DNA of 64,000 nucleotides from NCBI RefSeq assembly GCF_017356035.1, contig NZ_JAFIQX010000001.1:124001-188000 (forward strand), given 5' to 3'. Shown here one piece after another: positions 1 to 64,000 of this stretch (position 1 is its first letter; each line of letters opens with the position of its first letter). The notes under the pieces were generated by a model that did no database searches, was not told the DNA's origin, and saw nothing but the letters and a program-made list of their open reading frames with translations. The position numbers were made by a program, and so were the translations under genes. The stretch is from Longitalea luteola (GTDB taxonomy: Bacteria > Bacteroidota > Bacteroidia > Chitinophagales > Chitinophagaceae).

Positions 1-130
1 AACCGTTAGGCCCAACGCCTGCCTGGGTAATGGAATCTCCAAAGAAAACGATCCGTTGTTTTTGTTGCATACCGGTAAAGCTTACTAAAGCAATTGCAAT
101 GAATGAAAAAACGTACAGAAGCAATCTCAT
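1..130 (-). CDS. GDSL/SGNH-family esterase, N-terminal part only
   Basis: Only the first 43 codons lie in the window, and the gene runs off the left edge. The start codon is at 130-128. The N-terminus is a hydrophobic secretion signal of about 20 residues. It is followed by FFGDSITQAG at about residues 29-38, which is block I of the SGNH/GDSL hydrolase fold and contains the nucleophilic Ser. Such enzymes deacylate lipids or polysaccharide side chains, and the signal suggests export to the periplasm or beyond. The substrate cannot be told from this fragment. The family call is firm because block I is complete; the remaining catalytic blocks are not visible. Confidence 0.8.
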   Translation of the reverse strand, partial: MRLLLYVFSFIAIALVSFTGMQQKQRIVFFGDSITQAGVGPNG

Positions 131-384
131 AACTAATAGGTTTAGAAAGAAATAAAAAAGGCCCGATAAAGCCATTTCAATGACAGCGAATCTAATCACA
201 AATTTTGATATTCATTTGATGGCGGGCATTTTTTGCACAAATAGACGGTTTCGTGTAGCCGCCAGCCTTGCAACCCGGCCCAACCGTGTTTGGGATAAAT
301 TCTTTTATACGCCAATTGGCAGATTTAAGTAGTTTTTAATAACTTAAGTTCAATAAAGTTTCAACGGTTGCTGCAGCGTGATAA
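131..384. other. Intergenic, no gene recognised
   Basis: This stretch lies between the esterase start and the eut remnant. No convincing reading frame, RNA or perfect hairpin was seen. It may hold decayed 5' sequence of the former eut locus, but no EutB-like residues could be read upstream of an in-frame stop at 382-384. Confidence 0.4.
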
Positions 385-944
385 AACAGGCTTCAACAGT
401 TCAGCTCACCTACCCTGCGGCAACTGGCGCCGGGATTAACGCCTGAGATGGTGGCGGCCGTTTCAAAGCTGATGCGCAACCAGGACCTGATCAGTGTGGC
501 CAGCAAATGCGAAGTAATTACCCGTTTTCGCAACACGTTGGGATTAAAAGGCCGGTTATCGGTTTGTTTGCAGCACTGCAGTTATTATTGCCATATCTTC
601 AAAAAGCCGGTTTATCAGTAGCGCCTATTTGTATTGTGCAGGAGGGAAGGGTTGCCATAGGTGATGAATGTGGCTGCCTGTTGAAGGTAAAACTGGTAGC
701 TGTGTTAATCGGTGAGCGGGCGGGACTGAGTTCGCCCGATAGCTTAGGAGTTTATCTTACTTATCGGCCGGCACCTGGTTTATCAGACGAATCGCGCAAT
801 TGTATTTCCAATATCAGGCCCGAAGGATTGAGGTATCCTGCTGCTGCAGAAAAGCTCTTCTTTCTGATCAGGGAGTCGCTGCGGCTTCAGTTGTCGGGCA
901 TAGGTTTGAAAGATGATGCTGCCAGCCAGCTTAACGAAATATAA
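385..944 (+). pseudogene. eutB-eutC deletion scar (ethanolamine ammonia-lyase remnant)
   Basis: Two frames hold parts of the two ethanolamine ammonia-lyase subunits. In the frame of 385-387, to about 560, the translation includes [19 protein letters not shown] and ends near TLGLKGRLS. This resembles the N-terminal third of the large subunit EutB. From about 555 to 944, in another frame, the translation runs through [18 protein letters not shown] and [10 protein letters not shown] to [10 protein letters not shown], the C-terminal half of the small subunit EutC. About two thirds of EutB and the N-terminal half of EutC are missing between them, as expected from one internal deletion. The ATG at 507 opens the EutC frame but probably starts no functional protein. 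EutBC normally uses adenosylcobalamin to convert ethanolamine to acetaldehyde and ammonia; catalysis is not possible here. Confidence 0.8.
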
Positions 945-1095
945 ATGTTGAACTTAAGAGATAAAAAATACGGTTGCTACCTGGCCATTAATTGATCGAT
1001 AGCTCTTTTTCAGTATAGGTGCAGGTGGGGTTCTTAAATTGCATTTCTTTTTTTCGGAATGTCTGCTTTACAGGTAGCCGGCTGTTAGACCTTGT

Positions 1096-1626
1096 TTACT
1101 GGATCTTCACTTTAAATTGTCCATTGGAAATAACGGCAGAGTCAGGTTTTGCACTGGTGTTATTCAAGTACAGTTTTCCTTTGAAAGTACCGCTCAACGT
1201 AGTGCTGGAAATTTCGGTAAAAGTGATCTCGAATGGATTGTGTTCATCGCCCTGGTTGACAAAAATATTGTCAGATATTGTAGTGTTTGGATTGTAAGTG
1301 CCCATCAGGAAATAATCGCTGGTAGGATCCGTTTCCTTGTAGGTGCCCCGGGCAATAGGTATCGCCAACTGAATGGTAAAATCCATGCTTTCAAGATCTG
1401 CAGGATCATTAGAAGCCTTACCAAAAATTGAATAGTTCATAACGCCGCCGCCAAGGTCTTGCTTAACAGCGGCCGGAGAAAAATTAAACGTTTTGTCGGT
1501 ACTGCCGATCTTGCATTTGATATAGTATTGCGAAATGTCATCATTATTACTCACTTCTTTACCACAAGACGCTAACAATACGGCCAATAACAAAACAGGC
1601 CAGCAATTAACCAGGAATTGTTTCAT
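1096..1626 (-). CDS. Predicted lipoprotein of unknown function
   Basis: The protein has 176 residues. The start chosen is ATG at 1626, which gives MKQFL and a signal peptide ending in a lipobox-like LLASC, with the lipidated Cys near residue 21. An earlier in-frame start at 1647 would only lengthen the n-region. The mature part is rich in Thr, Asn and Asp and looks like a beta-sandwich (TFKGKLYLNN, ISNGQFKVKIQ at the C-terminus), as in many small Bacteroidota surface lipoproteins. No catalytic motif is visible. It is monocistronic, lying between the eut scar and the GCS2 ligase. It is probably an outer-membrane or periplasmic lipoprotein; no specific function is proposed. Confidence 0.75.
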   Translation of the reverse strand: MKQFLVNCWPVLLLAVLLASCGKEVSNNDDISQYYIKCKIGSTDKTFNFSPAAVKQDLGGGVMNYSIFGKASNDPADLESMDFTIQLAIPIARGTYKETDPTSDYFLMGTYNPNTTISDNIFVNQGDEHNPFEITFTEISSTTLSGTFKGKLYLNNTSAKPDSAVISNGQFKVKIQ

Positions 1627-1764
1627 ACCGGAACAGATTTTAACCAAAGATATTTTATTTCGGGAATACCGGGTGGATGCAGGGGACGGGATTGGCGTAT
1701 TAAACGCTTTAATGTGAATAATTATTGCATCATTAGGTTTATTTGTAATGTGTTGGGTAGAAAC

Positions 1765-1835
1765 GCTAAACCCTAAACGCCAAGCACAGCCCCTTTAATC
1801 TAAAACTTGTAACCTATAACTGTAACCTTTATTTC
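1765..1835. repeat. Word-like intergenic repeat (CTAAACC / AACCTATAACT type)
   Basis: The 3' flank of the GCS2 ligase gene contains iterated words such as CTAAACCCTAAACGCC and TAACCTATAACTGTAACC, ending just before the gene's stop codon at 1842. It resembles the other stop-adjacent low-complexity repeats of this window in style but not in sequence. No stable stem is obvious. Confidence 0.4.
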
Positions 1836-1841
1836 CATAGG

Positions 1842-2954
1842 CTATACACCCGCCAGGAACTGGCTATGAATATAATCCACCACACTCACCAGGCTGTTCG
1901 TTTGTTGAAATACCTTCAGCTGCCGGTCGGCGCCGGTGCCCTCTTCCATGAGTTTGGCTATGAAGTTGATGGCATGACGGCTGCCCAGTTCATCCACTAC
2001 ATCGTCAACAAAATCGAGCAGTTCATATATCAATACACGTGTATTGATCTCTTCTTCCTTGCCAAAGTCGATCAGCAAGCCGTCGATGCCGTAGCGGCTG
2101 GCCCGCCATTTATTTTCGTTGATGAGCGCGCGTGAGTACTGAATAAAGTTGAGGTTTTGCAACCGCAACTTGTAGATCTTTGCACATACGCCCTGAAACA
2201 GGGCGGCGATGGCAATGGTTTCCTGGATGGTCAAAGGCACATCGCAGATCCTGAATTCAACGGTATTGTAAAAAGGATGTACCCGCAGGTCCCACCATAT
2301 TTTTTTAGCATTGTCAATGCAATTGGTTTTTACCAGCAGTTTGATAAAGTTATCATAATCCTCTATGGTGTCGAATGTTTCGGGGATACCGGTGCGGGGA
2401 AACTTATCAAATATCTTGGTGCGGTATGATTTATAGCCGGTATTTCTTCCTTCCCAGAAAGGTGAATTTGTGCTCAGTGCGTATATATGGGGTAAGAAAT
2501 ATCTGGTTGAATTGGCAATATGATTGGCCATTTCCCTGCTTTCCATGCCTATATGCACATGTAAACCGAAAATAAGATTACTGCGTGCGGCATCCTGCAG
2601 CACATCCAGTATTTCTTTATATCGTACATGATCAGTGATCAGCTGGCTTTCCCAATGACTGAACGGGTGTGTGCCTGCGGCCCCGACCCAGAAGCCGAGA
2701 TCACCGGCAATATGTGAAATTGTGCGGCGTAAGTGACTAACGTCTTTAAAAGCTTCATCAACATTGCGGCAAACATCGGTGCCCACTTCCACCACCGCCT
2801 GGTGCATTTCGGCTTTTACTTTATCTCTTATCACTTTCTGTCCTTCCGTAACTATCCGTTGCTCATGGCTTTTTAACTCGCGGTTAACCGGGTCAAGCAC
2901 CATATATTCTTCTTCAATGCCAATCGTAAAATGCGTTAAATTGATATTTGCCAT
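1842..2954 (-). CDS. Carboxylate-amine ligase, GCS2/YbdK family
   Basis: The product has 370 residues, the usual length for the YbdK branch of the glutamate-cysteine ligase 2 family. It has the glutamine-synthetase-like ATP site signature IGIEEEYMVLD at about residues 12-22. FGLHVHIGM near residue 129 and the EFRICD segment near 235 fit the metal and substrate face. These cytosolic enzymes activate a carboxylate with ATP and join it to an amine; E. coli YbdK has weak gamma-glutamylcysteine ligase activity, and most relatives have no known substrate. The gene lies about 110 bp downstream of, and on the same strand as, an ATP-grasp gene, which suggests a joint role in making an amide-linked metabolite. 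Family assignment is firm; substrate is unknown. Confidence 0.88.
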   Translation of the reverse strand: MANINLTHFTIGIEEEYMVLDPVNRELKSHEQRIVTEGQKVIRDKVKAEMHQAVVEVGTDVCRNVDEAFKDVSHLRRTISHIAGDLGFWVGAAGTHPFSHWESQLITDHVRYKEILDVLQDAARSNLIFGLHVHIGMESREMANHIANSTRYFLPHIYALSTNSPFWEGRNTGYKSYRTKIFDKFPRTGIPETFDTIEDYDNFIKLLVKTNCIDNAKKIWWDLRVHPFYNTVEFRICDVPLTIQETIAIAALFQGVCAKIYKLRLQNLNFIQYSRALINENKWRASRYGIDGLLIDFGKEEEINTRVLIYELLDFVDDVVDELGSRHAINFIAKLMEEGTGADRQLKVFQQTNSLVSVVDYIHSQFLAGV

Positions 2955-3066
2955 TTCTTAATGCTTTAGTTCATTAGTTATACCGTCTGGCCAGCCATAA
3001 CCTGATAACTTACGAACTTGCCTGCCGGTGGCAGGCTGAGTAACATACAAACTTATTAACTCTTCT

Positions 3067-4053
3067 TCATTCTCCCTGTTCTATTTTTTCATTGATCATT
3101 TCTCCCAGTGGTTCGCGGTTAACGCTGCGCCGGGTGAACGTTCCCCAGGTAAGATTATCATGCCCGGGCTCATGAACGATCGCCCTTTCAATGGCATAGG
3201 TAGCAGCCGTTTCAACTATCCAGTCAAAATTATCATCGCCGATGCTCTGCCGGTCGGCATCGGGAACCGGGTTGCAGAAATCTATTGCATAAGGGACACC
3301 ATCCCGGATAGCCAGTTCAACACTGTTAATATCGTATCCCAGGTATTGGTTGAGGCGGCGGACGATGCCTTCCATCTGGTGCCGCAGATCAAGAGAAGGG
3401 TTGTAATTACATTTATAACGAAGGTGATGCGGGTTACGTGGTTCATAGGGCATGATGTGCACATATTTACCGCCAACGCAGTAGCACCGGTAATAGGCAT
3501 CATACACAATTTCTTCCTGCAATAGCATCACCAGCTGACCGGTCTCTTTGTGAAGATGAAAGAAGTCGCTGCTATTATGCAGTTTATAAACATTCTTCCA
3601 GCCGCCACCGGCAAAGGGTTTCATATAGGCAGGGAAACCAACGTAGTCAAAGATCTTTTCCCAGTCGAGCGGGTAGGCCAGGTTGGCAAACGACTCGGCA
3701 CTGGTATCGGCGGGCAGTTCGTACGATGGAAGAATAGCTGTTTTCGGCACCGGCACGCCGATCTGTACCGCTAAACAGTTGTTAAAAAACTTCTCGTCTG
3801 CACTTTCCCAAAAGGGATTGTTAATGACGGCTGTGCCGCAAACAGCTGCATTTTTTAGAAAAGAACGATAGAAAGGAACGTCGTGTGAAATGCGGTCTAT
3901 GATCACATCATATTCAACTGCGGCGCCCTGTATTACTTTATCTATATGAACAGGTTCTGCTGTGATATCATATGTGTTCCTGCGGTTGACGCATTCAATG
4001 AACGCCATGGGAAAACTTCTTTCACGGCCGAAAAGAATACCGATTTTTTTCAT
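3067..4053 (-). CDS. ATP-grasp domain protein, putative carboxylate-amine ligase
   Basis: The start chosen is ATG at 4053 (MKKIGILFGRE), because the 23 residues upstream in frame are Cys-rich and unlike a protein start. This gives 328 residues. The N-terminal part looks like a pre-ATP-grasp Rossmann domain. The middle carries FPAYMKPFAGGGWKNVY, where Lys and the Gly-rich loop resemble the ATP-grasp nucleotide site. Later SVELAIRDG and YAIDFCNPVPDAD provide acidic metal ligands similar to the D-x-N-x-x-P motif of RimK-like enzymes. Such proteins form amide bonds through an acyl-phosphate. The neighbouring GCS2 ligase and divergent esterase form a plausible small-molecule locus. The acceptor and donor are unknown. 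Confidence 0.8.
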   Translation of the reverse strand: MKKIGILFGRERSFPMAFIECVNRRNTYDITAEPVHIDKVIQGAAVEYDVIIDRISHDVPFYRSFLKNAAVCGTAVINNPFWESADEKFFNNCLAVQIGVPVPKTAILPSYELPADTSAESFANLAYPLDWEKIFDYVGFPAYMKPFAGGGWKNVYKLHNSSDFFHLHKETGQLVMLLQEEIVYDAYYRCYCVGGKYVHIMPYEPRNPHHLRYKCNYNPSLDLRHQMEGIVRRLNQYLGYDINSVELAIRDGVPYAIDFCNPVPDADRQSIGDDNFDWIVETAATYAIERAIVHEPGHDNLTWGTFTRRSVNREPLGEMINEKIEQGE

Positions 4054-4100
4054 ACAAGCACTTTTTGGTGAATCAGGTCCAGCCTCACAATCCTTCCTAC

Positions 4101-4108
4101 CAAATTTA
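4101..4108 (-). promoter_or_regulatory. Putative -7 box TAAATTTG for the ATP-grasp gene
   Basis: Reading the minus strand gives TAAATTTG, an exact match to the Bacteroidota -7 consensus TAnnTTTG, about 47 nt upstream of the ATP-grasp start. No clear -33 TTTG was found at the normal spacing. Confidence 0.5.
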
Positions 4109-4150
4109 CAATTCCTGCACATTTAACGTTCCGGCTAATCCATATTTACC

Positions 4151-4158
4151 TAATTTTG
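4151..4158 (+). promoter_or_regulatory. Putative -7 box TAATTTTG for the esterase gene
   Basis: TAATTTTG matches the TAnnTTTG consensus exactly and ends only 6 nt before the ATG at 4165. A transcript from it would be leaderless or nearly so. It faces the -7 box of the ATP-grasp gene about 45 bp away, so this is a compact divergent promoter region. Confidence 0.55.
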
Positions 4159-4164
4159 GCGGCT

Positions 4165-5001
4165 ATGCACACAGAAGTTAGTACCGGAATTATGGTAGAA
4201 ACGGTTGATTTGCCATCTGAAGCGCTACAACGGACCATTACAATAAACTTTTACGGACCTGCGCAGCTTCCTGCTGATAATACACTTGGTTTACTCTTAC
4301 TCAACGATGGTCAGGATGTTGAAGCCATGGGCTTCGATAAAATGATCGGATATCTGCTGCAAACAGAAACCATTAAACCCATGTTATGTGTGGGCATTCA
4401 TAGTGGGGAAGAAAGGTCGCTTGAGTATGGCATGATCAGCAGTCCCGATTTTAAAGGCAGGGGCGCCAAAGCAGGATTGTACCGGCAGTTTATACTGGAA
4501 GAATTATTACCATTTATACATACGCGTTACCACGAGTTTACTTTTAATGAAACGGCCTTTGCCGGTTTTTCATTGGGAGGCTTAAGCGCACTGGACATTG
4601 TATGGAACCACCAGGACGTTTTTTCAAAGGTGGGGGTATTCTCGGGTTCCCTTTGGTGGCGGTCGAAAGACAGGAAAGAGAAAGATTTTAACGAGGCTAC
4701 CGACCGGCTGATGCACCGGCAGATCAGGCAGGGCAGTTATAACCCCCGGTTGAAGTTCTTTTTTGAGGCTGGTGAGCTGGATGAAACCGAAGACCGAAAT
4801 GGTAATAACGTAATTGATTCCATTGATGATACGATCGACCTCATGCGCGAGCTGCTGGCCAAAGGCTGGAAAGAAGGAAAAGATATGCGCTACCTGCAAT
4901 TGCCCGATGGGAAGCATGATATCCGTTCCTGGGCCAAGGGCCTGCCGGTGTTTTTAAAGTGGGGGTGGCGGAAGCCGCAACGTGCAACGCCGGATGCTTA
5001 A
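4165..5001 (+). CDS. Putative esterase (alpha/beta hydrolase, esterase D-like family)
   Basis: The protein has 278 residues and no signal peptide, so it is probably cytosolic. The start is ATG at 4165; an in-frame TTG nine bases upstream lies inside the predicted -7 box. GFSLGG at residues 134-139 is the nucleophile elbow, with Ser near 136. LPDGKHDIRSW near the C-terminus supplies the probable catalytic His. The overall pattern, with LLLLNDGQD near residue 43 and a YRQFILEELLPFI helix, matches the PF00756 putative esterase family, which acts on acyl or formyl esters, siderophores and similar substrates. It is divergent from the two ligase genes and may release or process their product. The true substrate is unknown. 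Confidence 0.8.
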   Translation: MHTEVSTGIMVETVDLPSEALQRTITINFYGPAQLPADNTLGLLLLNDGQDVEAMGFDKMIGYLLQTETIKPMLCVGIHSGEERSLEYGMISSPDFKGRGAKAGLYRQFILEELLPFIHTRYHEFTFNETAFAGFSLGGLSALDIVWNHQDVFSKVGVFSGSLWWRSKDRKEKDFNEATDRLMHRQIRQGSYNPRLKFFFEAGELDETEDRNGNNVIDSIDDTIDLMRELLAKGWKEGKDMRYLQLPDGKHDIRSWAKGLPVFLKWGWRKPQRATPDA

Positions 5002-5020
5002 AAATGAAATAGTATTACAT

Positions 5021-5050
5021 AAAAAAAACGTCCCGCCAAGCGGGACGTTT
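5021..5050. terminator. Bidirectional intrinsic terminator
   Basis: A perfect 9-bp stem ACGTCCCGC / GCGGGACGT around a CAA loop is flanked by A8 on the left and T9 on the right. It serves the esterase on the plus strand and the TonB receptor on the minus strand. The GCCAAGC core recurs, degenerate, in the array at 27.2-27.65 kb. Confidence 0.9.
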
Positions 5051-5073
5051 TTTTTATCGGATCGTTTATCTTA

Positions 5074-8000
5074 TTAATTAAAGATATATCGCAAGCCAAG
5101 CTGAATACCCCAGGTACTGGTGGTTGAATAGTTCGGCTGATAGGCTTTTGTGGGATTCGCAGGATCGAATGTGAACGTTGGTGCCGCCGGGTTGAAAGAT
5201 GATGGCGTGCCTATTATGCCCATATCCTGGAATGTTCCGAAGGAATAAGCATAGCGGTAGCCCCATTCACTGTTTAGCAGGTTCAACAGGTTAATTACGT
5301 CTACGCTGAATTGTAAGGTGTGTTTATTTGAACCCCTTCTGTAAATGAAATCCTGTAACACACGCAGGTCAAGTGTATGCGTCCACGGAAGGGTAGCGCC
5401 GTATTTTTCCATGTATTCGCCTTTGTGCTCTCGCAGGTATTTGTCATTCTCGATGAAGTTAAAGAAGGCGTCGCTTTGCTGTTGGGCAGTGTACGTTACC
5501 CCGTTCGATGTAAATGTTGGTGCAAAGGTAATTTCTGATGGGTCTCTGGGTATATAAATAGCATCGTTCCTTTGACCATCACCGTTGATATCGTTCGCAT
5601 ACCGGAATGTATACCGTTCCTGGGGCTGTGCCTGGTAGAACAGGCTGAAGGTAGTGGCCATATTCTTGTTCAGGTACTCGAGGCGGTATGATACATTGGC
5701 TACTATGCGGTGTGGCACAGCATAGTTGGAATGACCAAGGTCCGGTTGATTGGGGTTGAAGATGATGTTATTGGTATTGAATCCGCTACCGCTTTGGTCG
5801 GAGCTACCAATAGCCACTTCTTTGGCCAGGGTGTATGTATAGGCCAATCCTGCCTCCCATTTATCAGAGAATGATTTTTGTAACTGGGCTGTCAATGCCA
5901 GGCTGTATCCCTTGCTGGTGTTGTCCATAACGATCATCTGGTTAATTCCAGGATTAAGCCTTGTCTGGTAAACAGGACGTTTGTCTGCCACGCCACCCAG
6001 GTTGCCGGTTTGCGGGCCCTGGTTGGCATTGCGGAAATAAACGTTATTGATCATCTTGGTGTAGATAGCCTCGAACGTTGCGGTGTAGTTGTTCGCAAAA
6101 CGTTTGTCAACAGCCAGGTTCGAGCGCCATACCTGCGGCATTCTGAAATCCTTGGCCGCAGCGCTGTATGAAGAATTGTTGGGAATGGTAGTACCCACGG
6201 CAGGCGGATTCTCGGGAAGATAGGTCGACCTGTTGGTGTTATAACGGATAGCTGACAGTGCTGCACCGGTAGGTTGGTATATTGCGCGGATCACTCCATT
6301 GTCACCCACCTGGTTCACCAGCCAGATGAATGGAATACGACCGGTGAAGATGCCGGTACCACCGCGTACAACAAGCGATTTATTCCCCAGTACGTCATAC
6401 GTGAAACCCAGGCGCGGCGACCATAAAGGTTTTGCGTCAGGCCATTTACTAACATCGAATTGTTCGTCTATGAGGTTTTCATCCTTGAACACCACCTGTT
6501 CCAGGGCCGGGTTACGTGGAGGATCGTAAGGATACATTGGAATATCCATACGAAGACCAGCTGTTACTTTAAGTTTATTGGTAACTGTAAAGATGTCCTG
6601 TACATAAAAACCCAGCTGCGAAAATCTGGCTTCTGGTACTTTGATGCCCGACGGATTCGTGGGGTCATAGGCAATTGCATATATTATCGGCGCCTCGTCA
6701 TTTAAAAAGGAAGCCAATGAACTATATCGGTAGTAACCTGGTCCGCCGGCACTGGTGAAAGAGTTCTCAAAGCGCATGGCGTCGAAGCTAACGCCACCGG
6801 TAAAGGTATGCCTGCCCATAATATAGGTCACATTGTTGGCCAGATTCAGGGCTTTATCGCGGATCTCGTTCCTGTATGAGAACAGATCGGTTCCAAAAGA
6901 GATGTATACGTCATTGCCGCCGCGCATGATATCTACAAATGGAACATTACTGTTTGGGATACGTATTAACTGATTACTGGTATAGGAAGCTATGAGCTGG
7001 TTGCTCCATTTGTTATTGAAGGTAGAGTTCAATTCTACAACTCCTGACCATACTTTCACATTGTTCTTGAAATTGGTGCCTTCAAAGGCCATGCCTCCGG
7101 TACGGCCGCCACGACGGCTGTTGTTGAGGCCACTTACACCACCGATGCCGGTCATGCTCGAAGCGTTGACCATATCATCGTCGTTCGTTTCTGAGTTGGT
7201 GTAGCGAAGTGTTAACCGATGCTGGTTGGTAATATTCCAGTCAACGCGGCCCAGGAATTTGGTGTTGTCGGTTTCAAAATCATAGCCTTCATAAGCGCCC
7301 GGGTTGTATTGGTATTTAGGGTTATTGATAAGGTATGATCTTAAGGTCTCCAGGTCACTGGCCAAAACGGCCGTTGCATTCGGGTTGGCGTCTGTAGGGC
7401 TTGTTTTAGCTACCCAGGTTTGGCCGGGTTGTGTTCTTTTTTCCGATTCAACGTTGAAGAAGAAGAACAACTTGTCTTTAATGATGGGACCGCCTATGCT
7501 TCCGCCCCAAATTTTGGTTGAACGTTTGGCGTTTGCCACATCGGTTTCTTTTACTTTTTCACCAGTGAAGTTCTGGTTCCTGTAATAACCGTAAGCCGTT
7601 CCATACCAGTTGTTGGTTCCTCTTCTTGTTACGGCATTGATACCACTGCCCACAAAACCTGCCTGACGTACATCGTAAGGCGCAATATTTACCTGCACCT
7701 GGTCTATCGCATCCACTGAAATGGCAGAAGTTGCGCCACCGGGCACCATACCATCACCGCTGCGGCCAAAGTTGTTGTTGAACAATGAACCGTCGATCAT
7801 GATATTGTTAAAGCGGTTGTTCATACCTGCGAAACTGTTACCGTTACTTTGTGGGGTAACGCGCGTCAGGTTGGTAAGGCTGCGGGCGATATTCGGCATA
7901 TTCTGCACCAGCCGGTTGCTGATGTTGGTGGAGGCGCCGGTCTTTTCGGTAGCTGCTCTCCGGCCTGCTGCGGTAACCACCACCTGCTGCATTTCTTTAT

Positions 8001-8334
8001 CAGCCACCTCTGCCTGCAGGTCGAATTTTTCGCCCAGCGGAATATTTATATCGCTTCTTTTATAAGCACTATAGCCAACATAGGTAATGGTAACTGTATA
8101 CGGCCCGCCGGGCGGCATGTTCGTGAGGTCAAATACGCCGCCGTTCCTTGTGAGGGTGGTAAAAGCTGAACCGGTTGGTTCATGGCGGGCTACCACAGTA
8201 GCTCCTACCAGGGGTTCTCCTTTGCCTGATTTAACAACACCCGTCATACTACTGGTTGTAACCTGCGAATACCCATTCAGCATTCCGGCACAAAGTAATA
8301 AGAGGGTTAGTAAATAAGCCTTTAAATTTCTCAT
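5074..8334 (-). CDS. TonB-dependent receptor, Oar-like, with carboxypeptidase regulatory domain
   Basis: The chosen start is ATG at 8334, giving 1086 residues and a clear signal peptide ending near GYSQ; the longer frame has an implausible N-terminus. After the signal comes a CarboxypepD_reg-like beta-sandwich (about residues 25-115, SMTGVVKSGKGEPLVGATV), then a plug (AGRRAATEKTGASTNISN; SIGGPIIKDKLFFFFNVE) and a long 22-strand barrel ending with aromatic-terminal GLRYIFN. This is the OmpA-related/Oar type of outer-membrane TonB receptor common in Bacteroidota. It takes up an unknown large ligand or acts in adhesion. It is not paired with a SusD gene here. A promoter box TACGTTTG lies about 45 nt upstream. 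Confidence 0.88.
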   Translation of the reverse strand: MRNLKAYLLTLLLLCAGMLNGYSQVTTSSMTGVVKSGKGEPLVGATVVARHEPTGSAFTTLTRNGGVFDLTNMPPGGPYTVTITYVGYSAYKRSDINIPLGEKFDLQAEVADKEMQQVVVTAAGRRAATEKTGASTNISNRLVQNMPNIARSLTNLTRVTPQSNGNSFAGMNNRFNNIMIDGSLFNNNFGRSGDGMVPGGATSAISVDAIDQVQVNIAPYDVRQAGFVGSGINAVTRRGTNNWYGTAYGYYRNQNFTGEKVKETDVANAKRSTKIWGGSIGGPIIKDKLFFFFNVESEKRTQPGQTWVAKTSPTDANPNATAVLASDLETLRSYLINNPKYQYNPGAYEGYDFETDNTKFLGRVDWNITNQHRLTLRYTNSETNDDDMVNASSMTGIGGVSGLNNSRRGGRTGGMAFEGTNFKNNVKVWSGVVELNSTFNNKWSNQLIASYTSNQLIRIPNSNVPFVDIMRGGNDVYISFGTDLFSYRNEIRDKALNLANNVTYIMGRHTFTGGVSFDAMRFENSFTSAGGPGYYRYSSLASFLNDEAPIIYAIAYDPTNPSGIKVPEARFSQLGFYVQDIFTVTNKLKVTAGLRMDIPMYPYDPPRNPALEQVVFKDENLIDEQFDVSKWPDAKPLWSPRLGFTYDVLGNKSLVVRGGTGIFTGRIPFIWLVNQVGDNGVIRAIYQPTGAALSAIRYNTNRSTYLPENPPAVGTTIPNNSSYSAAAKDFRMPQVWRSNLAVDKRFANNYTATFEAIYTKMINNVYFRNANQGPQTGNLGGVADKRPVYQTRLNPGINQMIVMDNTSKGYSLALTAQLQKSFSDKWEAGLAYTYTLAKEVAIGSSDQSGSGFNTNNIIFNPNQPDLGHSNYAVPHRIVANVSYRLEYLNKNMATTFSLFYQAQPQERYTFRYANDINGDGQRNDAIYIPRDPSEITFAPTFTSNGVTYTAQQQSDAFFNFIENDKYLREHKGEYMEKYGATLPWTHTLDLRVLQDFIYRRGSNKHTLQFSVDVINLLNLLNSEWGYRYAYSFGTFQDMGIIGTPSSFNPAAPTFTFDPANPTKAYQPNYSTTSTWGIQLGLRYIFN

Positions 8335-8380
8335 ATATGCGTGTTTAATTTTGCAAACAATTAGTAAAGGGTACTGTTGG

Positions 8381-8388
8381 CAAACGTA
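8381..8388 (-). promoter_or_regulatory. Putative -7 box TACGTTTG for the TonB receptor gene
   Basis: On the minus strand TACGTTTG matches TAnnTTTG exactly, about 46 nt before the receptor start at 8334. The -33 element is not evident. Confidence 0.45.
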
Positions 8389-8941
8389 GAGCAAGGGATC
8401 GTTGAGATATTACAGCAGATCCGATGTTACCGGTGCTGCAACGCATGGAAAATTGTTTTCATGGCCTATCAGGCAAAACCATGGCATGGTTTGAGTATCA
8501 TGCTGTTGAGGAGCAGTTGCTTAATGATGCCGCAAATGTAGCTGAAAATAGAATTAAACACATTATCTCTATATTAAAAGGAGTTCACAGTTTGTTAACG
8601 CTCACCATTACACTGAATTTTACCCAAATACCTGTATAGCCCTGGCTATGTTTCATGGGGAGAAGCAATCCGGGGGGTTCTGCTATAGAGGCAAGTTGAA
8701 CACTGAAAAGGCTGCATGGTGATGTAAGTCATGTAACAGGGAACTCATCTAAATTATTTATCAGGCTGGCAGGCAACCCGGACAGGGCGGCTTACGAAGT
8801 AAAAAGTAAGAGGTATGAGGCATTTTTTGCCGGTTTGCCAGAAAGGGCGAACAATTTGGTTCAACCCATGTTGTATATCTGTCATAGAAAGCAAATACTC
8901 AGGCAATTATGCTCCCTTTTCAGGATCATTGTTACGGGCTG
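8389..8941. other. Intergenic stretch upstream of ribBA, no gene recognised
   Basis: This 550-nt space separates divergent genes. A 71-codon frame at 8424-8639 has no recognisable features and was not called. Bases 8796-8820 contain an AAGTAAAAAGTAAGAGGTATGAGG word repeat like that near 35.46 kb. The conserved FMN riboswitch core was looked for by eye and not seen. Confidence 0.4.
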
Positions 8942-8969
8942 TTTGCTTCCCTCTTTTGTTTTAACTTTG
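8942..8969 (+). promoter_or_regulatory. Promoter of ribBA (TTTG ... TAACTTTG)
   Basis: A -33-like TTTG at 8942-8945 and a -7 box TAACTTTG at 8962-8969 fit the Bacteroidota consensus, with a spacer of 16 nt, slightly short. The predicted transcript starts around 8975, leaving a leader of only about 10 nt before ATG at 8985. Confidence 0.6.
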
Positions 8970-8984
8970 CCGAAATTTCAAAAC

Positions 8985-10187
8985 ATGCTGGATTCTATAG
9001 AAAGTGCCATTGAAGACATAAAAAATGGTAAACTGGTAATTGTAGTGGACGATGAGGATCGTGAGAATGAGGGTGATTTTTTGACCGCAGCACAAAATGT
9101 GACCCCCGAGGTAGTGAATTTTATGAGTAAATACGGGCGTGGGCTCATCTGCGCTCCACTTGAAGAGGACCGTTGCGCTGAACTGAAGCTGGACCTGATG
9201 GTCAATAATAATACCGCCCTGCACGAAACGGCTTTCACCGTGTCGGTAGACCTGCTGGGCCATGGCTGTACCTCCGGTATTTCAGCCCATGACCGGGCAA
9301 AGACCATCCAGGCGCTGATTGATCCCAATACAAAACCCGAAGACCTTGGCCGCCCCGGACATATTTTCCCACTCCGCGCTAAAAGAGGGGGTGTTTTACG
9401 CCGGGCCGGACATACTGAAGCGGGTAATGACCTGGCTCGTTTGGCCGGTTTTGAGCCTGCCAGCGTACTGGTAGAGATCATGAACGACGATGGTTCCATG
9501 GCGCGCTTACCCCAGCTGGAAGAAATTGCCAAAAGATTCGACCTGAAACTGATCTCCATAAAAGACCTCATTGAATACCGCCTGAAAACAGATTCGCTGA
9601 TAGAAGAAGTGGTGCGGGTGGATATGCCTACCAAATGGGGCAATTTTAAACTGATCGCATTTAATGAAAAGGGCACACCCAACGAGCACCTGGCCCTGAT
9701 AAAAGGGGAGTGGCAGAAAGATGAACCAGTGCTGGTTCGGGTGCACTCTTCCTGCTTTACCGGTGATATTCTCGGTTCAATGCGGTGCGACTGTGGCGAA
9801 CAATTGCACGCAGCTATGCAACATGTTGAACAAGAAGGTAAGGGCGTGATCCTGTATATGAACCAGGAAGGCAGAGGCATTGGTTTGGTAAATAAATTAA
9901 AAGCCTACAAACTGCAGGAAAGCGGTTTCGATACAGTAGAAGCCAACCTGCACCTGGGTTTTCCGATGGACAAACGCGATTATGGTATCGGGGCGCAGAT
10001 CCTGCGTTACCTGGGTATAACCAAATTGCGCCTGCTGAGCAACAATCCGAAAAAACGCGCCGGGCTGCTGGGTTATGGGCTTGAAATAGTGGAAGCTGTG
10101 CCTATTGAGGTGGAGCCTAACCCCCACAATGAAAAATACCTGACCACCAAGCGTGATAAATTAGGGCATGAGATATTGAAGAAGTAG
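8985..10187 (+). CDS. ribBA: Bifunctional 3,4-dihydroxy-2-butanone 4-phosphate synthase / GTP cyclohydrolase II
   Basis: The start is ATG at 8985 ([12 protein letters not shown]), placed right after the promoter; the longer frame from 8835 would include the promoter itself. The protein has 400 residues. The N-terminal half is RibB, with [12 protein letters not shown] near residues 21-32, the acidic metal and substrate loop, and [11 protein letters not shown] near 142-152, making dihydroxybutanone phosphate from ribulose 5-phosphate. The C-terminal half is Rib[20 protein letters not shown] holds the three zinc Cys, and NQEGRGIGL the catalytic Arg. It opens the imidazole ring of GTP to begin riboflavin synthesis. 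Both active sites look intact. It is monocistronic, followed by a terminator. Confidence 0.96.
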
Positions 10188-10268
10188 TCCCTAACGGAAA
10201 GGGTTCCGAAGTTTCCTGAGCCTTGCCAGATTATTCCATTTTAATTTTTATGCGCCAAGTTTTATACG

Positions 10269-10299
10269 TGCCATTCCGGTAATCCGGGATGGCATTTTT
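10269..10299 (+). terminator. Intrinsic terminator of ribBA
   Basis: An 11-bp stem TGCCATTCCGG / CCGGGATGGCA with one wobble pair and a TAAT loop is followed by TTTTTATTTT. It is 80 nt after the ribBA stop. Confidence 0.85.
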
Positions 10300-10395
10300 A
10301 TTTTGTCGAATAGCGATAAGAACGTTGAAGTGTGCGACGCAACTATAGATCAATAGATATTCCGAGGTTGGTCCCCTAATGGATTTCCTTAATGG

Positions 10396-13300
10396 CTAAT
10401 TACTGCCGGTATCATTTCGTGAGGTATCGTTTGCAACAACGGGTGGTTTTAATTTTTTCTTGCGGTCGGCGCGCCACAGATCGCTGAGGCGTTCGAAGTC
10501 GCGGCGGTAGCTGATACTGGCGCCGGAGCGGTTTTGCCGCGCACCGGTACCTGCCAGGTAATTGTATGAATCGCGATAGAAGAAGGTGAGCACGAGTTTA
10601 CCGTCCTGGCGTATTTTCCAGTCGGCAGAAATATCGGGCAGGAATTGCAGGTTCTTGGTGGCCTGCACCTGTTGGGGCGATAACCCGAAGTCAACGGCAC
10701 TACCGAATGTAAACGTGAGCCGTTCGTTCATAAAGCTTTTACCAATATTGAAATTAAGATTGGTGCGGTCGATATTCAGCTTGCTGCGGTCGATATTGTC
10801 AACAAGATTGCTACCATTGTACAGCTGGGCATTGAAGTTGACCTTGATGCTTTTATCGTTGAATAGTTTCTGGAAAATACTGGAGAACTGTTTACTGAGG
10901 GCGCCTGATAATACGCCGGAAATACTGTTCACGACAACACCGCTGAATGCGAGGCTGCCGATGTTGTTCTGGCTCGATGAAGATACCGGGCCGAAGCTGT
11001 TGAACACGATGAGGAAGGCCACCTGTTTATTCAACTCGTTCTGGTCGCGTTGGATCAATTGCAGAATGCGCAACGCATCCGGATCATCTTTCAACGGGCT
11101 GTTGGTGGGCAGCTCTATCTGGAAAGCGATATCCGGCTTCATGAGGCTTTTCGTTAACGAGGCTACCACAATTACTTTACCGCGGTATTTGCGCACGTTG
11201 GAGTTGGCGTTGGTGACCGCTTCGGTTGCCAGATCGCTGAACCGCACATCGTCTGCTTCATACTCGGCATCGATCTTGATGGTGGCGTCATACGGATCGC
11301 CGCGCCATTGAATATAATTACCGGTATTCTCTTTCAGTTTAAACGGCTTGCGCAGCAGCGACTGGAAATTGAAATTGTAATTTCCGCGGTCTATTTCATA
11401 CCGGCCCGTAATGCTGAAGTTGCCATCGGTACCGGTGTACATTTTAAGATTGCCATGGCCGTTAGCCTGTATTACGTCCCCGGTCAATTCATCGAGGATG
11501 ACATACATGTTGGCATAGTTGTTTGCCGTTACGTCGAGCGACACATGCAGGTTGCTGGCATCGGTACTGCGCACCGCTTTCATTTCGCTACCGTATTGTT
11601 TCCATACGACGAAGCTAGCCTGTCCGCTTTCGCGGCCGGTTTGTGAACGGATGTTTAATTTGGAGCTATCAGCAGGTTCGCCGCGCACATCGAGCCGCAT
11701 GTCTTCGAGCGGGCCTTTAAAAGTGGCATTTGCTTTAGCGATGAGTGTACCGAAGAATGGGTCTTTGCTGGAGCTGCCGGTATTCAATACCATCAGCTTA
11801 TTGGTGTTGAAAGCAAAGTCGAAATACAGGTCGTCAAAGCCCCTGTGTTTTAAAATACCCTTGGTAATTTGTCCGCTGTTGCCGCGTTCGTCCCGGAATT
11901 TAAAGGCGCCAAAATCGATCTGATCTTGCTGGAAATCAAAAACAGCCGATGGTATTTTGTACAGTACATTGGTATAAATGACGCGCAGTTCGCCATCGCG
12001 CAGTTGCATCCTGCCCAGGTATTTGAGGTCGTTCGGCGGACCCACAATGCGCAACTGTCCCGTAGCATAACCGCTCAGGTCGGTGAACACGTCATTGAGG
12101 TATTTATCGAGCAGGTTGATCTTTGTATCCCTGAAATTACCGGTTATATCAAGGGGGGCGGTATTGGCGGTATCAGACAGATCATACAAACCGTTCAGGT
12201 CAAATACGTATTTGTCGTTGTCTGAAATGGTTTTAAAATTCACTTTGTTGGTCACCTGGCTGTAATTGGCATTCAGTTGCAGTTTGCCAATGGAATCGTT
12301 ATCGAGCCGGAACATTTCGGCCTCACCGGCCAGGTCAACCTGTAATTTGCCAAAGGGATCGATGATATCCGCAGTAGCCGTAAGCAAACCTTCCAGCCGG
12401 TTGTCGGTAGTTACGTAAGGCGCGAAGTCACCGATATTTACTTTTTTCAGTTCAACTTTTATGTCGTTGGTATTGCCTATGTCGGAAGGATGGGTGGTCA
12501 CCAGGATCTCCTGCTGCCCATTGTAGATCTTTACTCCGTCTGCTGATACCAGTTCTTTACTTAACACGAGCTCACCGTTCTTTTCAATCGTCCAGTTCTT
12601 ACCATTGAGGTCGAATTTCGATTCATTGAAGGTAATGTGCACACCGCCAGGCATTGTTTGCACGCGGGCAAACAGGTCGGCCGAGTTGAGCGTTTGGTTG
12701 GCGGTTGTTTTTAACTGTACCAGCGACATATCTTTCGCTGACCGTACCCGAAGATCCGTACCAGGGAAATGCAGGCTGTCGTTCAGGTACACATCGGCTA
12801 TCGTGCTGGTGAGTGACAGCGAATCGTAATTACCGGCGCCCTTCAGGTTAAGGTTATAAAAGAAGATATTTTTATAGTTGAACTGCGGTACTTCCGCGTT
12901 CAGGTCCAACACGTTCTCCTTGCTGTTGATGCGGCCTGTAATGGTGCTGTAATTAAAGCCGCCCAGGTTCTTATCAATGAAGCTCATGTATTCATCCACT
13001 TTTTTGGTGGTGAACACAAAGCTGAAGTTCTCGTTCTTGAGTTCCCGGCGCGACGGTTTAATATAACTGGGATAATATTTATTCAGGAAGGAGCGAACGG
13101 CATCGGGCAGGTCCCTGATGGAAAACTCGCCGACCAACGCCCCGTCGAATTCATTACTTACCACCGTGATCACCTTGTTGGTGCCCATGGCTTTTGATTC
13201 AATGCTTAGTGAATCGAAGGAAATGGGTTTGCTGTCTTTCAGGATGGAGGCTTCGTAAATGCGGGCGGTACCCAGGAAGTTGTCGATATTGCTGCCCGTA

Positions 13301-15177
13301 AAGTTCATCCTGAACTTTCCTTTTACTTCAATGCTGTCTTTGGTGATTTTGACATTCCGCAGATCGGCTTTGCTCACTTCGGCATCGAAATTAAACGTAG
13401 GCACTTTCTGGCTGAAGTCGATCAACCCGTTCAACCGGGCTGTTAAATTAGGGTCATTGCTGATAACTTCACCATTGAACAGGCGTTTGGCAACGGTACC
13501 CTTTACCACTATGTTCTGATAATTGTAGTTGTTTACGTCGAGCGAGCGGATATTGCCGTCGAGTTTGGCGTTCAGGGTGCTGGCTCTAAGGCCGCGGCCA
13601 TTCACTGAACCCATGAAATTGATCTTGCCTACCTGCGGCGCGCCTACAAATTCACCCAGGGAGAAAGACCTGGTTTCAATGCTACCGGTGTACACGGTAG
13701 GGGCATTGTCGGGAAACTTCATATTCACGTCGCTTACCACTACGCCCAGTTTGGTTTCGATGGTGCCGTAGGTAACAAAGTCTTTTATGAAGCCGGTAAA
13801 GTTACCGCGGAAACGCAGGTATTCGAGCTTATCGAGCCGCGGTTGATGGATGTCTTTCAGGTCGGGAATAATAGTGATAGCATCCCGGTAAGTGGTCCTG
13901 AACTCGTTCGCCTCAAAGTCGATATACGTTTTATCGAGGTTGGTAAGGCTGTTGAGCCGGATGTTTCCGTTGAGATAGGTGTCTTTGCCGGCTTCGATCA
14001 CCAGTTTACGGGCGCTCAGGTTCTCTACAGTACCTCTGACCTTGCCGGTAACACGGATCTCTTTTTTCCATGCCTGCAGTTCCGGGGCAAAAAAAGCAAT
14101 GTCGTCGCTGTTCAGTACGGCGTTCGTAAAATCGCCTTCCATGCGTACTTTATCTTCAAAGTCGCTCATGTCGTCGAAGGTAGCATACCGCATGGCGAAG
14201 AAATTCTGCAGGTGGCTGCGATTGGTTTGAATATCGAGCCGGGCAAATTCCATCGCCTCGGGATGCCAGGTAACCCGGGCGTTTAGTTTTTTAACCACCA
14301 GGCCGCTGCGTTCTTTGGTAGAAAGCAGTAAACCGGCCGTGAGGGTATCCTGTTTAAAGTTTACTTTATTAAAAACGGCATTGATATCGGAGAAAAGGAT
14401 ATGATTGCCATCGAAGTATTTGTAAGGCGGCCTGCCGGTTTGCACATCGTTGCGGAAAATGCCTTTATCGAGGGTGAGGCGATCAACGGCCACATCCCAG
14501 TTGCCGGGATTCCAGCGCAGGTTATTGGGATCGTTGATGATCGCGGCGGTATCGGGCCTGGGCCGTAAAGAGTCGGGCCGGTTGCCGTCGTAGTTGTAAA
14601 TGGAAAATTCCGGTTTATTGATGGTGATGCTGTTGATGTGGGCTGTTCGTTTTTTCAGGTTTATTTCATCGGCATCAACATCCATGGAGCCCAGCAGTAG
14701 GGTCATATCTTCTCCCCGCCATCCATCGGTTTGCACGAGTTTGACATTCCGGAATTCTATTTTTTCGAGGTCGAGGTCGATGTCGTCCTTCTTTTTTACT
14801 TCCTTTTTTTGGGGACTGCTGAAATAGTCTGCCAGGAAGCGGTAGTTCCAGGTGCTGTCGCTGCGTTGCAAATGAATGAGCGCATCTTCGAGGCCGATAT
14901 AGTTGAGCACCACCCGGTCCTTCAGGAAGAACCAGTCGGTGATATTCACTTTTACGGCGCCGGCATAAAGGAGGGTATCCTTGTGCTGGTCGTTTACCAG
15001 GGTGCCTTCGAGCACCATTTTATTGAACAATGCGAAATCGACGTGTTTAATGCGAACGGTAGCATGGAGGTTTTTGGAAAGTTTACCGGTGATCTGTTTT
15101 ACTAACCAGTTTTGGACAAAGGAGGTTTGGATAGCCAGCCAGGCTAAAATGATCAAACCGATCAGCGCCAGCAGCAC
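10396..15177 (-). CDS. TamB-like translocation/assembly protein (DUF490 C-terminal domain)
   Basis: This very large protein (1593 residues from GTG at 15177) has one N-terminal membrane anchor, LLALIGLIILAWLAIQTSF, then more than 1000 residues of repetitive beta-strand sequence, and a C-terminal TamB/DUF490 domain (about 1150-1560; FNFQSLLRKPFKL, YIQWRGDPYDATIKI). TamB and related AsmA-like proteins span the periplasm as hydrophobic grooves that help move phospholipids or outer-membrane proteins. In-frame codons upstream to CTG at 15207 encode LRKFWKISRT, a typical positively charged segment before such an anchor, so the true start may be that non-standard CTG. No BamA/TamA gene is adjacent. 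Confidence 0.88.
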   Translation of the reverse strand: MLLALIGLIILAWLAIQTSFVQNWLVKQITGKLSKNLHATVRIKHVDFALFNKMVLEGTLVNDQHKDTLLYAGAVKVNITDWFFLKDRVVLNYIGLEDALIHLQRSDSTWNYRFLADYFSSPQKKEVKKKDDIDLDLEKIEFRNVKLVQTDGWRGEDMTLLLGSMDVDADEINLKKRTAHINSITINKPEFSIYNYDGNRPDSLRPRPDTAAIINDPNNLRWNPGNWDVAVDRLTLDKGIFRNDVQTGRPPYKYFDGNHILFSDINAVFNKVNFKQDTLTAGLLLSTKERSGLVVKKLNARVTWHPEAMEFARLDIQTNRSHLQNFFAMRYATFDDMSDFEDKVRMEGDFTNAVLNSDDIAFFAPELQAWKKEIRVTGKVRGTVENLSARKLVIEAGKDTYLNGNIRLNSLTNLDKTYIDFEANEFRTTYRDAITIIPDLKDIHQPRLDKLEYLRFRGNFTGFIKDFVTYGTIETKLGVVVSDVNMKFPDNAPTVYTGSIETRSFSLGEFVGAPQVGKINFMGSVNGRGLRASTLNAKLDGNIRSLDVNNYNYQNIVVKGTVAKRLFNGEVISNDPNLTARLNGLIDFSQKVPTFNFDAEVSKADLRNVKITKDSIEVKGKFRMNFTGSNIDNFLGTARIYEASILKDSKPISFDSLSIESKAMGTNKVITVVSNEFDGALVGEFSIRDLPDAVRSFLNKYYPSYIKPSRRELKNENFSFVFTTKKVDEYMSFIDKNLGGFNYSTITGRINSKENVLDLNAEVPQFNYKNIFFYNLNLKGAGNYDSLSLTSTIADVYLNDSLHFPGTDLRVRSAKDMSLVQLKTTANQTLNSADLFARVQTMPGGVHITFNESKFDLNGKNWTIEKNGELVLSKELVSADGVKIYNGQQEILVTTHPSDIGNTNDIKVELKKVNIGDFAPYVTTDNRLEGLLTATADIIDPFGKLQVDLAGEAEMFRLDNDSIGKLQLNANYSQVTNKVNFKTISDNDKYVFDLNGLYDLSDTANTAPLDITGNFRDTKINLLDKYLNDVFTDLSGYATGQLRIVGPPNDLKYLGRMQLRDGELRVIYTNVLYKIPSAVFDFQQDQIDFGAFKFRDERGNSGQITKGILKHRGFDDLYFDFAFNTNKLMVLNTGSSSKDPFFGTLIAKANATFKGPLEDMRLDVRGEPADSSKLNIRSQTGRESGQASFVVWKQYGSEMKAVRSTDASNLHVSLDVTANNYANMYVILDELTGDVIQANGHGNLKMYTGTDGNFSITGRYEIDRGNYNFNFQSLLRKPFKLKENTGNYIQWRGDPYDATIKIDAEYEADDVRFSDLATEAVTNANSNVRKYRGKVIVVASLTKSLMKPDIAFQIELPTNSPLKDDPDALRILQLIQRDQNELNKQVAFLIVFNSFGPVSSSSQNNIGSLAFSGVVVNSISGVLSGALSKQFSSIFQKLFNDKSIKVNFNAQLYNGSNLVDNIDRSKLNIDRTNLNFNIGKSFMNERLTFTFGSAVDFGLSPQQVQATKNLQFLPDISADWKIRQDGKLVLTFFYRDSYNYLAGTGARQNRSGASISYRRDFERLSDLWRADRKKKLKPPVVANDTSRNDTGSN

Positions 15178-15207
15178 GGTCCGGGATATTTTCCAAAACT
15201 TTCTCAG

Positions 15208-15511
15208 GGTTGGAGCGTATTAAATGTAAAAGTAATAAAAGAGTTGTCTATATGGCGCAAAATCAATACCAATGAGTTGTTTTTGAGCAACTTTTCAGTG
15301 CCTTTAACATACCCTGCAGGGTGTACCGCGCCGATAGCTGTATGGAACATACGTAAAATGGATATGAAGGTTGGTTATTTCAATGGTTTTTAACGAACAA
15401 TTTGGGTAAATGGTTCAAAACAGGTAAACGGGGTAAATCGGCACTAGCGGTAATGGTAAGACAGGGGTAAGATAGACAAAAGACCTGGTTAGTCAAAGGG
15501 GGGAGTGAGTA
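15208..15511. other. Intergenic, no gene recognised
   Basis: This is upstream of the TamB gene on its own strand, so it should hold the TamB promoter. An exact TAnnTTTG box was not found; TATTACTTTT near 15225-15235 on the minus strand is the nearest match. No RNA or reading frame was supported. Confidence 0.35.
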
Positions 15512-15806
15512 GATTGTCAATGGACAATAGACAATGTTCAAACCGCCTTTACAGAGCCCGACGTAAAAAGACGGCAAAGGTTAGATGGAATGCGGCATTT
15601 CCGGAAATAACTGATTTAATTGTTATATTAATTCCTCCAGTTGGGGGGATTGATGCGAGGCATCCGGTAGTTTTAAACTACTCGAATTCAATGGATTTAA
15701 GTCTGTTACATACCGGCCTGTTTCAAGAGAAACAAATTCGTGACTTTGGCGGGTTGCGCATTGTGCATAACTTGTATATTGCCTATTGTCAATTGCTTAT
15801 TGATTC
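15512..15806. repeat. Inverted pair of ATTGTCAATTG-type word repeats
   Basis: The left arm at 15512-15539 (GATTGTCAATGGACAATAGAC...) and the right arm at 15778-15806 (ATTGCCTATTGTCAATTGC...) are imperfect reverse complements about 240 nt apart. The right arm overlaps the stop codon of the DUF1572 gene (15797-15799). The interior has no recognised gene. Confidence 0.55.
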
Positions 15807-16348
15807 TTTGCCGGGTCCTTTATGCCCTCGCTTTTATTGTAAAGTTCCGACTTTCCCTTTTCGATCGACAGGCTTTGCCAGCCGGTATTTTTGAGTAGCT
15901 TGCCAATGTACAGGATCTGTCCAACATGATAGGGATAATGCGCCAGTTGCCGGTTGATGGCATCGATGACAGACAGCGGTTCTTCCCGTATATAGATGGT
16001 TTTTAGCAGGTCATCTTCTGTGAGTGCCGTAAGTGCCTGCAGAAAGCAGTTCCAGCCCTTTTCCCACAGATCGAGTAATTGCTGGCGCGAATAATTATGC
16101 ACTTCAAATTCTTCATCCCGCTGCCGCCAGGCCTTTTCCCCATCTTCGGTAAGGAAGTTGGTCCAGCGGCTTAGCATATTCCCGCTCAGGTGTTGAATGA
16201 TCACCGCAATACTGTTAGATGCTTCGTTGGGCGCAAAATGAAAGTCGGCATCTGTTAGCTGGTCGAACGTCTTTTCACCCAGACTTTTATAATAGCGTAA
16301 GCGTTTGATCGCTGTTTGCAGGAATTCTGTGCCTAATGAAATGGACAT
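15797..16348 (-). CDS. DUF1572 / DinB-superfamily protein
   Basis: The protein is 183 residues, normal for DUF1572, a branch of the DinB/YfiT four-helix bundle superfamily. Helix one contains FLQTAIKRLRYYKSL; VIIQHLSGNMLSRWTNF near residues 49-65 carries the first His, and RQLAHYPYHVGQILYIGK near 133-150 the two others. These three His normally bind a divalent metal. Related proteins act as thiol-dependent S-transferases (for example with bacillithiol), but DUF1572 itself is not characterised. It ends inside a word repeat and is followed upstream by the separately transcribed ggt gene on the same strand, 31 bp away, so the two could be cotranscribed. Confidence 0.85.
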   Translation of the reverse strand: MSISLGTEFLQTAIKRLRYYKSLGEKTFDQLTDADFHFAPNEASNSIAVIIQHLSGNMLSRWTNFLTEDGEKAWRQRDEEFEVHNYSRQQLLDLWEKGWNCFLQALTALTEDDLLKTIYIREEPLSVIDAINRQLAHYPYHVGQILYIGKLLKNTGWQSLSIEKGKSELYNKSEGIKDPAKNQ

Positions 16349-16379
16349 AGTATAAAAGTTTTAAGCAAGTTACGAATCG

Positions 16380-18092
16380 TCAATATCCCGCCACCGAGTC
16401 ATCGCCGCGTTTATCTGCGACCGCCTCAAATCTTCCATTGGGTTCAATGCGTATGACCTCAGTTCGGCCAATGGAGCCGCGCTGCGTTACCTTATAGCCC
16501 ATCTGCTGCAACTGCTGCCTGACGGCCTGGGAAAAATCTGCTTCCACAAAAATTTCATCGGGCAACCATTGATGATGGAATTTGGGTTTGTTCACGGCGT
16601 CTTCAGTGCTCATGTCAAATTCAAGGATGTTGATCAAAGTTTGAAACACCGAGGTCGTAATGGTGGTGCCGCCCGGGGTGCCTACCACAATGAAAGGCTT
16701 GTTGTCTTTTAAAACGATAGTGGGGGTCATGGAACTGAGCATACGTTTACCAGGCGCTATGGCATTGGCATCGGCGCCAATGGCTCCATACATATTGGGC
16801 ACACCTGGTTTTATACTGAAATCGTCCATTTCGTTGTTCAACAGGAAACCGGCGCCTCCAACCACTGTTTTACTTCCGTAATGTCCATTCAGGGTAGTGG
16901 TCACTGATACCGCATTGCCGCTTTTGTCGTAAACGCTGAAATGGGTTGTTTCTTCACTTTCCGTTATTACACCGGCCTGAACGGCCTGGCTGCTGCCGGC
17001 AGTTTGTGGATCGTAATCTTTCATTCTTTCTGCCGCGTAGGCCTTGCTCATTAATTTTTCCACCGGCACTTTGTAAAAATCAACGTCCCCCAGGTATTTG
17101 GCGCGGTCGGCATATGCCCGGCGTTCGATCTCTGTCATCAGCTGCACTGCCTGTGCCGACTGAAAACCATATTCTTTCACCGGTTTATCTTCGATCATAT
17201 GCATCATTTGCGGCAGCAGAACGCCACCGCTGCTTGGCAACGGCATGGTGAGTATCTTATAATTTTTGTAATCAAATACAACCGGTTCGCGTTCTTTGGC
17301 AGTATAGTTTTTCAGATCGTCGTAATTGATGATGCCATGGGCCCGTTTCATTTCATCTACGATCAGCCGGGCGGTTTCTCCTTCGTAAAAACCCGGTAAG
17401 CCATTGTCACGAACCCGTTTTAAGGTGTTGGCCAGGTCCTGCTGCACCAGGGTGTCGCCGGTCTTCCAGCCGCCGGGTTTTACAAAAACAGGTGTAACCG
17501 TATTATATTTTATAAAAGCGTCCCGTGCATGATTGAGGCTGCGGGCTTCTGATTCCGTTATTACAAAACCTTTTTCGGCCAGGTCAATAGCGGGTTGAAT
17601 TAATTGTTTAAAGGGCAGGCTGGCGTATTTCATGCACCCGAATAAACCCGCAATGGTGCCGGGAACACCTGCTGCCAGGTGTCCGTTTTGGCTTAATTCC
17701 GTTTGTGCATTGCCCTGTTGATCGAGGTACATATCACGGTGTGCCGTAGCCGGGGCTTTCTCGCGGTAGTCTATAGTAATATTTACACCGTTAGCCAGCC
17801 GGATAACCGTAAAACCACCACCACCGATATTTCCTGCTCCGGGATATACTACTGCCAGTGCCAGCTGGGTAGCAATAGCGGCGTCTATGGCGTTCCCACC
17901 CTGTTTCATAATGGCAATCCCGGTTTCGCTGGCCAGCGGGTGGGCAGAAACGACGGCACCATTTGAACCTGTTACCTTTTTTTGAATGGAATAACTATAT
18001 GGGTTAACCGGTGAGTTCGTTGCATTACGCGGGGCGGAACAGGCTGCAAAAAGCAGTACTAACGGGAACGTATATAAAATAAAGCCTTTCAT
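16380..18092 (-). CDS. ggt: Gamma-glutamyltransferase
   Basis: The 570-residue precursor has a lipoprotein-like signal, with LLFAACSAP placing a lipidated Cys near residue 18. The pattern is that of the Ntn-hydrolase gamma-glutamyltranspeptidases: AAIATQLALAVVYPGAGNIGGGG in the large subunit, then the autoprocessing site in ETTHFSVYDK at 381-390, where Thr382 becomes the catalytic N-terminal nucleophile of the small subunit. MLSSMTPTIV and GTPGGTTI complete the gamma-glutamyl site. It cleaves glutathione or other gamma-glutamyl compounds in the periplasm and transfers or hydrolyses the glutamyl group. Length and motifs are complete, and the function is secure. A -7 box lies about 40 nt upstream. 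Confidence 0.95.
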   Translation of the reverse strand: MKGFILYTFPLVLLFAACSAPRNATNSPVNPYSYSIQKKVTGSNGAVVSAHPLASETGIAIMKQGGNAIDAAIATQLALAVVYPGAGNIGGGGFTVIRLANGVNITIDYREKAPATAHRDMYLDQQGNAQTELSQNGHLAAGVPGTIAGLFGCMKYASLPFKQLIQPAIDLAEKGFVITESEARSLNHARDAFIKYNTVTPVFVKPGGWKTGDTLVQQDLANTLKRVRDNGLPGFYEGETARLIVDEMKRAHGIINYDDLKNYTAKEREPVVFDYKNYKILTMPLPSSGGVLLPQMMHMIEDKPVKEYGFQSAQAVQLMTEIERRAYADRAKYLGDVDFYKVPVEKLMSKAYAAERMKDYDPQTAGSSQAVQAGVITESEETTHFSVYDKSGNAVSVTTTLNGHYGSKTVVGGAGFLLNNEMDDFSIKPGVPNMYGAIGADANAIAPGKRMLSSMTPTIVLKDNKPFIVVGTPGGTTITTSVFQTLINILEFDMSTEDAVNKPKFHHQWLPDEIFVEADFSQAVRQQLQQMGYKVTQRGSIGRTEVIRIEPNGRFEAVADKRGDDSVAGY

Positions 18093-18128
18093 ATTAAAGT
18101 AAACGTTGAGTAGCTAAAATTAACAAAC

Positions 18129-18136
18129 CAAAATTA
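18129..18136 (-). promoter_or_regulatory. Putative -7 box TAATTTTG for ggt
   Basis: The minus strand reads TAATTTTG, an exact TAnnTTTG match, about 37 nt before the ggt start. It sits between palindromic TAGCTAA / TTAGCTA heptamers at 18111 and 18134, which could be an operator. Confidence 0.45.
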
Positions 18137-18225
18137 GCTACTGGTTTTTTTTATAATTACGTTAAATGTTTTAATTTTAGAGCACTAACAAAAACTGTTT
18201 ACGGGGGATCAAACCACATGAGCTT

Positions 18226-18390
18226 ATGAGAAAGAGCCAATGTACACGGCATTTAGCAACCTTCCTTTCATATAAGTCACTGGTTATTTTGCGGGTTTTT
18301 GCTTTCTCCTTATTGTTCATACGGTTTAGATATATTATCTACCCAAATATTAACGCAGGCATTGTCATAAACAGCAGTCAGGTCAAATAG
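18226..18390 (+). CDS. Small membrane-segment reading frame, doubtful
   Basis: A 54-codon frame starts MRKSQCTRHLATFLSYKSL and continues with a hydrophobic stretch (VILRVFAFSLLFIRF), then ends in polar residues. The layout resembles the signal-peptide region of a Bacteroidota TonB receptor or SusC protein whose remainder has been lost. It is followed by an intrinsic terminator at 18472. It could equally be chance coding within the ggt-M14 space. No function is proposed. Confidence 0.3.
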   Translation: MRKSQCTRHLATFLSYKSLVILRVFAFSLLFIRFRYIIYPNINAGIVINSSQVK

Positions 18391-18471
18391 CGGCCGCTGC
18401 TTCGGTTTATATAGATCACTGACGCAAGACATTTGCGTTCTAATAAAAACTTAGTGGTCACATGAGAAAAT

Positions 18472-18503
18472 AAAAAGCATTTCACTTTCGTGAGGTGCTT
18501 TTT
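18472..18503. terminator. Strong hairpin terminator upstream of the M14 peptidase
   Basis: AAAAAGCA-T-TTCAC / GTGAG-G-TGCTTTTT forms a 14-pair stem with a TTTC loop and poly-A/poly-T edges. It precedes the M14 gene by 45 nt, so it must terminate a transcript from the 18.1-18.4 kb space rather than a known gene, or act as an attenuator. Confidence 0.75.
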
Positions 18504-18547
18504 TCATTTTCACCGTTTTAAGTACTTTCACGGTACATTTTTTTATT

Positions 18548-21094
18548 ATGAAGAAAGTCCCCGCTGGTATAGTCCTGTTATTATTCATTTCCAGTTTGGC
18601 TTTGGCTCAGGTTAAATCGCCCGATCAGTTCCTGGGGTATAAGTTAGGTAGCCGGTACACCCCTCATTTTAATATTGTCAATTATTGCAGGCAGGTGGCG
18701 GAAGCGGTGCCCGATATGGTAAAATTGGAACAGTATGGAACTACCCATGAAGGACGGCCTTTACTATTATTGTATGTGACCTCACCTGGCAACCTGGCGC
18801 GCCTGGAAGCCATAAGGCAAAATAACCTGCGGCTGGCCGGATTAACGCCCGATAAAATGGCCCCCGATGAAAAGGCGCCGGCCATTATTTGGTTAAGCTA
18901 TAATGTGCATGGTAATGAAACCTCTTCGTCAGAAGCTGCCATGCTTACGCTATATGAACTGGTGAACCCTTCCAATACAAGAACCAAAGACTGGTTACAG
19001 CATACGGTTATCATTATCGATCCCTGTATCAATCCCGACGGCCGCGACCGGTACGTGAACTGGTTCAATTCGGTGGTAGGTATACAACCCAATCCGCAGC
19101 CTTTTACCCGCGAGCATGCTGAGCCCTGGCCCGGTGGACGGCCCAATCACTATTATTTCGACCTGAACCGCGACTGGGCCTGGCAAACCCAGATTGAAAC
19201 CCAGCAGCGCATAATAAAATACAACCAGTGGTTGCCTCAAATACATGTCGATTACCACGAACAATACTATAATAACCCCTATTATTTTGCCCCCGCGGCC
19301 GAACCATACCATGAAGTGATCACCCCCTGGCAACGCGATTTTCAAACCATCATTGGCCGAAACAATGCCAAATATTTCGATCAGCAGGGCTGGTTATTCT
19401 TCACCAAAGAGCGGTTCGATCTTTTTTATCCCAGCTATGGAGATACGTATCCATTATATAAAGGCGCCATCGGAATGACGTATGAGCAGGGCGGGCATAG
19501 CCGGGGCGGTGCTGCTGTCATCAACCGCGATGGCGATACGCTCACGTTGTGGGACCGGCTGTACCACCATTTCACTACGGGCATGAGCACGATTGAAGCC
19601 ACTGCGCAAAATGCGCCAAAAGTGGTGCAGGAGTTTAAAAAGTATTACGATAAAGCACGTACTTCACCTCCGGGAGAATTTAAGGCTTACGTCATAAAGG
19701 CCGATGAAGGAGATAAAATCACCCGGTTGAAGCAACTGCTAACGCGAAACAATATTGAATGGCGCCATACCGGCATTGGCAGCTACAATGGCCTCAATTA
19801 TTTCACGGGCAAAATGGCGCCGTTAAAAACCGACAGCCAGGATATAGTGGTCAATGCCAATCAACCCAATGCCAACCTGGTAAAAGTACTTTTTGAAAGG
19901 AACTCCCTGTTGAGTGATACGGTAACTTATGACATTACCGCCTGGTCAATTCCCTATGTTTACGGACTTACAACCTATGGATTGAGCAGCTATATTACCG
20001 GTTTGCCGAAATCGGCAGTACCTGATAAAGCGAAAACCAAAACCATCAATGGTGAGAACAGCGTAGCGTGGCTGATACGCTGGAACGGATTGAACAGCGT
20101 ACAATTCTTAAGCAGCGTATTGCAACAGAAAGTAAAAGTGAGGTATGCTGAGCAGCCGTTCAAGGCCGGCAATGAAGATTTTGATAAGGGAACACTTATA
20201 ATCACCCGCACCAGCAACCAATCGTTAGGTACTTCCTTAAGCAGCATTATCAATAAAGCTGCCGACAAAGCAGGCATTGGCTATACAGCTGTCGCTTCTT
20301 CTTTTGTTGACAAAGGATTTGATTTTGGTTCAGAAAAAGTGCATACCATGCAGGCGCCCAGGATCGGGCTGCTGGCGGGCGATGGCATTTCTTCCTTAAG
20401 TATGGGGGAGGTATGGCATTTCTTCGATGTGCAGATCGGTTACCCGGTAAATGTTATCTGGGCAAGCGATCTTACCAAAAATGTGTTGCGCGACCTCGAT
20501 GTGCTGATCTTGCCGGATGGCAATTATCGTTTCCTTTCGGACCGGTCAATGAACGAAGCGCTGAAAGACTGGGTCACAACCGGCGGCAGGGTGATTGCGC
20601 TGGAAGGTGCTGTGGCGCAACTGGCTTCTGCAGACTGGGGCATCAAGGTCAAAAAAGGGGATGATGATAAAGGCGATAAAGAGGATAGGGAAGACAAAAA
20701 AGATGATTACAGTATGTTGCGTCGCTATGAGAACCGGGAGCGGGATTTTATACCAGGATATAATCCCGGTTCCATTTATAAAGTGGAACTGGACAATTCG
20801 CATCCGCTGGCCTTTGGTTACGACGATACTTATTTTACAATCAAGCAGGATAATACCATTTACGAATTCTTCAAGGAATTTGGCTGGAATGTGGGCGTCA
20901 TAAAAAAAGACAACCAGGTAGCGGGTTTCGTAGGCTCAAAGTTGAAAGATAAATTAAAGGATGGATTGATCTTCGGCGTACAGGAAATGGGGCAGGGTGC
21001 GGTTGTTTACCTGGCCGATGATCCGCTGTTCAGAAGCTTCTGGGAAAATGGCAAGCTGTTGTTCAGTAATGCGGTATTTATGGTGGGACAGTAG
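18548..21094 (+). CDS. Secreted M14-family zinc carboxypeptidase
   Basis: The 848-residue protein has a signal peptide (about 1-20, cut after LALA). The M14 zinc site is complete: HGNE at 121-124 gives two ligands, QIHVDYHE at 231-238 the third, and TYEQGG at 311-316 the catalytic Glu313. DLNRDWAW at 205-212 is a substrate-binding element of this subfamily. The C-terminal half (about 600-848) looks like a class I glutamine-amidotransferase-like fold used as a fusion domain in such Bacteroidota peptidases, and contains a highly charged KGDDDKGDKEDRED segment. It should trim peptides in the periplasm or outside the cell. Its TAG stop is the first triplet of the 86-bp repeat that follows. Confidence 0.9.
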   Translation: MKKVPAGIVLLLFISSLALAQVKSPDQFLGYKLGSRYTPHFNIVNYCRQVAEAVPDMVKLEQYGTTHEGRPLLLLYVTSPGNLARLEAIRQNNLRLAGLTPDKMAPDEKAPAIIWLSYNVHGNETSSSEAAMLTLYELVNPSNTRTKDWLQHTVIIIDPCINPDGRDRYVNWFNSVVGIQPNPQPFTREHAEPWPGGRPNHYYFDLNRDWAWQTQIETQQRIIKYNQWLPQIHVDYHEQYYNNPYYFAPAAEPYHEVITPWQRDFQTIIGRNNAKYFDQQGWLFFTKERFDLFYPSYGDTYPLYKGAIGMTYEQGGHSRGGAAVINRDGDTLTLWDRLYHHFTTGMSTIEATAQNAPKVVQEFKKYYDKARTSPPGEFKAYVIKADEGDKITRLKQLLTRNNIEWRHTGIGSYNGLNYFTGKMAPLKTDSQDIVVNANQPNANLVKVLFERNSLLSDTVTYDITAWSIPYVYGLTTYGLSSYITGLPKSAVPDKAKTKTINGENSVAWLIRWNGLNSVQFLSSVLQQKVKVRYAEQPFKAGNEDFDKGTLIITRTSNQSLGTSLSSIINKAADKAGIGYTAVASSFVDKGFDFGSEKVHTMQAPRIGLLAGDGISSLSMGEVWHFFDVQIGYPVNVIWASDLTKNVLRDLDVLILPDGNYRFLSDRSMNEALKDWVTTGGRVIALEGAVAQLASADWGIKVKKGDDDKGDKEDREDKKDDYSMLRRYENRERDFIPGYNPGSIYKVELDNSHPLAFGYDDTYFTIKQDNTIYEFFKEFGWNVGVIKKDNQVAGFVGSKLKDKLKDGLIFGVQEMGQGAVVYLADDPLFRSFWENGKLLFSNAVFMVGQ

Positions 21095-21349
21095 TTAATG
21101 TGATAATGTGATAATTAGCTAATGTGATAATGGAATGCAGTTCCGATAATCAAGGGGATTGTGGGTGCCGGGGCAAGTAGTTTATGTGCTAATGTGATAA
21201 TTTGCTAATGTGCTAATGGAATGCAGTTCCGATAATCAAGGGGATTGTGGGTGCCGGGGCAAGTAGTTTATGTGCTGATGTGATAATTTGCTAATGTGCT
21301 AATGGAATGCAGTTCCGATAATCAAGGGGATTGTGGGTGCCGGGGCAAG
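21092..21349 (+). repeat. Tandem repeat, three copies of an 86-bp unit
   Basis: Copies lie at 21092-21177, 21178-21263 and 21264-21349, each beginning TAGTT. The core TGGAATGCAG recurs at 21131, 21217 and 21303, exactly 86 bp apart. Copies 2 and 3 differ at about one base, and copy 1 differs in the first 40 bases. The first half of each unit is the GCTAATGTG word repeat also found at 40.6, 42.1 and 43.4 kb; the second half (GGAATGCAG...GGGCAAG) is seen only here. The first copy starts on the stop codon of the M14 gene. Confidence 0.95.
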
Positions 21350-21350
21350 T

Positions 21351-21388
21351 AAGAGCCATTCACCATTGACTATTGACCATTGACCATG
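21351..21388 (+). repeat. ATTGACCATTGACC-type word repeat
   Basis: Three imperfect iterations of CCATTGAC follow directly after the 86-bp tandem repeat. The same word family occurs near 15.5, 26.12, 27.67 and 44.75 kb. Confidence 0.55.
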
Positions 21389-21558
21389 TTAAAATTTACC
21401 GGCGGATTGGCACACTGCCTCGTATTGTGTTATTTTGCCCCCGGATTAAGATCAAAACCATTAGAATGAAACGTCCATGCCCAGATTTCCGTTATGACAT
21501 TTAAGGCATGGAAATTTCGCATAGTTCCATTTGGCTAAAGAAAAATAATGATTTTCAG

Positions 21559-24075
21559 ATGAATGAATTTTACCCCGGGCGATTACTATTGTTGATTGTT
21601 CTGCTGTATGTACTGCCAGTGTCAGGACAAACGCCCGCTGCTTATACGTCTGCCGATATTTTCCTGCAAATTAAAAAGCTTAAGGTTTTAGGTTCCGTAT
21701 TATATATAGCCGCCCATCCCGATGACGAAAATACCCGTTTGCTGGCATGGCTGGCCCGGGAACGGTTATATCGTACAGGTTATTTATCATTGACCCGTGG
21801 CGATGGGGGCCAGAACCTGATCGGCGACGAACAGGGTATTGATCTGGGTTTGATCCGTACCCAGGAATTGCTGGCAGCCCGCCGTACCGATGGCGCCGAA
21901 CAATTCTTTAGCCGCGCCTTCGATTTCGGATTCAGCAAAAGCACCGATGAGGCCATGGAAAAATGGGGTAAGGAAAAAGTGCTTAGCGATGCCGTCTGGA
22001 TCATTCGCAAATTTCAGCCAGATATTATAATCACGCGTTTTCCCGAAGACAGCCGCGCCGGGCATGGACATCACTCCGCTTCTGCCGTGGTAGCCCATGA
22101 GGCTTTTAAAGCCGCTGCAGATCCCAATCGCTTTCCCGAACAATTTAAATTAGGGGTACAACCGTGGAAGGTGAAACGCATATTCTGGAATACCTTCAAC
22201 TTCGGTACTACCAATACTACCAGCAACGATCAGCTGAAAATAGATGTAGGCGGTTACAATGCCCTGGTGGGTAAAAGTTATGGCGAAATAGCTGCTGAAA
22301 GCCGCAGCCAGCATAAAAGCCAGGGATTTGGCGTACCGGGGAGCCGTGGCGCACAACTGGAATATTTTTCTTTTACCGATGGTGAACCCGCACAGAACGA
22401 CCTCATGGATGGCATCAATACCAGCTGGGCAAAACTGGAGGGCGGTGCCGCCATAGAAGCCCAGATCGATGAGATACTGAAAAGTTACTCCATTGCAAAT
22501 CCCGAGAACACTGTTCCTGCGCTGGTGAATTTATATAAGTCAATACAGGCATTGAAAGACGGATATTGGAAAAAGCAGAAGCTGGAAGAAGTACAGCGCC
22601 TGGTAGAACAGTGCAGTGGTTTATTTATGGAAGCCAGTACCGGCAATGAACAGGCTGTGGAAGGCGATTCTGTAAAAATAAATATGGTTATCAATAACCG
22701 GTTAGGGGCTCCAGTGCAATTGAGTAAGATACAACTCGATGTGCTGGATACCACCCTATCGCTGAACCTGGAAAAGAACCGGAATGTATCCCTGCAGAAA
22801 ACATTTTACGTATTTGCTACCAAGCCCATCTCACAGCCTTATTGGCTGGAACAAAAGATGAGCGATGGTTCTTTTACCGTTAACGATCAGTCGATGATTG
22901 GTAAACCCCAGAATGAACCGGCCTACCAGGCGCGCTTCGATGTGGTCATTGCCGGGCAACCATTCACCTACTACAAACCGGTACAATACAAACATACCGA
23001 TCCGGTGAAAGGAGAACTGTATCAGCCACTGGTAGTAGTGCCTTCTTCAACCGTTACTACCGAACCGAGCATCGTCATTTTCCGCAAAGGAGAAAAACAA
23101 CGCGCTGACATAGCGGTAACGGTAACGGCAAATAAAAAGTTCACCGGATATAAAGCCCGTATTTCAAAAAGACTTACTTACGACAATAGTACCAAAACAG
23201 ACAGCAACTTCACGGTACTGCCAGGCAGTCAACGGCAATATATTTTTACCATCGACAATGGCATGCTGAAAGATAAGGAACAGGATTTTGTGCAGGCATT
23301 TGTTGAATTGAAAAATGGGACTGAAGAGCAGCCGGCTTATTTGAACATGAGCAACATCAGGTACGACCATATACCTCACATTCATTATTTTTACCAGGAT
23401 GCCATCAAGGTATTGAATATTGATATTAAAACTGTAGGCAGGAAGATCGGCTATATTGAAGGCGCTGGCGATAAAGTGACCATCGCCCTGCAGCAAATGG
23501 GGTATGAGGTAACTGTTTTGAAGGAAAAGGATATTACGCCATTTAATCTGAAGCAATTCGATGCAGTTATTACCGGCGTACGTGCATACAATGTACATAA
23601 TTACCTGGAAGGAAAACATGCTGTACTGATGGATTATGTAAAAGAAGGTGGCAATCTGATCGTTCAGTACAATACCAGTAACTTCATCAGCTCGGTAACA
23701 GATAAAATAGGACCCTATCCATTTGCGATCTCGCGCAACCGTGTAACTGATGAAAAAGCAACCGTGAATTTTCTGTTGCCCAATCATCCTGTATTAAATT
23801 ATCCTAATAAGATCACTGCAAAAGATTTTGACAATTGGGTGCAGGAAAGAGGCATTTACTTTGCCGACCAGATCGACAACGCCTATGAAGCCCCGTTGTC
23901 GATGGCTGATCCGAACGAAAAAGAACAAAAAGGCAGCCTGATCATTGGAAGTTATGGCAAAGGCAAATTTGTATATACCGGACTGGTATTCTTCCGGGAA
24001 TTACCTGCCGGCGTACCCGGCGCCTACCGGTTACTGGCCAATATTATTGCACTAAATAAAAAGAAAGGTTTTTAG
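21559..24075 (+). CDS. PIG-L family deacetylase (LmbE-like), large exported form
   Basis: The start at 21559 gives MNEFYPGRLLLL and a signal peptide ending near VSGQ; the frame also extends 17 codons upstream, but without a signal-like start. The protein has 838 residues. AAHPDDENTR at about 51-60 is the first zinc motif (H53, D55, D56) and AGHGHHSASA near 183 the second, as in PIG-L N-acetyl-sugar deacetylases. The roughly 550-residue C-terminal part has beta-sandwich and Rossmann-like segments ending GRYGK-like SYGKGKFVYTGLVFFRELP. It heads an operon with two microproteins and a symporter, so it may deacetylate an imported or exported amino sugar in the periplasm. Substrate unknown. Confidence 0.88.
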   Translation: MNEFYPGRLLLLIVLLYVLPVSGQTPAAYTSADIFLQIKKLKVLGSVLYIAAHPDDENTRLLAWLARERLYRTGYLSLTRGDGGQNLIGDEQGIDLGLIRTQELLAARRTDGAEQFFSRAFDFGFSKSTDEAMEKWGKEKVLSDAVWIIRKFQPDIIITRFPEDSRAGHGHHSASAVVAHEAFKAAADPNRFPEQFKLGVQPWKVKRIFWNTFNFGTTNTTSNDQLKIDVGGYNALVGKSYGEIAAESRSQHKSQGFGVPGSRGAQLEYFSFTDGEPAQNDLMDGINTSWAKLEGGAAIEAQIDEILKSYSIANPENTVPALVNLYKSIQALKDGYWKKQKLEEVQRLVEQCSGLFMEASTGNEQAVEGDSVKINMVINNRLGAPVQLSKIQLDVLDTTLSLNLEKNRNVSLQKTFYVFATKPISQPYWLEQKMSDGSFTVNDQSMIGKPQNEPAYQARFDVVIAGQPFTYYKPVQYKHTDPVKGELYQPLVVVPSSTVTTEPSIVIFRKGEKQRADIAVTVTANKKFTGYKARISKRLTYDNSTKTDSNFTVLPGSQRQYIFTIDNGMLKDKEQDFVQAFVELKNGTEEQPAYLNMSNIRYDHIPHIHYFYQDAIKVLNIDIKTVGRKIGYIEGAGDKVTIALQQMGYEVTVLKEKDITPFNLKQFDAVITGVRAYNVHNYLEGKHAVLMDYVKEGGNLIVQYNTSNFISSVTDKIGPYPFAISRNRVTDEKATVNFLLPNHPVLNYPNKITAKDFDNWVQERGIYFADQIDNAYEAPLSMADPNEKEQKGSLIIGSYGKGKFVYTGLVFFRELPAGVPGAYRLLANIIALNKKKGF

Positions 24076-24231
24076 ATGGGCTCATTAACAAAGCGCGAGT
24101 GGTTTTTCATAATTGCTATTATTGTGGGACTGATCCTGGGCAAGCTGTTAAAAAAATTAACGATTGGACTGGTGCTGGGCGTATTACTGGCATTTATGGC
24201 CGTCATGATCTTTTCGAACAAAAAGAAATAA
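24076..24231 (+). CDS. Small hydrophobic membrane protein
   Basis: The 51-residue frame starts on the very next base after the PIG-L stop codon (TAG then ATG), so translation is probably coupled. It contains two hydrophobic stretches, FFIIAIIVGLILG and TIGLVLGVLLAFMAVMIF, separated by KLLKKL, and ends NKKK, as expected of a two-pass membrane hairpin. No named family was recognised. It is likely real because of its zero spacing, codon content and position inside the operon. It may be an assembly or regulatory partner of the symporter downstream. Confidence 0.7.
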   Translation: MGSLTKREWFFIIAIIVGLILGKLLKKLTIGLVLGVLLAFMAVMIFSNKKK

Positions 24232-24249
24232 CACGTCAGATTCATTTAT

Positions 24250-24375
24250 ATGTCACCGGTGGAAAAAGAACGTATACCTGTATTTAAAAAGTGGCGGTAC
24301 TGGTACTGGCTGGTGATCGGTTTTCTGTTATTCCTGATCGTCTTATTTTATCTCTTCACTAAACACTTTGCATGA
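24250..24375 (+). CDS. Single-pass membrane microprotein
   Basis: This 41-residue frame has a charged N-terminus (MSPVEKERIPVFKKWRYWYW) and one membrane helix (LVIGFLLFLIVLFYLF) ending at FTKHFA. Its stop overlaps the start of the symporter gene in an ATGA arrangement (24372-24375), which indicates translational coupling. No family is recognised. Small single-pass proteins encoded just before transporters often act as accessory subunits, but here that is only inferred from position. Confidence 0.7.
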   Translation: MSPVEKERIPVFKKWRYWYWLVIGFLLFLIVLFYLFTKHFA

Positions 24376-26111
24376 ATTTTTCCCGGTTAGACTGGACGGT
24401 ATTAGTGTTCACCCTGTTACTCATAATTGTGTATGGGGTATACCGCAGCCGTACATCCAAAAACCTGGAAGGATATTTATTAAGCGACCGGCAATTGCCC
24501 TGGTGGGTGGTATTGCTGAGCATCATGGGCACGCAGGCCAGCGCCATTACATTTTTAACGGTTCCCGGCCAGGCGTATAGTGAAGGGATGCGGTTTGTGC
24601 AATACTATTTCGGATTGCCATTTGCCATGGTGGTGATATGTATCATCTTTGTGCCTGTCTTTCACCGGTTAAAAGTGTTTACAGCGTATGAATATCTGGA
24701 ACAACGATTTGATGTAAAGACCCGCCTGCTCACCTCATTCCTGTTCCTGCTCTCACGGGGCCTGTCGACCGGTATCAGCATCATTGCGCCTTCCCTGGTA
24801 TTACATAGTATGCTTGGCTGGGATATGACGTTTACGACTTTATTCATGGGCGGACTGCTGATCATTTACACCGTGAGCGGTGGCGCCAAAGCGGTAGCCT
24901 ACACGCAGCAGTTACAGATCATAATAATTTACGGAGCTATGTTCACTGCTGCGTGGTGGGCGATTAAAATGTTACCGGCAGGCATCGGGATCAGTGAAGC
25001 TTTGCATGTAGGGGGCAAATCGGGCAAGCTCAATGTAATTACTTCAGGTATAACTGAGAATGGTTTCGACTGGAAGGACCGGTATAATATCTGGAGCGGC
25101 GTCATTGGCGGTTTCTTTTTGGCCCTGAGTTATTTCGGCACCGACCAAAGCCAGGTTGGCCGTTACCTCACCGCCCGTAGTGAACAGGAAAGCAAATTGG
25201 GCCTATTGATGAACGGACTTGCCAAAGTGCCTTTGCAATTCGGCATCCTGCTTATTGGTATTTTTATATTTGCATTTTACCAGTTTACCAAAGAGCCGGC
25301 ATACTTTAATCTGGCACAGGAGAGAACCTTACGGCAAAGTGCGCATGCTGGTGAATTTGCTGCTGCTGAAAAAAGATACCAGCAGGTACAGGACGAAAAA
25401 AGAAAAACGGCTATGGCGTTAGGAAATGCGCTGCAGCAAAATGACCAGGTTATGGTAAATCAGTTGCGAACGCAGTTACAACAGGATCAGCAACAGGCCG
25501 GCCAGGTGCGGGATTCAATAAAGAATATTGTAAAGAAAACAATTCCCGGCAGTGATGGGAATGATACCAATTATATCTTTCTTCGCTTCGTAGGAGATTT
25601 TTTACCCAATGGATTAGTGGGTTTGATCATTGCAATTATCTTCCTGGCGTCCTGGAGCAGTATAGCCGCGGCATTGCATGCATTGGCTTCCTGCACCATG
25701 ATCGACTTTCATAAACGGTTGTCGAAGCGAACTGCCACACCTTTACAGGAATATCGCTGGTCACAAGCTTATGCACTGATCTGGGGTTTATTTTGTGTGG
25801 TAGTGGCACAATTCAGTTATAATCTTGGCAATAGTCTGGTAGAAGCTGTGAATATCCTGGGTTCCTGGTTCTATGGAACGATATTGGGTGTTTTCCTGGT
25901 AGCCATATTTATGAAAAGGGTTGGCGGAAATGCCGTCTTCTTTGGTGCTATCATAGCCGAAGCGGTTGTTATCAGCGTATATTCGCTTGATCTGATCTCA
26001 TTTCTCTGGCTGAATTTGGTGGGAGCTGCTGCCGTAGTCTTGTTTTCGGGATTGCTACAGGCAGCGTTCTTTCGTAAAGACAGCGCGAAGATAATACCGT
26101 CTAAAAAATAA
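24372..26111 (+). CDS. Sodium:solute symporter (SSS family)
   Basis: The 579-residue inner-membrane protein has the SSS layout of about 13 membrane helices: LSDRQLPWWVVLLSIMGTQ near residues 37-55, the ISII/GGAKAV region in helices 4-5, and SYFGTDQSQVGRYL near 255-268. These transporters couple solute import to sodium entry. Between the helices near residues 313 and 400 is a roughly 85-residue polar, Gln-rich, coiled-coil-like insertion (QQDQQQAGQVRDSIK). The gene is the last of the PIG-L operon, so the cargo is probably the deacetylase substrate or product. No closer substrate prediction is possible. Confidence 0.9.
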   Translation: MNFSRLDWTVLVFTLLLIIVYGVYRSRTSKNLEGYLLSDRQLPWWVVLLSIMGTQASAITFLTVPGQAYSEGMRFVQYYFGLPFAMVVICIIFVPVFHRLKVFTAYEYLEQRFDVKTRLLTSFLFLLSRGLSTGISIIAPSLVLHSMLGWDMTFTTLFMGGLLIIYTVSGGAKAVAYTQQLQIIIIYGAMFTAAWWAIKMLPAGIGISEALHVGGKSGKLNVITSGITENGFDWKDRYNIWSGVIGGFFLALSYFGTDQSQVGRYLTARSEQESKLGLLMNGLAKVPLQFGILLIGIFIFAFYQFTKEPAYFNLAQERTLRQSAHAGEFAAAEKRYQQVQDEKRKTAMALGNALQQNDQVMVNQLRTQLQQDQQQAGQVRDSIKNIVKKTIPGSDGNDTNYIFLRFVGDFLPNGLVGLIIAIIFLASWSSIAAALHALASCTMIDFHKRLSKRTATPLQEYRWSQAYALIWGLFCVVVAQFSYNLGNSLVEAVNILGSWFYGTILGVFLVAIFMKRVGGNAVFFGAIIAEAVVISVYSLDLISFLWLNLVGAAAVVLFSGLLQAAFFRKDSAKIIPSKK

Positions 26112-26150
26112 AAGGCTCACCACTCACCATTGACAATTCACCCTACCCCT
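26112..26150. repeat. Stop-adjacent CACCATTGACAATTCACC word repeat
   Basis: The 40 bases between the convergent symporter and MarR-GNAT genes begin right after the symporter stop codon and consist of words of the ATTGACAATTG family. No stable hairpin was recognised. Confidence 0.45.
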
Positions 26151-26152
26151 CT

Positions 26153-27103
26153 TTAAAAAATTAACTCCATTTGTATGTTACATCTTTCATACGGAGTAGC
26201 ATGCCCGACCACTTTCTTAAATCCTAATTTATGATACAGGTTAATGGCAGGTTGCAGGATGGTGTTGCTTTCAAGATACAGTTTTTTAGCACCCAGTGAT
26301 CTCGCTTTGTCAACAGCCGCTTTGCCCAGGAGCCACCCGATGCTTTTGCCCTGGGCTGCGGGTGATACGGCCATTTTAGCGAGTTCATATTCATATACCG
26401 GGTCATCCATTTTGAGCAGCGCACAAACACCAACAGCTTCATTGTTGTACAGGGCAACCAGAATATGTCCGCCTTTGGCGATAATGTTCTTTTGTGGATT
26501 GTCCAGCGCCTTATGATCGGCAGCTTCCATTTTGAAATATTTCGAGATCCATTCTTCATTTAATCGCTTGAAAGCCTCCTCGTGGGCCGGTTTGTAATCG
26601 ACGATCTGCACTTCACGGCTTTCGCGTAATTTCTTTTGTTCCTGCACACGGCGTAACAATGATTTCTGTTGTAAAAGGAACTCCCATTCTTCGATCGCTT
26701 TCCACAGATCATGCCTTGTTTGCGATAAAGCTTCTTCTATAGCATTGGTAACATCGAGGTACTGGGGAGCAATGTTCTGCATGATCTCTTTGCCTTTTTT
26801 TGAGAGACCTACAACATTTTTACGGCCGTCCAGCTTGTCTTTTTTTTCAGTGACAATGCCGTGTTTAACCATTTCCCTGATGATGGTGCTTACCGACGGG
26901 TGCGAGTGGCCGATCTCTTCGGCAATGGCTGTGATGGTTTTGTCCTGTCCCAGCGATAGCGCATGGAAGACCGGAAACCATTTAGGCTGCAGTGATACAT
27001 TGTACATTTTATATACCTGGCCCGCGTCTTCCGTTATCTGTTCACTTAACCGGCGCAACCGGCTTCCCAGCGCCATTTTACCGGCATTATTGTAGAAGTC
27101 CAT
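26153..27103 (-). CDS. MarR-type regulator fused to a GNAT acetyltransferase
   Basis: The 316-residue protein joins two domains. Residues about 1-150 are a MarR-like winged helix: ITAIAEEIGHSHPSVSTIIREM near 55-76 is the recognition helix region, followed by a wing (KKDKLDGRKNVVGLSKKG). Residues about 165-316 are a GNAT fold: ELAKMAVSPAAQGKSIGWLL carries the acetyl-CoA pyrophosphate loop (Q-G-K-x-x-G), and INLYHKLGFKKV is the usual C-terminal motif. Such fusions are known in several bacteria and may tie acetylation of a small molecule to transcription control. It is encoded convergently to the symporter operon. Target genes and acetyl acceptor are unknown. Confidence 0.9.
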   Translation of the reverse strand: MDFYNNAGKMALGSRLRRLSEQITEDAGQVYKMYNVSLQPKWFPVFHALSLGQDKTITAIAEEIGHSHPSVSTIIREMVKHGIVTEKKDKLDGRKNVVGLSKKGKEIMQNIAPQYLDVTNAIEEALSQTRHDLWKAIEEWEFLLQQKSLLRRVQEQKKLRESREVQIVDYKPAHEEAFKRLNEEWISKYFKMEAADHKALDNPQKNIIAKGGHILVALYNNEAVGVCALLKMDDPVYEYELAKMAVSPAAQGKSIGWLLGKAAVDKARSLGAKKLYLESNTILQPAINLYHKLGFKKVVGHATPYERCNIQMELIF

Positions 27104-27199
27104 TATTTAATCAATTATGTAATTAATTACGTAATTTACGACCTTTGTTGGAATTACACGAAGTAATCTTTAAAATTTTCAGGGATGGAGTTCCGAAAT

Positions 27200-27655
27200 G
27201 TAAGGCCGCGCCTGCAAGCGGGACAAAAAAAGGATCACACGGGAAAGCGCCGAAAAAAAACGGCGTTTTGCCTCCAAGCGAACCACCCAAAAAGGTAAAT
27301 CATGCCGGGGCGATATCAAGGATAAAGCAGTATGCGCGACGCGAAGCAGGTCAAATAAAAAAACAGCTCGGCAAGCGGTCCCAAACAAAAAGAGCGGGTT
27401 GCGCTGGGGCGATATCAGGAAACAAAGCGGCATGCCCGACGCGAAGCTGGACAAAACAAAAAGCAGCGCCGGAAGCGATACCAAACAACAGATATTTAGC
27501 GTCGCCAAAGACGCACACAAAAAAGCGGACCACGCCGGGAAGCGCCAAATAAAAAAGCCGGTACGCCGCCAAGCGCGACCTTACAAAAAGTAGCCGGGCC
27601 CTCAAGCGGACGCACATAAAAAAAGTGGGTCCCAGCGGAAAGCGGACCCACTTTG
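27200..27655. repeat. Degenerate array of about 14 terminator-like ~33-nt units
   Basis: Plus-strand units read roughly GC-rich block, CAAGCG or GAAGCG, then a block ending in an A-tract. AAGCG-type cores occur at 27216, 27245, 27276, 27343, 27373, 27443, 27473, 27540, 27571, 27604 and 27640. A higher order of about 100 bp is visible: GACGCGAAGC recurs at 27338 and 27438, and GGGGCGATATCA at 27307 and 27406. On the minus strand each unit reads CCGCTTGGCGG-like core plus T-tract, the same core as the terminator at 5021-5050. The last unit (27622-27654) is a perfect terminator. Open frames on both strands show an 11-codon rhythm and are considered by-products. Confidence 0.75.
27622..27654 (-). 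terminator. Intrinsic terminator of the DUF2911 gene
   Basis: A perfect 11-bp stem AAAGTGGGTCC / GGACCCACTTT surrounds an 11-nt loop, with A7 on its left, which reads as a U-tract on the minus strand. It lies 23 nt past the stop of the DUF2911 gene and is the last, intact member of the array. Confidence 0.88.
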
Positions 27656-27676
27656 TAAAGAATATACTATTGACAA

Positions 27677-28516
27677 TTATTTCAGGGTAGCCAGCAACTT
27701 TTGGTTCAGGGCTACATAATCATCGTTCTTGGCTTCTTTGGCCAGCTCGATCGATTTGTTAGCTGATTCAATGGCTTCCTGCTTTTTGCCCAGTTTGGCC
27801 AGGCAATTGGCTCTCTGATGTATAACCCAGAAAGCTTTCGGATTAGCCTCAGCAGCCTTGTTAAACCATTCCAGTGCTTTGTTCAGGTCTTTCCCTGTCT
27901 CCATGTAATACATGGCGGCGCCGAAATAAGGATGGCTCTTGGGATCTTCTTTTTTCATCAACTCATCGATCTGGGCCATTACTTTGCCGTCGATCTCTGT
28001 AGTGATGGGAAGAACTACATTGGTTTGATCCCACATCATATGCAATTCAATGCTGGTTGGTTTTACATTGGCGAATTGCATAGTAAAGGTTTCTACCTTG
28101 TTTTTAATGCTTTCAGGTTTTGCCTGCACACGCACTACATCATTTTCCTGTTTGTAAGCTGCTGGCGAGGTAACATCCAGTTGTTTGGTAAGGATGATCG
28201 TCCAGGAACTCTTATCAGGAATGGTGAGCAAACCATATTTACCGGCAGGTATTTTCTTTCCGCCAATAGTTACTTCGTCAGCAAATGTAAGCGTGGTCGC
28301 CTGGTTGGCACCGGTACGCCATACTTTGCCGAAAGGCACCAGGTCGCCAAATACTTTGCGGCCTTTGATACCCGGACGGGAATATGCTAATTCAATAGAA
28401 CCCAATCCAAAATCCTGTTTAATGGTTTGTGTGGTCGAAGGCGCAGGTGTTTTTAATTGCGCCTGAGTGGTAAATGCAAATGCAAGCATGCATCCAATCA
28501 AAATGGTCTTTCTCAT
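27677..28516 (-). CDS. Exported DUF2911 protein with C-terminal tetratricopeptide repeats
   Basis: The 279-residue protein has a signal peptide (1-19, ending TTQAQ). Residues about 28-175 form the DUF2911 domain, with the characteristic SRPGIKGRKVFGDLVPFGKVWRTGANQAT-type block split across residues 46-75 and KIPAGKYGLLTIP near 90-102. Residues about 195-275 form two or three TPR-like helical pairs (AAMYYMETGKDLNKALEWF, NCLAKLGKKQEAIESANK). DUF2911 is common in Bacteroidota periplasms and has no known activity. The gene is monocistronic and followed by a strong terminator. Confidence 0.88.
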   Translation of the reverse strand: MRKTILIGCMLAFAFTTQAQLKTPAPSTTQTIKQDFGLGSIELAYSRPGIKGRKVFGDLVPFGKVWRTGANQATTLTFADEVTIGGKKIPAGKYGLLTIPDKSSWTIILTKQLDVTSPAAYKQENDVVRVQAKPESIKNKVETFTMQFANVKPTSIELHMMWDQTNVVLPITTEIDGKVMAQIDELMKKEDPKSHPYFGAAMYYMETGKDLNKALEWFNKAAEANPKAFWVIHQRANCLAKLGKKQEAIESANKSIELAKEAKNDDYVALNQKLLATLK

Positions 28517-28585
28517 GACGAACGAATTTGCGCGAAAGTAAGATATAAACGAATTGTTTTATAGAAATCCTGGATGAACGGAATA

Positions 28586-30025
28586 TTAAAATCTTACCAT
28601 AACTGTTATGCGGGCTTTGCGTCCTTTAAGCAACTTCCAGCTGGGACCCTGCATAATGAGCCTGATAGCCTCATCATCAAATGGTTTAGAGAGGGATTGT
28701 ACGATCCTGAAGCCTGATAAAGTCCCTTTTTTATTTACTTCAAAGGATACTACCACCTTGCCGCTTGTAGAAGAAGCGCCGGCAGGTATTTTTTTGTTCT
28801 TCTCAAGGTATTGTTCAAACGCAAGCCAGCCAAATACCGGCTCTGCATCGAACACAACAGTATTGGGCAGCTGGCTGTTACCGGATGGTGTAAGTATTTT
28901 GTTATTGGCAGGTGGTGTAACAACTACATCCTCCGGCGTTGCATTGGCCGGTTGCAGCTGCAGCTGGCTCAATGTGGCATTGTTCTGTAGGGTAAAGTTC
29001 TGGGTGCCATAGCCGGTTACATTCACATTTACATCTACTACAGAATCTGTTACCGGTATTTTGAAGAAGCCGGCTTTATCGGTGATAAAATTGTTGTTGT
29101 TCTTGTTTATCTGTACATAGGCGTTGGCAATCGGGTTACTATTGAAATCGGTAACCTGGCCTTTTATCACGCCCGACAGGTTGTTTTTATAAGCACCATA
29201 CGTCTTTTTGGGATGGTTGTCGGATGGCTGGATCGTTATCAGCTCTGTTTCCCGTTCTCTGTTTTGGTTGTAAATGTTATTATTCGGTTTTAAAGCTTTG
29301 GCTTTATTGAGCTCGGGAACTGCTGCCGGTGATGCGGAAGGGGCCACTTCCCGCTTTGCCATGGCTTCCTCTCTGGGGTACGAACCGGCTGCTGCTATCT
29401 CGTCCCGCAACGGTGGGAAACTGTCCTTTTGCCGGCGATTTTCATTCGCAAATGCCAGTGACTCCGTAGCAGCTTCCGTTTGGGTGGCTTTATCTTCAAG
29501 ACGTTTGTTTTCGGCAACAGCAGGCAGGGGAGGCCTTTCAACAGCTTTTGCAGCCGGTTGCTGGTTGGTAATTACCGGAGTGTTCATGGTATCTGCCGAA
29601 ACGGTGGCCGGCGCCGGGGGTTGTTCTTGCTGAGGTTGTTTTTCCTCTGTTTTGGCAATGATGGAACCGTTGCTGCTTACTTCTTTTTCGGAAACAAGGC
29701 TGTATATCCATACACCGGTGATAATGATTACCACAGCAGCGGCCGCTGCCTGCCAGTACCGGAACGGCTTAAACGCCGCCACTTTAGCCGAAGCGGCGGT
29801 GCGGGTTTGCAACTGCTGCTGCAACTGTTGTAACTGACCGGTAACCAGGTTTTCGGAATGGGCGGCATAAGCTTCCTGCATTCCTTCAATGGCGTCGGCC
29901 AGGAACGGATCATCCAGTGCCGCCTTTTCCATAGCGTGCATTTCACGGGCAGATAATTTCCCCTGCACATATCGCTGGATATCTGCTGCCGTATATTGAT
30001 TGATATGTTCCTTATGATCGCTCAT
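28586..30025 (-). CDS. Membrane protein with regulatory and TonB C-terminal domains, probable anti-sigma partner
   Basis: The 479-residue protein starts with a cytoplasmic part of about 90 residues (IQRYVQGKLSAREMHAME), then one membrane helix (AAAAAVVIIITGVWIYSLV), a long Pro/Gln/Ala-rich linker, a CarboxypepD_reg-like domain near residues 280-360 (IKGQVTDFNSNPIANAYVQI) and a TonB C-terminal domain near 385-479 (KVVVSFEVNKKGTLSGFRIV, PFDDEAIRLI). Its start overlaps the end of an ECF sigma gene by 14 nt, the usual place of an anti-sigma factor. The TonB domain would let it contact outer-membrane receptors. The anti-sigma role is inferred from gene order and topology. Confidence 0.82.
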   Translation of the reverse strand: MSDHKEHINQYTAADIQRYVQGKLSAREMHAMEKAALDDPFLADAIEGMQEAYAAHSENLVTGQLQQLQQQLQTRTAASAKVAAFKPFRYWQAAAAAVVIIITGVWIYSLVSEKEVSSNGSIIAKTEEKQPQQEQPPAPATVSADTMNTPVITNQQPAAKAVERPPLPAVAENKRLEDKATQTEAATESLAFANENRRQKDSFPPLRDEIAAAGSYPREEAMAKREVAPSASPAAVPELNKAKALKPNNNIYNQNRERETELITIQPSDNHPKKTYGAYKNNLSGVIKGQVTDFNSNPIANAYVQINKNNNNFITDKAGFFKIPVTDSVVDVNVNVTGYGTQNFTLQNNATLSQLQLQPANATPEDVVVTPPANNKILTPSGNSQLPNTVVFDAEPVFGWLAFEQYLEKNKKIPAGASSTSGKVVVSFEVNKKGTLSGFRIVQSLSKPFDDEAIRLIMQGPSWKLLKGRKARITVMVRF

Positions 30026-30605
30026 GAATCGGCAGGGCTGACCCCTTTTCCATACATATTTTTAGATTTCGCCGGCCGTTCTGGATAAAGCTGCGCACTT
30101 TATTCCATTCAATGCCGGTTACTTCTGCAATTTCTTTATAACATTTGTTTTGCAAATAGAACAGCTCCACTGTTTTCTTTTGCTCCAACGATAAGGTTTC
30201 CAAACAACGTTCCAGCTTTTGCAGGTTCTCTTCCTTCAACTGTATGCCATTCAGATGCATTTCTTCCTCCAATTGCATACTGTCTGCATTAAATTCTGTT
30301 GTTTTCAGGTTTTTGGGCGTACGCAACTGCATGAGGCAGTAGTTCTTAGCCAGGGTGTACAGCCAGCTCTTAAAGTTTTCTACCTCATGTTTGGGCAATT
30401 TGGCCACCAGTTCCTCAAAGATCTGCATCACTGCATCCTTGGCGGTTTCCGGCTGCTTCAGGTATTTCAGGCAAACGCCGTATAAAAGATCCATATACCG
30501 TTGAAAAAGAACTGCCAGCACCTCCATGTTCCGGGAGGTACGATACAGGTTGACCAATTCTTTATCGGGCAACTCATTAGCGGGTATGTTCTTTAAAAAT
30601 GCCAC
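30012..30605 (-). CDS. ECF-type RNA polymerase sigma factor
   Basis: The 197-residue protein starts with GTG at 30605, shortly after a TAATTTTA box, so its leader would be very short. Region 2 is VLFQRYMDLLYGVCLKYL and DAVMQIFEELVAKL (about residues 34-75). Region 4 is LSLEQKKTVELFYLQNKCY followed by the helix-turn-helix EIAEVTGIEWNKVRSFIQNG near 155-175. These small sigma factors switch on envelope or uptake genes when an anti-sigma factor releases them. The overlapping downstream gene is the likely partner. The operon has no adjacent SusC or TonB receptor, so its regulon is elsewhere or is the locus itself. Confidence 0.92.
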   Translation of the reverse strand: MAFLKNIPANELPDKELVNLYRTSRNMEVLAVLFQRYMDLLYGVCLKYLKQPETAKDAVMQIFEELVAKLPKHEVENFKSWLYTLAKNYCLMQLRTPKNLKTTEFNADSMQLEEEMHLNGIQLKEENLQKLERCLETLSLEQKKTVELFYLQNKCYKEIAEVTGIEWNKVRSFIQNGRRNLKICMEKGSALPIHERS

Positions 30606-30816
30606 CGACGGCTAAAATTAACAAAAACTGGCGTATGTATTTAATGAATACAGCTTTAACCAGGCTGTATAGGGTATTTAATTAATAAGACGATTATCCG
30701 ATGTTGAAGTTGCAAGGGCGTGTTACTGCTGAAATGACGGGTTTGGCGGTTAAAATTATTTTTATCGGACGCATATGTAATTTTTTCGATGGTTACATCT
30801 TTCAAAAAACAACCGT

Positions 30817-31874
30817 ATGCCTGCATCTATACATTTGAATATCCCCGAGCCCTGTCATGAGAACTGGAACAATATGACGCCCCGCGAGCAGGGCCGTTTT
30901 TGCGGTTCCTGTCAAAAAGTGGTGGTTGACTTCAGTGTAATGAGCGACCAGGAGATGCTGAATTATTTTTCAAAAGCCAGTGAGCATGTATGTGGCCGCT
31001 TTTCGAACGACCAGTTGAATAAGGAAATAAAACCAACGGAAAAGAAGAAACGATTTAAGCTCGTGTATTTGTGGAGTGTAATGCTGGCCTCTTTTATCAT
31101 TACCAAATCATATGCTCAGGGCAAACCGAGGATGAAAAAACCGGCCACGGAAAGTGTTCGCCCAAATCGTACGTTGGGAGAGGTTGCCCTCGTGCCCGAT
31201 GAGCCTGTAAAGGCAGTGATACCCATTGTAATGAATGGAACAATTGTGGATGCACAAAATGGTAAGCCGGTCGTGGCAGCCAGTATCACTGTCGAGGGCA
31301 CTGAAAACGGAACGATGGCCGATTCAACAGGGCATTTCAGATTATCTGTTGAAAACAAACATAACATGAAAATCGTGATCAGTGCCATTGGTTATGAAAC
31401 GCAAACGCTCATGATCGAAAATACCACCAGCTGGAAGAATATACAGGTATTGCTGAAGCCACAGGCTGTAACGTTAGAAGAAGTGAGTGTAATTGGAAAC
31501 GGTAGTAAGACAGGCCGGTATGTCATGGGCGGTGCGATCGGCGGCATACGTATAACAAGAATAGATACAATAAAAGATTCATCAATGACTGGGCGCCTGC
31601 TGTAGCGAAGAAGGATGTTAAAATTTATCCAAACCCGGTTGCGCGGGGCAACAGTATCCAGGTAAAACTAGTCCTTCCACAAGCTGGTGATTACAAATTG
31701 GAATTACTCAATACTGCGGGACAGGTAATGCTGATCCAGCCCCTGTTCATGCAAACAAAGGAACAACTGATTGATCTGTACACACAGTCTCACTGGAGTG
31801 CCGGTATGTACTGGGTGCGTATCTCATCCCCCGGCTCAAAAAAGATCTTCCAGAACAAAGTGCTGTTGAAGTAA
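30817..31874 (+). pseudogene. Cys-motif / carboxypeptidase regulatory domain / T9SS-sorting protein, frameshifted
   Basis: The first frame (30817-31605) encodes 262 residues: an N-terminal motif IPEPCHENWNNM and FCGSCQKVVVDFS with paired Cys, one hydrophobic segment near residue 90 (LWSVMLASFIITKSYAQ), and a CarboxypepD_reg domain near 140-225. It stops at 31603. The next frame continues without a stop to 31874, with KIYPNPVARGNSIQVKL, GQVMLIQPL and SAGMYWVRIS, a clear type IX secretion type A sorting domain. Adding one A to the A4 run at 31572-31575 would join the frames as TIKRFINDW. So this is a one-base deletion, a phase-variable tract or a sequencing error. It would otherwise make a protein of about 352 residues. 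Confidence 0.8.
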
Positions 31875-31936
31875 GCGGCATAAAAAACCGCTTTATGGAA
31901 TTTTAGAACATTCAACATCTCATAATTAGACACTGT

Positions 31937-32101
31937 ATGTCAAAAACTTTACACATTCGAATACCCGAACCTTGTCATGAGAGCAGGCATGATATGACTC
32001 ACCAGGAGCAGGCCGTTTTTGCGGATCATGTCAGAGAAGTCATGCGTATCGCTGCGCCCGGCGAAAAGAATGTGTATCAATGTAAAGTAGCAATACAATA
32101 A
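31937..32101 (+). pseudogene. Truncated, frameshifted copy of the preceding gene's 5' end
   Basis: The frame opens MSKTLHIRIPEPCHESRHDM, matching MPASIHLNIPEPCHENWNNM at the start of the gene at 30817. One G is missing in GAGCAGGCCG (near 32007) relative to GAGCAGGGCCG in the parent. Restoring it would read EQGRFCGSCQ, the conserved Cys motif. The shifted frame ends after 54 codons, and no membrane or regulatory domain follows. It is best seen as a decayed partial duplication. Confidence 0.75.
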
Positions 32102-32172
32102 ACGCTTTTCTAGTTATACGGGGTTCATTCAGGATTCTATGAGTAGTGTTTATTTTCCATTTCATGGTTCCT

Positions 32173-32197
32173 ATACCGGCCGTCAGGCCGGTATTTT
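32173..32197 (+). terminator. Intrinsic terminator
   Basis: A perfect 9-bp stem ATACCGGCC / GGCCGGTAT with a GTCA loop is followed by TTTTG. It closes the plus-strand T9SS/duplicate unit just before the xerD stop codon at 32201. Confidence 0.8.
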
Positions 32198-32200
32198 GTT

Positions 32201-33103
32201 TTATCCCTTAAACGCCGGATGAAACTGCTGCAAGGTGTCACGGAGGAACTCGCGGTCTAAATGCGTATATATTTCAGTGGTAGTTATACTTTCATGGCCC
32301 AGCATTTCCTGTACAGCGCGCAGGTCGGCGCCGCCCTCTACCAGGTGGGTAGCAAAGGAGTGACGGAAAGTATGTGGCGAAATGTTCTTGGTGATGCCTG
32401 CTTTTTTCACCAGTTCCTTTAACATTAAAAAGATCATTACACGGGTAAGCTTGGCGCCGCGGCGGTTCAGGAACAAAATATCTTCATGTCCCTTTTTCAC
32501 CGGCATATGCACGCGAATGTCTCTCTTATAGATCGTAATGTATTTGACTGCTGATTCACCAATAGGCACCAGTCGTTCTTTATCACCTTTACCGGTTACG
32601 CGAATAAAGCCTACATCGAGGTACAGGGCAGATAACTTCAAATTTACCACCTCACTTACCCGCAGGCCGCAGCTGTACATGGTTTCCAGAATGGCTTTAT
32701 TACGGCCCCCTTCGGGTTTGCTCAGGTCTATCTGGCCGATGATGGCTTCAATTTCATCAAAGGTGAGCACATCAGGTAGCGCCCTTTTCAGTTTAGGTGC
32801 TTCCAGCAGGGTGGTGGGGTCGCTGGTTACAATGTTCTCAATTAAACAGTATTTATAAAACGAGCGAATGCCTGAAATAATGCGTGCCTGGGACGTGGGT
32901 GTCATGCCCAGTTCTCCTATCCAGCGGATAAATTGCTGTAGATCGGGCAGGGTTACGTGGGCCGGACTTAACACATTGTTCTTCTCCTGCAGGAACTGGG
33001 TCAGCTTGTCTATATCCCGCAGGTACGCTTCCACTGAATTATCAGACAGTGATTTCTCCAGTTGCAAGAAAGCCTTAAATCCTTTTTTGTAAGGGTCCCA
33101 CAT
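32201..33103 (-). CDS. xerD: Site-specific tyrosine recombinase XerD
   Basis: The 300-residue protein has the Xer length and layout. The N-terminal SAM-like domain includes LEKSLSDNSVEAYLRDIDKL. The catalytic residues are in place: Arg in YSCGLRVSEVV near residue 146, the HTFRHSFATHL box near 245-255 with His and Arg, and Tyr in TTEIYTHLD near 278. Together with a partner Xer it resolves chromosome dimers at dif near the terminus. The neighbours are unrelated genes and no dif-like inverted repeat was recognised nearby. A near-consensus TATCTTTC box lies about 20 nt upstream. XerD rather than XerC is favoured by overall sequence, but the two are close. Confidence 0.93.
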   Translation of the reverse strand: MWDPYKKGFKAFLQLEKSLSDNSVEAYLRDIDKLTQFLQEKNNVLSPAHVTLPDLQQFIRWIGELGMTPTSQARIISGIRSFYKYCLIENIVTSDPTTLLEAPKLKRALPDVLTFDEIEAIIGQIDLSKPEGGRNKAILETMYSCGLRVSEVVNLKLSALYLDVGFIRVTGKGDKERLVPIGESAVKYITIYKRDIRVHMPVKKGHEDILFLNRRGAKLTRVMIFLMLKELVKKAGITKNISPHTFRHSFATHLVEGGADLRAVQEMLGHESITTTEIYTHLDREFLRDTLQQFHPAFKG

Positions 33104-33224
33104 AGTGTCTGGTTGAAAGATAACTCCGTTCCGCGAACAATACTGTTATCCGTAACAAAATTTCCTATATTCGTTGCTCAAAAATAAGGGTTCCATATTA
33201 TTGCCCACTTAAAACACTGTCCAC

Positions 33225-33782
33225 ATGCTATTGAGTCTTCGCATGATGAAAAAGAAAATGATGCTGAATCGGTCTGCATTCAAAAGGTTCCTGACCAAAC
33301 TGGAAAAGGATCCTCCCCGTGGGCTCGATACCCTGGCGGTGCAAACCGATAAGCTCGTTTGGGCAGAAACTGATTGCCTGGCCTGTGCCAATTGCTGCAA
33401 GACCATGACGCCCACTTTCACAAATACCGATATAAAACGGATCTCGGCGCATTTAAATATGACGGAAGAAGCTTTTCGAAAGAAATGGCTGAAGAAAGAC
33501 CGCGCCGGTGATTGGGTGAACACCCGCCAGCCATGTCAGTTCCTAAACCTCAAGGATAATAAGTGCTCTATTTATGAAGTGCGGCCGAAAGATTGCTCCG
33601 GTTTTCCGCACCATACGCGCCGCCGCATGATCGATTATATGCACGTGTTCAAGCAGAACATCGAGTATTGTCCGGCTACTTTCAGGTTAGTGGAGCGAAT
33701 GATGGAGCGATCTGCCACCGGGAAGGCAGAGGTGGTGGGCATCAAATTGAAGGAAACAGGTAAGAAGGCCGATCATAAATAA
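33225..33782 (+). CDS. YkgJ-family zinc/iron-chelating cysteine cluster protein
   Basis: The 185-residue frame starts ATG 33225; the N-terminus is rich in Met and basic residues (MMKKKMMLNRS), and the start could also be at MMLNRS near 33258. Conserved Cys include CLACANCCKTMTPTF near residue 51-65 and, later, QPCQFLNLKDNKCSIYEVRP and DCSGFP, the YkgJ/UPF0153 pattern. It is presumed to bind Zn or an Fe-S cluster, and its function is unknown. Its 3' end overlaps the convergent yraN gene by 10 nt. Confidence 0.88.
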   Translation: MLLSLRMMKKKMMLNRSAFKRFLTKLEKDPPRGLDTLAVQTDKLVWAETDCLACANCCKTMTPTFTNTDIKRISAHLNMTEEAFRKKWLKKDRAGDWVNTRQPCQFLNLKDNKCSIYEVRPKDCSGFPHHTRRRMIDYMHVFKQNIEYCPATFRLVERMMERSATGKAEVVGIKLKETGKKADHK

Positions 33783-34132
33783 ACGTCTTCTATAAAGAAA
33801 TAATCCGGCGGTTGATTGGGCAGCAGGGTAATTGAGAGTATGTTATACTGCACCTCCCGCCATTGCGGATTAAGGTACATGTATGCCCGGGCGCATTTAA
33901 GCATGTAGTTTATTTTCTTCTTTGAAATACTTTCCTCGGGGTGGCCAAACAACAGGTTAGTCCTGGTTTTTACTTCAATGATGTGAAGTATATTATCCCT
34001 GGCCGCAATCACATCGATCTCATACCGGGCATGCCGCCAGTTGCGGTGTAAAATGGTAAAGTTCAGCTGCTGCAGATAAGTAACAGCCATGTCTTCGCCT
34101 TTTTTACCGGTATCATGATGCTGATAGCTCAT
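33773..34132 (-). CDS. YraN-family (UPF0102) endonuclease-like protein
   Basis: The start is ATG at 34132 (MSYQHHDTGKKGEDMAV), giving 119 residues, the usual length. GKKGEDMAVTYLQQLNFTIL, RYEIDVIAARDNILHIIEVKTR near residues 42-63 and the Lys-Thr-Arg following Glu-Val form the PD-(D/E)XK nuclease-like core of UPF0102. The family is thought to act on DNA repair or Holliday junction-like substrates but is not well characterised. The gene overlaps ykgJ by 10 nt at its 3' end and is divergent from manA, with only 35 bp between start codons. Confidence 0.9.
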   Translation of the reverse strand: MSYQHHDTGKKGEDMAVTYLQQLNFTILHRNWRHARYEIDVIAARDNILHIIEVKTRTNLLFGHPEESISKKKINYMLKCARAYMYLNPQWREVQYNILSITLLPNQPPDYFFIEDVYL

Positions 34133-34167
34133 AGCATTTTTGTAACATTGCAAATTACTGAAGTTCT

Positions 34168-35388
34168 ATGTCGTACAATACTAAAATATTCAAACTGCAA
34201 GGCAAGGTTCAACATTATACATGGGGTGGAACGGACTTTATTCCTGCTTTGTTGCACCTGCCTAATGTTGACAAGAAGCCTTTTGCTGAATACTGGATGG
34301 GAGCGCATGATAATGTTCCGGCTGAGGTCATATTGCCTGACGGTACCCGGCAACCGCTGAATGCATTTATTAAACAGGATGCAGTTACTGCCCTGGGGCA
34401 GCCGGTACATCAACGGTTCGGCCGCCTGCCGTACCTGTTTAAAGTACTGGATGTAAAAGATATGTTGTCGATACAGGTGCACCCTAACAAGAAAGCAGCA
34501 GAATCGGCTTTTGCTGCCGAGAACATGAAAGGCACACCGATGAACGCACCTAATCGCAATTATAAAGACGATAACCATAAGCCGGAGCTGATGCTGGCGC
34601 TGAGCGATTTCTGGCTGCTGCATGGCTTTAAATCGCCCCAGGCATTGGTGACCATTCTCATGCAAACACCTGAACTGCAATTCCTGGTACCTATTTTTGA
34701 GGGAAAGAACTACCATGCTTTGTACGAACGGGTAATGACCATGGATCAGCACGAGGTGGACGAACATTTACAACCCCTGCTAGATCGCATAGTTCCCCTG
34801 TATGAAAAAGGATTCTTAAACAGAACCCAGGAAGATTTTTGGGCAGCACGGGCGGCAAAAACTTTTTGCGAGCCCAATAAACTTGACCGGGGCATTTTTT
34901 CCATTTACCTGTTTAACCTGGTGAACCTGAAACCAGGTGAAGCCATTTTCCAGGATGCCGGTATTCCGCATGCCTACCTCGAAGGGCAGAATATGGAGCT
35001 CATGGCTAACTCTGACAACGTTTTAAGGGGCGGGCTCACCAATAAATATATCGACGTTCCGGAGCTTATGCACCACACCCGGTTTGAGGCTGTAATTCCC
35101 GACATTTTAAAAGGTACGGATGGCGCTGTGATCGGTGAAACAATATTCCCTACACCTGCTGCAGATTTTGAATTGCGCAGGCTGAAGCTGAGAACCGGCG
35201 TTCCTGTAACCCTGACCGCTTCTACCGCTGAAATACTTTTTGTGTATGAAGGGGCGATCAAAGCTTCTGACGGTCAAAAAGAGCTTTCGTTGGTCAAGGG
35301 AGAAACCTTATTGGCTGTAGCGGGAGCCGGGTTTGAGCTGCAGGCGTCGGCTGATGCGATCGTGTTCAGGGCAACGGTTCCGTTGTAA
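34168..35388 (+). CDS. manA: Mannose-6-phosphate isomerase, class I
   Basis: The 406-residue protein matches type I phosphomannose isomerases: FKLQGKVQHYTWGGTDFIPAL at the N-terminus, VLDVKDMLSIQVHPNKKAAE near 92-112 with zinc-binding Gln and His, NHKPELMLALSDFW with the conserved Lys-Pro-Glu, and GIPHAYLEGQNMELMANSDN near 268-287 with another zinc His and substrate Glu. It interconverts fructose 6-phosphate and mannose 6-phosphate, feeding GDP-mannose for cell-surface sugars. A weak -7 box TAACATTG (34143-34150) lies just upstream, giving a short leader. It is a single-gene unit. Confidence 0.95.
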   Translation: MSYNTKIFKLQGKVQHYTWGGTDFIPALLHLPNVDKKPFAEYWMGAHDNVPAEVILPDGTRQPLNAFIKQDAVTALGQPVHQRFGRLPYLFKVLDVKDMLSIQVHPNKKAAESAFAAENMKGTPMNAPNRNYKDDNHKPELMLALSDFWLLHGFKSPQALVTILMQTPELQFLVPIFEGKNYHALYERVMTMDQHEVDEHLQPLLDRIVPLYEKGFLNRTQEDFWAARAAKTFCEPNKLDRGIFSIYLFNLVNLKPGEAIFQDAGIPHAYLEGQNMELMANSDNVLRGGLTNKYIDVPELMHHTRFEAVIPDILKGTDGAVIGETIFPTPAADFELRRLKLRTGVPVTLTASTAEILFVYEGAIKASDGQKELSLVKGETLLAVAGAGFELQASADAIVFRATVPL

Positions 35389-35453
35389 TGTAAAAGTGAG
35401 CGCCGATCTCCCATTGGCGGCTTGATCTATAGGTCAACATTCCTGAATTATTA

Positions 35454-35527
35454 ATATGAAGCAAGAAGTATGAAGCAGGAGGTAAGAATATCAGACTCTT
35501 CTTACTTCTTGCATCCTACTTCATCAT
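35454..35527. repeat. Inverted AAGAAGTATGAAG word repeat
   Basis: The left arm (35454-35488, ATGAAGCAAGAAGTATGAAG...) and right arm (35498-35527, TTCTTACTTCTTGCATCCTAC...) form an imperfect stem of about 26 bp with a roughly 10-nt loop, between the convergent manA and SNF2 genes. A related one-arm copy is at 8796-8820. Confidence 0.6.
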
Positions 35528-35557
35528 CCTGTGACCTGTGTCGTGATGCTTAGAAAC

Positions 35558-38455
35558 TCACTTGTTCAGCAACGAAAGCAGCTCTGATTTGGTAATAGCG
35601 CTCAATATTGAATTTTCAGTTTTGATCAGTTTATCAGACAACTCTTTCTTGGTGTTTTGCAGCTTCACTATTTTCTCTTCTACCGTATCTGGAGTAATTA
35701 ACCGAACAGCCATTACATGTTTTTGCTGACCGATGCGGTAGCTGCGGTCAATGGCCTGGTTTTCTACAGCAGGGTTCCACCAGGGATCAACGATATACAC
35801 ATAGTCGGCTTCCGTTAAATTCAATCCCGTGCCACCTGCTTTTAAACTAATGAGAAATACCCTCACCGAAGCTTCCTGCTGAAAATTGCGTACGGCCGAT
35901 TCCCTGTTCTTCGTGTGGCCGGCCAGGTATTCGAAAGGGATGTTCCTCGCCTCCAGTTCTTTTTGAATGAGCGCAAGCATACTTACAAACTGTGAAAAGA
36001 TGAGGATTTTATGCTGTCTGCTTTTGCTTTCAATTTGTTCAAGCAGGATCTCGATTTTTGCAGAACCATCGCCCTGCAGCTTTTCGTCTTGCAGTAACCG
36101 GGGTGAGTTACAGATCTGCCGTAAGCGGGTAAGTCCGCGCAATACATGCATAGCGTTTTTCGGCAGATCTTCGGTGTCAAGACCCGAGAGATAATCGCGC
36201 AACTCCTTTTCACAGGCATCGTATACGGCCCGTTGTTCTTCGCCCATGGGGCAATAAACGATCATCTCTGTTTTTTCAGGTAATTCAGTAGCTACTTGTT
36301 TTTTGGTTCTTCTTAAAATAAAGGGGGCAACTTTATGTTGCAATTCAACTGCCCGCCGTTTTTCCTTAAACGTGTCGATGGGTGTAGAGTATATACTTTT
36401 AAAATGTTGTTTGCTGCCTAATAACCCGGGACAGGCGAATGACAGCTGTGCATACAGGTCAAATGTGTTGTTTTCGATCGGCGTGCCGGTAATAGCTATT
36501 TTGTTCCTCGATCTCAATAACCGTGCGGCCTGGTAACGCTGCGATTCAATGTTTTTGATGTTTTGTGATTCGTCGAGAAAGATATAGTTGAACATATAGT
36601 TCTTTAGGAATGTAATATCGGAGATCAGCGTGCCATAAGTGGTTAGGATAATTTCATATTGATCGAAGCCATCGGTGTTTTTTTGTCTGTCAGCGTTGTA
36701 TAGAGTCAGTACTTTTATTGAGGGCGCAAATTTGCTCACTTCTTCCTTCCAGTTGAACAGCAGTGATGTAGGCACAACCAGCAGATTGGTGTTTTGTTTT
36801 ACCCTGGTTCTTTGTAATAGAATAAATGCAATGATCTGCACTGATTTTCCTAAACCCATGTCATCGGCCAGGATGCCGCCAAAATTATGTTCGTCAATAA
36901 AATTCAACCAGTTTAAACCTTTACGCTGATAATGCCGTAAGGAACCATGCAAGCCCTCGGGAACAGCCACCTCTTTTACCGAGGATATATTAGCAATCTT
37001 TGCCGTGTACAGATCCAGTTCTTCCTGTACGCCTTCATCAAGCATATCCGCATCGTACAACTCCTTTACGCCAGAAAAATTTATTTTAGGGGTGACGAGT
37101 GTTTTGTCGATAATGTCGCCTGCAGCGAAATAAGCCGACAGCTTTTCGATCCATGCTGACGGCAGAATGCCCAGGGTTCCATCGCCCAGTTGCACAAATT
37201 TGTTTTTATTGCGAACCGCATGCTGTAACTGTGTAAGGGTGGCTACCTGTTTGCCAAAAGCGGCTTTTATTTCTGTATTGAACCAGTTGAGCCCGCTGGT
37301 TACATGAATAGCTATTTTGGCCCGGTGGCTGTTTAGTTTGTTGCCCTTTATTTTGTTGAACCCAAAAATGGTGATGCCTTCATTTTCCCAGGCTTCAAAA
37401 GCATTGAAGAACCATTCTTCCTGTAAGAAACGATCTTTATGCAGGTAGAAATAGCGCAAATCATTATCCAGCTGTTCAAGGAAATCAGGATGTTGTTGTA
37501 TTAGTAAGGCTATGAGCCGGCTTTCGGCTGCTTCATCCCGGTACATGATCTGTACTTTGCCTTCGGCATCGGTATAATATAATTGTCTTTTTGTACGAAC
37601 AGGAATTTCAACGTTGCCGTATTTTATTACGGGATCGATCATTACATAATTTCCCAGTTCACTCAGGTAGATCAGTTTTTCAACAGGCTGTTCCCCGCCG
37701 GATGGCAGCGTTTGTTCGGCGGTCGGGGAGGCTGCGTTCGAATAAAAGATCTGGATATGATCAGCGAGCGGCGTTAATATGGTTTGCTGGAAGCTTTTGA
37801 ATTTCGATTCATGGATGCGAATGAGGCCGTTGGTTTGTTTAAAGAAGCGCACCACGTTCAGGAAGTGGAAATTACCGATGGCATGCAGTGTATCCCTGTT
37901 CTGAAAGAAATAATCGTATTTCACCTGCAGATCGTTCCATTCAAATGGTTTACCATCGACGGTTACCTGCAGCGTTATTTCATAGAAAGCTTCTTTCCTG
38001 TTTACCCATAATGACAGCTCCCTTACCACGCTGCCCATATTTACCGGCTCAATGGAACCGGCGACAACTTTTTCCGAGAATACGGGATTATGGTAATAAA
38101 AGGGAAGTTGTAATGGATTCTTAATGATCGCTTTTAACGCGTTTATATCGGTGGAAGACCGCGTTCCGGTAGGATTGTTTTGAAACCGGGTGATGGCCGA
38201 AAAGAATTTCGCCTCATTGATATTTTCCGTTTTCAGCATTAGGTCTAACGGATTAACGAGGGTCAATGGATTTTTAATTTTTCCCGCCTGGGTAGTTTCT
38301 GCCTGGTATAACTCGATGTTTAATAGTTTATGGTATTTATACAGCTTGAGTACGATAAACAATTGGGTGTTGTTGTCAGCGAAGTTTACCGCCAGGAAAG
38401 GTTCTTCTTTCGGCAATAACTGCTGAAAATCGCTCATGAATGCTGATGTAGCCAT
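35558..38455 (-). CDS. SNF2-family DNA helicase/translocase
   Basis: The 965-residue protein has an N-terminal region of about 500 residues that is poorly conserved (a bacterial SNF2-associated region), then the two RecA-like helicase lobes. Motif I is ILADDMGLGKSVQII near residue 530-545, motif II LDESQNIKN near 628, motif III AITGTPIENN, and in the second lobe GLNLTEADYVYIVDPWWNP and AIDRSYRIGQ. The family uses ATP to move along duplex DNA and remodel bound proteins; bacterial relatives include RapA-type and HepA-type proteins. Motif II reads DESQ rather than DEAH. It is monocistronic, with rnhA downstream on the same strand at its 5' side. Confidence 0.93.
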   Translation of the reverse strand: MATSAFMSDFQQLLPKEEPFLAVNFADNNTQLFIVLKLYKYHKLLNIELYQAETTQAGKIKNPLTLVNPLDLMLKTENINEAKFFSAITRFQNNPTGTRSSTDINALKAIIKNPLQLPFYYHNPVFSEKVVAGSIEPVNMGSVVRELSLWVNRKEAFYEITLQVTVDGKPFEWNDLQVKYDYFFQNRDTLHAIGNFHFLNVVRFFKQTNGLIRIHESKFKSFQQTILTPLADHIQIFYSNAASPTAEQTLPSGGEQPVEKLIYLSELGNYVMIDPVIKYGNVEIPVRTKRQLYYTDAEGKVQIMYRDEAAESRLIALLIQQHPDFLEQLDNDLRYFYLHKDRFLQEEWFFNAFEAWENEGITIFGFNKIKGNKLNSHRAKIAIHVTSGLNWFNTEIKAAFGKQVATLTQLQHAVRNKNKFVQLGDGTLGILPSAWIEKLSAYFAAGDIIDKTLVTPKINFSGVKELYDADMLDEGVQEELDLYTAKIANISSVKEVAVPEGLHGSLRHYQRKGLNWLNFIDEHNFGGILADDMGLGKSVQIIAFILLQRTRVKQNTNLLVVPTSLLFNWKEEVSKFAPSIKVLTLYNADRQKNTDGFDQYEIILTTYGTLISDITFLKNYMFNYIFLDESQNIKNIESQRYQAARLLRSRNKIAITGTPIENNTFDLYAQLSFACPGLLGSKQHFKSIYSTPIDTFKEKRRAVELQHKVAPFILRRTKKQVATELPEKTEMIVYCPMGEEQRAVYDACEKELRDYLSGLDTEDLPKNAMHVLRGLTRLRQICNSPRLLQDEKLQGDGSAKIEILLEQIESKSRQHKILIFSQFVSMLALIQKELEARNIPFEYLAGHTKNRESAVRNFQQEASVRVFLISLKAGGTGLNLTEADYVYIVDPWWNPAVENQAIDRSYRIGQQKHVMAVRLITPDTVEEKIVKLQNTKKELSDKLIKTENSILSAITKSELLSLLNK

Positions 38456-38498
38456 AGGAGGTTAGCTCCGGAATTTTTGTTGTTTCACGTTTTCCTTT

Positions 38499-38972
38499 TC
38501 ACGAATTTTCAAATCCCACATCATCCAACAAATTGCCGCCATCGGCTGCAGCGGTGGCTAATTGATCGCAGCGATTGTTAAATGGATTATCGGCATGGCC
38601 TTTCACCCATACAAACCGGATCTGGTGTTTTTGCATCAATTTATAGAAGCGGGTCCACAGGTCTTTATTCTTTTTGCCCCCTTTGAAATCGGTGGCGATC
38701 CAGTTCTTCAGCCAGCCTTCCATCACCGCTTTTACCACATACTGACTATCGGAATAAATGGTGATCTTCAATCCCTCCCGGTTCAGGGCTTCCAGCGCGG
38801 CGATCACCGCCATCAATTCCATCCGGTTATTGGTAGTGCGGCGGTAACCGGCTGATAGTTCCTTGCGGCTGCTGCCCCATTGTAATATGGCGCCATAACC
38901 GCCAGGGCCTGGATTTCCACGGGACGCGCCATCAGTATAAATTACCAGTTCTTTATTTGCAGAAGTTGCCAA
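38499..38972 (-). CDS. rnhA: Ribonuclease HI
   Basis: The 157-residue protein starts with a TTG codon at 38972 (ATG is absent in this frame before IYTDGAS). The catalytic carboxylates are all visible: VIYTDGASRGNPGPGG (first Asp, near residue 13), NRMELMAVIAAL (Glu, near 48), IYSDSQYVVKAV (Asp, near 71) and VWVKGHADNPFNNRCD (final Asp, near 135). It cuts RNA in RNA-DNA hybrids during replication and R-loop removal. The N-terminus is short and standard. It lies between the carboxylase gene and the SNF2 gene on the same strand but with spacers, so operon membership is uncertain. Confidence 0.95.
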   Translation of the reverse strand: MATSANKELVIYTDGASRGNPGPGGYGAILQWGSSRKELSAGYRRTTNNRMELMAVIAALEALNREGLKITIYSDSQYVVKAVMEGWLKNWIATDFKGGKKNKDLWTRFYKLMQKHQIRFVWVKGHADNPFNNRCDQLATAAADGGNLLDDVGFENS

Positions 38973-39008
38973 ATTGAATACAAATTAGTGATTTGGACCG
39001 GCAAGATA

Positions 39009-40637
39009 CTATACCTGAATGACTCCCGTATTAAAAGCTGGTATATCCGGATTGTGATTGGCGGCCGCCAGGCTTTCCGAGATAATTTGCCTTGTTTGCG
39101 CCGGATCAATAATGGCATCTACCCATAACCGGGCAGCGGCATAATAAGGGGTGGTTTGTTTTTCGTACCGGCCCTTGATGTCGTTCAACAGCTTTTGTTC
39201 TTCTTCGGGGGAAACAGTGCTGCCTTTGGCTTTCATGGCGCTTACCTGTATCTGTAACAGGGTTTTGGCAGCCTGTTCGCCGCCCATTACGGCGATCTTT
39301 GCACTGGGCCAGGCATAGATGAATCGTGGGTCATAGGCCTTACCACACATGGCATAATTTCCTGCGCCATAAGAATTGCCTACAATGACCGTGATCTTTG
39401 GCACTACCGAATTGGCTACTGCATTCACCATTTTGGCACCATCTTTTATGATACCCGCATGTTCACTTCGCGAACCCACCATAAAACCGGTTACATCCTG
39501 CAAAAATACCAGCGGAATTTTTTTCTGGTTACAGTTCATGATAAAACGCGCTGCTTTGTCGGCGCTGTCGTTGTAAATGACGCCGCCCATCTGCATTTCG
39601 CCTTTGGCGCTTTTGACCATCGTACGTTGATTGGCTACAATACCCACAGCCCATCCATCGATGCGGGCATACCCGCAGAGAATGGTTTTGCCATAATCCT
39701 GTTTGAACTGCTCAAATACCGAGTCATCGGTGAGATGCTCAATGATCTGAAGCATATCATAGGGGCGGGTAGGGTCGGCCGGAATAATGCCATAAATATC
39801 CCCGGAATTCTTTTTTGGCGGTTTGGGTTTGCTGCGATCAAAACCGGCTTTGGGCGTTTGTCCCAGTTTTGACATGATCTTCTTGACCTGGTCGAGGCAT
39901 TCTTCCTCGGTCTTGAATTTATAATCAGCAATTCCACTGATGGCGTTATGTGTTACGGCGCCGCCCAATGCTTCGGCTTCAATGCTTTCGCCAATAGCTG
40001 CTTTTACAAGGTAAGGTCCGGCCAGGAAGATGGAACCATTACCTTCTACCATCAAAGTTTCATCGCTCATGATAGGCAGGTAGGCGCCACCTGCCACGCA
40101 GGCGCCCATCACTGCTGCAATTTGTGTAATGCCCATAGCGCTCATGCGCGCATTGTTCCTGAATATTCTTCCAAAATGTTCTTTATCGGGAAAGATCTCG
40201 TCCTGCATGGGTAGGAACACGCCGGCGCTGTCGACCAGATAAATGACCGGCAAATGATTTTCCATGGCGATCTCCTGCAGGCGAAGGTTCTTTTTACCAG
40301 TGATGGGAAACCACGCGCCAGCCTTTACAGTTTGATCATTGGCCAGGATGATGCATTGGCGTCCGCTCACATAACCTACGCCGGCAACTGTGCCTGCGGC
40401 CGGACAGCCCCCTTGTTCTTCATACATATCCCAACCGGCAAAAGCGCCAATTTCGACAAACGGTGTATTTGCATCGAGCAGGTAACTGATACGTTCGCGT
40501 GCTGTTAATTTGTTCTTTTCTTTCTGCCTGGCAATCGCTTTTTTACCACCACCCAGAGCTACCTGTGCAAAACGTTGCTTCATTTCGCTGAGCGCCCGCT
40601 TCATTACATCTTCGTTCTTGTTAAATTCCAAATTCAT
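39009..40637 (-). CDS. Acyl-CoA carboxylase, carboxyltransferase subunit
   Basis: The 542-residue protein has the two crotonase-like halves typical of biotin-dependent carboxyltransferase beta subunits. Early signatures include KLTARERISYLLDANTPFVE and GTVAGVGYVSGRQC. The central block has YLVDSAGVFLPMQDEIFPD, and later PLVFLQDVTGFMVG and NSYGAGNYAMCGKAYDPRF, with the oxyanion-hole Gly residues. It transfers carboxyl from carboxybiotin to an acyl-CoA; length and residues suggest methylcrotonyl- or propionyl-CoA carboxylase, but the two cannot be told apart here. No biotin carboxylase gene is adjacent. The 5' flank is occupied by a GCTAATGTG repeat. Confidence 0.9.
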   Translation of the reverse strand: MNLEFNKNEDVMKRALSEMKQRFAQVALGGGKKAIARQKEKNKLTARERISYLLDANTPFVEIGAFAGWDMYEEQGGCPAAGTVAGVGYVSGRQCIILANDQTVKAGAWFPITGKKNLRLQEIAMENHLPVIYLVDSAGVFLPMQDEIFPDKEHFGRIFRNNARMSAMGITQIAAVMGACVAGGAYLPIMSDETLMVEGNGSIFLAGPYLVKAAIGESIEAEALGGAVTHNAISGIADYKFKTEEECLDQVKKIMSKLGQTPKAGFDRSKPKPPKKNSGDIYGIIPADPTRPYDMLQIIEHLTDDSVFEQFKQDYGKTILCGYARIDGWAVGIVANQRTMVKSAKGEMQMGGVIYNDSADKAARFIMNCNQKKIPLVFLQDVTGFMVGSRSEHAGIIKDGAKMVNAVANSVVPKITVIVGNSYGAGNYAMCGKAYDPRFIYAWPSAKIAVMGGEQAAKTLLQIQVSAMKAKGSTVSPEEEQKLLNDIKGRYEKQTTPYYAAARLWVDAIIDPAQTRQIISESLAAANHNPDIPAFNTGVIQV

Positions 40638-40640
40638 AGT

Positions 40641-40747
40641 TTGCTAATGTTAATGTGCTAATATGCTAATCGGCTTATGTGCTAATGCTCAAGGATCCTT
40701 ATCTGCATTTCATTAGCATAATATCACATTAGCAAATTAGCTAATTA
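40641..40747. repeat. GCTAATGTG-type inverted repeat element
   Basis: The left arm at 40641-40688 holds iterated GCTAATGTGCTAAT words and the right arm at 40709-40747 their reverse complements (CACATTAGCAAATTAGC). The element fills the whole space between the carboxylase start and the stop codon of the O-methyltransferase gene, and the right arm runs through that stop (40745-40747). Confidence 0.8.
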
Positions 40748-41410
40748 TTTTACAACGGCGAGCGCCATTCCATCGTATTCTTTTACACCTACCATTTGCA
40801 GAATAGTGGCGGTGACCTGCGTGTTCGCGCCGAGCATGGCATTGAAACGTTGCGCACCGGCTACTGCTTCATTGGCCGGTGCTGCATCCAGCACCTTGCC
40901 TTCGCGGATCACATTGTCCGCAACAATTAGTGTACCGGACCTCGATAACCGAAGCGCCCATTGAAAGTAATCGGCATACGGTGGTTTATCGGCATCAATA
41001 AAGATCATATCAAACGGACCGGCTCCTTCCTGTACCAGCTCCGGCAGTATAGATAGTGCCTTGCCGGTTCTGATCTGCACCTGTGATGCCAATCCCGCCC
41101 GCTCTATGTTCTTCTGAGCCACCGCAGCATGTTTGGGGTCTGCTTCGAGTGTGATGAGCCGGCCATCTTTGGGAAGCGCCCTGGCCATCCAGATAGTGCT
41201 GTAGCCTGCCAGTGTTCCAAGTTCAAGAATGTTCCTGGCATTACATAACAAGGCCATTATTTGCAGGAATTTACCCTGGTTGGGTGATATGCTGATGGCA
41301 GGCATACCGGCTTCTTTTAACGATTGCGTAGCAGCCACCAGGGCTTCATCTTCATGGGCAAGCAGATCGCTGATATAATGATCAACAGATTCAAACAATT
41401 GATTATTCAT
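40745..41410 (-). CDS. Class I SAM-dependent O-methyltransferase
   Basis: The 221-residue protein has the O-methyltransferase 3 (catechol/caffeoyl-CoA type) pattern: FLQIMALLCNARNILELGTL with the SAM-binding ELGTLAGYSTIW near residues 64-75, LITLEADPKHAAVAQKNIER near 87-105, and MIFIDADKPPYADYF near 139-153, where the Asp residues bind a divalent metal. It transfers a methyl group from S-adenosylmethionine to a hydroxyl of an unknown acceptor in the cytosol. It overlaps the hypothetical gene upstream by 4 nt (ATGA), so the two are translationally coupled. Confidence 0.92.
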   Translation of the reverse strand: MNNQLFESVDHYISDLLAHEDEALVAATQSLKEAGMPAISISPNQGKFLQIMALLCNARNILELGTLAGYSTIWMARALPKDGRLITLEADPKHAAVAQKNIERAGLASQVQIRTGKALSILPELVQEGAGPFDMIFIDADKPPYADYFQWALRLSRSGTLIVADNVIREGKVLDAAPANEAVAGAQRFNAMLGANTQVTATILQMVGVKEYDGMALAVVK

Positions 41411-42039
41411 TGTGAATTTCCGGTATTTGTTTTTATGAATTCTACCAAAGTGAATATATTGTTCTCAAGGTGGTATTGCTTTAATTTTTCCTGAATAGCC
41501 GGATAATCTGAAAAGAAAGTTAACAGTTTTTGTTTTGCCTGCTCATATTTCTTTTCCCTCATTCTGATGTAGAGCGGAAAGGCAGCGTATTCCGGATTTT
41601 CTTCCCTGGTCTTTTCGAAGATCAGATTGGGATAGGTTACAAAACCACCTTGCAGCGCATCATACCCATAATACAACACATAATAAATATTGATCTTCCC
41701 TGAATAAACTACCTGGGCAAAAGTGTGTTTTAATTTCGACATTTTGTTTAGCAAGGCATAGTCTTCTCCATACACTTCGAGGTTCGTCAGCGTCTTGAAT
41801 TGCAAACTATCTGTTGAAAATCCCTGAAGATCATTAACCCCGTATCTTTCTTCCTGTTCTTCTGTTATTTTGAACCGCAGCTTTTCATTAGGGGAGGGAA
41901 ACCACCTGATCAATCCCTTTTTTTGCGTAGCATCTTTTAATACGATCGTACCTGGAACGAATTGTTTGGCAAAGGGATAATTTTGAGCGCGTACAGACCA
42001 GGTAATGAATATACTCACAATAAAAATTAAACTTTTCAT
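41407..42039 (-). CDS. Exported protein of unknown function
   Basis: The 210-residue protein has a signal peptide (MKSLIFIVSIFITWSVRAQ) and no lipobox, so it is probably periplasmic. The mature part is mixed alpha/beta with many charged residues (GLIRWFPSPNEKLRF, KMSKLKHTFAQVV, RMREKKYEQAKQKLL). It ends NTGNSQ. No domain was recognised. Its stop overlaps the start of the methyltransferase gene by 4 nt, but the exported and cytosolic products are unlikely to work in one reaction. Its 5' side is occupied by another GCTAATGTG element. Confidence 0.72.
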   Translation of the reverse strand: MKSLIFIVSIFITWSVRAQNYPFAKQFVPGTIVLKDATQKKGLIRWFPSPNEKLRFKITEEQEERYGVNDLQGFSTDSLQFKTLTNLEVYGEDYALLNKMSKLKHTFAQVVYSGKINIYYVLYYGYDALQGGFVTYPNLIFEKTREENPEYAAFPLYIRMREKKYEQAKQKLLTFFSDYPAIQEKLKQYHLENNIFTLVEFIKTNTGNSQ

Positions 42040-42069
42040 AGTAGTATTATTATTGTGAATATAAAGAAT

Positions 42070-42206
42070 AATGTGATAATGTGCTAATTTGCTAATGGGC
42101 TAAGGCTAATGAATACAGGCTAAGGTGTATGCTTCTCGTGAACGTTGTGAGGCTCTGAAACTGCCCTCATTTGGGGAATTAGCACATTAGCTAATTATCA
42201 CATTGG
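42070..42206. repeat. GCTAATGTG-type inverted repeat element
   Basis: The left arm 42070-42100 (AATGTGATAATGTGCTAATT...) and right arm 42177-42206 (AATTAGCACATTAGCTAATT...) are imperfect reverse complements separated by about 75 nt. The element lies between the divergent hypothetical and DUF3810 genes, and the right arm ends 14 nt before the DUF3810 start codon. Any promoter for either gene would have to be inside it. Confidence 0.75.
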
Positions 42207-42219
42207 CAAAATAACATTT

Positions 42220-43299
42220 ATGTGGAGGAAAAAAACTGCCTGGTTGATCTTATTAGGATTGGCAATAATTATTAAAATCTTTTCTTTATTCCCCAATGCT
42301 GTGGAAACCTATTATGCTACGGGGATATATCCTGTCATTTCGAAGCTCCAGCGTTTATTGTTCGGCTGGCTGCCTTTTAGCGTGGGCGATATCTTCTACG
42401 GGCTGATCATTATCTGGCTATTAAATAAAGTGTATCAGACTACGCGCAAGATCGTAAAAAAGCAAACGAATAAAAAGTACTGGCTGCATGCCCTGCTGCA
42501 AATAGCGTTTGCCGTAGTAGTGGTTTACGTCTCGTTTAATGCATTATGGGGTTTGAATTATAACCGGCGCGGGGTAGCTTACCAGTTAGACCTGAAAGTG
42601 GAGCGGTATTCAAAAGACGACCTGGTACACCTGATGCAGCAGCTGGTTGTACGGCTGAACAGCCTCGATACGGTGGCCCGGGTTAACCGGAAAATGCTGC
42701 AACGCAAGCAGAACCTGTTTAACGGCGCCACATCGGCGTATGAGCAACTGGCGCAAAAAGATGCGCATTTCACGTATTCTTTTAAATCGGTAAAACCTTC
42801 TCTATACAGTTACCTGGGCAATTATCTCGGTTATACCGGTTATTATAATCCGTTCAGCGGTGAGGCGCAGGTAAATACCACAGTACCTTTATTTGTGCAG
42901 CCATTTACCACCTGTCATGAAATAGGGCATCAGCTGGGGTATGCCAAAGAGAATGAAGCCAATTTTGCAGGGTATCTTTCCGCCAAATCATCGCAGGATC
43001 CCCTGTTCCGGTATTCGGTTTATTTTGATCTGTACAGTTATTCGAGGTATTATCTATATGCACAGGATTCAGTGGCTGCCAAACAGCTGGATGCGCAATT
43101 GCCGCCGGGCATTAAAGCAGATTATAAGGAATTAAGAGAATTCGTAAAGAAACATCGCAACCCTGTAGAGCTGATCATCGACCACCTGTACGGGCAATAC
43201 CTGAAAGCCAATGAGCAGCCAGGCGGAAAGTTAAGTTACAACGAGGTGGTCGCCTGGCTGGTGGCGTACTACAAAAAGTTTGGAGCGGAAGCTATATAG
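42220..43299 (+). CDS. DUF3810 membrane protein with HExxH metallopeptidase motif
   Basis: The 359-residue protein starts with two or three membrane helices (WLILLGLAIIIKIFSLF, IFYGLIIIWLLN, ALLQIAFAVVVVYVSFNALW) within residues 1-110, then a mostly soluble part. HEIGH at 233-237 followed by KENEANFAGYL near 243-253 gives the zinc-binding HExxH...E pattern of a metallopeptidase, in the motif TCHEIGHQLGYAKENEANF. DUF3810 is a Bacteroidota family with predicted peptidase activity and no known substrate. The soluble domain should face the periplasm given the charged loop after the third helix, though topology is inferred. Confidence 0.87.
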   Translation: MWRKKTAWLILLGLAIIIKIFSLFPNAVETYYATGIYPVISKLQRLLFGWLPFSVGDIFYGLIIIWLLNKVYQTTRKIVKKQTNKKYWLHALLQIAFAVVVVYVSFNALWGLNYNRRGVAYQLDLKVERYSKDDLVHLMQQLVVRLNSLDTVARVNRKMLQRKQNLFNGATSAYEQLAQKDAHFTYSFKSVKPSLYSYLGNYLGYTGYYNPFSGEAQVNTTVPLFVQPFTTCHEIGHQLGYAKENEANFAGYLSAKSSQDPLFRYSVYFDLYSYSRYYLYAQDSVAAKQLDAQLPPGIKADYKELREFVKKHRNPVELIIDHLYGQYLKANEQPGGKLSYNEVVAWLVAYYKKFGAEAI

Positions 43300-43340
43300 G
43301 CTTGCCTAGGGGTGAAGTGATACATGGTAATGTGGTGCGG

Positions 43341-43473
43341 CCAATTAGCTAATTTGCTAATGTGCTAATTCTTCAAATGCCGGCCGCCCCTATAAAAGCG
43401 AAACTCAGGTGAAGCAGCCTTGTAGCCTGTATTTTTTATTAGCACATTAGCAAATTATCACATCAGCACATTA
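43341..43473. repeat. GCTAATGTG-type inverted repeat element
   Basis: The left arm 43341-43370 (CCAATTAGCTAATTTGC...) and right arm 43438-43473 (ATTAGCACATTAGCAAATT...) are reverse complements with a 67-nt interior. The reverse complement of the right arm matches the third copy of the 86-bp repeat (21266-21301) at about 34 of 36 positions, showing one dispersed family. The right arm includes the dcd stop codon (43471-43473). Confidence 0.8.
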
Positions 43474-44007
43474 AAATTTGTTCTTCCACATCATACTTTC
43501 AACCGGTTTGTCGGGCTGACCGCTGTATTTGGCGTCTTTTTTCTGATTGTATTTTATGGCAATGTCTCCGTCCACGGGGAAATAGATCAATTGCCCGATA
43601 GGCATGCCTTTGTACACTTTCACGGGCTGTTTTACCGAGATCTCGAGGGTCCAGTTGCCGCAAAAACCCACGTCGCCCTTACCGGCGGTGGCATGAATAT
43701 CGATCCCCAGCCGGCCTGTGGAAGATTTTCCCTCCAGGAAGGGCACGTGCGCATGGGTTTCGGTATATTCTTCCGTGACCCCGAGGTAAAATATGTGCGG
43801 ATAAAGCACGAAACCATCGTCGGGGATCTCGAAATACTCGATTTCATTGTGTTTCTTGGCGTCCAGGATATGCTCCCGGTAGGTAGCCAGGTATTTCCCC
43901 AGGTGTACATCGTACGAATTACTGCCCAGGCATTCTCTTTTATAGGGTTCAATGCGGATGCTGCCTTTCTCAATTTCTTCCAGTATGCGTTTATCCGACA
44001 AGATCAT
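43471..44007 (-). CDS. dcd: dCTP deaminase
   Basis: The 178-residue protein matches dCTP deaminases: RILEEIEKGSIRIEPYKRE, GSNSYDVHLGKYLATY near residues 29-44, LEGKSSTGRLGIDIHATAGKG near 91-111, where the Ser-Ser-Thr-Gly-Arg loop binds the triphosphate, and NWTLEISVKQPVKVYKGMPIGQL, carrying the catalytic Glu. The enzyme deaminates dCTP to dUTP for dTTP synthesis. It is transcribed divergently from the phosphopantetheinyl transferase gene, with about 88 bp between starts. Whether this member also hydrolyses dUTP cannot be read from the sequence. Confidence 0.94.
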   Translation of the reverse strand: MILSDKRILEEIEKGSIRIEPYKRECLGSNSYDVHLGKYLATYREHILDAKKHNEIEYFEIPDDGFVLYPHIFYLGVTEEYTETHAHVPFLEGKSSTGRLGIDIHATAGKGDVGFCGNWTLEISVKQPVKVYKGMPIGQLIYFPVDGDIAIKYNQKKDAKYSGQPDKPVESMMWKNKF

Positions 44008-44095
44008 GTGATGTGATTAGTTTATATTTGATTGTTGTTTAACAGACATTTGCTGCCCTTGAAAATTGGTGCAATGTAAAATCTAAAACGCTACT

Positions 44096-44740
44096 GTGGC
44101 ATTGTTTTATCAACATAATATTAACGAAAATACAAAATTGGGCATCTGGCGTATAGAAGAGCCGGAAGCGTTTTACCTCGAAAAAGTACCGCTGAAAAAA
44201 GGTGTATCCCACCCTTATAAACGGTTACAGCACCTGGCGGGCCGGTTTCTGCTGCCCACTTTGTATGAGGATTTTCCGTTGGAAGAGATCCTGGTGGCCG
44301 ACACCCGCAAGCCCTTTCTGGAAAGTGAGCAGTACCATTTTTCCATCTCCCATGGCGGTAATTTCGCCGCGGCCATTGTGAGCAGCAAAAGCCGGGTAGG
44401 CGTGGATATTGAACTTGTTTCTCCCCGCATCATCGCCATCTCCCATAAGTTCCTGCATCACGATGAAAAGGTGTTCCTGAATGACTGGATCCACCTGACC
44501 AAAATGCACCTGGAGCTCACCACCGTACTTTGGAGCGCCAAGGAGGCCATTTATAAATGGTATGGCCATGGCGAGCTCGATTTCAGACAGCATATGCAGC
44601 TGAACGGCGCCATCACCTTCAAGGCAGATGAAACCATTGTGCTTCCCTTTGTGTTCAAGAAACGGGAACCAGTTGCCCTCACCGTGGAGGCAAGAATATT
44701 TGACCAGCTGGCGCTGGCCTGGGTACTTACCGAGGGCTGA
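44096..44740 (+). CDS. 4'-phosphopantetheinyl transferase superfamily protein
   Basis: The 214-residue protein starts with GTG at 44096 (MALFYQHNINENTK). SRVGVDIELVSPRI near residues 99-112 carries the Asp and Glu magnesium ligands, and VLWSAKEAIYKWYG near 143-156 the WxxKEA motif. This is the Sfp-type signature. It attaches phosphopantetheine from coenzyme A to acyl carrier or peptidyl carrier proteins. At 214 residues it is of the usual Sfp/EntD size and may serve fatty acid or secondary-metabolite synthases. No synthase gene is nearby. An ATG within the first codons was not found. Confidence 0.9.
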   Translation: MALFYQHNINENTKLGIWRIEEPEAFYLEKVPLKKGVSHPYKRLQHLAGRFLLPTLYEDFPLEEILVADTRKPFLESEQYHFSISHGGNFAAAIVSSKSRVGVDIELVSPRIIAISHKFLHHDEKVFLNDWIHLTKMHLELTTVLWSAKEAIYKWYGHGELDFRQHMQLNGAITFKADETIVLPFVFKKREPVALTVEARIFDQLALAWVLTEG

Positions 44741-44815
44741 GTTCAATGGGCAATTGGGCAATTCGCCTTCGCCGGGCTGCGGCGAACAAGGCAGGCAATG
44801 GGCAATCGGCAAAAA
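44741..44815. repeat. Stop-adjacent CAATGGGCAATTGGGC word repeat with hairpin
   Basis: Directly after the phosphopantetheinyl transferase stop are words GGGCAATTGGGCAATTCGCC and GGCAATGGGCAATCGGC flanking a hairpin TTCGCC-GGGCTGC-GGCGAA. It separates this gene from the convergent DUF2130 gene and may act as a terminator. Confidence 0.5.
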
Positions 44816-44845
44816 ACGCAATTCCCGCCGTAAACCTCGAACAAC

Positions 44846-46099
44846 TTACTCGCTCAGCAACAACGGATCGGTATCGTCGATGAGGTCAAGTTGAATATTG
44901 TCGCTGCCGGCGATACCTTCGATGGACCCTTTGATGTGGGACGCGTTCAGCAATACTTTCTCTAATTGCTTTTCACGCATTTTCCAGAGCTTTTCCATGG
45001 CATCGCGTTCTTTCTGAATAGATTGTTTCATGGCCTGGAATCCCTCGCGGATGGCCTTCCATTGTTCGCTGAATTCGTTGCTGGTGAGATAGCCGTACAG
45101 CATTTGCATTTTATCGCCTTTATTCTCATGCGTTTTGGCGGCGCTAAATATCTTCAGGATGCCATCGCGCAGTACATGTACCAGCGCGAGCGCGTCGTTG
45201 AACGAACAGATCCAGATGCCATCGAGCTGGCCAAAACCGGGTATCTGCTCGGGGAGTGCCTGGGTTACTATAACCCCCACATCGGCCGATGTACTGCGCA
45301 TATCCGCCTTCAGCTTTTCGATCCAGTTTTTATCAAAATGTTTGGTGCGTTTGCTTTCAAAAATGATCTTACCGCATTCCTGTCCAAGGTTGTTGCGGAT
45401 GGTCAGGATACAGTCGGCTCCGCGTACGCCTTTGCCTACTTCGCAAACCAGGTCAAAAGGAAAAGCCGATTTCAACATTTCTTCCAAAATGAGCTCCTGT
45501 ACTTCGCCCTGTAGTTGCATAGAACCCTGTTCAGCCTTGCGGCGCATTTCTTCCGCCAGTTTTTTCTGATCGTCTAATTGTTTTTCCAGCTCACGCAGGC
45601 GTAACTGGTATTCAGTTTCCCTGGCCGCTGTTTTTTGTTCTTCGAGTTTGCGAAGCTCCTCTGATAATTTCGCCCGTTCTTCCTGCAGTTTCCGTTGAAC
45701 AGAAAGTTCCAGTTCGGCCTCTTTATTTTTTAATGCTTGTTCTTTTTGCAGGAATTCCAGTTCTTTTTGTCTGGCCTGCGCCAGTTTGTTTTCCTGCTCT
45801 TTGTTCGTTTGCTGTAATAAATGCAATTTGTTTTCGAAGTCGGCTGCGATGGATTTGCGCATATTCACTTCGATCGATTGTTGAAGCCGGGTAGTTTCTT
45901 CCTGCAACTTTTTTGCAAACTCAGCTTCTTTATGTTGGGCCAGTTGGATCAGTTCTTTTTCACGTTTGGCAAAGTCCTCTTCTTTCTGTTTTAAGAAAGT
46001 CTGCATCTTCTCCCTCAGTTCTTTCTTAATATCTTCAGAAACAGCGTCTTCAATGGCAAACTTGTGTCCGCATCCGGGGCATTTGATTTCTGTAGCCAT
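44846..46099 (-). CDS. DUF2130 coiled-coil protein with nuclease-like C-terminal domain
   Basis: The 417-residue protein begins ATEIKCPGCGHKFAIED, a half zinc-ribbon with one CxxC. Residues about 30-200 are a long, Glu/Gln/Lys-rich coiled coil. The conserved DUF2130 domain follows (about 205-390): LVCEVGKGVRGADCILTI, GKIIFESKRTKHFDKNWIEK and ADVGVIVTQALP. The Asp in GADC and the Glu-x-Lys in FESKRTK resemble a PD-(D/E)XK nuclease core. The function is unknown. It is a stand-alone gene, and its start has a short possible leader after TTAAATTG. Confidence 0.88.
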   Translation of the reverse strand: MATEIKCPGCGHKFAIEDAVSEDIKKELREKMQTFLKQKEEDFAKREKELIQLAQHKEAEFAKKLQEETTRLQQSIEVNMRKSIAADFENKLHLLQQTNKEQENKLAQARQKELEFLQKEQALKNKEAELELSVQRKLQEERAKLSEELRKLEEQKTAARETEYQLRLRELEKQLDDQKKLAEEMRRKAEQGSMQLQGEVQELILEEMLKSAFPFDLVCEVGKGVRGADCILTIRNNLGQECGKIIFESKRTKHFDKNWIEKLKADMRSTSADVGVIVTQALPEQIPGFGQLDGIWICSFNDALALVHVLRDGILKIFSAAKTHENKGDKMQMLYGYLTSNEFSEQWKAIREGFQAMKQSIQKERDAMEKLWKMREKQLEKVLLNASHIKGSIEGIAGSDNIQLDLIDDTDPLLLSE

Positions 46100-46727
46100 G
46101 TACGAATTTTGCGCAATTTAAGGAAAAGGGGGAAAGTGAGCGGCTTACGGCTTACTGCATAACAACTAACGCATGTTTCAAAATGAAATTAGTGTGTAGA
46201 AACATGAATAGATAGCCGGAATTGCTTCCTGACCCGATGCCGGTATTGGCGCCGGCAGACGCAACTGTCTTATGTAAGCGGTGCGGAGGGTTATATACCC
46301 GAAAACCTCTACCGTAAAACACGTAACCTTTATCGGAGACATCATATTTTTTTTACCATTCAGGAATTTTCCTACTTTCGTATAAACCTGCCCCGTTCCC
46401 CGTGCAGGTCCCCAACCAATAGCGAATCAGAGATTGCCCAATATTATTTTTCCCATCAGATCAAATGCAATCGGCCTTATCCTGAACGTATTTTAAGTCA
46501 TTACAGTACCGTACATATGTTTACTGAATGTTGTGGCTTATAATACCACTGGTTTAAACTTCAAGGATATTTCTGAAAGGTGGCTCTATTACTGATCAGG
46601 CAGCTCAAACATGAAGGTTGTTTCCCGATTTTACCCATGGATGTAAACAGGAGAAGATTTGTAATTAATCGCGTGGCAATAGGTTATATCTAACGGTTAA
46701 TCATATTTGTGAATTAAACCCTTCGCC
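46100..46727. other. Intergenic stretch upstream of fecR, no gene recognised
   Basis: This 628-nt space separates the DUF2130 and fecR starts. No ECF sigma gene, which normally precedes fecR, is present, and no RNA was recognised. CATATTTG at 46703-46710, one mismatch from TAnnTTTG, may be the fecR -7 box, about 18 nt before the GTG start. Confidence 0.45.
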
Positions 46728-48011
46728 GTGGCTACCCATAAACATATTGCCGGGCTCATTCTCAGGCATCGTAGAAATGTATTAAATGAGCAGGAACAGC
46801 AGGAGCTGGAAGCATGGTGTAATCTTTGTGAGGAGAACCGTTTGCTTTTCGAGCGACTGAACAAACAGGATGCAGTTACCGGACATTTGCTTCATCTCTA
46901 TAGTACTGCTATTGATGAAGGCGGAATGGTAAGACAGCTGTTTCCTGACCAGCGAAAAAAGCGTTTAAAAAATGTTCTTATATATACGGCTATAGTAACC
47001 GGTCTTTTATTCGTTGGCATCAGCATGTATACCGTACGGCATAAAAAGGGAGAAATAAAAATTGTATCTGTTGATTCAATTAAAAATGCGAGCAAGGATC
47101 AGGCACCCATTGAACACCGGGTCGTACTGAAGCTGGCAGATGAAAGCCTTGTATATCTCGACAGCAATGTTAACGGTCATATTGCATTGCAATACCGGTC
47201 AGTGATCAATAAACGTGGTGACCTGGTGCGGTATGAATGGTCAACCGGTAATGCGCAGCAGGAACTGGGGTATAATACGATCACGACACCAAAGACCAAA
47301 AAGTTTACGCTGGAGTTACCTGATGGCAGCAAGGTGTGGCTGAATGCTTCATCGAGTATTACGTTTCCAACTGCCTTTATACATAAGGAGCGGATCGTAC
47401 AGCTCACCGGTGAAGCGTATTTCGAAGTGAATCCCCGGCCGGCTATGTTGGGCTCGGAAAGCGAAAAAAAGCCGTTTATAGTATATGCAAAGTCTCCTAA
47501 TAGCAATGGAACCGGTGCCGCAGTGGAAGTAATGGGAACACATTTCAATGTAAATGCATATGGAGACGATCCTATTATAAGAACAACGTTGCTGGAGGGA
47601 AAAGTAAAAGTGAGCACTCAATTTTATCCCGTGTTTGAAACTGGCGTTGCCATGGATCCCGAACAAACGAATACGGCCCAACAGGCTGTTCAATCGGTTT
47701 TTTTAACGCCAGGGCAACAGGCGCAGGTTAACGGTGATGGACAGCTGGAACTTGTACAGTATGCAGACATCCAGGAAGTAATGGCCTGGCATAAAGATCT
47801 TTTTATTTTTAATGACCTGGATATTAAACTGATCATGCAACAGATTGCCCGGCAATATGATTATGAGTTTTTTTTCAAGGAGCCTGTTGGTGGTCATTAT
47901 ACATTGACCATAACACGGCAAACACCGCTCCACCAGGTATTGAGAGCGCTTGAAATGTCGGGTGGTGTTCATTTCGAATTGGATGGGCGGTTGATCAGTG
48001 TTTCAGAATAG
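46728..48011 (+). CDS. FecR-family anti-sigma / signal-transducing membrane protein
   Basis: The 427-residue protein starts with GTG at 46728. The cytoplasmic N-terminus (about 1-80) contains a Trp-bearing helix typical of anti-sigma domains (EQQELEAWCNLCEENRLLF). One membrane helix lies near 82-103. The periplasmic FecR domain spans about 185-320 (TTPKTKKFTLELPDGSKVWL, VQLTGEAYFEVNPRP, ALEGKVKVS-like LLEGKVKVS), and a DUF4974 domain ends the protein (LDIKLIMQQIARQYDYEF). It passes a signal from the SusC receptor to an ECF sigma factor. The sigma gene expected just upstream is absent; one at 54.3 kb is the candidate partner. Confidence 0.92.
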   Translation: MATHKHIAGLILRHRRNVLNEQEQQELEAWCNLCEENRLLFERLNKQDAVTGHLLHLYSTAIDEGGMVRQLFPDQRKKRLKNVLIYTAIVTGLLFVGISMYTVRHKKGEIKIVSVDSIKNASKDQAPIEHRVVLKLADESLVYLDSNVNGHIALQYRSVINKRGDLVRYEWSTGNAQQELGYNTITTPKTKKFTLELPDGSKVWLNASSSITFPTAFIHKERIVQLTGEAYFEVNPRPAMLGSESEKKPFIVYAKSPNSNGTGAAVEVMGTHFNVNAYGDDPIIRTTLLEGKVKVSTQFYPVFETGVAMDPEQTNTAQQAVQSVFLTPGQQAQVNGDGQLELVQYADIQEVMAWHKDLFIFNDLDIKLIMQQIARQYDYEFFFKEPVGGHYTLTITRQTPLHQVLRALEMSGGVHFELDGRLISVSE

Positions 48012-48111
48012 CCAGGAAAGTGTGATTGCATGAGGTATGGGGAAGCCTGTTTTAGGGCATGGTGAAAAGAACCGGTAGGGGCTGGTTCAATGGTATTTTA
48101 ATTAGTGTAAT

Positions 48112-48128
48112 ATTAGCGAAAAGCTAAT
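48112..48128 (+). promoter_or_regulatory. Small palindrome before susC
   Basis: ATTAGC-GAAAA-GCTAAT forms a perfect 6-bp stem with a 5-nt loop ending 15 nt before the susC ATG at 48144. It may be an operator or a leader hairpin affecting susC translation. Confidence 0.3.
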
Positions 48129-48143
48129 CACAAAGTGTTGGAA

Positions 48144-51100
48144 ATGAATAGAATTTTGTTAATGCTTTGTTTGGTGGCGTATTTTCCGGGGATTGCACAA
48201 ACGCAAAAGATGACCATTTCGGTGGAAAATGTTCCGCTTAAGAAAGTTATTAAGTTAATTGAGGATTACGGAGAATATAAGTTTGCTTACAGGACCGAAT
48301 ACCTGCAACATGTTCGCCGGGTATCAGTACACGTAAAAAATGGTACTGTTCAAGAAGTAATGGAACAGGCGCTCAAAGGCCTGGAATTAGAGATGGTGAT
48401 GATAGGCGATGGTGTGATTACAGTACGTCCTGATTCTTCTGCTATCCGGAAGCCAAAGCCTGCACTGTTGACCGTTGACGGCCAGATCCTCAATGAAGCG
48501 GGAGAGCCGTTAGACCAGGTGTCTATACAGGAAACCGGTTCTCACAACGGTACCACTACAAATTTTGAGGGACAATTTAAGATTGCTGTAAAGCCTAATG
48601 CGGTAGTAAGCTTCAGCAGTGTAGGGTTTGAACCTGCGCAAAGGTTAATAAAAGAGGAAACCTTCTTAATTGTTCGATTAAAGAAACATGTAATTGATCT
48701 CGATGAAACGGTTATTACCGGGTATGGAAAAACATCTAAACGGTATAACACGGGTTCTATTTATAAAGTTAACCAGTTAGACATTGCCCGCCAGCCGGTA
48801 TCTGATCCGTTGGCCACCCTGCAGGGCCGTATACCGGGTTTGCTGATCACCCAAAGCAACGGTTTACCCGGCGCACCTTATAAAATACAGTTACGCGGCC
48901 AAAGCTCCATTGGAATTGTGCCCGGCGCATTACCGCCAAATGATCCGCTGTTCATAATCAATGGCGTTCCGTATGCTCCTAACAACAATCCTATTCAAGG
49001 TGTTACATCAGGGTCTGCGCTGGGAGAATTTGGAAGAAGTCCCTTATCTTTTATTAATATCGGTGATATAGATCATATTGAAGTATTAAAAGATGCCGAT
49101 GCTACGGCTATTTATGGAAGCCGCGGCTCCAACGGCGTAATTCTCATCACCACCAAAAAAGGAAAACCAGGACCACAGTCATTTACTGCAAATATCAGAA
49201 GCGGTTATAGCCAGATCACCCGCTATCCTGATATGATGAATACTGCCCAGTATATACAAATGCGCCGGGAAGCATTGGCTAACGATGGGCTGTCCCTAGA
49301 CAAAAGCACGGCGCCAGATTTGACGGTTTGGGATACCACCCGTTATACCGACTTTAAAAAGATGTTGATCGGCGGTACGGCCGTTTACAGCAATGCGCAA
49401 TTGGCGTTATCCGGTGGATCGAACAGGTTACAATATTACGTGGGGGCGGGTTATCATCGGGAGACAACCGTTTTTCCTGCAGATCTCAGGAACGAGCGTT
49501 TGTCAGGTCATGCAAATCTTCATTACCAAAGCAAGGATTCTAATCTAAATGCTACTTTAAACGTGATCGCCACAGGTGACAAGAATAGGTCTTTAATTAC
49601 TGACATTACTAACCTTGTAAACGTGGCGCCCCATTCGCCTGTGCTTTATGATTCAACAGGAAAGTTAAATTGGAGGGAAGGTGATCTTTCTTTCACTAAT
49701 CCCATGTCGCTATTGCTGAAGGAATACGAGTCTAAGACCAGTAATCTGTTAGGTAATCTTGAGATCAGCTACCGGATTCTTGATAACCTGTTATTTAAAA
49801 CAAGCCTTGGTTATAACCGCTTAAGAATGGAGGATATCAGTTTACAGCCGGGCAGCAGTTTTAACCCGTACACTTCCCCCAATGCTAAAGGCTTATCTTA
49901 TTTTGGTAAACTAATCTATAACAGTTGGATTGCTGAACCGCAATTGGAATATAACCGGTATATCGGTATAGGTAAGATCTCCGGTTTGTTAGGGGCCACC
50001 ATGCAGTTACAAACTCACTCTGTTGAAACTATTGAAGCTACCGATTTTGCCAGTGACGCGTTGTTACGTAATATACATGAAGCAGGCAGTTTAATTAATA
50101 AGGACCTTAATACAGAATACCGGTATGGTGGGGTTTTTGCCAGGCTGACTAGCATCCTGTTTGACAAATACCTGGTCAACCTTACAGGCCGTACGGATGG
50201 CAGCAGCCGGTTTGGGCCGGGTAAACAGGTGGGCAATTTCTGGTCGGCGGGTTTGGGCTGGATCTTTTCTAACGAACCCTTTATGAAGAATAAGAAGTCG
50301 GTGATCAGCTTTGGAAAGTTGCGCTCAAGTTATGGGGTTACCGGCAATGATCAAATTGGTGATTACAAATACCTCGATAAATGGCAGGATGTATCGGGGG
50401 CTTACCTGGGTAGCAGGGGTATTGATCCTGTTCAACTGGCAGATAGTAATTACAGCTGGGAAGTGAGCCGGAAGCTGGAAGCCGCCCTTGACCTGGGGTT
50501 ATTCAACGACCGGTTGATGATCTCCGTGGCCTGGTACCGGAACCGCACCGGCAATCAATTGATCTCATATACTTTGCCATCACTTACCGGTTTCACCAGT
50601 TATGCGGCCAAGAATTCAAATGCACTGGTACAAAACAGCGGCTGGGAAATACAGTTGCAAACAAAGAACCGGTTCAATAAACACTGGCAGTGGAATGGTA
50701 ATCTCTTATTGACGATACCGCGTAATAAACTGATTGCATTCCCTAACCTGGCAACCTCCTCTTATGCGCACAAATTAACGATCGGCCAATCACTTTCCAC
50801 CTTTAATGGGTATTCCTATGCGGGCGTAAATCCTGTAACCGGATTATTTGATTTTAATGACCTGGATGGAGATGGTGAGATCAGCTTCCCGGACGATTAC
50901 CGGATCGTTGGCCATTTCGATCCCGCCTGGTATGGTTCCATCCAAAGCAACTGGCAATACAAAGGCTGGCAACTGGATGTTTTTTTCGAAATAAGGAATC
51001 AAAGGGCTTACAATCACCTGTATTCTATGTACGATGGAAGTTCTCCAGGTACAATGCTGATCAATCAACCGGTACTAGCCTTAAACCGCTGGCAGGGACT

Positions 51101-51413
51101 TTCCGGTCATGGAATATTACAGCAATATACCACAGGCGCTCAGGAAGCTGCCAACAAGGCCACGGAAAGATTTAAGGAATCAAACGGCGTTTTTCATGAC
51201 GCTTCTTATTGCCGGTTAAGGAATATTGAATTGTCCTACCGTTTCCCAGCCAAATTGCTAAAAAGAATTTCATTAAAAAATTTCCGGTTATATCTGCAGG
51301 CGCAAAACCTGTTCACCATCACCCGCTATGACGGTACCGACCCTGAAACCCGCAACATATTTACCTTACCGCCACTGCGGACCATTGCAGCGGGATTTGA
51401 ACTGAATTTTTAA
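48144..51413 (+). CDS. SusC/RagA-family TonB-dependent outer-membrane receptor
   Basis: The start is ATG at 48144, giving 1089 residues with a signal peptide ending near GIAQTQ; the in-frame GTG at 48135 is less likely. Domains: STN (about 20-100, MTISVENVPLKKVIKLIEDY), CarboxypepD_reg (about 112-190, VDGQILNEAGEPLDQVSIQE), plug (about 200-340, with LQGRIPGLLITQSNGLPGAP and ATAIYGSRGSNGVILITTKK), then a 22-strand barrel ending AAGFELNF. The STN domain shows that this receptor signals to FecR as well as importing a ligand. Followed after 10 bp by susD. The ligand may be a glycan or another nutrient; sequence alone does not say. Confidence 0.95.
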   Translation: MNRILLMLCLVAYFPGIAQTQKMTISVENVPLKKVIKLIEDYGEYKFAYRTEYLQHVRRVSVHVKNGTVQEVMEQALKGLELEMVMIGDGVITVRPDSSAIRKPKPALLTVDGQILNEAGEPLDQVSIQETGSHNGTTTNFEGQFKIAVKPNAVVSFSSVGFEPAQRLIKEETFLIVRLKKHVIDLDETVITGYGKTSKRYNTGSIYKVNQLDIARQPVSDPLATLQGRIPGLLITQSNGLPGAPYKIQLRGQSSIGIVPGALPPNDPLFIINGVPYAPNNNPIQGVTSGSALGEFGRSPLSFINIGDIDHIEVLKDADATAIYGSRGSNGVILITTKKGKPGPQSFTANIRSGYSQITRYPDMMNTAQYIQMRREALANDGLSLDKSTAPDLTVWDTTRYTDFKKMLIGGTAVYSNAQLALSGGSNRLQYYVGAGYHRETTVFPADLRNERLSGHANLHYQSKDSNLNATLNVIATGDKNRSLITDITNLVNVAPHSPVLYDSTGKLNWREGDLSFTNPMSLLLKEYESKTSNLLGNLEISYRILDNLLFKTSLGYNRLRMEDISLQPGSSFNPYTSPNAKGLSYFGKLIYNSWIAEPQLEYNRYIGIGKISGLLGATMQLQTHSVETIEATDFASDALLRNIHEAGSLINKDLNTEYRYGGVFARLTSILFDKYLVNLTGRTDGSSRFGPGKQVGNFWSAGLGWIFSNEPFMKNKKSVISFGKLRSSYGVTGNDQIGDYKYLDKWQDVSGAYLGSRGIDPVQLADSNYSWEVSRKLEAALDLGLFNDRLMISVAWYRNRTGNQLISYTLPSLTGFTSYAAKNSNALVQNSGWEIQLQTKNRFNKHWQWNGNLLLTIPRNKLIAFPNLATSSYAHKLTIGQSLSTFNGYSYAGVNPVTGLFDFNDLDGDGEISFPDDYRIVGHFDPAWYGSIQSNWQYKGWQLDVFFEIRNQRAYNHLYSMYDGSSPGTMLINQPVLALNRWQGLSGHGILQQYTTGAQEAANKATERFKESNGVFHDASYCRLRNIELSYRFPAKLLKRISLKNFRLYLQAQNLFTITRYDGTDPETRNIFTLPPLRTIAAGFELNF

Positions 51414-51423
51414 AAAACTGGTT

Positions 51424-52806
51424 ATGAAACCGAATAGTTGTCCTATTAAATTTATTTGCCTTTGGGTTCTTCTAAGTTCACTAACCATTGCCAGTTGCAA
51501 AAAGCTGGTACAGGTAGACGAGCCGGATGATTCCCTGACAACTTCAACTGTTTTTTCCAACGATTCATTGGCGCAAGTTGCCGTCAATGGTCTGTATATA
51601 AAAATAATGACCAATACTAAATTTCTGTTAAATGGGGGTATGAGCTTATTTCCTGGTTTGTCGGCCGATGAACTGCTGCGCACCAGTACTATGAACAATG
51701 AAGAACAGTTTTTTCAAAATGCGATTAATCCCAATAATCTTTTGGTAAATTCAAATCTATGGAAAGCTGCGTATTCCTATATATATCATTGCAATATTTG
51801 TATGGAGGGTTTACATAAGTCAACTGGAGTAACTGCCGAAATAAGAAAGCGATTGACAGGAGAAGTCCTATTTGTACGTGCTTTATGTTATTATTACCTG
51901 GTTAATTTATATGGCGATGTACCGCTGGTATTAGGCACCAATGCGGAAGTAAATGCCATGCTTGCACGAGCTGCGTCCGACAAGGTGTATATACAGATGG
52001 AAAGCGATCTGCTGGCGGCCACGGATGCATTGGCAGGTACAAACATTAATACCAGGCCAACCCAATATGCGGCTATGGCCTTGCTGGCGAGAGTATACCT
52101 GCACATGCAATATTGGAGCAGGGCCGAGGAGATGGCAAATGCGGTCATAACTGCTGGGCAATTTACACTAGCCAACGACCTGAATGCTGTCTTTAAAACC
52201 AAGAGTCCTGAAACCATTTTTCAATGGGCGCCTGTAACTGCAAATTCAAATTCAGGGGAGGGATTTATTTTTGTGCCTTCTTCCGCCGCTGTAAGGCCAA
52301 ATTATACGATTGATACCGGTCTTTTAGCCGCATTTGAAGCCAATGATCTACGGAGGCATAACTGGGTAAGAACGGTAATGATTAATGGTATCAAATATGA
52401 TCATCCACACAAATACAAAGTTTTCAGATCACCCGTTGCCGAAGAATACAATGTGGTATTACGACTGGCGGAACAGTATTTGATCCGGGCAGAAGCCCGG
52501 GCCCGGCAACTGAGAACGGAAGAGGCGGTGGATGATATAAATGTTATACGTACGCGCGCAGGTCTACCAGCGATTGCTAAGAATATCAGCAATGACCAAT
52601 GTTTGCAGCAGCTGCAAAAGCAAAGGCGGGTTGAATTGTTTGCCGAATGGGGACATCGCTGGTTCGATCTGAAGCGCACGCAGCAAGCTGATGCTATATT
52701 AGGCGTCGCAAAAGGCGGTCGCTGGCAAGCCCATGATCAATTATATCCTATTCCGTTTACTGAGCTGGAAAATGCGCCTAACCTGGAGCAAAATTCAGGA
52801 TATTAA
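51424..52806 (+). CDS. SusD/RagB-family nutrient-binding lipoprotein
   Basis: The 460-residue lipoprotein has its lipobox at LTIASCKKL, with Cys25. It has the RagB/SusD layout: an N-terminal helical TPR scaffold (SDKVYIQMESDLLAATDALA, AAMALLARVYLHMQYW) and the C-terminal conserved block LRLAEQYLIRAEARARQLR, INVIRTRAGLP, RRVELFAEWGHRWFDLKR and DQLYPIPFTELENAPNLEQN. SusD forms a lid over SusC at the cell surface and captures the ligand. The gene follows susC by 10 bp and ends in a long palindromic terminator. It is slightly short for the family (typically 480-600). Confidence 0.95.
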   Translation: MKPNSCPIKFICLWVLLSSLTIASCKKLVQVDEPDDSLTTSTVFSNDSLAQVAVNGLYIKIMTNTKFLLNGGMSLFPGLSADELLRTSTMNNEEQFFQNAINPNNLLVNSNLWKAAYSYIYHCNICMEGLHKSTGVTAEIRKRLTGEVLFVRALCYYYLVNLYGDVPLVLGTNAEVNAMLARAASDKVYIQMESDLLAATDALAGTNINTRPTQYAAMALLARVYLHMQYWSRAEEMANAVITAGQFTLANDLNAVFKTKSPETIFQWAPVTANSNSGEGFIFVPSSAAVRPNYTIDTGLLAAFEANDLRRHNWVRTVMINGIKYDHPHKYKVFRSPVAEEYNVVLRLAEQYLIRAEARARQLRTEEAVDDINVIRTRAGLPAIAKNISNDQCLQQLQKQRRVELFAEWGHRWFDLKRTQQADAILGVAKGGRWQAHDQLYPIPFTELENAPNLEQNSGY

Positions 52807-52907
52807 AAAAGACGTATCACGTTTTAGTGAATACGCGCTCGCGGTTTCCTAACTTTTAGCCGGATAGCGATGTATTAAACGAAATAATACGTGATACGCC
52901 TTTTTTT
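52805..52907. terminator. Long imperfect palindrome between susD and the DUF6520-like gene
   Basis: The outer arms AAAAAAGACGTATCACGT (52805-52822) and ACGTGATACGCCTTTTTTT (52889-52907) pair at 11 of 12 core positions with A/T tails. The interior continues the pairing imperfectly (AGTGAATACGCGCTCGC with GCGATGTATTAAAC). It is a likely bidirectional terminator, or a 103-bp MITE-like palindrome. Confidence 0.7.
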
Positions 52908-52918
52908 AAACTTAGCTG

Positions 52919-53242
52919 CTAAGGGTGAGAATAAAGTTGTTTGTCAGGATGAGATGTTATAGGCGTAGGTACGCCGAGCCCATCTATAGAACAGTTACCA
53001 GGCGCCCAGCCTTTTTCGTGTAAGGTTTTTGGATTGGCAGTGCTTTCATCAAGACCCGTAAGAGACATTTCAGCGGCAACCGTGTTTTGCCGGCCAAGCC
53101 AGGTGTTCGTGACATCAAACCAATAATAGTTCACTTGTACGGCTGCTGGTTTAGGTGATTTGAAATCTGGTTTTACGGTGGCAAGGGCTGTCAACGTAAT
53201 GACAAATGCTGACAGGAACAAGGCTAATTTCGCTTGTTTCAT
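52919..53242 (-). CDS. Small exported protein, DUF6520-like
   Basis: The 107-residue protein has a signal peptide (MKQAKLALFLSAFVITLTALA), followed by a short mature part with NYYWFDVTNTWLGRQ and a Cys near GWAPGNCSIDG. The pattern of an exported protein with an aromatic-rich middle and a late single Cys resembles the DUF6520 family, small secreted proteins of Bacteroidota. That call is weak. It is convergent with susD and separated from it by the long palindrome. Function unknown. A 9-bp hairpin CTGCTTTTA / TAAAAAGCAG follows just upstream at 53251-53273. Confidence 0.6.
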   Translation of the reverse strand: MKQAKLALFLSAFVITLTALATVKPDFKSPKPAAVQVNYYWFDVTNTWLGRQNTVAAEMSLTGLDESTANPKTLHEKGWAPGNCSIDGLGVPTPITSHPDKQLYSHP

Positions 53243-53273
53243 AATGTTGGCTGCTTTTATTCTGTAAAAAGCA

Positions 53274-54330
53274 GTAAAAACATTGGGTGAATGAATGATG
53301 ATTAAACCCGTTCGTTTAGGGGCATAAGTTTTCCTGTCCGATGGTTTACACCGGAAAAGTCAAGTGGTAGTAACGCAATTGGTTAAAGTTTTTAGGGACG
53401 GAACAATAAACGATAATAATAACTGAAAACCTACCTAATGAATAACGTGGTAATCGCAGGTAAGCAAGGACGTAAGGAAAAAAAAGGATGTAAGGATAGA
53501 ACTAAGGACGCTAGGTTAGTTGTCAATTCAACAGGATAGAAGTATGTTCTTAAGGATAGATACTGTTCATCAGGATAGAAGTATGGTTAGTACTGAAGGG
53601 AGAAAAATCTTAATTCTCTTTTAATGCGGGTAAAGTTAGGAGAAAGAAAATATATTTTGTAAAAATATTTCGTCAACAGATAGCTGCTGACGGGTTGTTA
53701 AATATGGCTTGAAAAAACTTATAATGTCTACTCTCAAAATTTTCACAGGCTGGCTTAAGCTAATTGTCAACAATCATTAATTACCTAAGGGCATATCCGC
53801 CGAAGACCAATCAAAGGATCACCACCTTTCCTATAACAGCTGCAACAATTTTGATTTTATCCTATAACCAGGCAGGTGCAGTGCTTGCCGCTGAAAGCAG
53901 AACATTGGTAAATCATAACTGATTCCATTAGCAGTAATCGCGCGATACTCAAGTAGTTATCAATGCAACTATTATATCTGAAATTATTTTAAGGTTATTT
54001 AGTAAAAAGTGGCAGAATTGGTGTTTTTATTTATAGGATGTGTATTTGAAAACCATTAGTAAGAGGCGGTTCCCGGTGCTAAAAGGGGAATTTGTATCAT
54101 GATGGGAATTGAGAGCAGATCTGTGCAGCAGAAATTATAGGGTAAATAGTTTTATGGTCTATAGAAACTGCCGATTTATCACATGGAAGAACGCCCGGCT
54201 GTTCTGCCATTGGGCTGCAGCCGGTTTTTAGGAAAACCTGTATCAACCTCCATATATCCGTTGTACCGAAGATGCCATGAATTAGAAAGATACCATCAAT
54301 GTGTTGCGACATTTCAAAAACTACATGATC
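53274..54330. other. AT-rich kilobase without recognised genes, with AGGATAGA direct repeats
   Basis: AGGATAGA occurs at 53493, 53533, 53553 and 53572; the longer CAGGATAGAAGTATG is at 53532 and 53571. No ORF with a recognisable product was found. A minus-strand frame at 54097-54312 begins MSQHIDGIFLIHGIFG but shows no family. The region lies upstream of the sigma gene at 54.3 kb and may hold its regulatory sequence or the remains of a lost gene. Confidence 0.5.
53485..53590 (+). repeat. AGGATAGA direct repeats upstream of the ECF sigma gene
   Basis: Four AGGATAGA copies (53493, 53533, 53553, 53572) have spacings of 40, 20 and 19 nt, and two of them extend to CAGGATAGAAGTATG at 53532 and 53571. 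They could be operator half-sites or the remnants of a tandem element. They precede the sigma gene by about 750 nt. Confidence 0.55.
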
Positions 54331-54900
54331 ATGAGGAATACAGAAAATTTAACGAATGAGAAAAGTAAACGACTTAAACAGCAAAAGATCCCCGAATTCG
54401 AAGAAGTATTTCATTTATTCAATCCTTCACTTTGTTTTTTTGCCCGCCGGATGGTGAATGATGCTGCCATCGCTCAGGATATCGTAACCGATGTATTTGT
54501 GAAACTCTGGCAAAAACGGTCCGATTTCAAAACGGTTTATGCGGCAAAGGCGTTTTTATACATCAGCACCCGCAATGCCTGTCTTAATCATAACCATCAG
54601 GCGCAATACCAGGCTCGTGTTCGGGAAAACATCCGCCAGCAATCGAATGAGGTAGAACCTGGTGGGATGAACGAGGCGATCCATGCCGAGGTATTGCGGC
54701 AGGTATATACTATTGTAAATGATCTGCCAGAGAAATGCAAAGAAGTGATGTTGCTAAGTTATACCAAAGGCCTCGATTGCCATGAAATTGCCCGCCGCAT
54801 GCGGCTTTCTGTGCATACCGTCCGCAACCAGAAGAACAGAGGGGTGCATCTGATCAAGAACCGCTTCCGCTTTTCCGAAGAATTGGTGCCTATTTTGTAA
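54331..54900 (+). CDS. ECF-type RNA polymerase sigma factor
   Basis: The start chosen is ATG at 54331 (MRNTENLTNEKSKR), giving 189 residues; GTG at 54301 and ATG at 54325 are also in frame. Region 2 is FNPSLCFFARRMVNDAAIAQ then DIVTDVFVKLWQKR. Region 4 is LPEKCKEVMLLSYTKGLDC and the helix-turn-helix EIARRMRLSVHTVRNQKNRG. It belongs to the SusCD-linked ECF group that is controlled by FecR proteins. It is the only such sigma near the fecR-susC-susD genes, although it is 7.6 kb from fecR, so it is the most likely partner. It ends 29 bp before the DUF6986 gene, which is convergent. Confidence 0.9.
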   Translation: MRNTENLTNEKSKRLKQQKIPEFEEVFHLFNPSLCFFARRMVNDAAIAQDIVTDVFVKLWQKRSDFKTVYAAKAFLYISTRNACLNHNHQAQYQARVRENIRQQSNEVEPGGMNEAIHAEVLRQVYTIVNDLPEKCKEVMLLSYTKGLDCHEIARRMRLSVHTVRNQKNRGVHLIKNRFRFSEELVPIL

Positions 54901-54928
54901 TTATCCGGGTGGATAATGTTTGTCTGCT

Positions 54929-56365
54929 TTAGCGGCTGCCCTTTCTTCTGCCTTCCAGAATGCGGTAAAACGACCGGCTGCGGATTTCATCAATGCTAAG
55001 GCCTGTAGCGGTAGCTTCTTCTTCAGTGATCGCTCCACAATTCATGGCCTTTAAAAAGAAATTAAGTAAGCCCTGACCAGTGGCTGCATCGTCGAATATG
55101 TCTTTGGTAAGCGTAGAGACAGCAGCCCTTTCTACAAAGGTTTTTAACCGGAACACGGCATCATCGTAACTGTTTAAAAAGAAATTGTAGGTGGCCGCAT
55201 AACGCATCGGCAGTTGGGCTGGGTTAAGATCCCACCCCTGGTAGAAACCATTGATGAGGGAATGCATGGTATGCTGAAATCCGGTACGCCAGGCCTGGTG
55301 TACCGACTCCCTGTTCTCAGTCATTTGTTCATAACTAAGTTGGTCTGCCCGATGCGGACCAATGGGCATCACATTGGTCGCTCCATCTGACAGAAAGATG
55401 CCCGTACCTGCCAGCGCTACTTTCGTCATATGATGGGCAAAATCACACACGGGGTGCGCCATGGTCTGGTATTTCGCTGTAATGCCACAGGATGCCGTAT
55501 AATCGTAAGTGCCAAAATGCGCAGCTATACATCTTCCTTCGCTGGCCTTTATAATGCGTAGCAAGGGGTTGCGCCCTTCTTCATCCATAATGATCTGCGT
55601 GGCTTCAACCATTGTTTCCATCTTCAACGAACCCGGCGCTAATTGATGCGCTTTTTCAAAGAGTTCAAACAGGCGCACGAGGGTCACTACCTGCTCAGGA
55701 ATGGTTACCTTGGGTAACATAACCACGAAGTTCTCTGGCAAAATGCCATTGGTATTATCAAGCAGGGTAGAAAGAAAGAGGTCCAGGGTACGTACACCGC
55801 GTTGTTTCAGGTCTTCAGTAAATGGTTTTATGCGGATGCCTATAAAAGGAGAAATGGTCTTATTCTTCATGCCGGTGGCCAGCTCAAGGGCCGCGTGCAC
55901 AGCGGTAGCATCCTCTTCCTCATCGGGCCGGTTACCAAAGCCGTCTTCGAAATCTATCCGGAAATCCTCAACTGCTTCCTTTTGCAGTTTTTGAACGATC
56001 TTGTTGTATATGGTGTAAGCAAGCCATGCTGGTTCCTGCTTTCGCAACGCTTCCGGCATGTCGTGTAGCTTTTTAGTTAGCGCTTCAATGTCGTTTTGTC
56101 GCCGTGGCAAATAATCATAGCCGGTTAATTGCAACACATTCGCCAGCACTACAAAATTGGGTGCATAGGTCTGCAGGTTCTTTAGGGCAATGTCACCCAT
56201 TTTCACACATGTATCGGCCTTGAACAGGTTGGCGCCTCCATATACTGTATGCACAGGTTGGCGGTCCGGCTTATCACCGGGATAGGTTTGCTGGAATTTA
56301 AGATTAGCTATTTGCAATTGCGCCAACAGGTCTGATTTGTCTTTTTCCGGTATGGAAAATTTCAT
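54929..56365 (-). CDS. CitE/HpcH-like protein (DUF6986-type) in the urate operon
   Basis: The 478-residue cytosolic protein has features of the CitE/HpcH aldolase and malate-synthase-like superfamily: FRIDFEDGFGNRPDEEEDA near residue 145-163, IGIRIKPFTEDL, VMLPKVTIPEQVV near 223-235, LKMETMVEATQIIMDE with the metal-binding Glu near 255-270, and IAAHFGTYDYTAS near 290-302. NCBI-style naming of relatives is DUF6986; some are called phosphoenolpyruvate kinases without proof. It is the last gene of the allantoin operon, 52 bp from uraH. Because CitE/HpcH relatives often act on glyoxylate, it may use the glyoxylate or ureidoglycolate made by the pathway. Activity is inferred. Confidence 0.82.
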   Translation of the reverse strand: MKFSIPEKDKSDLLAQLQIANLKFQQTYPGDKPDRQPVHTVYGGANLFKADTCVKMGDIALKNLQTYAPNFVVLANVLQLTGYDYLPRRQNDIEALTKKLHDMPEALRKQEPAWLAYTIYNKIVQKLQKEAVEDFRIDFEDGFGNRPDEEEDATAVHAALELATGMKNKTISPFIGIRIKPFTEDLKQRGVRTLDLFLSTLLDNTNGILPENFVVMLPKVTIPEQVVTLVRLFELFEKAHQLAPGSLKMETMVEATQIIMDEEGRNPLLRIIKASEGRCIAAHFGTYDYTASCGITAKYQTMAHPVCDFAHHMTKVALAGTGIFLSDGATNVMPIGPHRADQLSYEQMTENRESVHQAWRTGFQHTMHSLINGFYQGWDLNPAQLPMRYAATYNFFLNSYDDAVFRLKTFVERAAVSTLTKDIFDDAATGQGLLNFFLKAMNCGAITEEEATATGLSIDEIRSRSFYRILEGRRKGSR

Positions 56366-56417
56366 ATTTATTCTTTATACAATGAATACAATGATAGGTG
56401 CCGGACTGGTCAGGATA

Positions 56418-56756
56418 TCAAGAACCCCGGTAGGTCGAGTAACCAAACGGATTTAATAACAGCGGCACATGGTAATGCGAACTATCAGTAATTGAAAAGG
56501 CAACTTCCACATAGGGATAGAAGGAGGGGATCAGCAGCTGTTTATAATAATCGCCTGTTTCAAATTTCAATTTGTATTGCCCGCCCGGTAACAGCTCGTC
56601 CTTCGGCAACCAGTCATTGATCCTGCCATCGTTGTTCGTAAATCCGCGCACGATCTCTTTCCAGTCGGTAGTTTGCCATTGGTATAAAACGATCTGCACA
56701 CCGGCAGCAGGTTTGCCCTGGGTAGTATCCAGAATATGCGTGGTTAACTGGCTCAT
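56418..56756 (-). CDS. uraH: 5-hydroxyisourate hydrolase (transthyretin-like)
   Basis: The 112-residue protein is a HIU hydrolase of normal length. It begins SQLTTHILDTTQGKPAAGV, with the active-site His near residue 7 and the family start HxLD. The Arg near residue 47 and HVPLLLNPFGYSTYRGS at the C-terminus supply the other active-site residues, and YRGS is the hallmark that separates these enzymes from true transthyretins. It hydrolyses 5-hydroxyisourate, the uricase product, to OHCU. It is the fifth gene of the operon, 11 bp after uraD. Confidence 0.95.
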   Translation of the reverse strand: MSQLTTHILDTTQGKPAAGVQIVLYQWQTTDWKEIVRGFTNNDGRINDWLPKDELLPGGQYKLKFETGDYYKQLLIPSFYPYVEVAFSITDSSHYHVPLLLNPFGYSTYRGS

Positions 56757-56767
56757 GGTAGTAGCTG

Positions 56768-57289
56768 TTAAAGTTCGTTAATGCCAAACAATTTTTCCAA
56801 TCTAAGTTTGGTGATTTTAAGTTGTTCTTCCATGGCAATTTGTATTTCAACTTCCGGGCTGTTGTATAAGCGCTGGTTAAGTATCTGCAACATTTCATCG
56901 GCTGATTTACCTGTAGCGCAAACGATAAAAATGTAGCCAAACCGTTTTTCATATGCTTCATTACCTGCTGCCAGTTGTTGAATTGTTTCTTCAGAAGCCT
57001 GCTTAACAGATGCCTGCTCGCTTTCTGCCCAGGCTGTTGCAGTAGCCTGTTTTTCCTTCAGGGAATTGATGTCTCCGATCTTTGGATGCTGGGCAAATGC
57101 TTCCCGCCAATCTGATTCGTGGCAGGCATACCATTGTTCTTCGGCTATTTCCAACAGGTCAACCAGGTCTTCAGCTGGCAACGCTGGCAGCATTTTGTTC
57201 ACCCAGGTGGTACTTCCACAACAGTTATACAGCAGTGCTTTTTTTTCTTCTACATCGAGGTGATCGAATTCGGCAATTGTCATTGTCAT
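56768..57289 (-). CDS. uraD: 2-oxo-4-hydroxy-4-carboxy-5-ureidoimidazoline (OHCU) decarboxylase
   Basis: The 173-residue helical protein matches OHCU decarboxylases. The active-site segment is FAQHPKIGDINSLKEK near residues 65-80, where the His of HPKIGD is catalytic, and EKRFGYIFIVCATGKSADEM near 113-132 is the second family block. LEIAEEQWYACHESDWREAF precedes the active site. It decarboxylates OHCU to S-allantoin, which keeps the correct stereoisomer for allantoinase. The gene is 10 bp after the ureidoglycine aminohydrolase gene and 11 bp before uraH. Confidence 0.94.
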   Translation of the reverse strand: MTMTIAEFDHLDVEEKKALLYNCCGSTTWVNKMLPALPAEDLVDLLEIAEEQWYACHESDWREAFAQHPKIGDINSLKEKQATATAWAESEQASVKQASEETIQQLAAGNEAYEKRFGYIFIVCATGKSADEMLQILNQRLYNSPEVEIQIAMEEQLKITKLRLEKLFGINEL

Positions 57290-57299
57290 AGATTTTCGT

Positions 57300-58046
57300 T
57301 TATACTACAGTGGGAAATCGATTCACATTCTTGTAATAAATATATACAGCCGGTTCCTTGCCCATAGCGGTGAACCATTGCTGGCAGTAGGGCGCCATCC
57401 AGATCGCGTCTCCTTTTTTGACAGGATACCATTGATTATCCAGCATATACACCCCCTGCCCCTGTAAGTACAGCAAACCATGTTCCATGATATGGGTCTC
57501 TACAAAAGGTAAATGTCCGCCCGGATCATAAGTGAAGATATTCACCGCCATATCAAACGACAGGTTATCCGGTAATAATACCTGTAATCGCAGGGCGGGA
57601 TCATTAAGGTAGCTGGGAGCCGGTACTTTGGAAGCATCACCGAAAAGCGCTGGTGGCAACGTGGCTTCCTGCAATGGCTCATATATTTTATGGAAGGTGA
57701 GGATCTTTGTGCCTGGTGATACTTCATCAAACACATATTCTTTCTGAACAGGTACATATACAAAATGGCCACTGGCTAATGCTTTCGATTCACCGCTCAC
57801 CGTTGCCCTGCACTGACCTTCTATGACGTAAAAAAAGATCTGCGATTCCAGCGTACTTCCTGCCAGGCTTCCGTCTTTTTGCATAGTTACCAATGTCTGG
57901 CAAAGCCGGGCGCCCATTTGTTCATTGATGATCACATTGATAGTACAGTTCGTCCAGCCCGGCACATTACTGTTCACATAGCCATCCGGACTGATCACTG
58001 CATGATTACTTTTTACGACCGATCTTGTTAGCGCTGATATTTCCAT
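57300..58046 (-). CDS. (S)-ureidoglycine aminohydrolase
   Basis: The start is ATG at 58046 (MEISALTRSVVKSNH), giving 248 residues; the in-frame upstream extension overlaps allC and is not favoured. The protein is a bicupin with two beta-barrel halves: SQIFFYVIEGQCRATVSGES with ASGHFVYVPVQKEYVF in the first, and PGGHLPFVETHIMEHGLLYL with QGVYMLDNQWYPVKKGDAIW in the second. The His, Glu, His and Gln of the second cupin bind manganese, as in UGHY/AllE. It releases ammonia from ureidoglycine to give S-ureidoglycolate. It lies 1 nt after the allC stop. Confidence 0.93.
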   Translation of the reverse strand: MEISALTRSVVKSNHAVISPDGYVNSNVPGWTNCTINVIINEQMGARLCQTLVTMQKDGSLAGSTLESQIFFYVIEGQCRATVSGESKALASGHFVYVPVQKEYVFDEVSPGTKILTFHKIYEPLQEATLPPALFGDASKVPAPSYLNDPALRLQVLLPDNLSFDMAVNIFTYDPGGHLPFVETHIMEHGLLYLQGQGVYMLDNQWYPVKKGDAIWMAPYCQQWFTAMGKEPAVYIYYKNVNRFPTVV

Positions 58047-58047
58047 A

Positions 58048-59301
58048 TTAACCGGGGTTATATTTTTTAATGAGCGAATGTATAAAGGCAGCCGATACCT
58101 CAATGGCAGCGGCCAGGTCTTTTAGTTCAACATTTTCCATCGGATGATGGCTGATGCCTTTAAAACAACGTACAAATAACATGGCTACCGGTGATACCTG
58201 GGCCACTGCCACGGCATCATGTCCTGCGCCGCTCACCAACTTCACTACTTCATAACCTGATTGCTGAATGGCATCAGCCAGTAACTGATTGAATGTACCA
58301 TCGCAGGTTACAGGATCGGTTTCCAGCACCGGTTGCCAGTTCATTTTTATATTACGTCGCCGGCAAATGGATAGGCCGAGTTGTTGTAATTGTTTGTAAC
58401 AGTCTGATAGTATAGCCGCATCGGCGCTACGCAGGTCAAGAGTAACTGTTACTTCACCGGGGATCACATTACTGGCTGCATGGCTAATTTGTACAGTTCC
58501 AACGGTAGCCAGTATCTGCTGCAGATGCGTATTGGCAAACCGTTCCACTTCCAAAATAAATTCAGCTGCGGCACATAAGGCATCGTTCCGCATAGGCATT
58601 GGTACCGTACCTGCATGCCCCGATTCTCCAATGAACGTAATGGTAATTCTTTTTTGGCCGGCAATGGCGGTAACAATTCCAACCGGAATATTTTTTTCAT
58701 ACAGAACAGGTCCCTGTTCGATATGGATCTCAAAGTACCCCAGCCAGTTATTTGCAGGTATAACATCCTGTTGCAGCTGCATAATGTTGCCGCCCATACC
58801 CACGATCGCTTCCTGCAACGTTTTGCCGGCAGCATCTTTTTGGGCGAGCAGGTGGTTATCGAATTGCCCTGCCACTACTTTACTGCCCAGATAGGTTGTA
58901 TGAAAGCGACAGCCTTCTTCATCACAGAATGCGATCAGTTCTATAGGAAAGGGAAGGGATACCTGTTGCTGAATGAGCTGCTCAAGCAGGTTAAGTGCCA
59001 CGAGCACGCCCAACGGGCCATCAAATTTCCCGGCATTGATGACGGTATCTATATGAGAGGCGATCACCCAGGTCCTGGCGTTTGGATCAGCGCATTCGAG
59101 TCTGCCCCTGACATTGCCGATATTATCAATGCGGGTATGTAAACCGGCCTGTTGCATCCATCGGGCCATCAGCTTACTTCCCTTTACAAAAGCATCTGTT
59201 CCGAAGGTACGCGTAATAACACCCGGTTCTTCACTAATAGAAGCCAGTTCGTTGATCCGTTGCAGGATATTGCTTGCCTGCTGTTGGTAATCGGGTGTCA
59301 A
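58048..59301 (-). CDS. allC: Allantoate amidohydrolase
   Basis: The 417-residue M20-family amidohydrolase has the binuclear metal site: VIASHIDTVINAGKFDGPLG near residue 78-97 with His and Asp, ELIAFCDEEGCRFHTTYLGS with Glu-Glu near 125-135, YFEIHIEQGPVL near 190 with His, and VSGAGHDAVAVAQ near 380 with the last His. GESGHAGTVPMPMRND near 225-240 fits the substrate-binding His of allantoate amidohydrolases. It hydrolyses allantoate to ureidoglycine, CO2 and ammonia. Its start overlaps the allB stop by 4 nt. Confidence 0.94.
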   Translation of the reverse strand: MTPDYQQQASNILQRINELASISEEPGVITRTFGTDAFVKGSKLMARWMQQAGLHTRIDNIGNVRGRLECADPNARTWVIASHIDTVINAGKFDGPLGVLVALNLLEQLIQQQVSLPFPIELIAFCDEEGCRFHTTYLGSKVVAGQFDNHLLAQKDAAGKTLQEAIVGMGGNIMQLQQDVIPANNWLGYFEIHIEQGPVLYEKNIPVGIVTAIAGQKRITITFIGESGHAGTVPMPMRNDALCAAAEFILEVERFANTHLQQILATVGTVQISHAASNVIPGEVTVTLDLRSADAAILSDCYKQLQQLGLSICRRRNIKMNWQPVLETDPVTCDGTFNQLLADAIQQSGYEVVKLVSGAGHDAVAVAQVSPVAMLFVRCFKGISHHPMENVELKDLAAAIEVSAAFIHSLIKKYNPG

Positions 59302-60635
59302 TTAATAATTAGTTTTCCTTTGTTCAATGCAGGAAATTGGCCCTGCTCAAATATTAATTCACCGTTCAGCCAGGTTTGTTCTACCACGCCGAATAATTCC
59401 TCGTTCAGGTATGGTGTCATTTTGTGTTTATGAAACAGTTGTTCTGCTGTAACCGTGAATGACCTGTTCGGGTCCCACACTACCAGGTCGGCATCAAAGC
59501 CTTTGGCTATTTTGCCTTTTGTTTCCTGCAAACCTGGCAATATAGCCGGCTTTTCACAAAGCCATCTTACTATGTTCGTAAGCGGTATATTCCGTTTGCG
59601 GGCGCCAGTCCATAATACGGGTAATGCCAGTTGCAGGGATGCTATACCACCCCAGGCTTTCATTAAATTGCCTGATCCCATTTCCTTTATCCCTGGCGGC
59701 GCGGGGGAATGATCGGTAGCCACAAAATCAATAACGCCTTCCTGTAACGCCTGCCATAATTGTTGATTATTTGCTTTTTCACGAATCGGCGGGGCGCATT
59801 TGAATACGGGTTGTCCATCGGGAATGTCTTCTGCGTTGAAATGTAGATAATGCGGTGCCGTTTCAACGGTTATGGGCAATCCTTTTTCCCGTGCCTGTTT
59901 TATTGGTTCTATTGATTCAGCCGATGACAGGTGTACGATATGTACGTGGCAACGGTACTGCTCACAAAGTTTTATCATGAGTGCAATGGCATCATTTTCC
60001 CATGCCTTTGGCCGCGAGGAAAGGTACTGTTGATAAGAACGATCGTTATTCGTCGATTGTCCCTGTATGTTGCTACTTAGTTCACAATGTACCAGCAGCG
60101 GTAAATTATGCCTGGCAATAACTGGCACAACGGCGCGCAGATCGCTTTCAGTAACATTAGGAAATTCATCAATGCCGCTATGCGTTAGAAATGCTTTAAA
60201 ACCAAGCACGCCTTTTTGGATCAGGTTCTCAATATCAGCCCTGTTACCTGGAATAATGCCACCCCAAAAGCCGCAATCCACATGTAATTGTCCCTGTGCC
60301 GAAGTAAGCTTCTTATCAAAGGCAGAGACGGTAGTCGTAACGGGTGAGCAATTTAGCGGCATGTCAACCAGCGTGGTGATGCCGCCTGCGGCAGCAGAGC
60401 GGGTGCCGGTGTCGAAACCTTCCCAGTGGGTACGGCCGGGTTCGTTAAGGTGTACATGCGGATCGATAATGCCGGGTATCAGCAGCTTTTCGCCAATATC
60501 GATCTCCGTTTTACTGACTTTGCCCGACAGACTGGTTACCACATCGGCGATGATACCATCTTTGATGAGTACCACACCCGCCCGTATGCCTTCGGGCGTA
60601 CAAATATGGTTGCCGATGATCGCCAGGTCGAACAT
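59298..60635 (-). CDS. allB: Allantoinase
   Basis: The 445-residue amidohydrolase has the binuclear zinc site: IDPHVHLNEPGRTHWEGFDT near residues 56-75 with HxH, VLGFKAFLTHSGIDEFPN near 140-157 with the carbamylated Lys, LLVHCELS and HIVHLSSAES with the other His residues, and FVATDHSPAPPGIKE with the catalytic Asp near 310. The FLTHSGIDEFP segment separates allantoinases from dihydropyrimidinases. It opens the allantoin ring to allantoate. It is the first gene of the six-gene operon and is divergent from uricase, 82 bp away. Confidence 0.95.
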   Translation of the reverse strand: MFDLAIIGNHICTPEGIRAGVVLIKDGIIADVVTSLSGKVSKTEIDIGEKLLIPGIIDPHVHLNEPGRTHWEGFDTGTRSAAAGGITTLVDMPLNCSPVTTTVSAFDKKLTSAQGQLHVDCGFWGGIIPGNRADIENLIQKGVLGFKAFLTHSGIDEFPNVTESDLRAVVPVIARHNLPLLVHCELSSNIQGQSTNNDRSYQQYLSSRPKAWENDAIALMIKLCEQYRCHVHIVHLSSAESIEPIKQAREKGLPITVETAPHYLHFNAEDIPDGQPVFKCAPPIREKANNQQLWQALQEGVIDFVATDHSPAPPGIKEMGSGNLMKAWGGIASLQLALPVLWTGARKRNIPLTNIVRWLCEKPAILPGLQETKGKIAKGFDADLVVWDPNRSFTVTAEQLFHKHKMTPYLNEELFGVVEQTWLNGELIFEQGQFPALNKGKLIIN

Positions 60636-60668
60636 GCTCGAATATTTAACGTCTCTACTTAAAAATAG

Positions 60669-60680
60669 ACAATTAATTGT
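60669..60680. promoter_or_regulatory. Palindrome ACAATTAATTGT in the allB-uricase divergent promoter
   Basis: A perfect 12-bp palindrome lies 34 bp from the allB start and 37 bp from the uricase start, well placed for a regulator that controls both directions. No regulator gene is next to it. A TATTTTTA box on the minus strand (60661-60667 region) may be the allB -7 element. Confidence 0.45.
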
Positions 60681-60716
60681 TTAAATTGAGAACACATTCC
60701 ACCAAAATACGCTGCT

Positions 60717-61565
60717 ATGCCAATTAAACTGGGTAAGAACACCTATGGAAAAAATGCTGTCAACCTATCCAAGATCATTCGTCACCCGGAATACCATGAG
60801 TTCAGGCAGATCTCAGTGAATGTAGTACTGGAAGGTGATTTTATTACGGCCCATACGTTAGGCGACAATTCCAGGATCCTGCCCACCGATACCCAAAAGA
60901 ATACCGTGTATGCATTGGCCAAGGAACATTTCGTTTCTTCAATAGAGTCTTTTGGCTTATACCTGGCCAATTACTTTATGAACAACAATCCCCAGCTTTC
61001 ACAGGCCCGCATTGAGATGACCGAGCACAACTGGAAGCGGATGCGTTTCAATGGAACCGACCATCCGCATGCTTATTGCAGCGGTGGCGCAGAAAAACAT
61101 ACGGCTGTCATTGTGCAGAGCCAAGAAGGTATTACCGTAACGGCCGGCATTAGTGACCTGCTGATATTAAAAACTACCGACTCTGCTTTTGAAAATTATA
61201 TCAAAGATGAATATACCACTCTGAAGGAAACCAGTGACCGGATATTGGCCACTCAATGTGAAGCTAGCTGGACCTACAATTCCTCCAATGTGCTTTTTGC
61301 GGAGCTGTTCAATGGCATTCGCACTACGCTGTTGCAAACTTTTGCTGATCACCAAAGCCTTTCGGTACAACATACATTGTTTGCAATGGGGGAAGCCGTA
61401 TTGAATAAGTTTGCTGCAGTTAATGAGGTCAGCCTAAAAATGCCGAATAAACACCATATTCTCTTCAATCTGGAACAGTTCGGTATGGACAATAAGAATG
61501 AGATCTTTATTGCTACGGATGAGCCGTATGGATATATTACCGGGACGGTGGTGCGGGAATCATGA
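60717..61565 (+). CDS. Urate oxidase (uricase), cofactor-independent
   Basis: The 282-residue protein is a uricase with two T-fold halves: VNLSKIIRHPEYHEFRQISV near 17-36, LPTDTQKNTVYALAKEH near 60-76 with the conserved Thr of the catalytic Lys-Thr dyad, and HAYCSGGAEKHTAVIVQSQE and ITAGISDLLILKTTDSAFENY in the second half. NKHHILFNLEQFGMDNKNEIF near 245-266 supplies His and Asn of the substrate pocket. It converts urate to 5-hydroxyisourate with oxygen and forms hydrogen peroxide. Uncertain gene names are in use (uaZ, pucL), so none is given. It stands alone on the plus strand, convergent to xdhC. Confidence 0.94.
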   Translation: MPIKLGKNTYGKNAVNLSKIIRHPEYHEFRQISVNVVLEGDFITAHTLGDNSRILPTDTQKNTVYALAKEHFVSSIESFGLYLANYFMNNNPQLSQARIEMTEHNWKRMRFNGTDHPHAYCSGGAEKHTAVIVQSQEGITVTAGISDLLILKTTDSAFENYIKDEYTTLKETSDRILATQCEASWTYNSSNVLFAELFNGIRTTLLQTFADHQSLSVQHTLFAMGEAVLNKFAAVNEVSLKMPNKHHILFNLEQFGMDNKNEIFIATDEPYGYITGTVVRES

Positions 61566-61620
61566 AAATCTTTACAAAATGAAAAGCTTGCCTAAGCTAT
61601 CTGATAGTTAACCAGCGTCA

Positions 61621-62628
61621 TTATCTGCGATTTTTTACAGAGACAATCTCCGCCGCTATACTAAGGGCAATTTCTTCCGGCGTTTGACTATGAATGGCAA
61701 TTCCAACAGGCGCATGGATAGGTTGCAACAAATTCTCAGGAATGCCTTGCGACCGGTAATCATTGAACATCTTTTCTACTTTGCTCTTACTGCCAAGCAA
61801 GCCGATATATTTAAACTGCTTTTGCCATAATGCTCTAAGTACAATATCATCAGTTCGATATCCTACCGTCATCACTACTACATACTGATTGTTACCTCCT
61901 GCAATCAATTCAGTTAATTCATTAAAGTCAGCAACGATCTTTTTCTCATGTACATAATCATTTTCCTGAAAGGTTTTCAGGTTCGACCGGTCATCGTATA
62001 AATGAATATAAAATTCCATATCGTGCATCATCCGGCAAAGCGCCAGCGCGCAATGGCCGGCGCCGATAATGTACAGATGATTCTTATAACCGGTCTTTTC
62101 CTGATACAGCCATTCCACCTCGGAGGTCATTGAAAAATAATGGTCCGTATCAGGTACTGCTCTTGTAAATTGTAAACCGGCTGGTGATAATTGCAAGGTG
62201 CCGTTCTGCTGATGTTGCAAACTGTCTATTAACTGATTTATTGCGTTGGCATCACCGGGGGCAACCCGGTATAACAAAATGGTTTGTTCGCCTGAACAGA
62301 TCATGCCGCTTTGATCGGTAGCTGCTGATTTATTATGAAATTGTTTTTTAATGGTCGTTTTGGATTCATCTGTGTACGCATTGTGTAAATCGGAAAAGCG
62401 CAGGGTTATTCCCGCATTCAACCGGTCTTTTGCCATTTCCACGAATTTATGTTCCATAATACCACCACCAATGGAACCTGCTGTTTCACCGGCCGAGTTT
62501 ACGGCCATGAAAAAGCCCTGCCGGCCAGGACTGCTTCCGTCACTCTGCACCACATACAACAACATAACCGGTATCTCTTGTTGCAGGCTTTTATTTATCA
62601 ACTGCCAAATGATTAATTGTTTCTTCAT
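61621..62628 (-). CDS. XdhC-family molybdenum cofactor insertion factor
   Basis: The 335-residue protein has the XdhC/CoxI pair of domains: an N-terminal XdhC_CoxI region (VMLLYVVQSDGSSPGRQGFF, GGGIMEHKFVEMAKDRL) and a C-terminal Rossmann domain (HLYIIGAGHCALALCRMMHD near 190-209, VVVMTVGYRTDDIVLRALW). XdhC holds and inserts the sulfurated molybdenum cofactor into xanthine dehydrogenase. It follows the xanthine dehydrogenase gene and overlaps its 3' end by 38 nt, so the two are coexpressed. Its 3' end is 55 bp from the end of the convergent uricase gene. Confidence 0.92.
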   Translation of the reverse strand: MKKQLIIWQLINKSLQQEIPVMLLYVVQSDGSSPGRQGFFMAVNSAGETAGSIGGGIMEHKFVEMAKDRLNAGITLRFSDLHNAYTDESKTTIKKQFHNKSAATDQSGMICSGEQTILLYRVAPGDANAINQLIDSLQHQQNGTLQLSPAGLQFTRAVPDTDHYFSMTSEVEWLYQEKTGYKNHLYIIGAGHCALALCRMMHDMEFYIHLYDDRSNLKTFQENDYVHEKKIVADFNELTELIAGGNNQYVVVMTVGYRTDDIVLRALWQKQFKYIGLLGSKSKVEKMFNDYRSQGIPENLLQPIHAPVGIAIHSQTPEEIALSIAAEIVSVKNRR

Positions 62629-64000
62629 GAGATTCGGTAATTCCTTTCTTTTGTGTTGGGTATAAAGCCATCAGTACTCTTTCGGGCGTCATGGGCGCTG
62701 CAAAAGGGAAATGACCGTTTTCATTATAGGCGCGGATCGCATTACGCAAGGCAAAATAAGCACCGATCCCATACATCAGCGGTGGTTCGCCTACTGCTTT
62801 CGACCGGAAGATGGCCAGGTTTTCGTGCGGCGTTTGTAAAAACTCAACGGCAATCTCTTTCGGTACCGCATAAATGTCAGGCACCTTATAAGTAGACAAT
62901 GCGTTGGATCGCAATTTGCCATTGGTGTCATACACCACCTCTTCCATGGTCATCCAGCCAATACCCTGCACAATTCCGCCTTCCAGCTGTCCCATATCAA
63001 CAGCGATATTCATACTGGCGCCAAAATCATGAACTACTTTGACGGCGTCAACAGTATATATGCCGCGGATGCAATCGACCGTTATACTAACAAAAGCTGT
63101 TCCATACACATGGTAGGCAAACGGATGACCTTTTTCTTTGGTGGCATCAAAATATATTTCCGGCGTAGCATAATGGGCATGCTCCGATAAGCCTATTCGC
63201 TTTATGTGTCCAGCCATTACCAGCGATTTCCAGTCCCGATCGGTTCTTTGTCCGTTCACATATACGTATTCGTTCTGCAATGCGACCAATCGCACATCCA
63301 CACCCAGTTCTTCGGCTGCCATTTTTTTTAATCTGTCGGCAATAGCCGTACATGCGAGCATCGTGGCTTTGCCGTTCAGGTCGGCGGTGGCGCTGGCTGC
63401 AGAAGGTGAGGTGTTGGCGATCTTGAATGTATTGGTCGTATGGATTTTGATCTTCTCTGGTTGAATGGAAAATACCTGGGCAGCGACCTGTGCAATCTTG
63501 GTATTTACACCCTGGCCCATTTCAACAGCGCCGGTAGTGATGCCTACGCTGCCATCCATATAAACATGCACCAGCGACCGCGCCTGGTTCATCAATGTTT
63601 TGGTAAAAGAAATACCAAAGCAAATGGGCATGCAGGCCAATCCTTTTTTGTACAAAGTGTTGGTTGCATTGAATGCCTGCACTTGTTGCAGCATCGCATC
63701 CAGATCATACAACGTTTTTGCTTTGTGCCAGCATTCGGGTGCTTCGCTTTGGGCTTTTTGTCCGTACGGAAATTCATCACCGGTCTGCAGCAGGTTCTTC
63801 TCCTGGATGATTGCAGCATTTATTCCCAACTCTTCTGCCGCTTTTGCAATGGCCGATTCGATCATGAACATGCCCTGCGGACCGCCAAAACCACGGAAAG
63901 CCGTATTAGGCGGTAAATGCGTTCTGCAGCTGTATGCCGTTGCTTTTACATTCGGGATATAATAGGAGTTCGTACAATGAAACAGCGTGCGCTCCAATAC
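62591..64000 (-). CDS. Xanthine dehydrogenase molybdopterin-binding subunit, C-terminal part
   Basis: At least 468 codons are in the window, and the N-terminus lies beyond the right edge. THLPPNTAFRGFGGPQGMF near the left of this fragment and GAVEMGQGVNTKIAQVAAQV are the molybdopterin-binding blocks. GGIVQGIGWMTMEEVVYD and RSKAVGEPPLMYGIGAYFA near the end include the catalytic Glu in AVGEPP. The Arg in AFRGFGG and the substrate pocket are of the xanthine/hypoxanthine type. The enzyme oxidises hypoxanthine and xanthine to urate, the uricase substrate, so it is the entry of the purine pathway. Subunit partners with the FAD and iron-sulfur domains are expected upstream, outside the window. Confidence 0.9.
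   Translation of the reverse strand, partial: VLERTLFHCTNSYYIPNVKATAYSCRTHLPPNTAFRGFGGPQGMFMIESAIAKAAEELGINAAIIQEKNLLQTGDEFPYGQKAQSEAPECWHKAKTLYDLDAMLQQVQAFNATNTLYKKGLACMPICFGISFTKTLMNQARSLVHVYMDGSVGITTGAVEMGQGVNTKIAQVAAQVFSIQPEKIKIHTTNTFKIANTSPSAASATADLNGKATMLACTAIADRLKKMAAEELGVDVRLVALQNEYVYVNGQRTDRDWKSLVMAGHIKRIGLSEHAHYATPEIYFDATKEKGHPFAYHVYGTAFVSITVDCIRGIYTVDAVKVVHDFGASMNIAVDMGQLEGGIVQGIGWMTMEEVVYDTNGKLRSNALSTYKVPDIYAVPKEIAVEFLQTPHENLAIFRSKAVGEPPLMYGIGAYFALRNAIRAYNENGHFPFAAPMTPERVLMALYPTQKKGITESHEETINHLAVDK

Follow-up and report, generated by a model that had tools for sequence, protein, structure and literature searches.

Between a gene for a DUF2911 and TPR protein and a gene for a MarR-type regulator fused to a GNAT acetyltransferase, the genome of Longitalea luteola carries a series of short, similar sequences, which raises the question whether these are terminators, a functional element of another kind or simply repeat DNA. 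A sequence-only reading of the window (the whole stretch of 64,000 nucleotides analysed here) had described positions 27200-27655 as about 14 degenerate terminator-like units with a period of about 33 nt and a higher period of 100 bp, interpreted as a multiplied and decayed terminator or a noncoding repeat. Based on the analyses below, we propose with a probability of roughly 0.78 that the array is a lineage-specific, single-locus bacterial intergenic minisatellite beside a terminator, which has expanded and subsequently decayed. The features of the locus are collected in Table 1.

Table 1. Features in and around the spacer between the DUF2911 and MarR-GNAT genes (positions in the window).
Feature	Position	Strand	Basis
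Downstream gene, MarR-type regulator fused to GNAT acetyltransferase	26153..27103	-	Pfam PF12802, PF00583
Palindromic operator-like block of the TTACGTAAT..ATTACATAATT type, outside the array, before the MarR-GNAT gene; limits approximate	27104..27145	-	By eye in 9/9 spacers
Imperfect 16-nt inverted repeat (14/16), arms 27199-27214 and 27570-27585, around almost the whole of u1-u12	27199..27585	.	Repeat finding, shuffle test
Degenerate tandem array, units u1-u13, period ~33 nt	27200..27624	.	Autocorrelation, repeat finding, unit comparison
Second-order duplication, 100-bp period (three units), 1.8 copies, 79-80% identity	27307..27488	.	TRF, repeat finding
Candidate intact intrinsic terminator after the DUF2911 gene	27622..27654	-	Folding, hairpin survey, like-placed hairpin in relatives
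Upstream gene, DUF2911 + TPR protein	27677..28516	-	Pfam PF11138, E 4.1e-53

The array and its degeneracy are directly observed. Positions 27200-27655 can be cut into 14 head-to-tail units (u1-u14) of 28-37 nt (mean 32.6), their limits being placed by eye with one cut behind each A-tract, and the mean identity among them is about 54%. The loose consensus of the plus strand, CxCGCCGxxAAGCGxxxCCAAAxAAAAA, holds an AAGCG motif and the A-tract. Ten runs of at least five A are present, all on the plus strand and thus T-tracts on the minus strand, and the plus strand has no run of at least five T. In a comparison of every unit with all the others, 13 of the 14 reached a z of at least 2.5 over their own shuffles (range 1.3, for u4, to 6.4), and reverse-complement scores fell below the direct ones in all 14. 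Autocorrelation is raised at lags of 29-37, 62-69 and 94-102, corresponding to about 33, 66 and 99-100 nt. The formal test of periodicity, which the existence of an array had been made to depend on, is positive: the combined band contrast gives a z of 12.2 and is reached by none of 5000 dinucleotide shuffles, while lag 100 has a z of 5.3 versus a maximum of 4.2 across all lags in 1000 dinucleotide shuffles. The 100-bp higher period is recovered as well, by TRF (matches 79%) and by the recurrence of 27324-27388 at 27424-27488, offset by 100 nt with 80% identity. Head-to-tail units of about 10-100 nt with a periodicity above chance, the hallmark of a minisatellite, are therefore found here. The locus also resembles bacterial intergenic minisatellites or VNTR loci as a general kind in being noncoding, degenerate, confined to one locus and one lineage, and marked by a higher-order block duplication. 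Among the publications listed for this topic, no account of decayed tandem terminator arrays appeared.

Three other readings were rejected. A repeat protein is rejected because 10 of the 14 unit lengths, and likewise the 100-bp period, are not divisible by three, none of the six ORFs of at least 50 aa in the array has a Pfam match near the cut-off (a single match has E 0.22 and 11.4 of 26.5 bits) and the array is absent from orthologous spacers; the earlier advice not to take the open frames for proteins was sound. A known structured RNA is rejected since Rfam gives no match at the gathering score in the whole window (best sub-threshold match L20_leader, 21.3 of 58.7 bits). Phased bent DNA is rejected because the A-tracts, whose phasing at 33 bp is strong (R 0.93), have no clear helical phase (R 0.28 at 10.5 bp; R 0.50 at 11.0, p ~0.08).

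A GC-rich stem-loop directly before a T-tract, as expected of an intrinsic terminator, occurs at only one of the ten T-tracts tested. This site, 27622-27654, combines a perfect 11-bp stem and an 11-nt loop with a T7 tract that has three T inside the stem; it overlaps the last unit u14 (27625-27655) and sits just beyond the stop codon of the DUF2911/TPR gene on the minus strand. Folding of the 32 nt ahead of each T-tract in comparison with shuffles identified it as the sole strong stem (z -2.7, -15.3 kcal/mol), as the sequence-only reading had noticed by saying that the last unit alone still folds perfectly. The other nine fold no better than shuffles (mean z +0.18). RNAalifold finds no consensus pairs among the 14 minus-strand units, with the limited power of a sequence alignment at such divergence, and a terminator consensus scan lists none within the array, yet takes loops of 3-8 only and thereby misses the intact hairpin too. 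Folded as a whole with the intact hairpin included, the array has a z of -2.0 on the minus and -2.9 on the plus strand. Given the shuffle-like folds and the lack of consensus pairs, the units share a sequence but no demonstrated terminator structure, and the label "terminator-like" does not suit them all. The hairpin at 27622-27654, judged by its sequence, is a good candidate for the terminator of the DUF2911 gene and likely works as such.

The alternative that survives best, though itself unlikely, is that of functional tandem terminators, in which the degenerate units would be weak back-ups shielding the MarR-GNAT gene from DUF2911 read-through. It agrees with the location of all ten T-tracts of at least five on the same strand as the upstream gene, with the kinship of the 27622-27654 unit to the array, and with a partial stem of -9.0 kcal/mol, the best of the other nine, ahead of the T-tract behind 27557-27588. 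However, it has to face the shuffle-like folding of those nine tracts, the absence of consensus pairs, and the arrangement in relatives, where a single strong hairpin with a T-tract was seen by eye at a like position in each of the eight with a DUF2911 ortholog.

The kinship of the intact hairpin with the array is modest: one of 300 shuffles reaches its score, and p is 0.018 versus random hairpins. Since it scores as kin of the other units, a terminator may have been the unit that was duplicated. The earlier interpretation thus stands in so far as the array is a noncoding repeat that multiplied, then decayed, and ends in a single intact terminator; a terminator is a possible source unit. The second terminator brought into play, that at 5020-5056 (5021-5050 in the sequence-only reading, which considered its core to be the same), exemplifies the single intrinsic terminators of this genome in having a T-tract and GC core like the array consensus; its palindrome is intact, whereas nine of the ten array T-tracts lack such a stem. 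Its core, chosen post hoc, is closer to the units than random hairpins of the same composition (p 0.0085). Our terminator survey covered 464 kb of the 7.30-Mb genome and yielded 41 hairpin rows at 38 hairpin places. The motif GCTTG occurs in one of the 41 rows, which is the 5020-5056 terminator itself. By summed scores against the units, this terminator (203) and 27622-27654 (182) are the highest of the 38 places, but per base they rank only tenth and ninth. The shared core is only weakly supported.

Comparison with relatives provides the evolutionary context. DUF2911 orthologs with 80-95% identity are present in eight of nine same-genus relatives, the ninth (G008, 61% complete) having a 31% match only, and the MarR-GNAT gene lies next to DUF2911 in all eight. 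A search of plasmids with DUF2911 returned 17 records, all below 60% identity. The intervening spacer measures about 113-272 nt in these relatives versus 576 nt here; these lengths include the stop codon as well as, in L005, L007 and L008, some last codons. The palindromic block preceding the MarR-GNAT gene is a putative operator of that gene. The array is missing from all eight orthologous spacers, a direct observation that holds between species, as each relative belongs to another species and none is a strain of the same one. Seemingly other short repeats were seen by eye in this spacer in G002 and G003. Of the genomes compared, the closest relative is the sister G007, followed, according to the MarR-GNAT protein, by Niastella species. 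The G007 spacer contains no significant array remnant (p 0.36; p 0.35 in a second test), and an apparent match of the G007 terminator aligned to u12 likewise fell short of significance (p 0.35 and 0.19). Of five relatives' spacers, three score above simple shuffles (L006, p 0.007; L007, 0.033; L005, 0.047). Array remnants were nevertheless rejected for these three, since the opposite strand scores nearly as well or better, and against shuffled arrays all eight spacers give p values of at least 0.12.

The unit is equally confined within the host genome. A unit profile run against 1.264 Mb produced ten matches in the array (E 0.26-6.2) and one outside (E 15). In the whole genome, with 150 of 1467 candidates scored, all eight matches at E<=1 fall in the array (best E 0.0092), so that the proposed search for similar arrays yielded no second array of the 33-nt unit among the candidates scored; given these E values the profile is weak, and a more decayed array could escape it. 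In 38 other genomes (at most 150 candidates per genome) the profile gave 15 scattered matches at E<=1, not above chance and in no cluster. The array DNA itself gave six short matches of 18-26 nt elsewhere in the host genome (E 0.006-0.54, among the matches scored) and short matches only in 58 other genomes (best 28 nt, E 6.5e-4; at most 10 candidates scored per genome); inspection by eye of the match in G005 and of five others revealed no array. A dispersed family of the unit was rejected for the host genome and its relatives on the candidates scored. A scan for chains of T-tracts proved not specific for the array: with tracts of at least four, it found four chains of four in the host sample (the array and three others) and two in the sister, and with at least three tracts of at least five per chain, seven in the host sample, two of them within the array. 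By eye, the chains outside the array look non-repeated.

Tandem arrays of other kinds abound in the intergenic DNA of this genome, as was directly observed when the suggestion to examine further intergenic spaces was followed. TRF was applied to 1.264 of the 7.30 Mb (the window, L039-L058 and L081-L120), with "intergenic" meaning segments of at least 60 nt outside ORFs of at least 150 aa, a definition that includes small genes and RNA genes. It detected 296 intergenic arrays versus 40-43 in three shuffles, occupying 27,015 of 254,250 intergenic bases (10.6%) versus about 2,550 in the shuffles. The sister G007 has 68 merged arrays in 400 kb, with 7,069 of 69,645 noncoding bases in arrays. A period divisible by seven is found in 140 of the 296 arrays, versus 20 of 214 in five shuffles, and the array at 27200-27655, unlike these, has no 7-nt base. 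The other arrays resemble the abundant intergenic tandem heptamers described in bacteria, namely the TAACTGA repeat (PMC4679880) and the G-rich heptamers of Xanthomonas and Nostoc (PMC4692102); the 7-nt unit on which those repeats are built is not seen in the array under study. The window also contains arrays built on an 8-nt motif (TAATGTGC / ATTAGCAC type) at 21085-21351, 40647-40747, 42069-42208 and 43343-43473, one of them inside an 86-bp unit repeated three times. Long arrays occur at L041 6740-8190, L086 19427-19883 and L046 17360-17713; their units measure 103-341 bp and have a consensus that appears by eye to contain a tRNA.

Conservation within the units was compared with simulations at matched identity, the ancestors being built from the consensus composition of the units. 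Column unevenness is 0.191, versus 0.154 (sd 0.013-0.014) in a star simulation, where A-runs occur in 4-5 units on average (maximum 10-11; 10 observed) and AAGCG in 2.4 units (maximum 6 in 25 runs; 8 observed). Of 450 runs of a tandem-duplication simulation, 142 were identity-matched; among these, 4 reached the observed unevenness, 8 the observed count of units containing a run of five, and 29 the level of the shared 5-mer. Since most matched simulations show more even conservation, the A-tract and core may be under constraint; the pattern hints at this without amounting to proof. Such constraint would be expected of a binding-site array for a protein or RNA acting on the T-tract/CGCTT core and kept by selection, which is next in order and improbable. 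The uneven columns and the 33-bp phasing of the A-tracts accord with it, but the weak helical phase given above, the failure to detect a second site cluster among the candidates scored in the host genome, and the absence from orthologous spacers do not. A variant with a still smaller chance of being correct would see expanded selected sites in the array: a multiplied terminator that kept its T-tract/CGCTT core and lost its stems, becoming a cis element (for pausing, Rho-like binding or the binding of an RNA chaperone) through which the DUF2911 transcript end is coupled to the MarR-GNAT gene.

The least probable alternative is a MITE-like mobile element, present once and now decayed, that would carry the minisatellite inside it and be bounded by the 16-nt inverted repeat. 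A pair of this kind is uncommon in shuffles (4 of 300), and presence in the host lineage only, relative to the orthologous spacers, would suit an insertion. Several genome copies, as expected of a MITE, were however not found: no further copy of the body was detected in the host genome among the candidates scored, nor of the ends at no more than one mismatch, a threshold at which three relatives have one match each. Moreover, no target-site duplication is evident by eye, and u13 and the terminator unit fall outside the arms. With the left arm at the array start and the right arm inside u12, the arms are not both ends of the array; the inverted repeat may have been left by an inserted element or may stem from inverted unit cores. 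BrickBuilt of Porphyromonas gingivalis, a minisatellite-MITE, is similarly an intergenic minisatellite with small inverted repeats at its ends, but consists of a 23-nt unit with 19 copies in one genome (PMC4596501), whereas our array has a 33-nt unit at one locus with no family found.

The minisatellite reading can be cast as a sequence of three events. An ancestral DUF2911 gene would have been closed by a single intrinsic terminator, with a short spacer leading on to the promoter of MarR-GNAT, the arrangement of the eight relatives. A segment of about 33 nt comprising the A-tract and GC-rich core, perhaps the terminator itself, would then have given rise to tandem copies through replication slippage or unequal recombination, and a 100-bp block would have been duplicated at least once thereafter. 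Finally, copies not needed for termination would have decayed to their present mean identity, while the gene-adjacent copy stayed an intact terminator. Against this reading stand the uneven column conservation, the lack of the 7-nt base that many other arrays have, the absence of a significant remnant from the G007 spacer, and the 16-nt inverted repeat. Between the host genome and G007, 41% of fourfold sites differ in DUF2911 and 50% in MarR-GNAT, and at this divergence the 54% identity of the units would fit, and is compatible with, an expansion around or before the split from G007.

In summary, the array most likely represents ordinary repeat DNA, enlarged through copying errors in the host lineage and later decayed, and it probably has no function. 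It illustrates how an intergenic tandem repeat can grow next to a terminator that looks functional, here in the Niastella/Longitalea group, and it serves as a warning that neither the ORFs of such an array nor its decayed units should be annotated. For studying slippage in this group, the heptad-rich intergenic arrays are the more useful lead.
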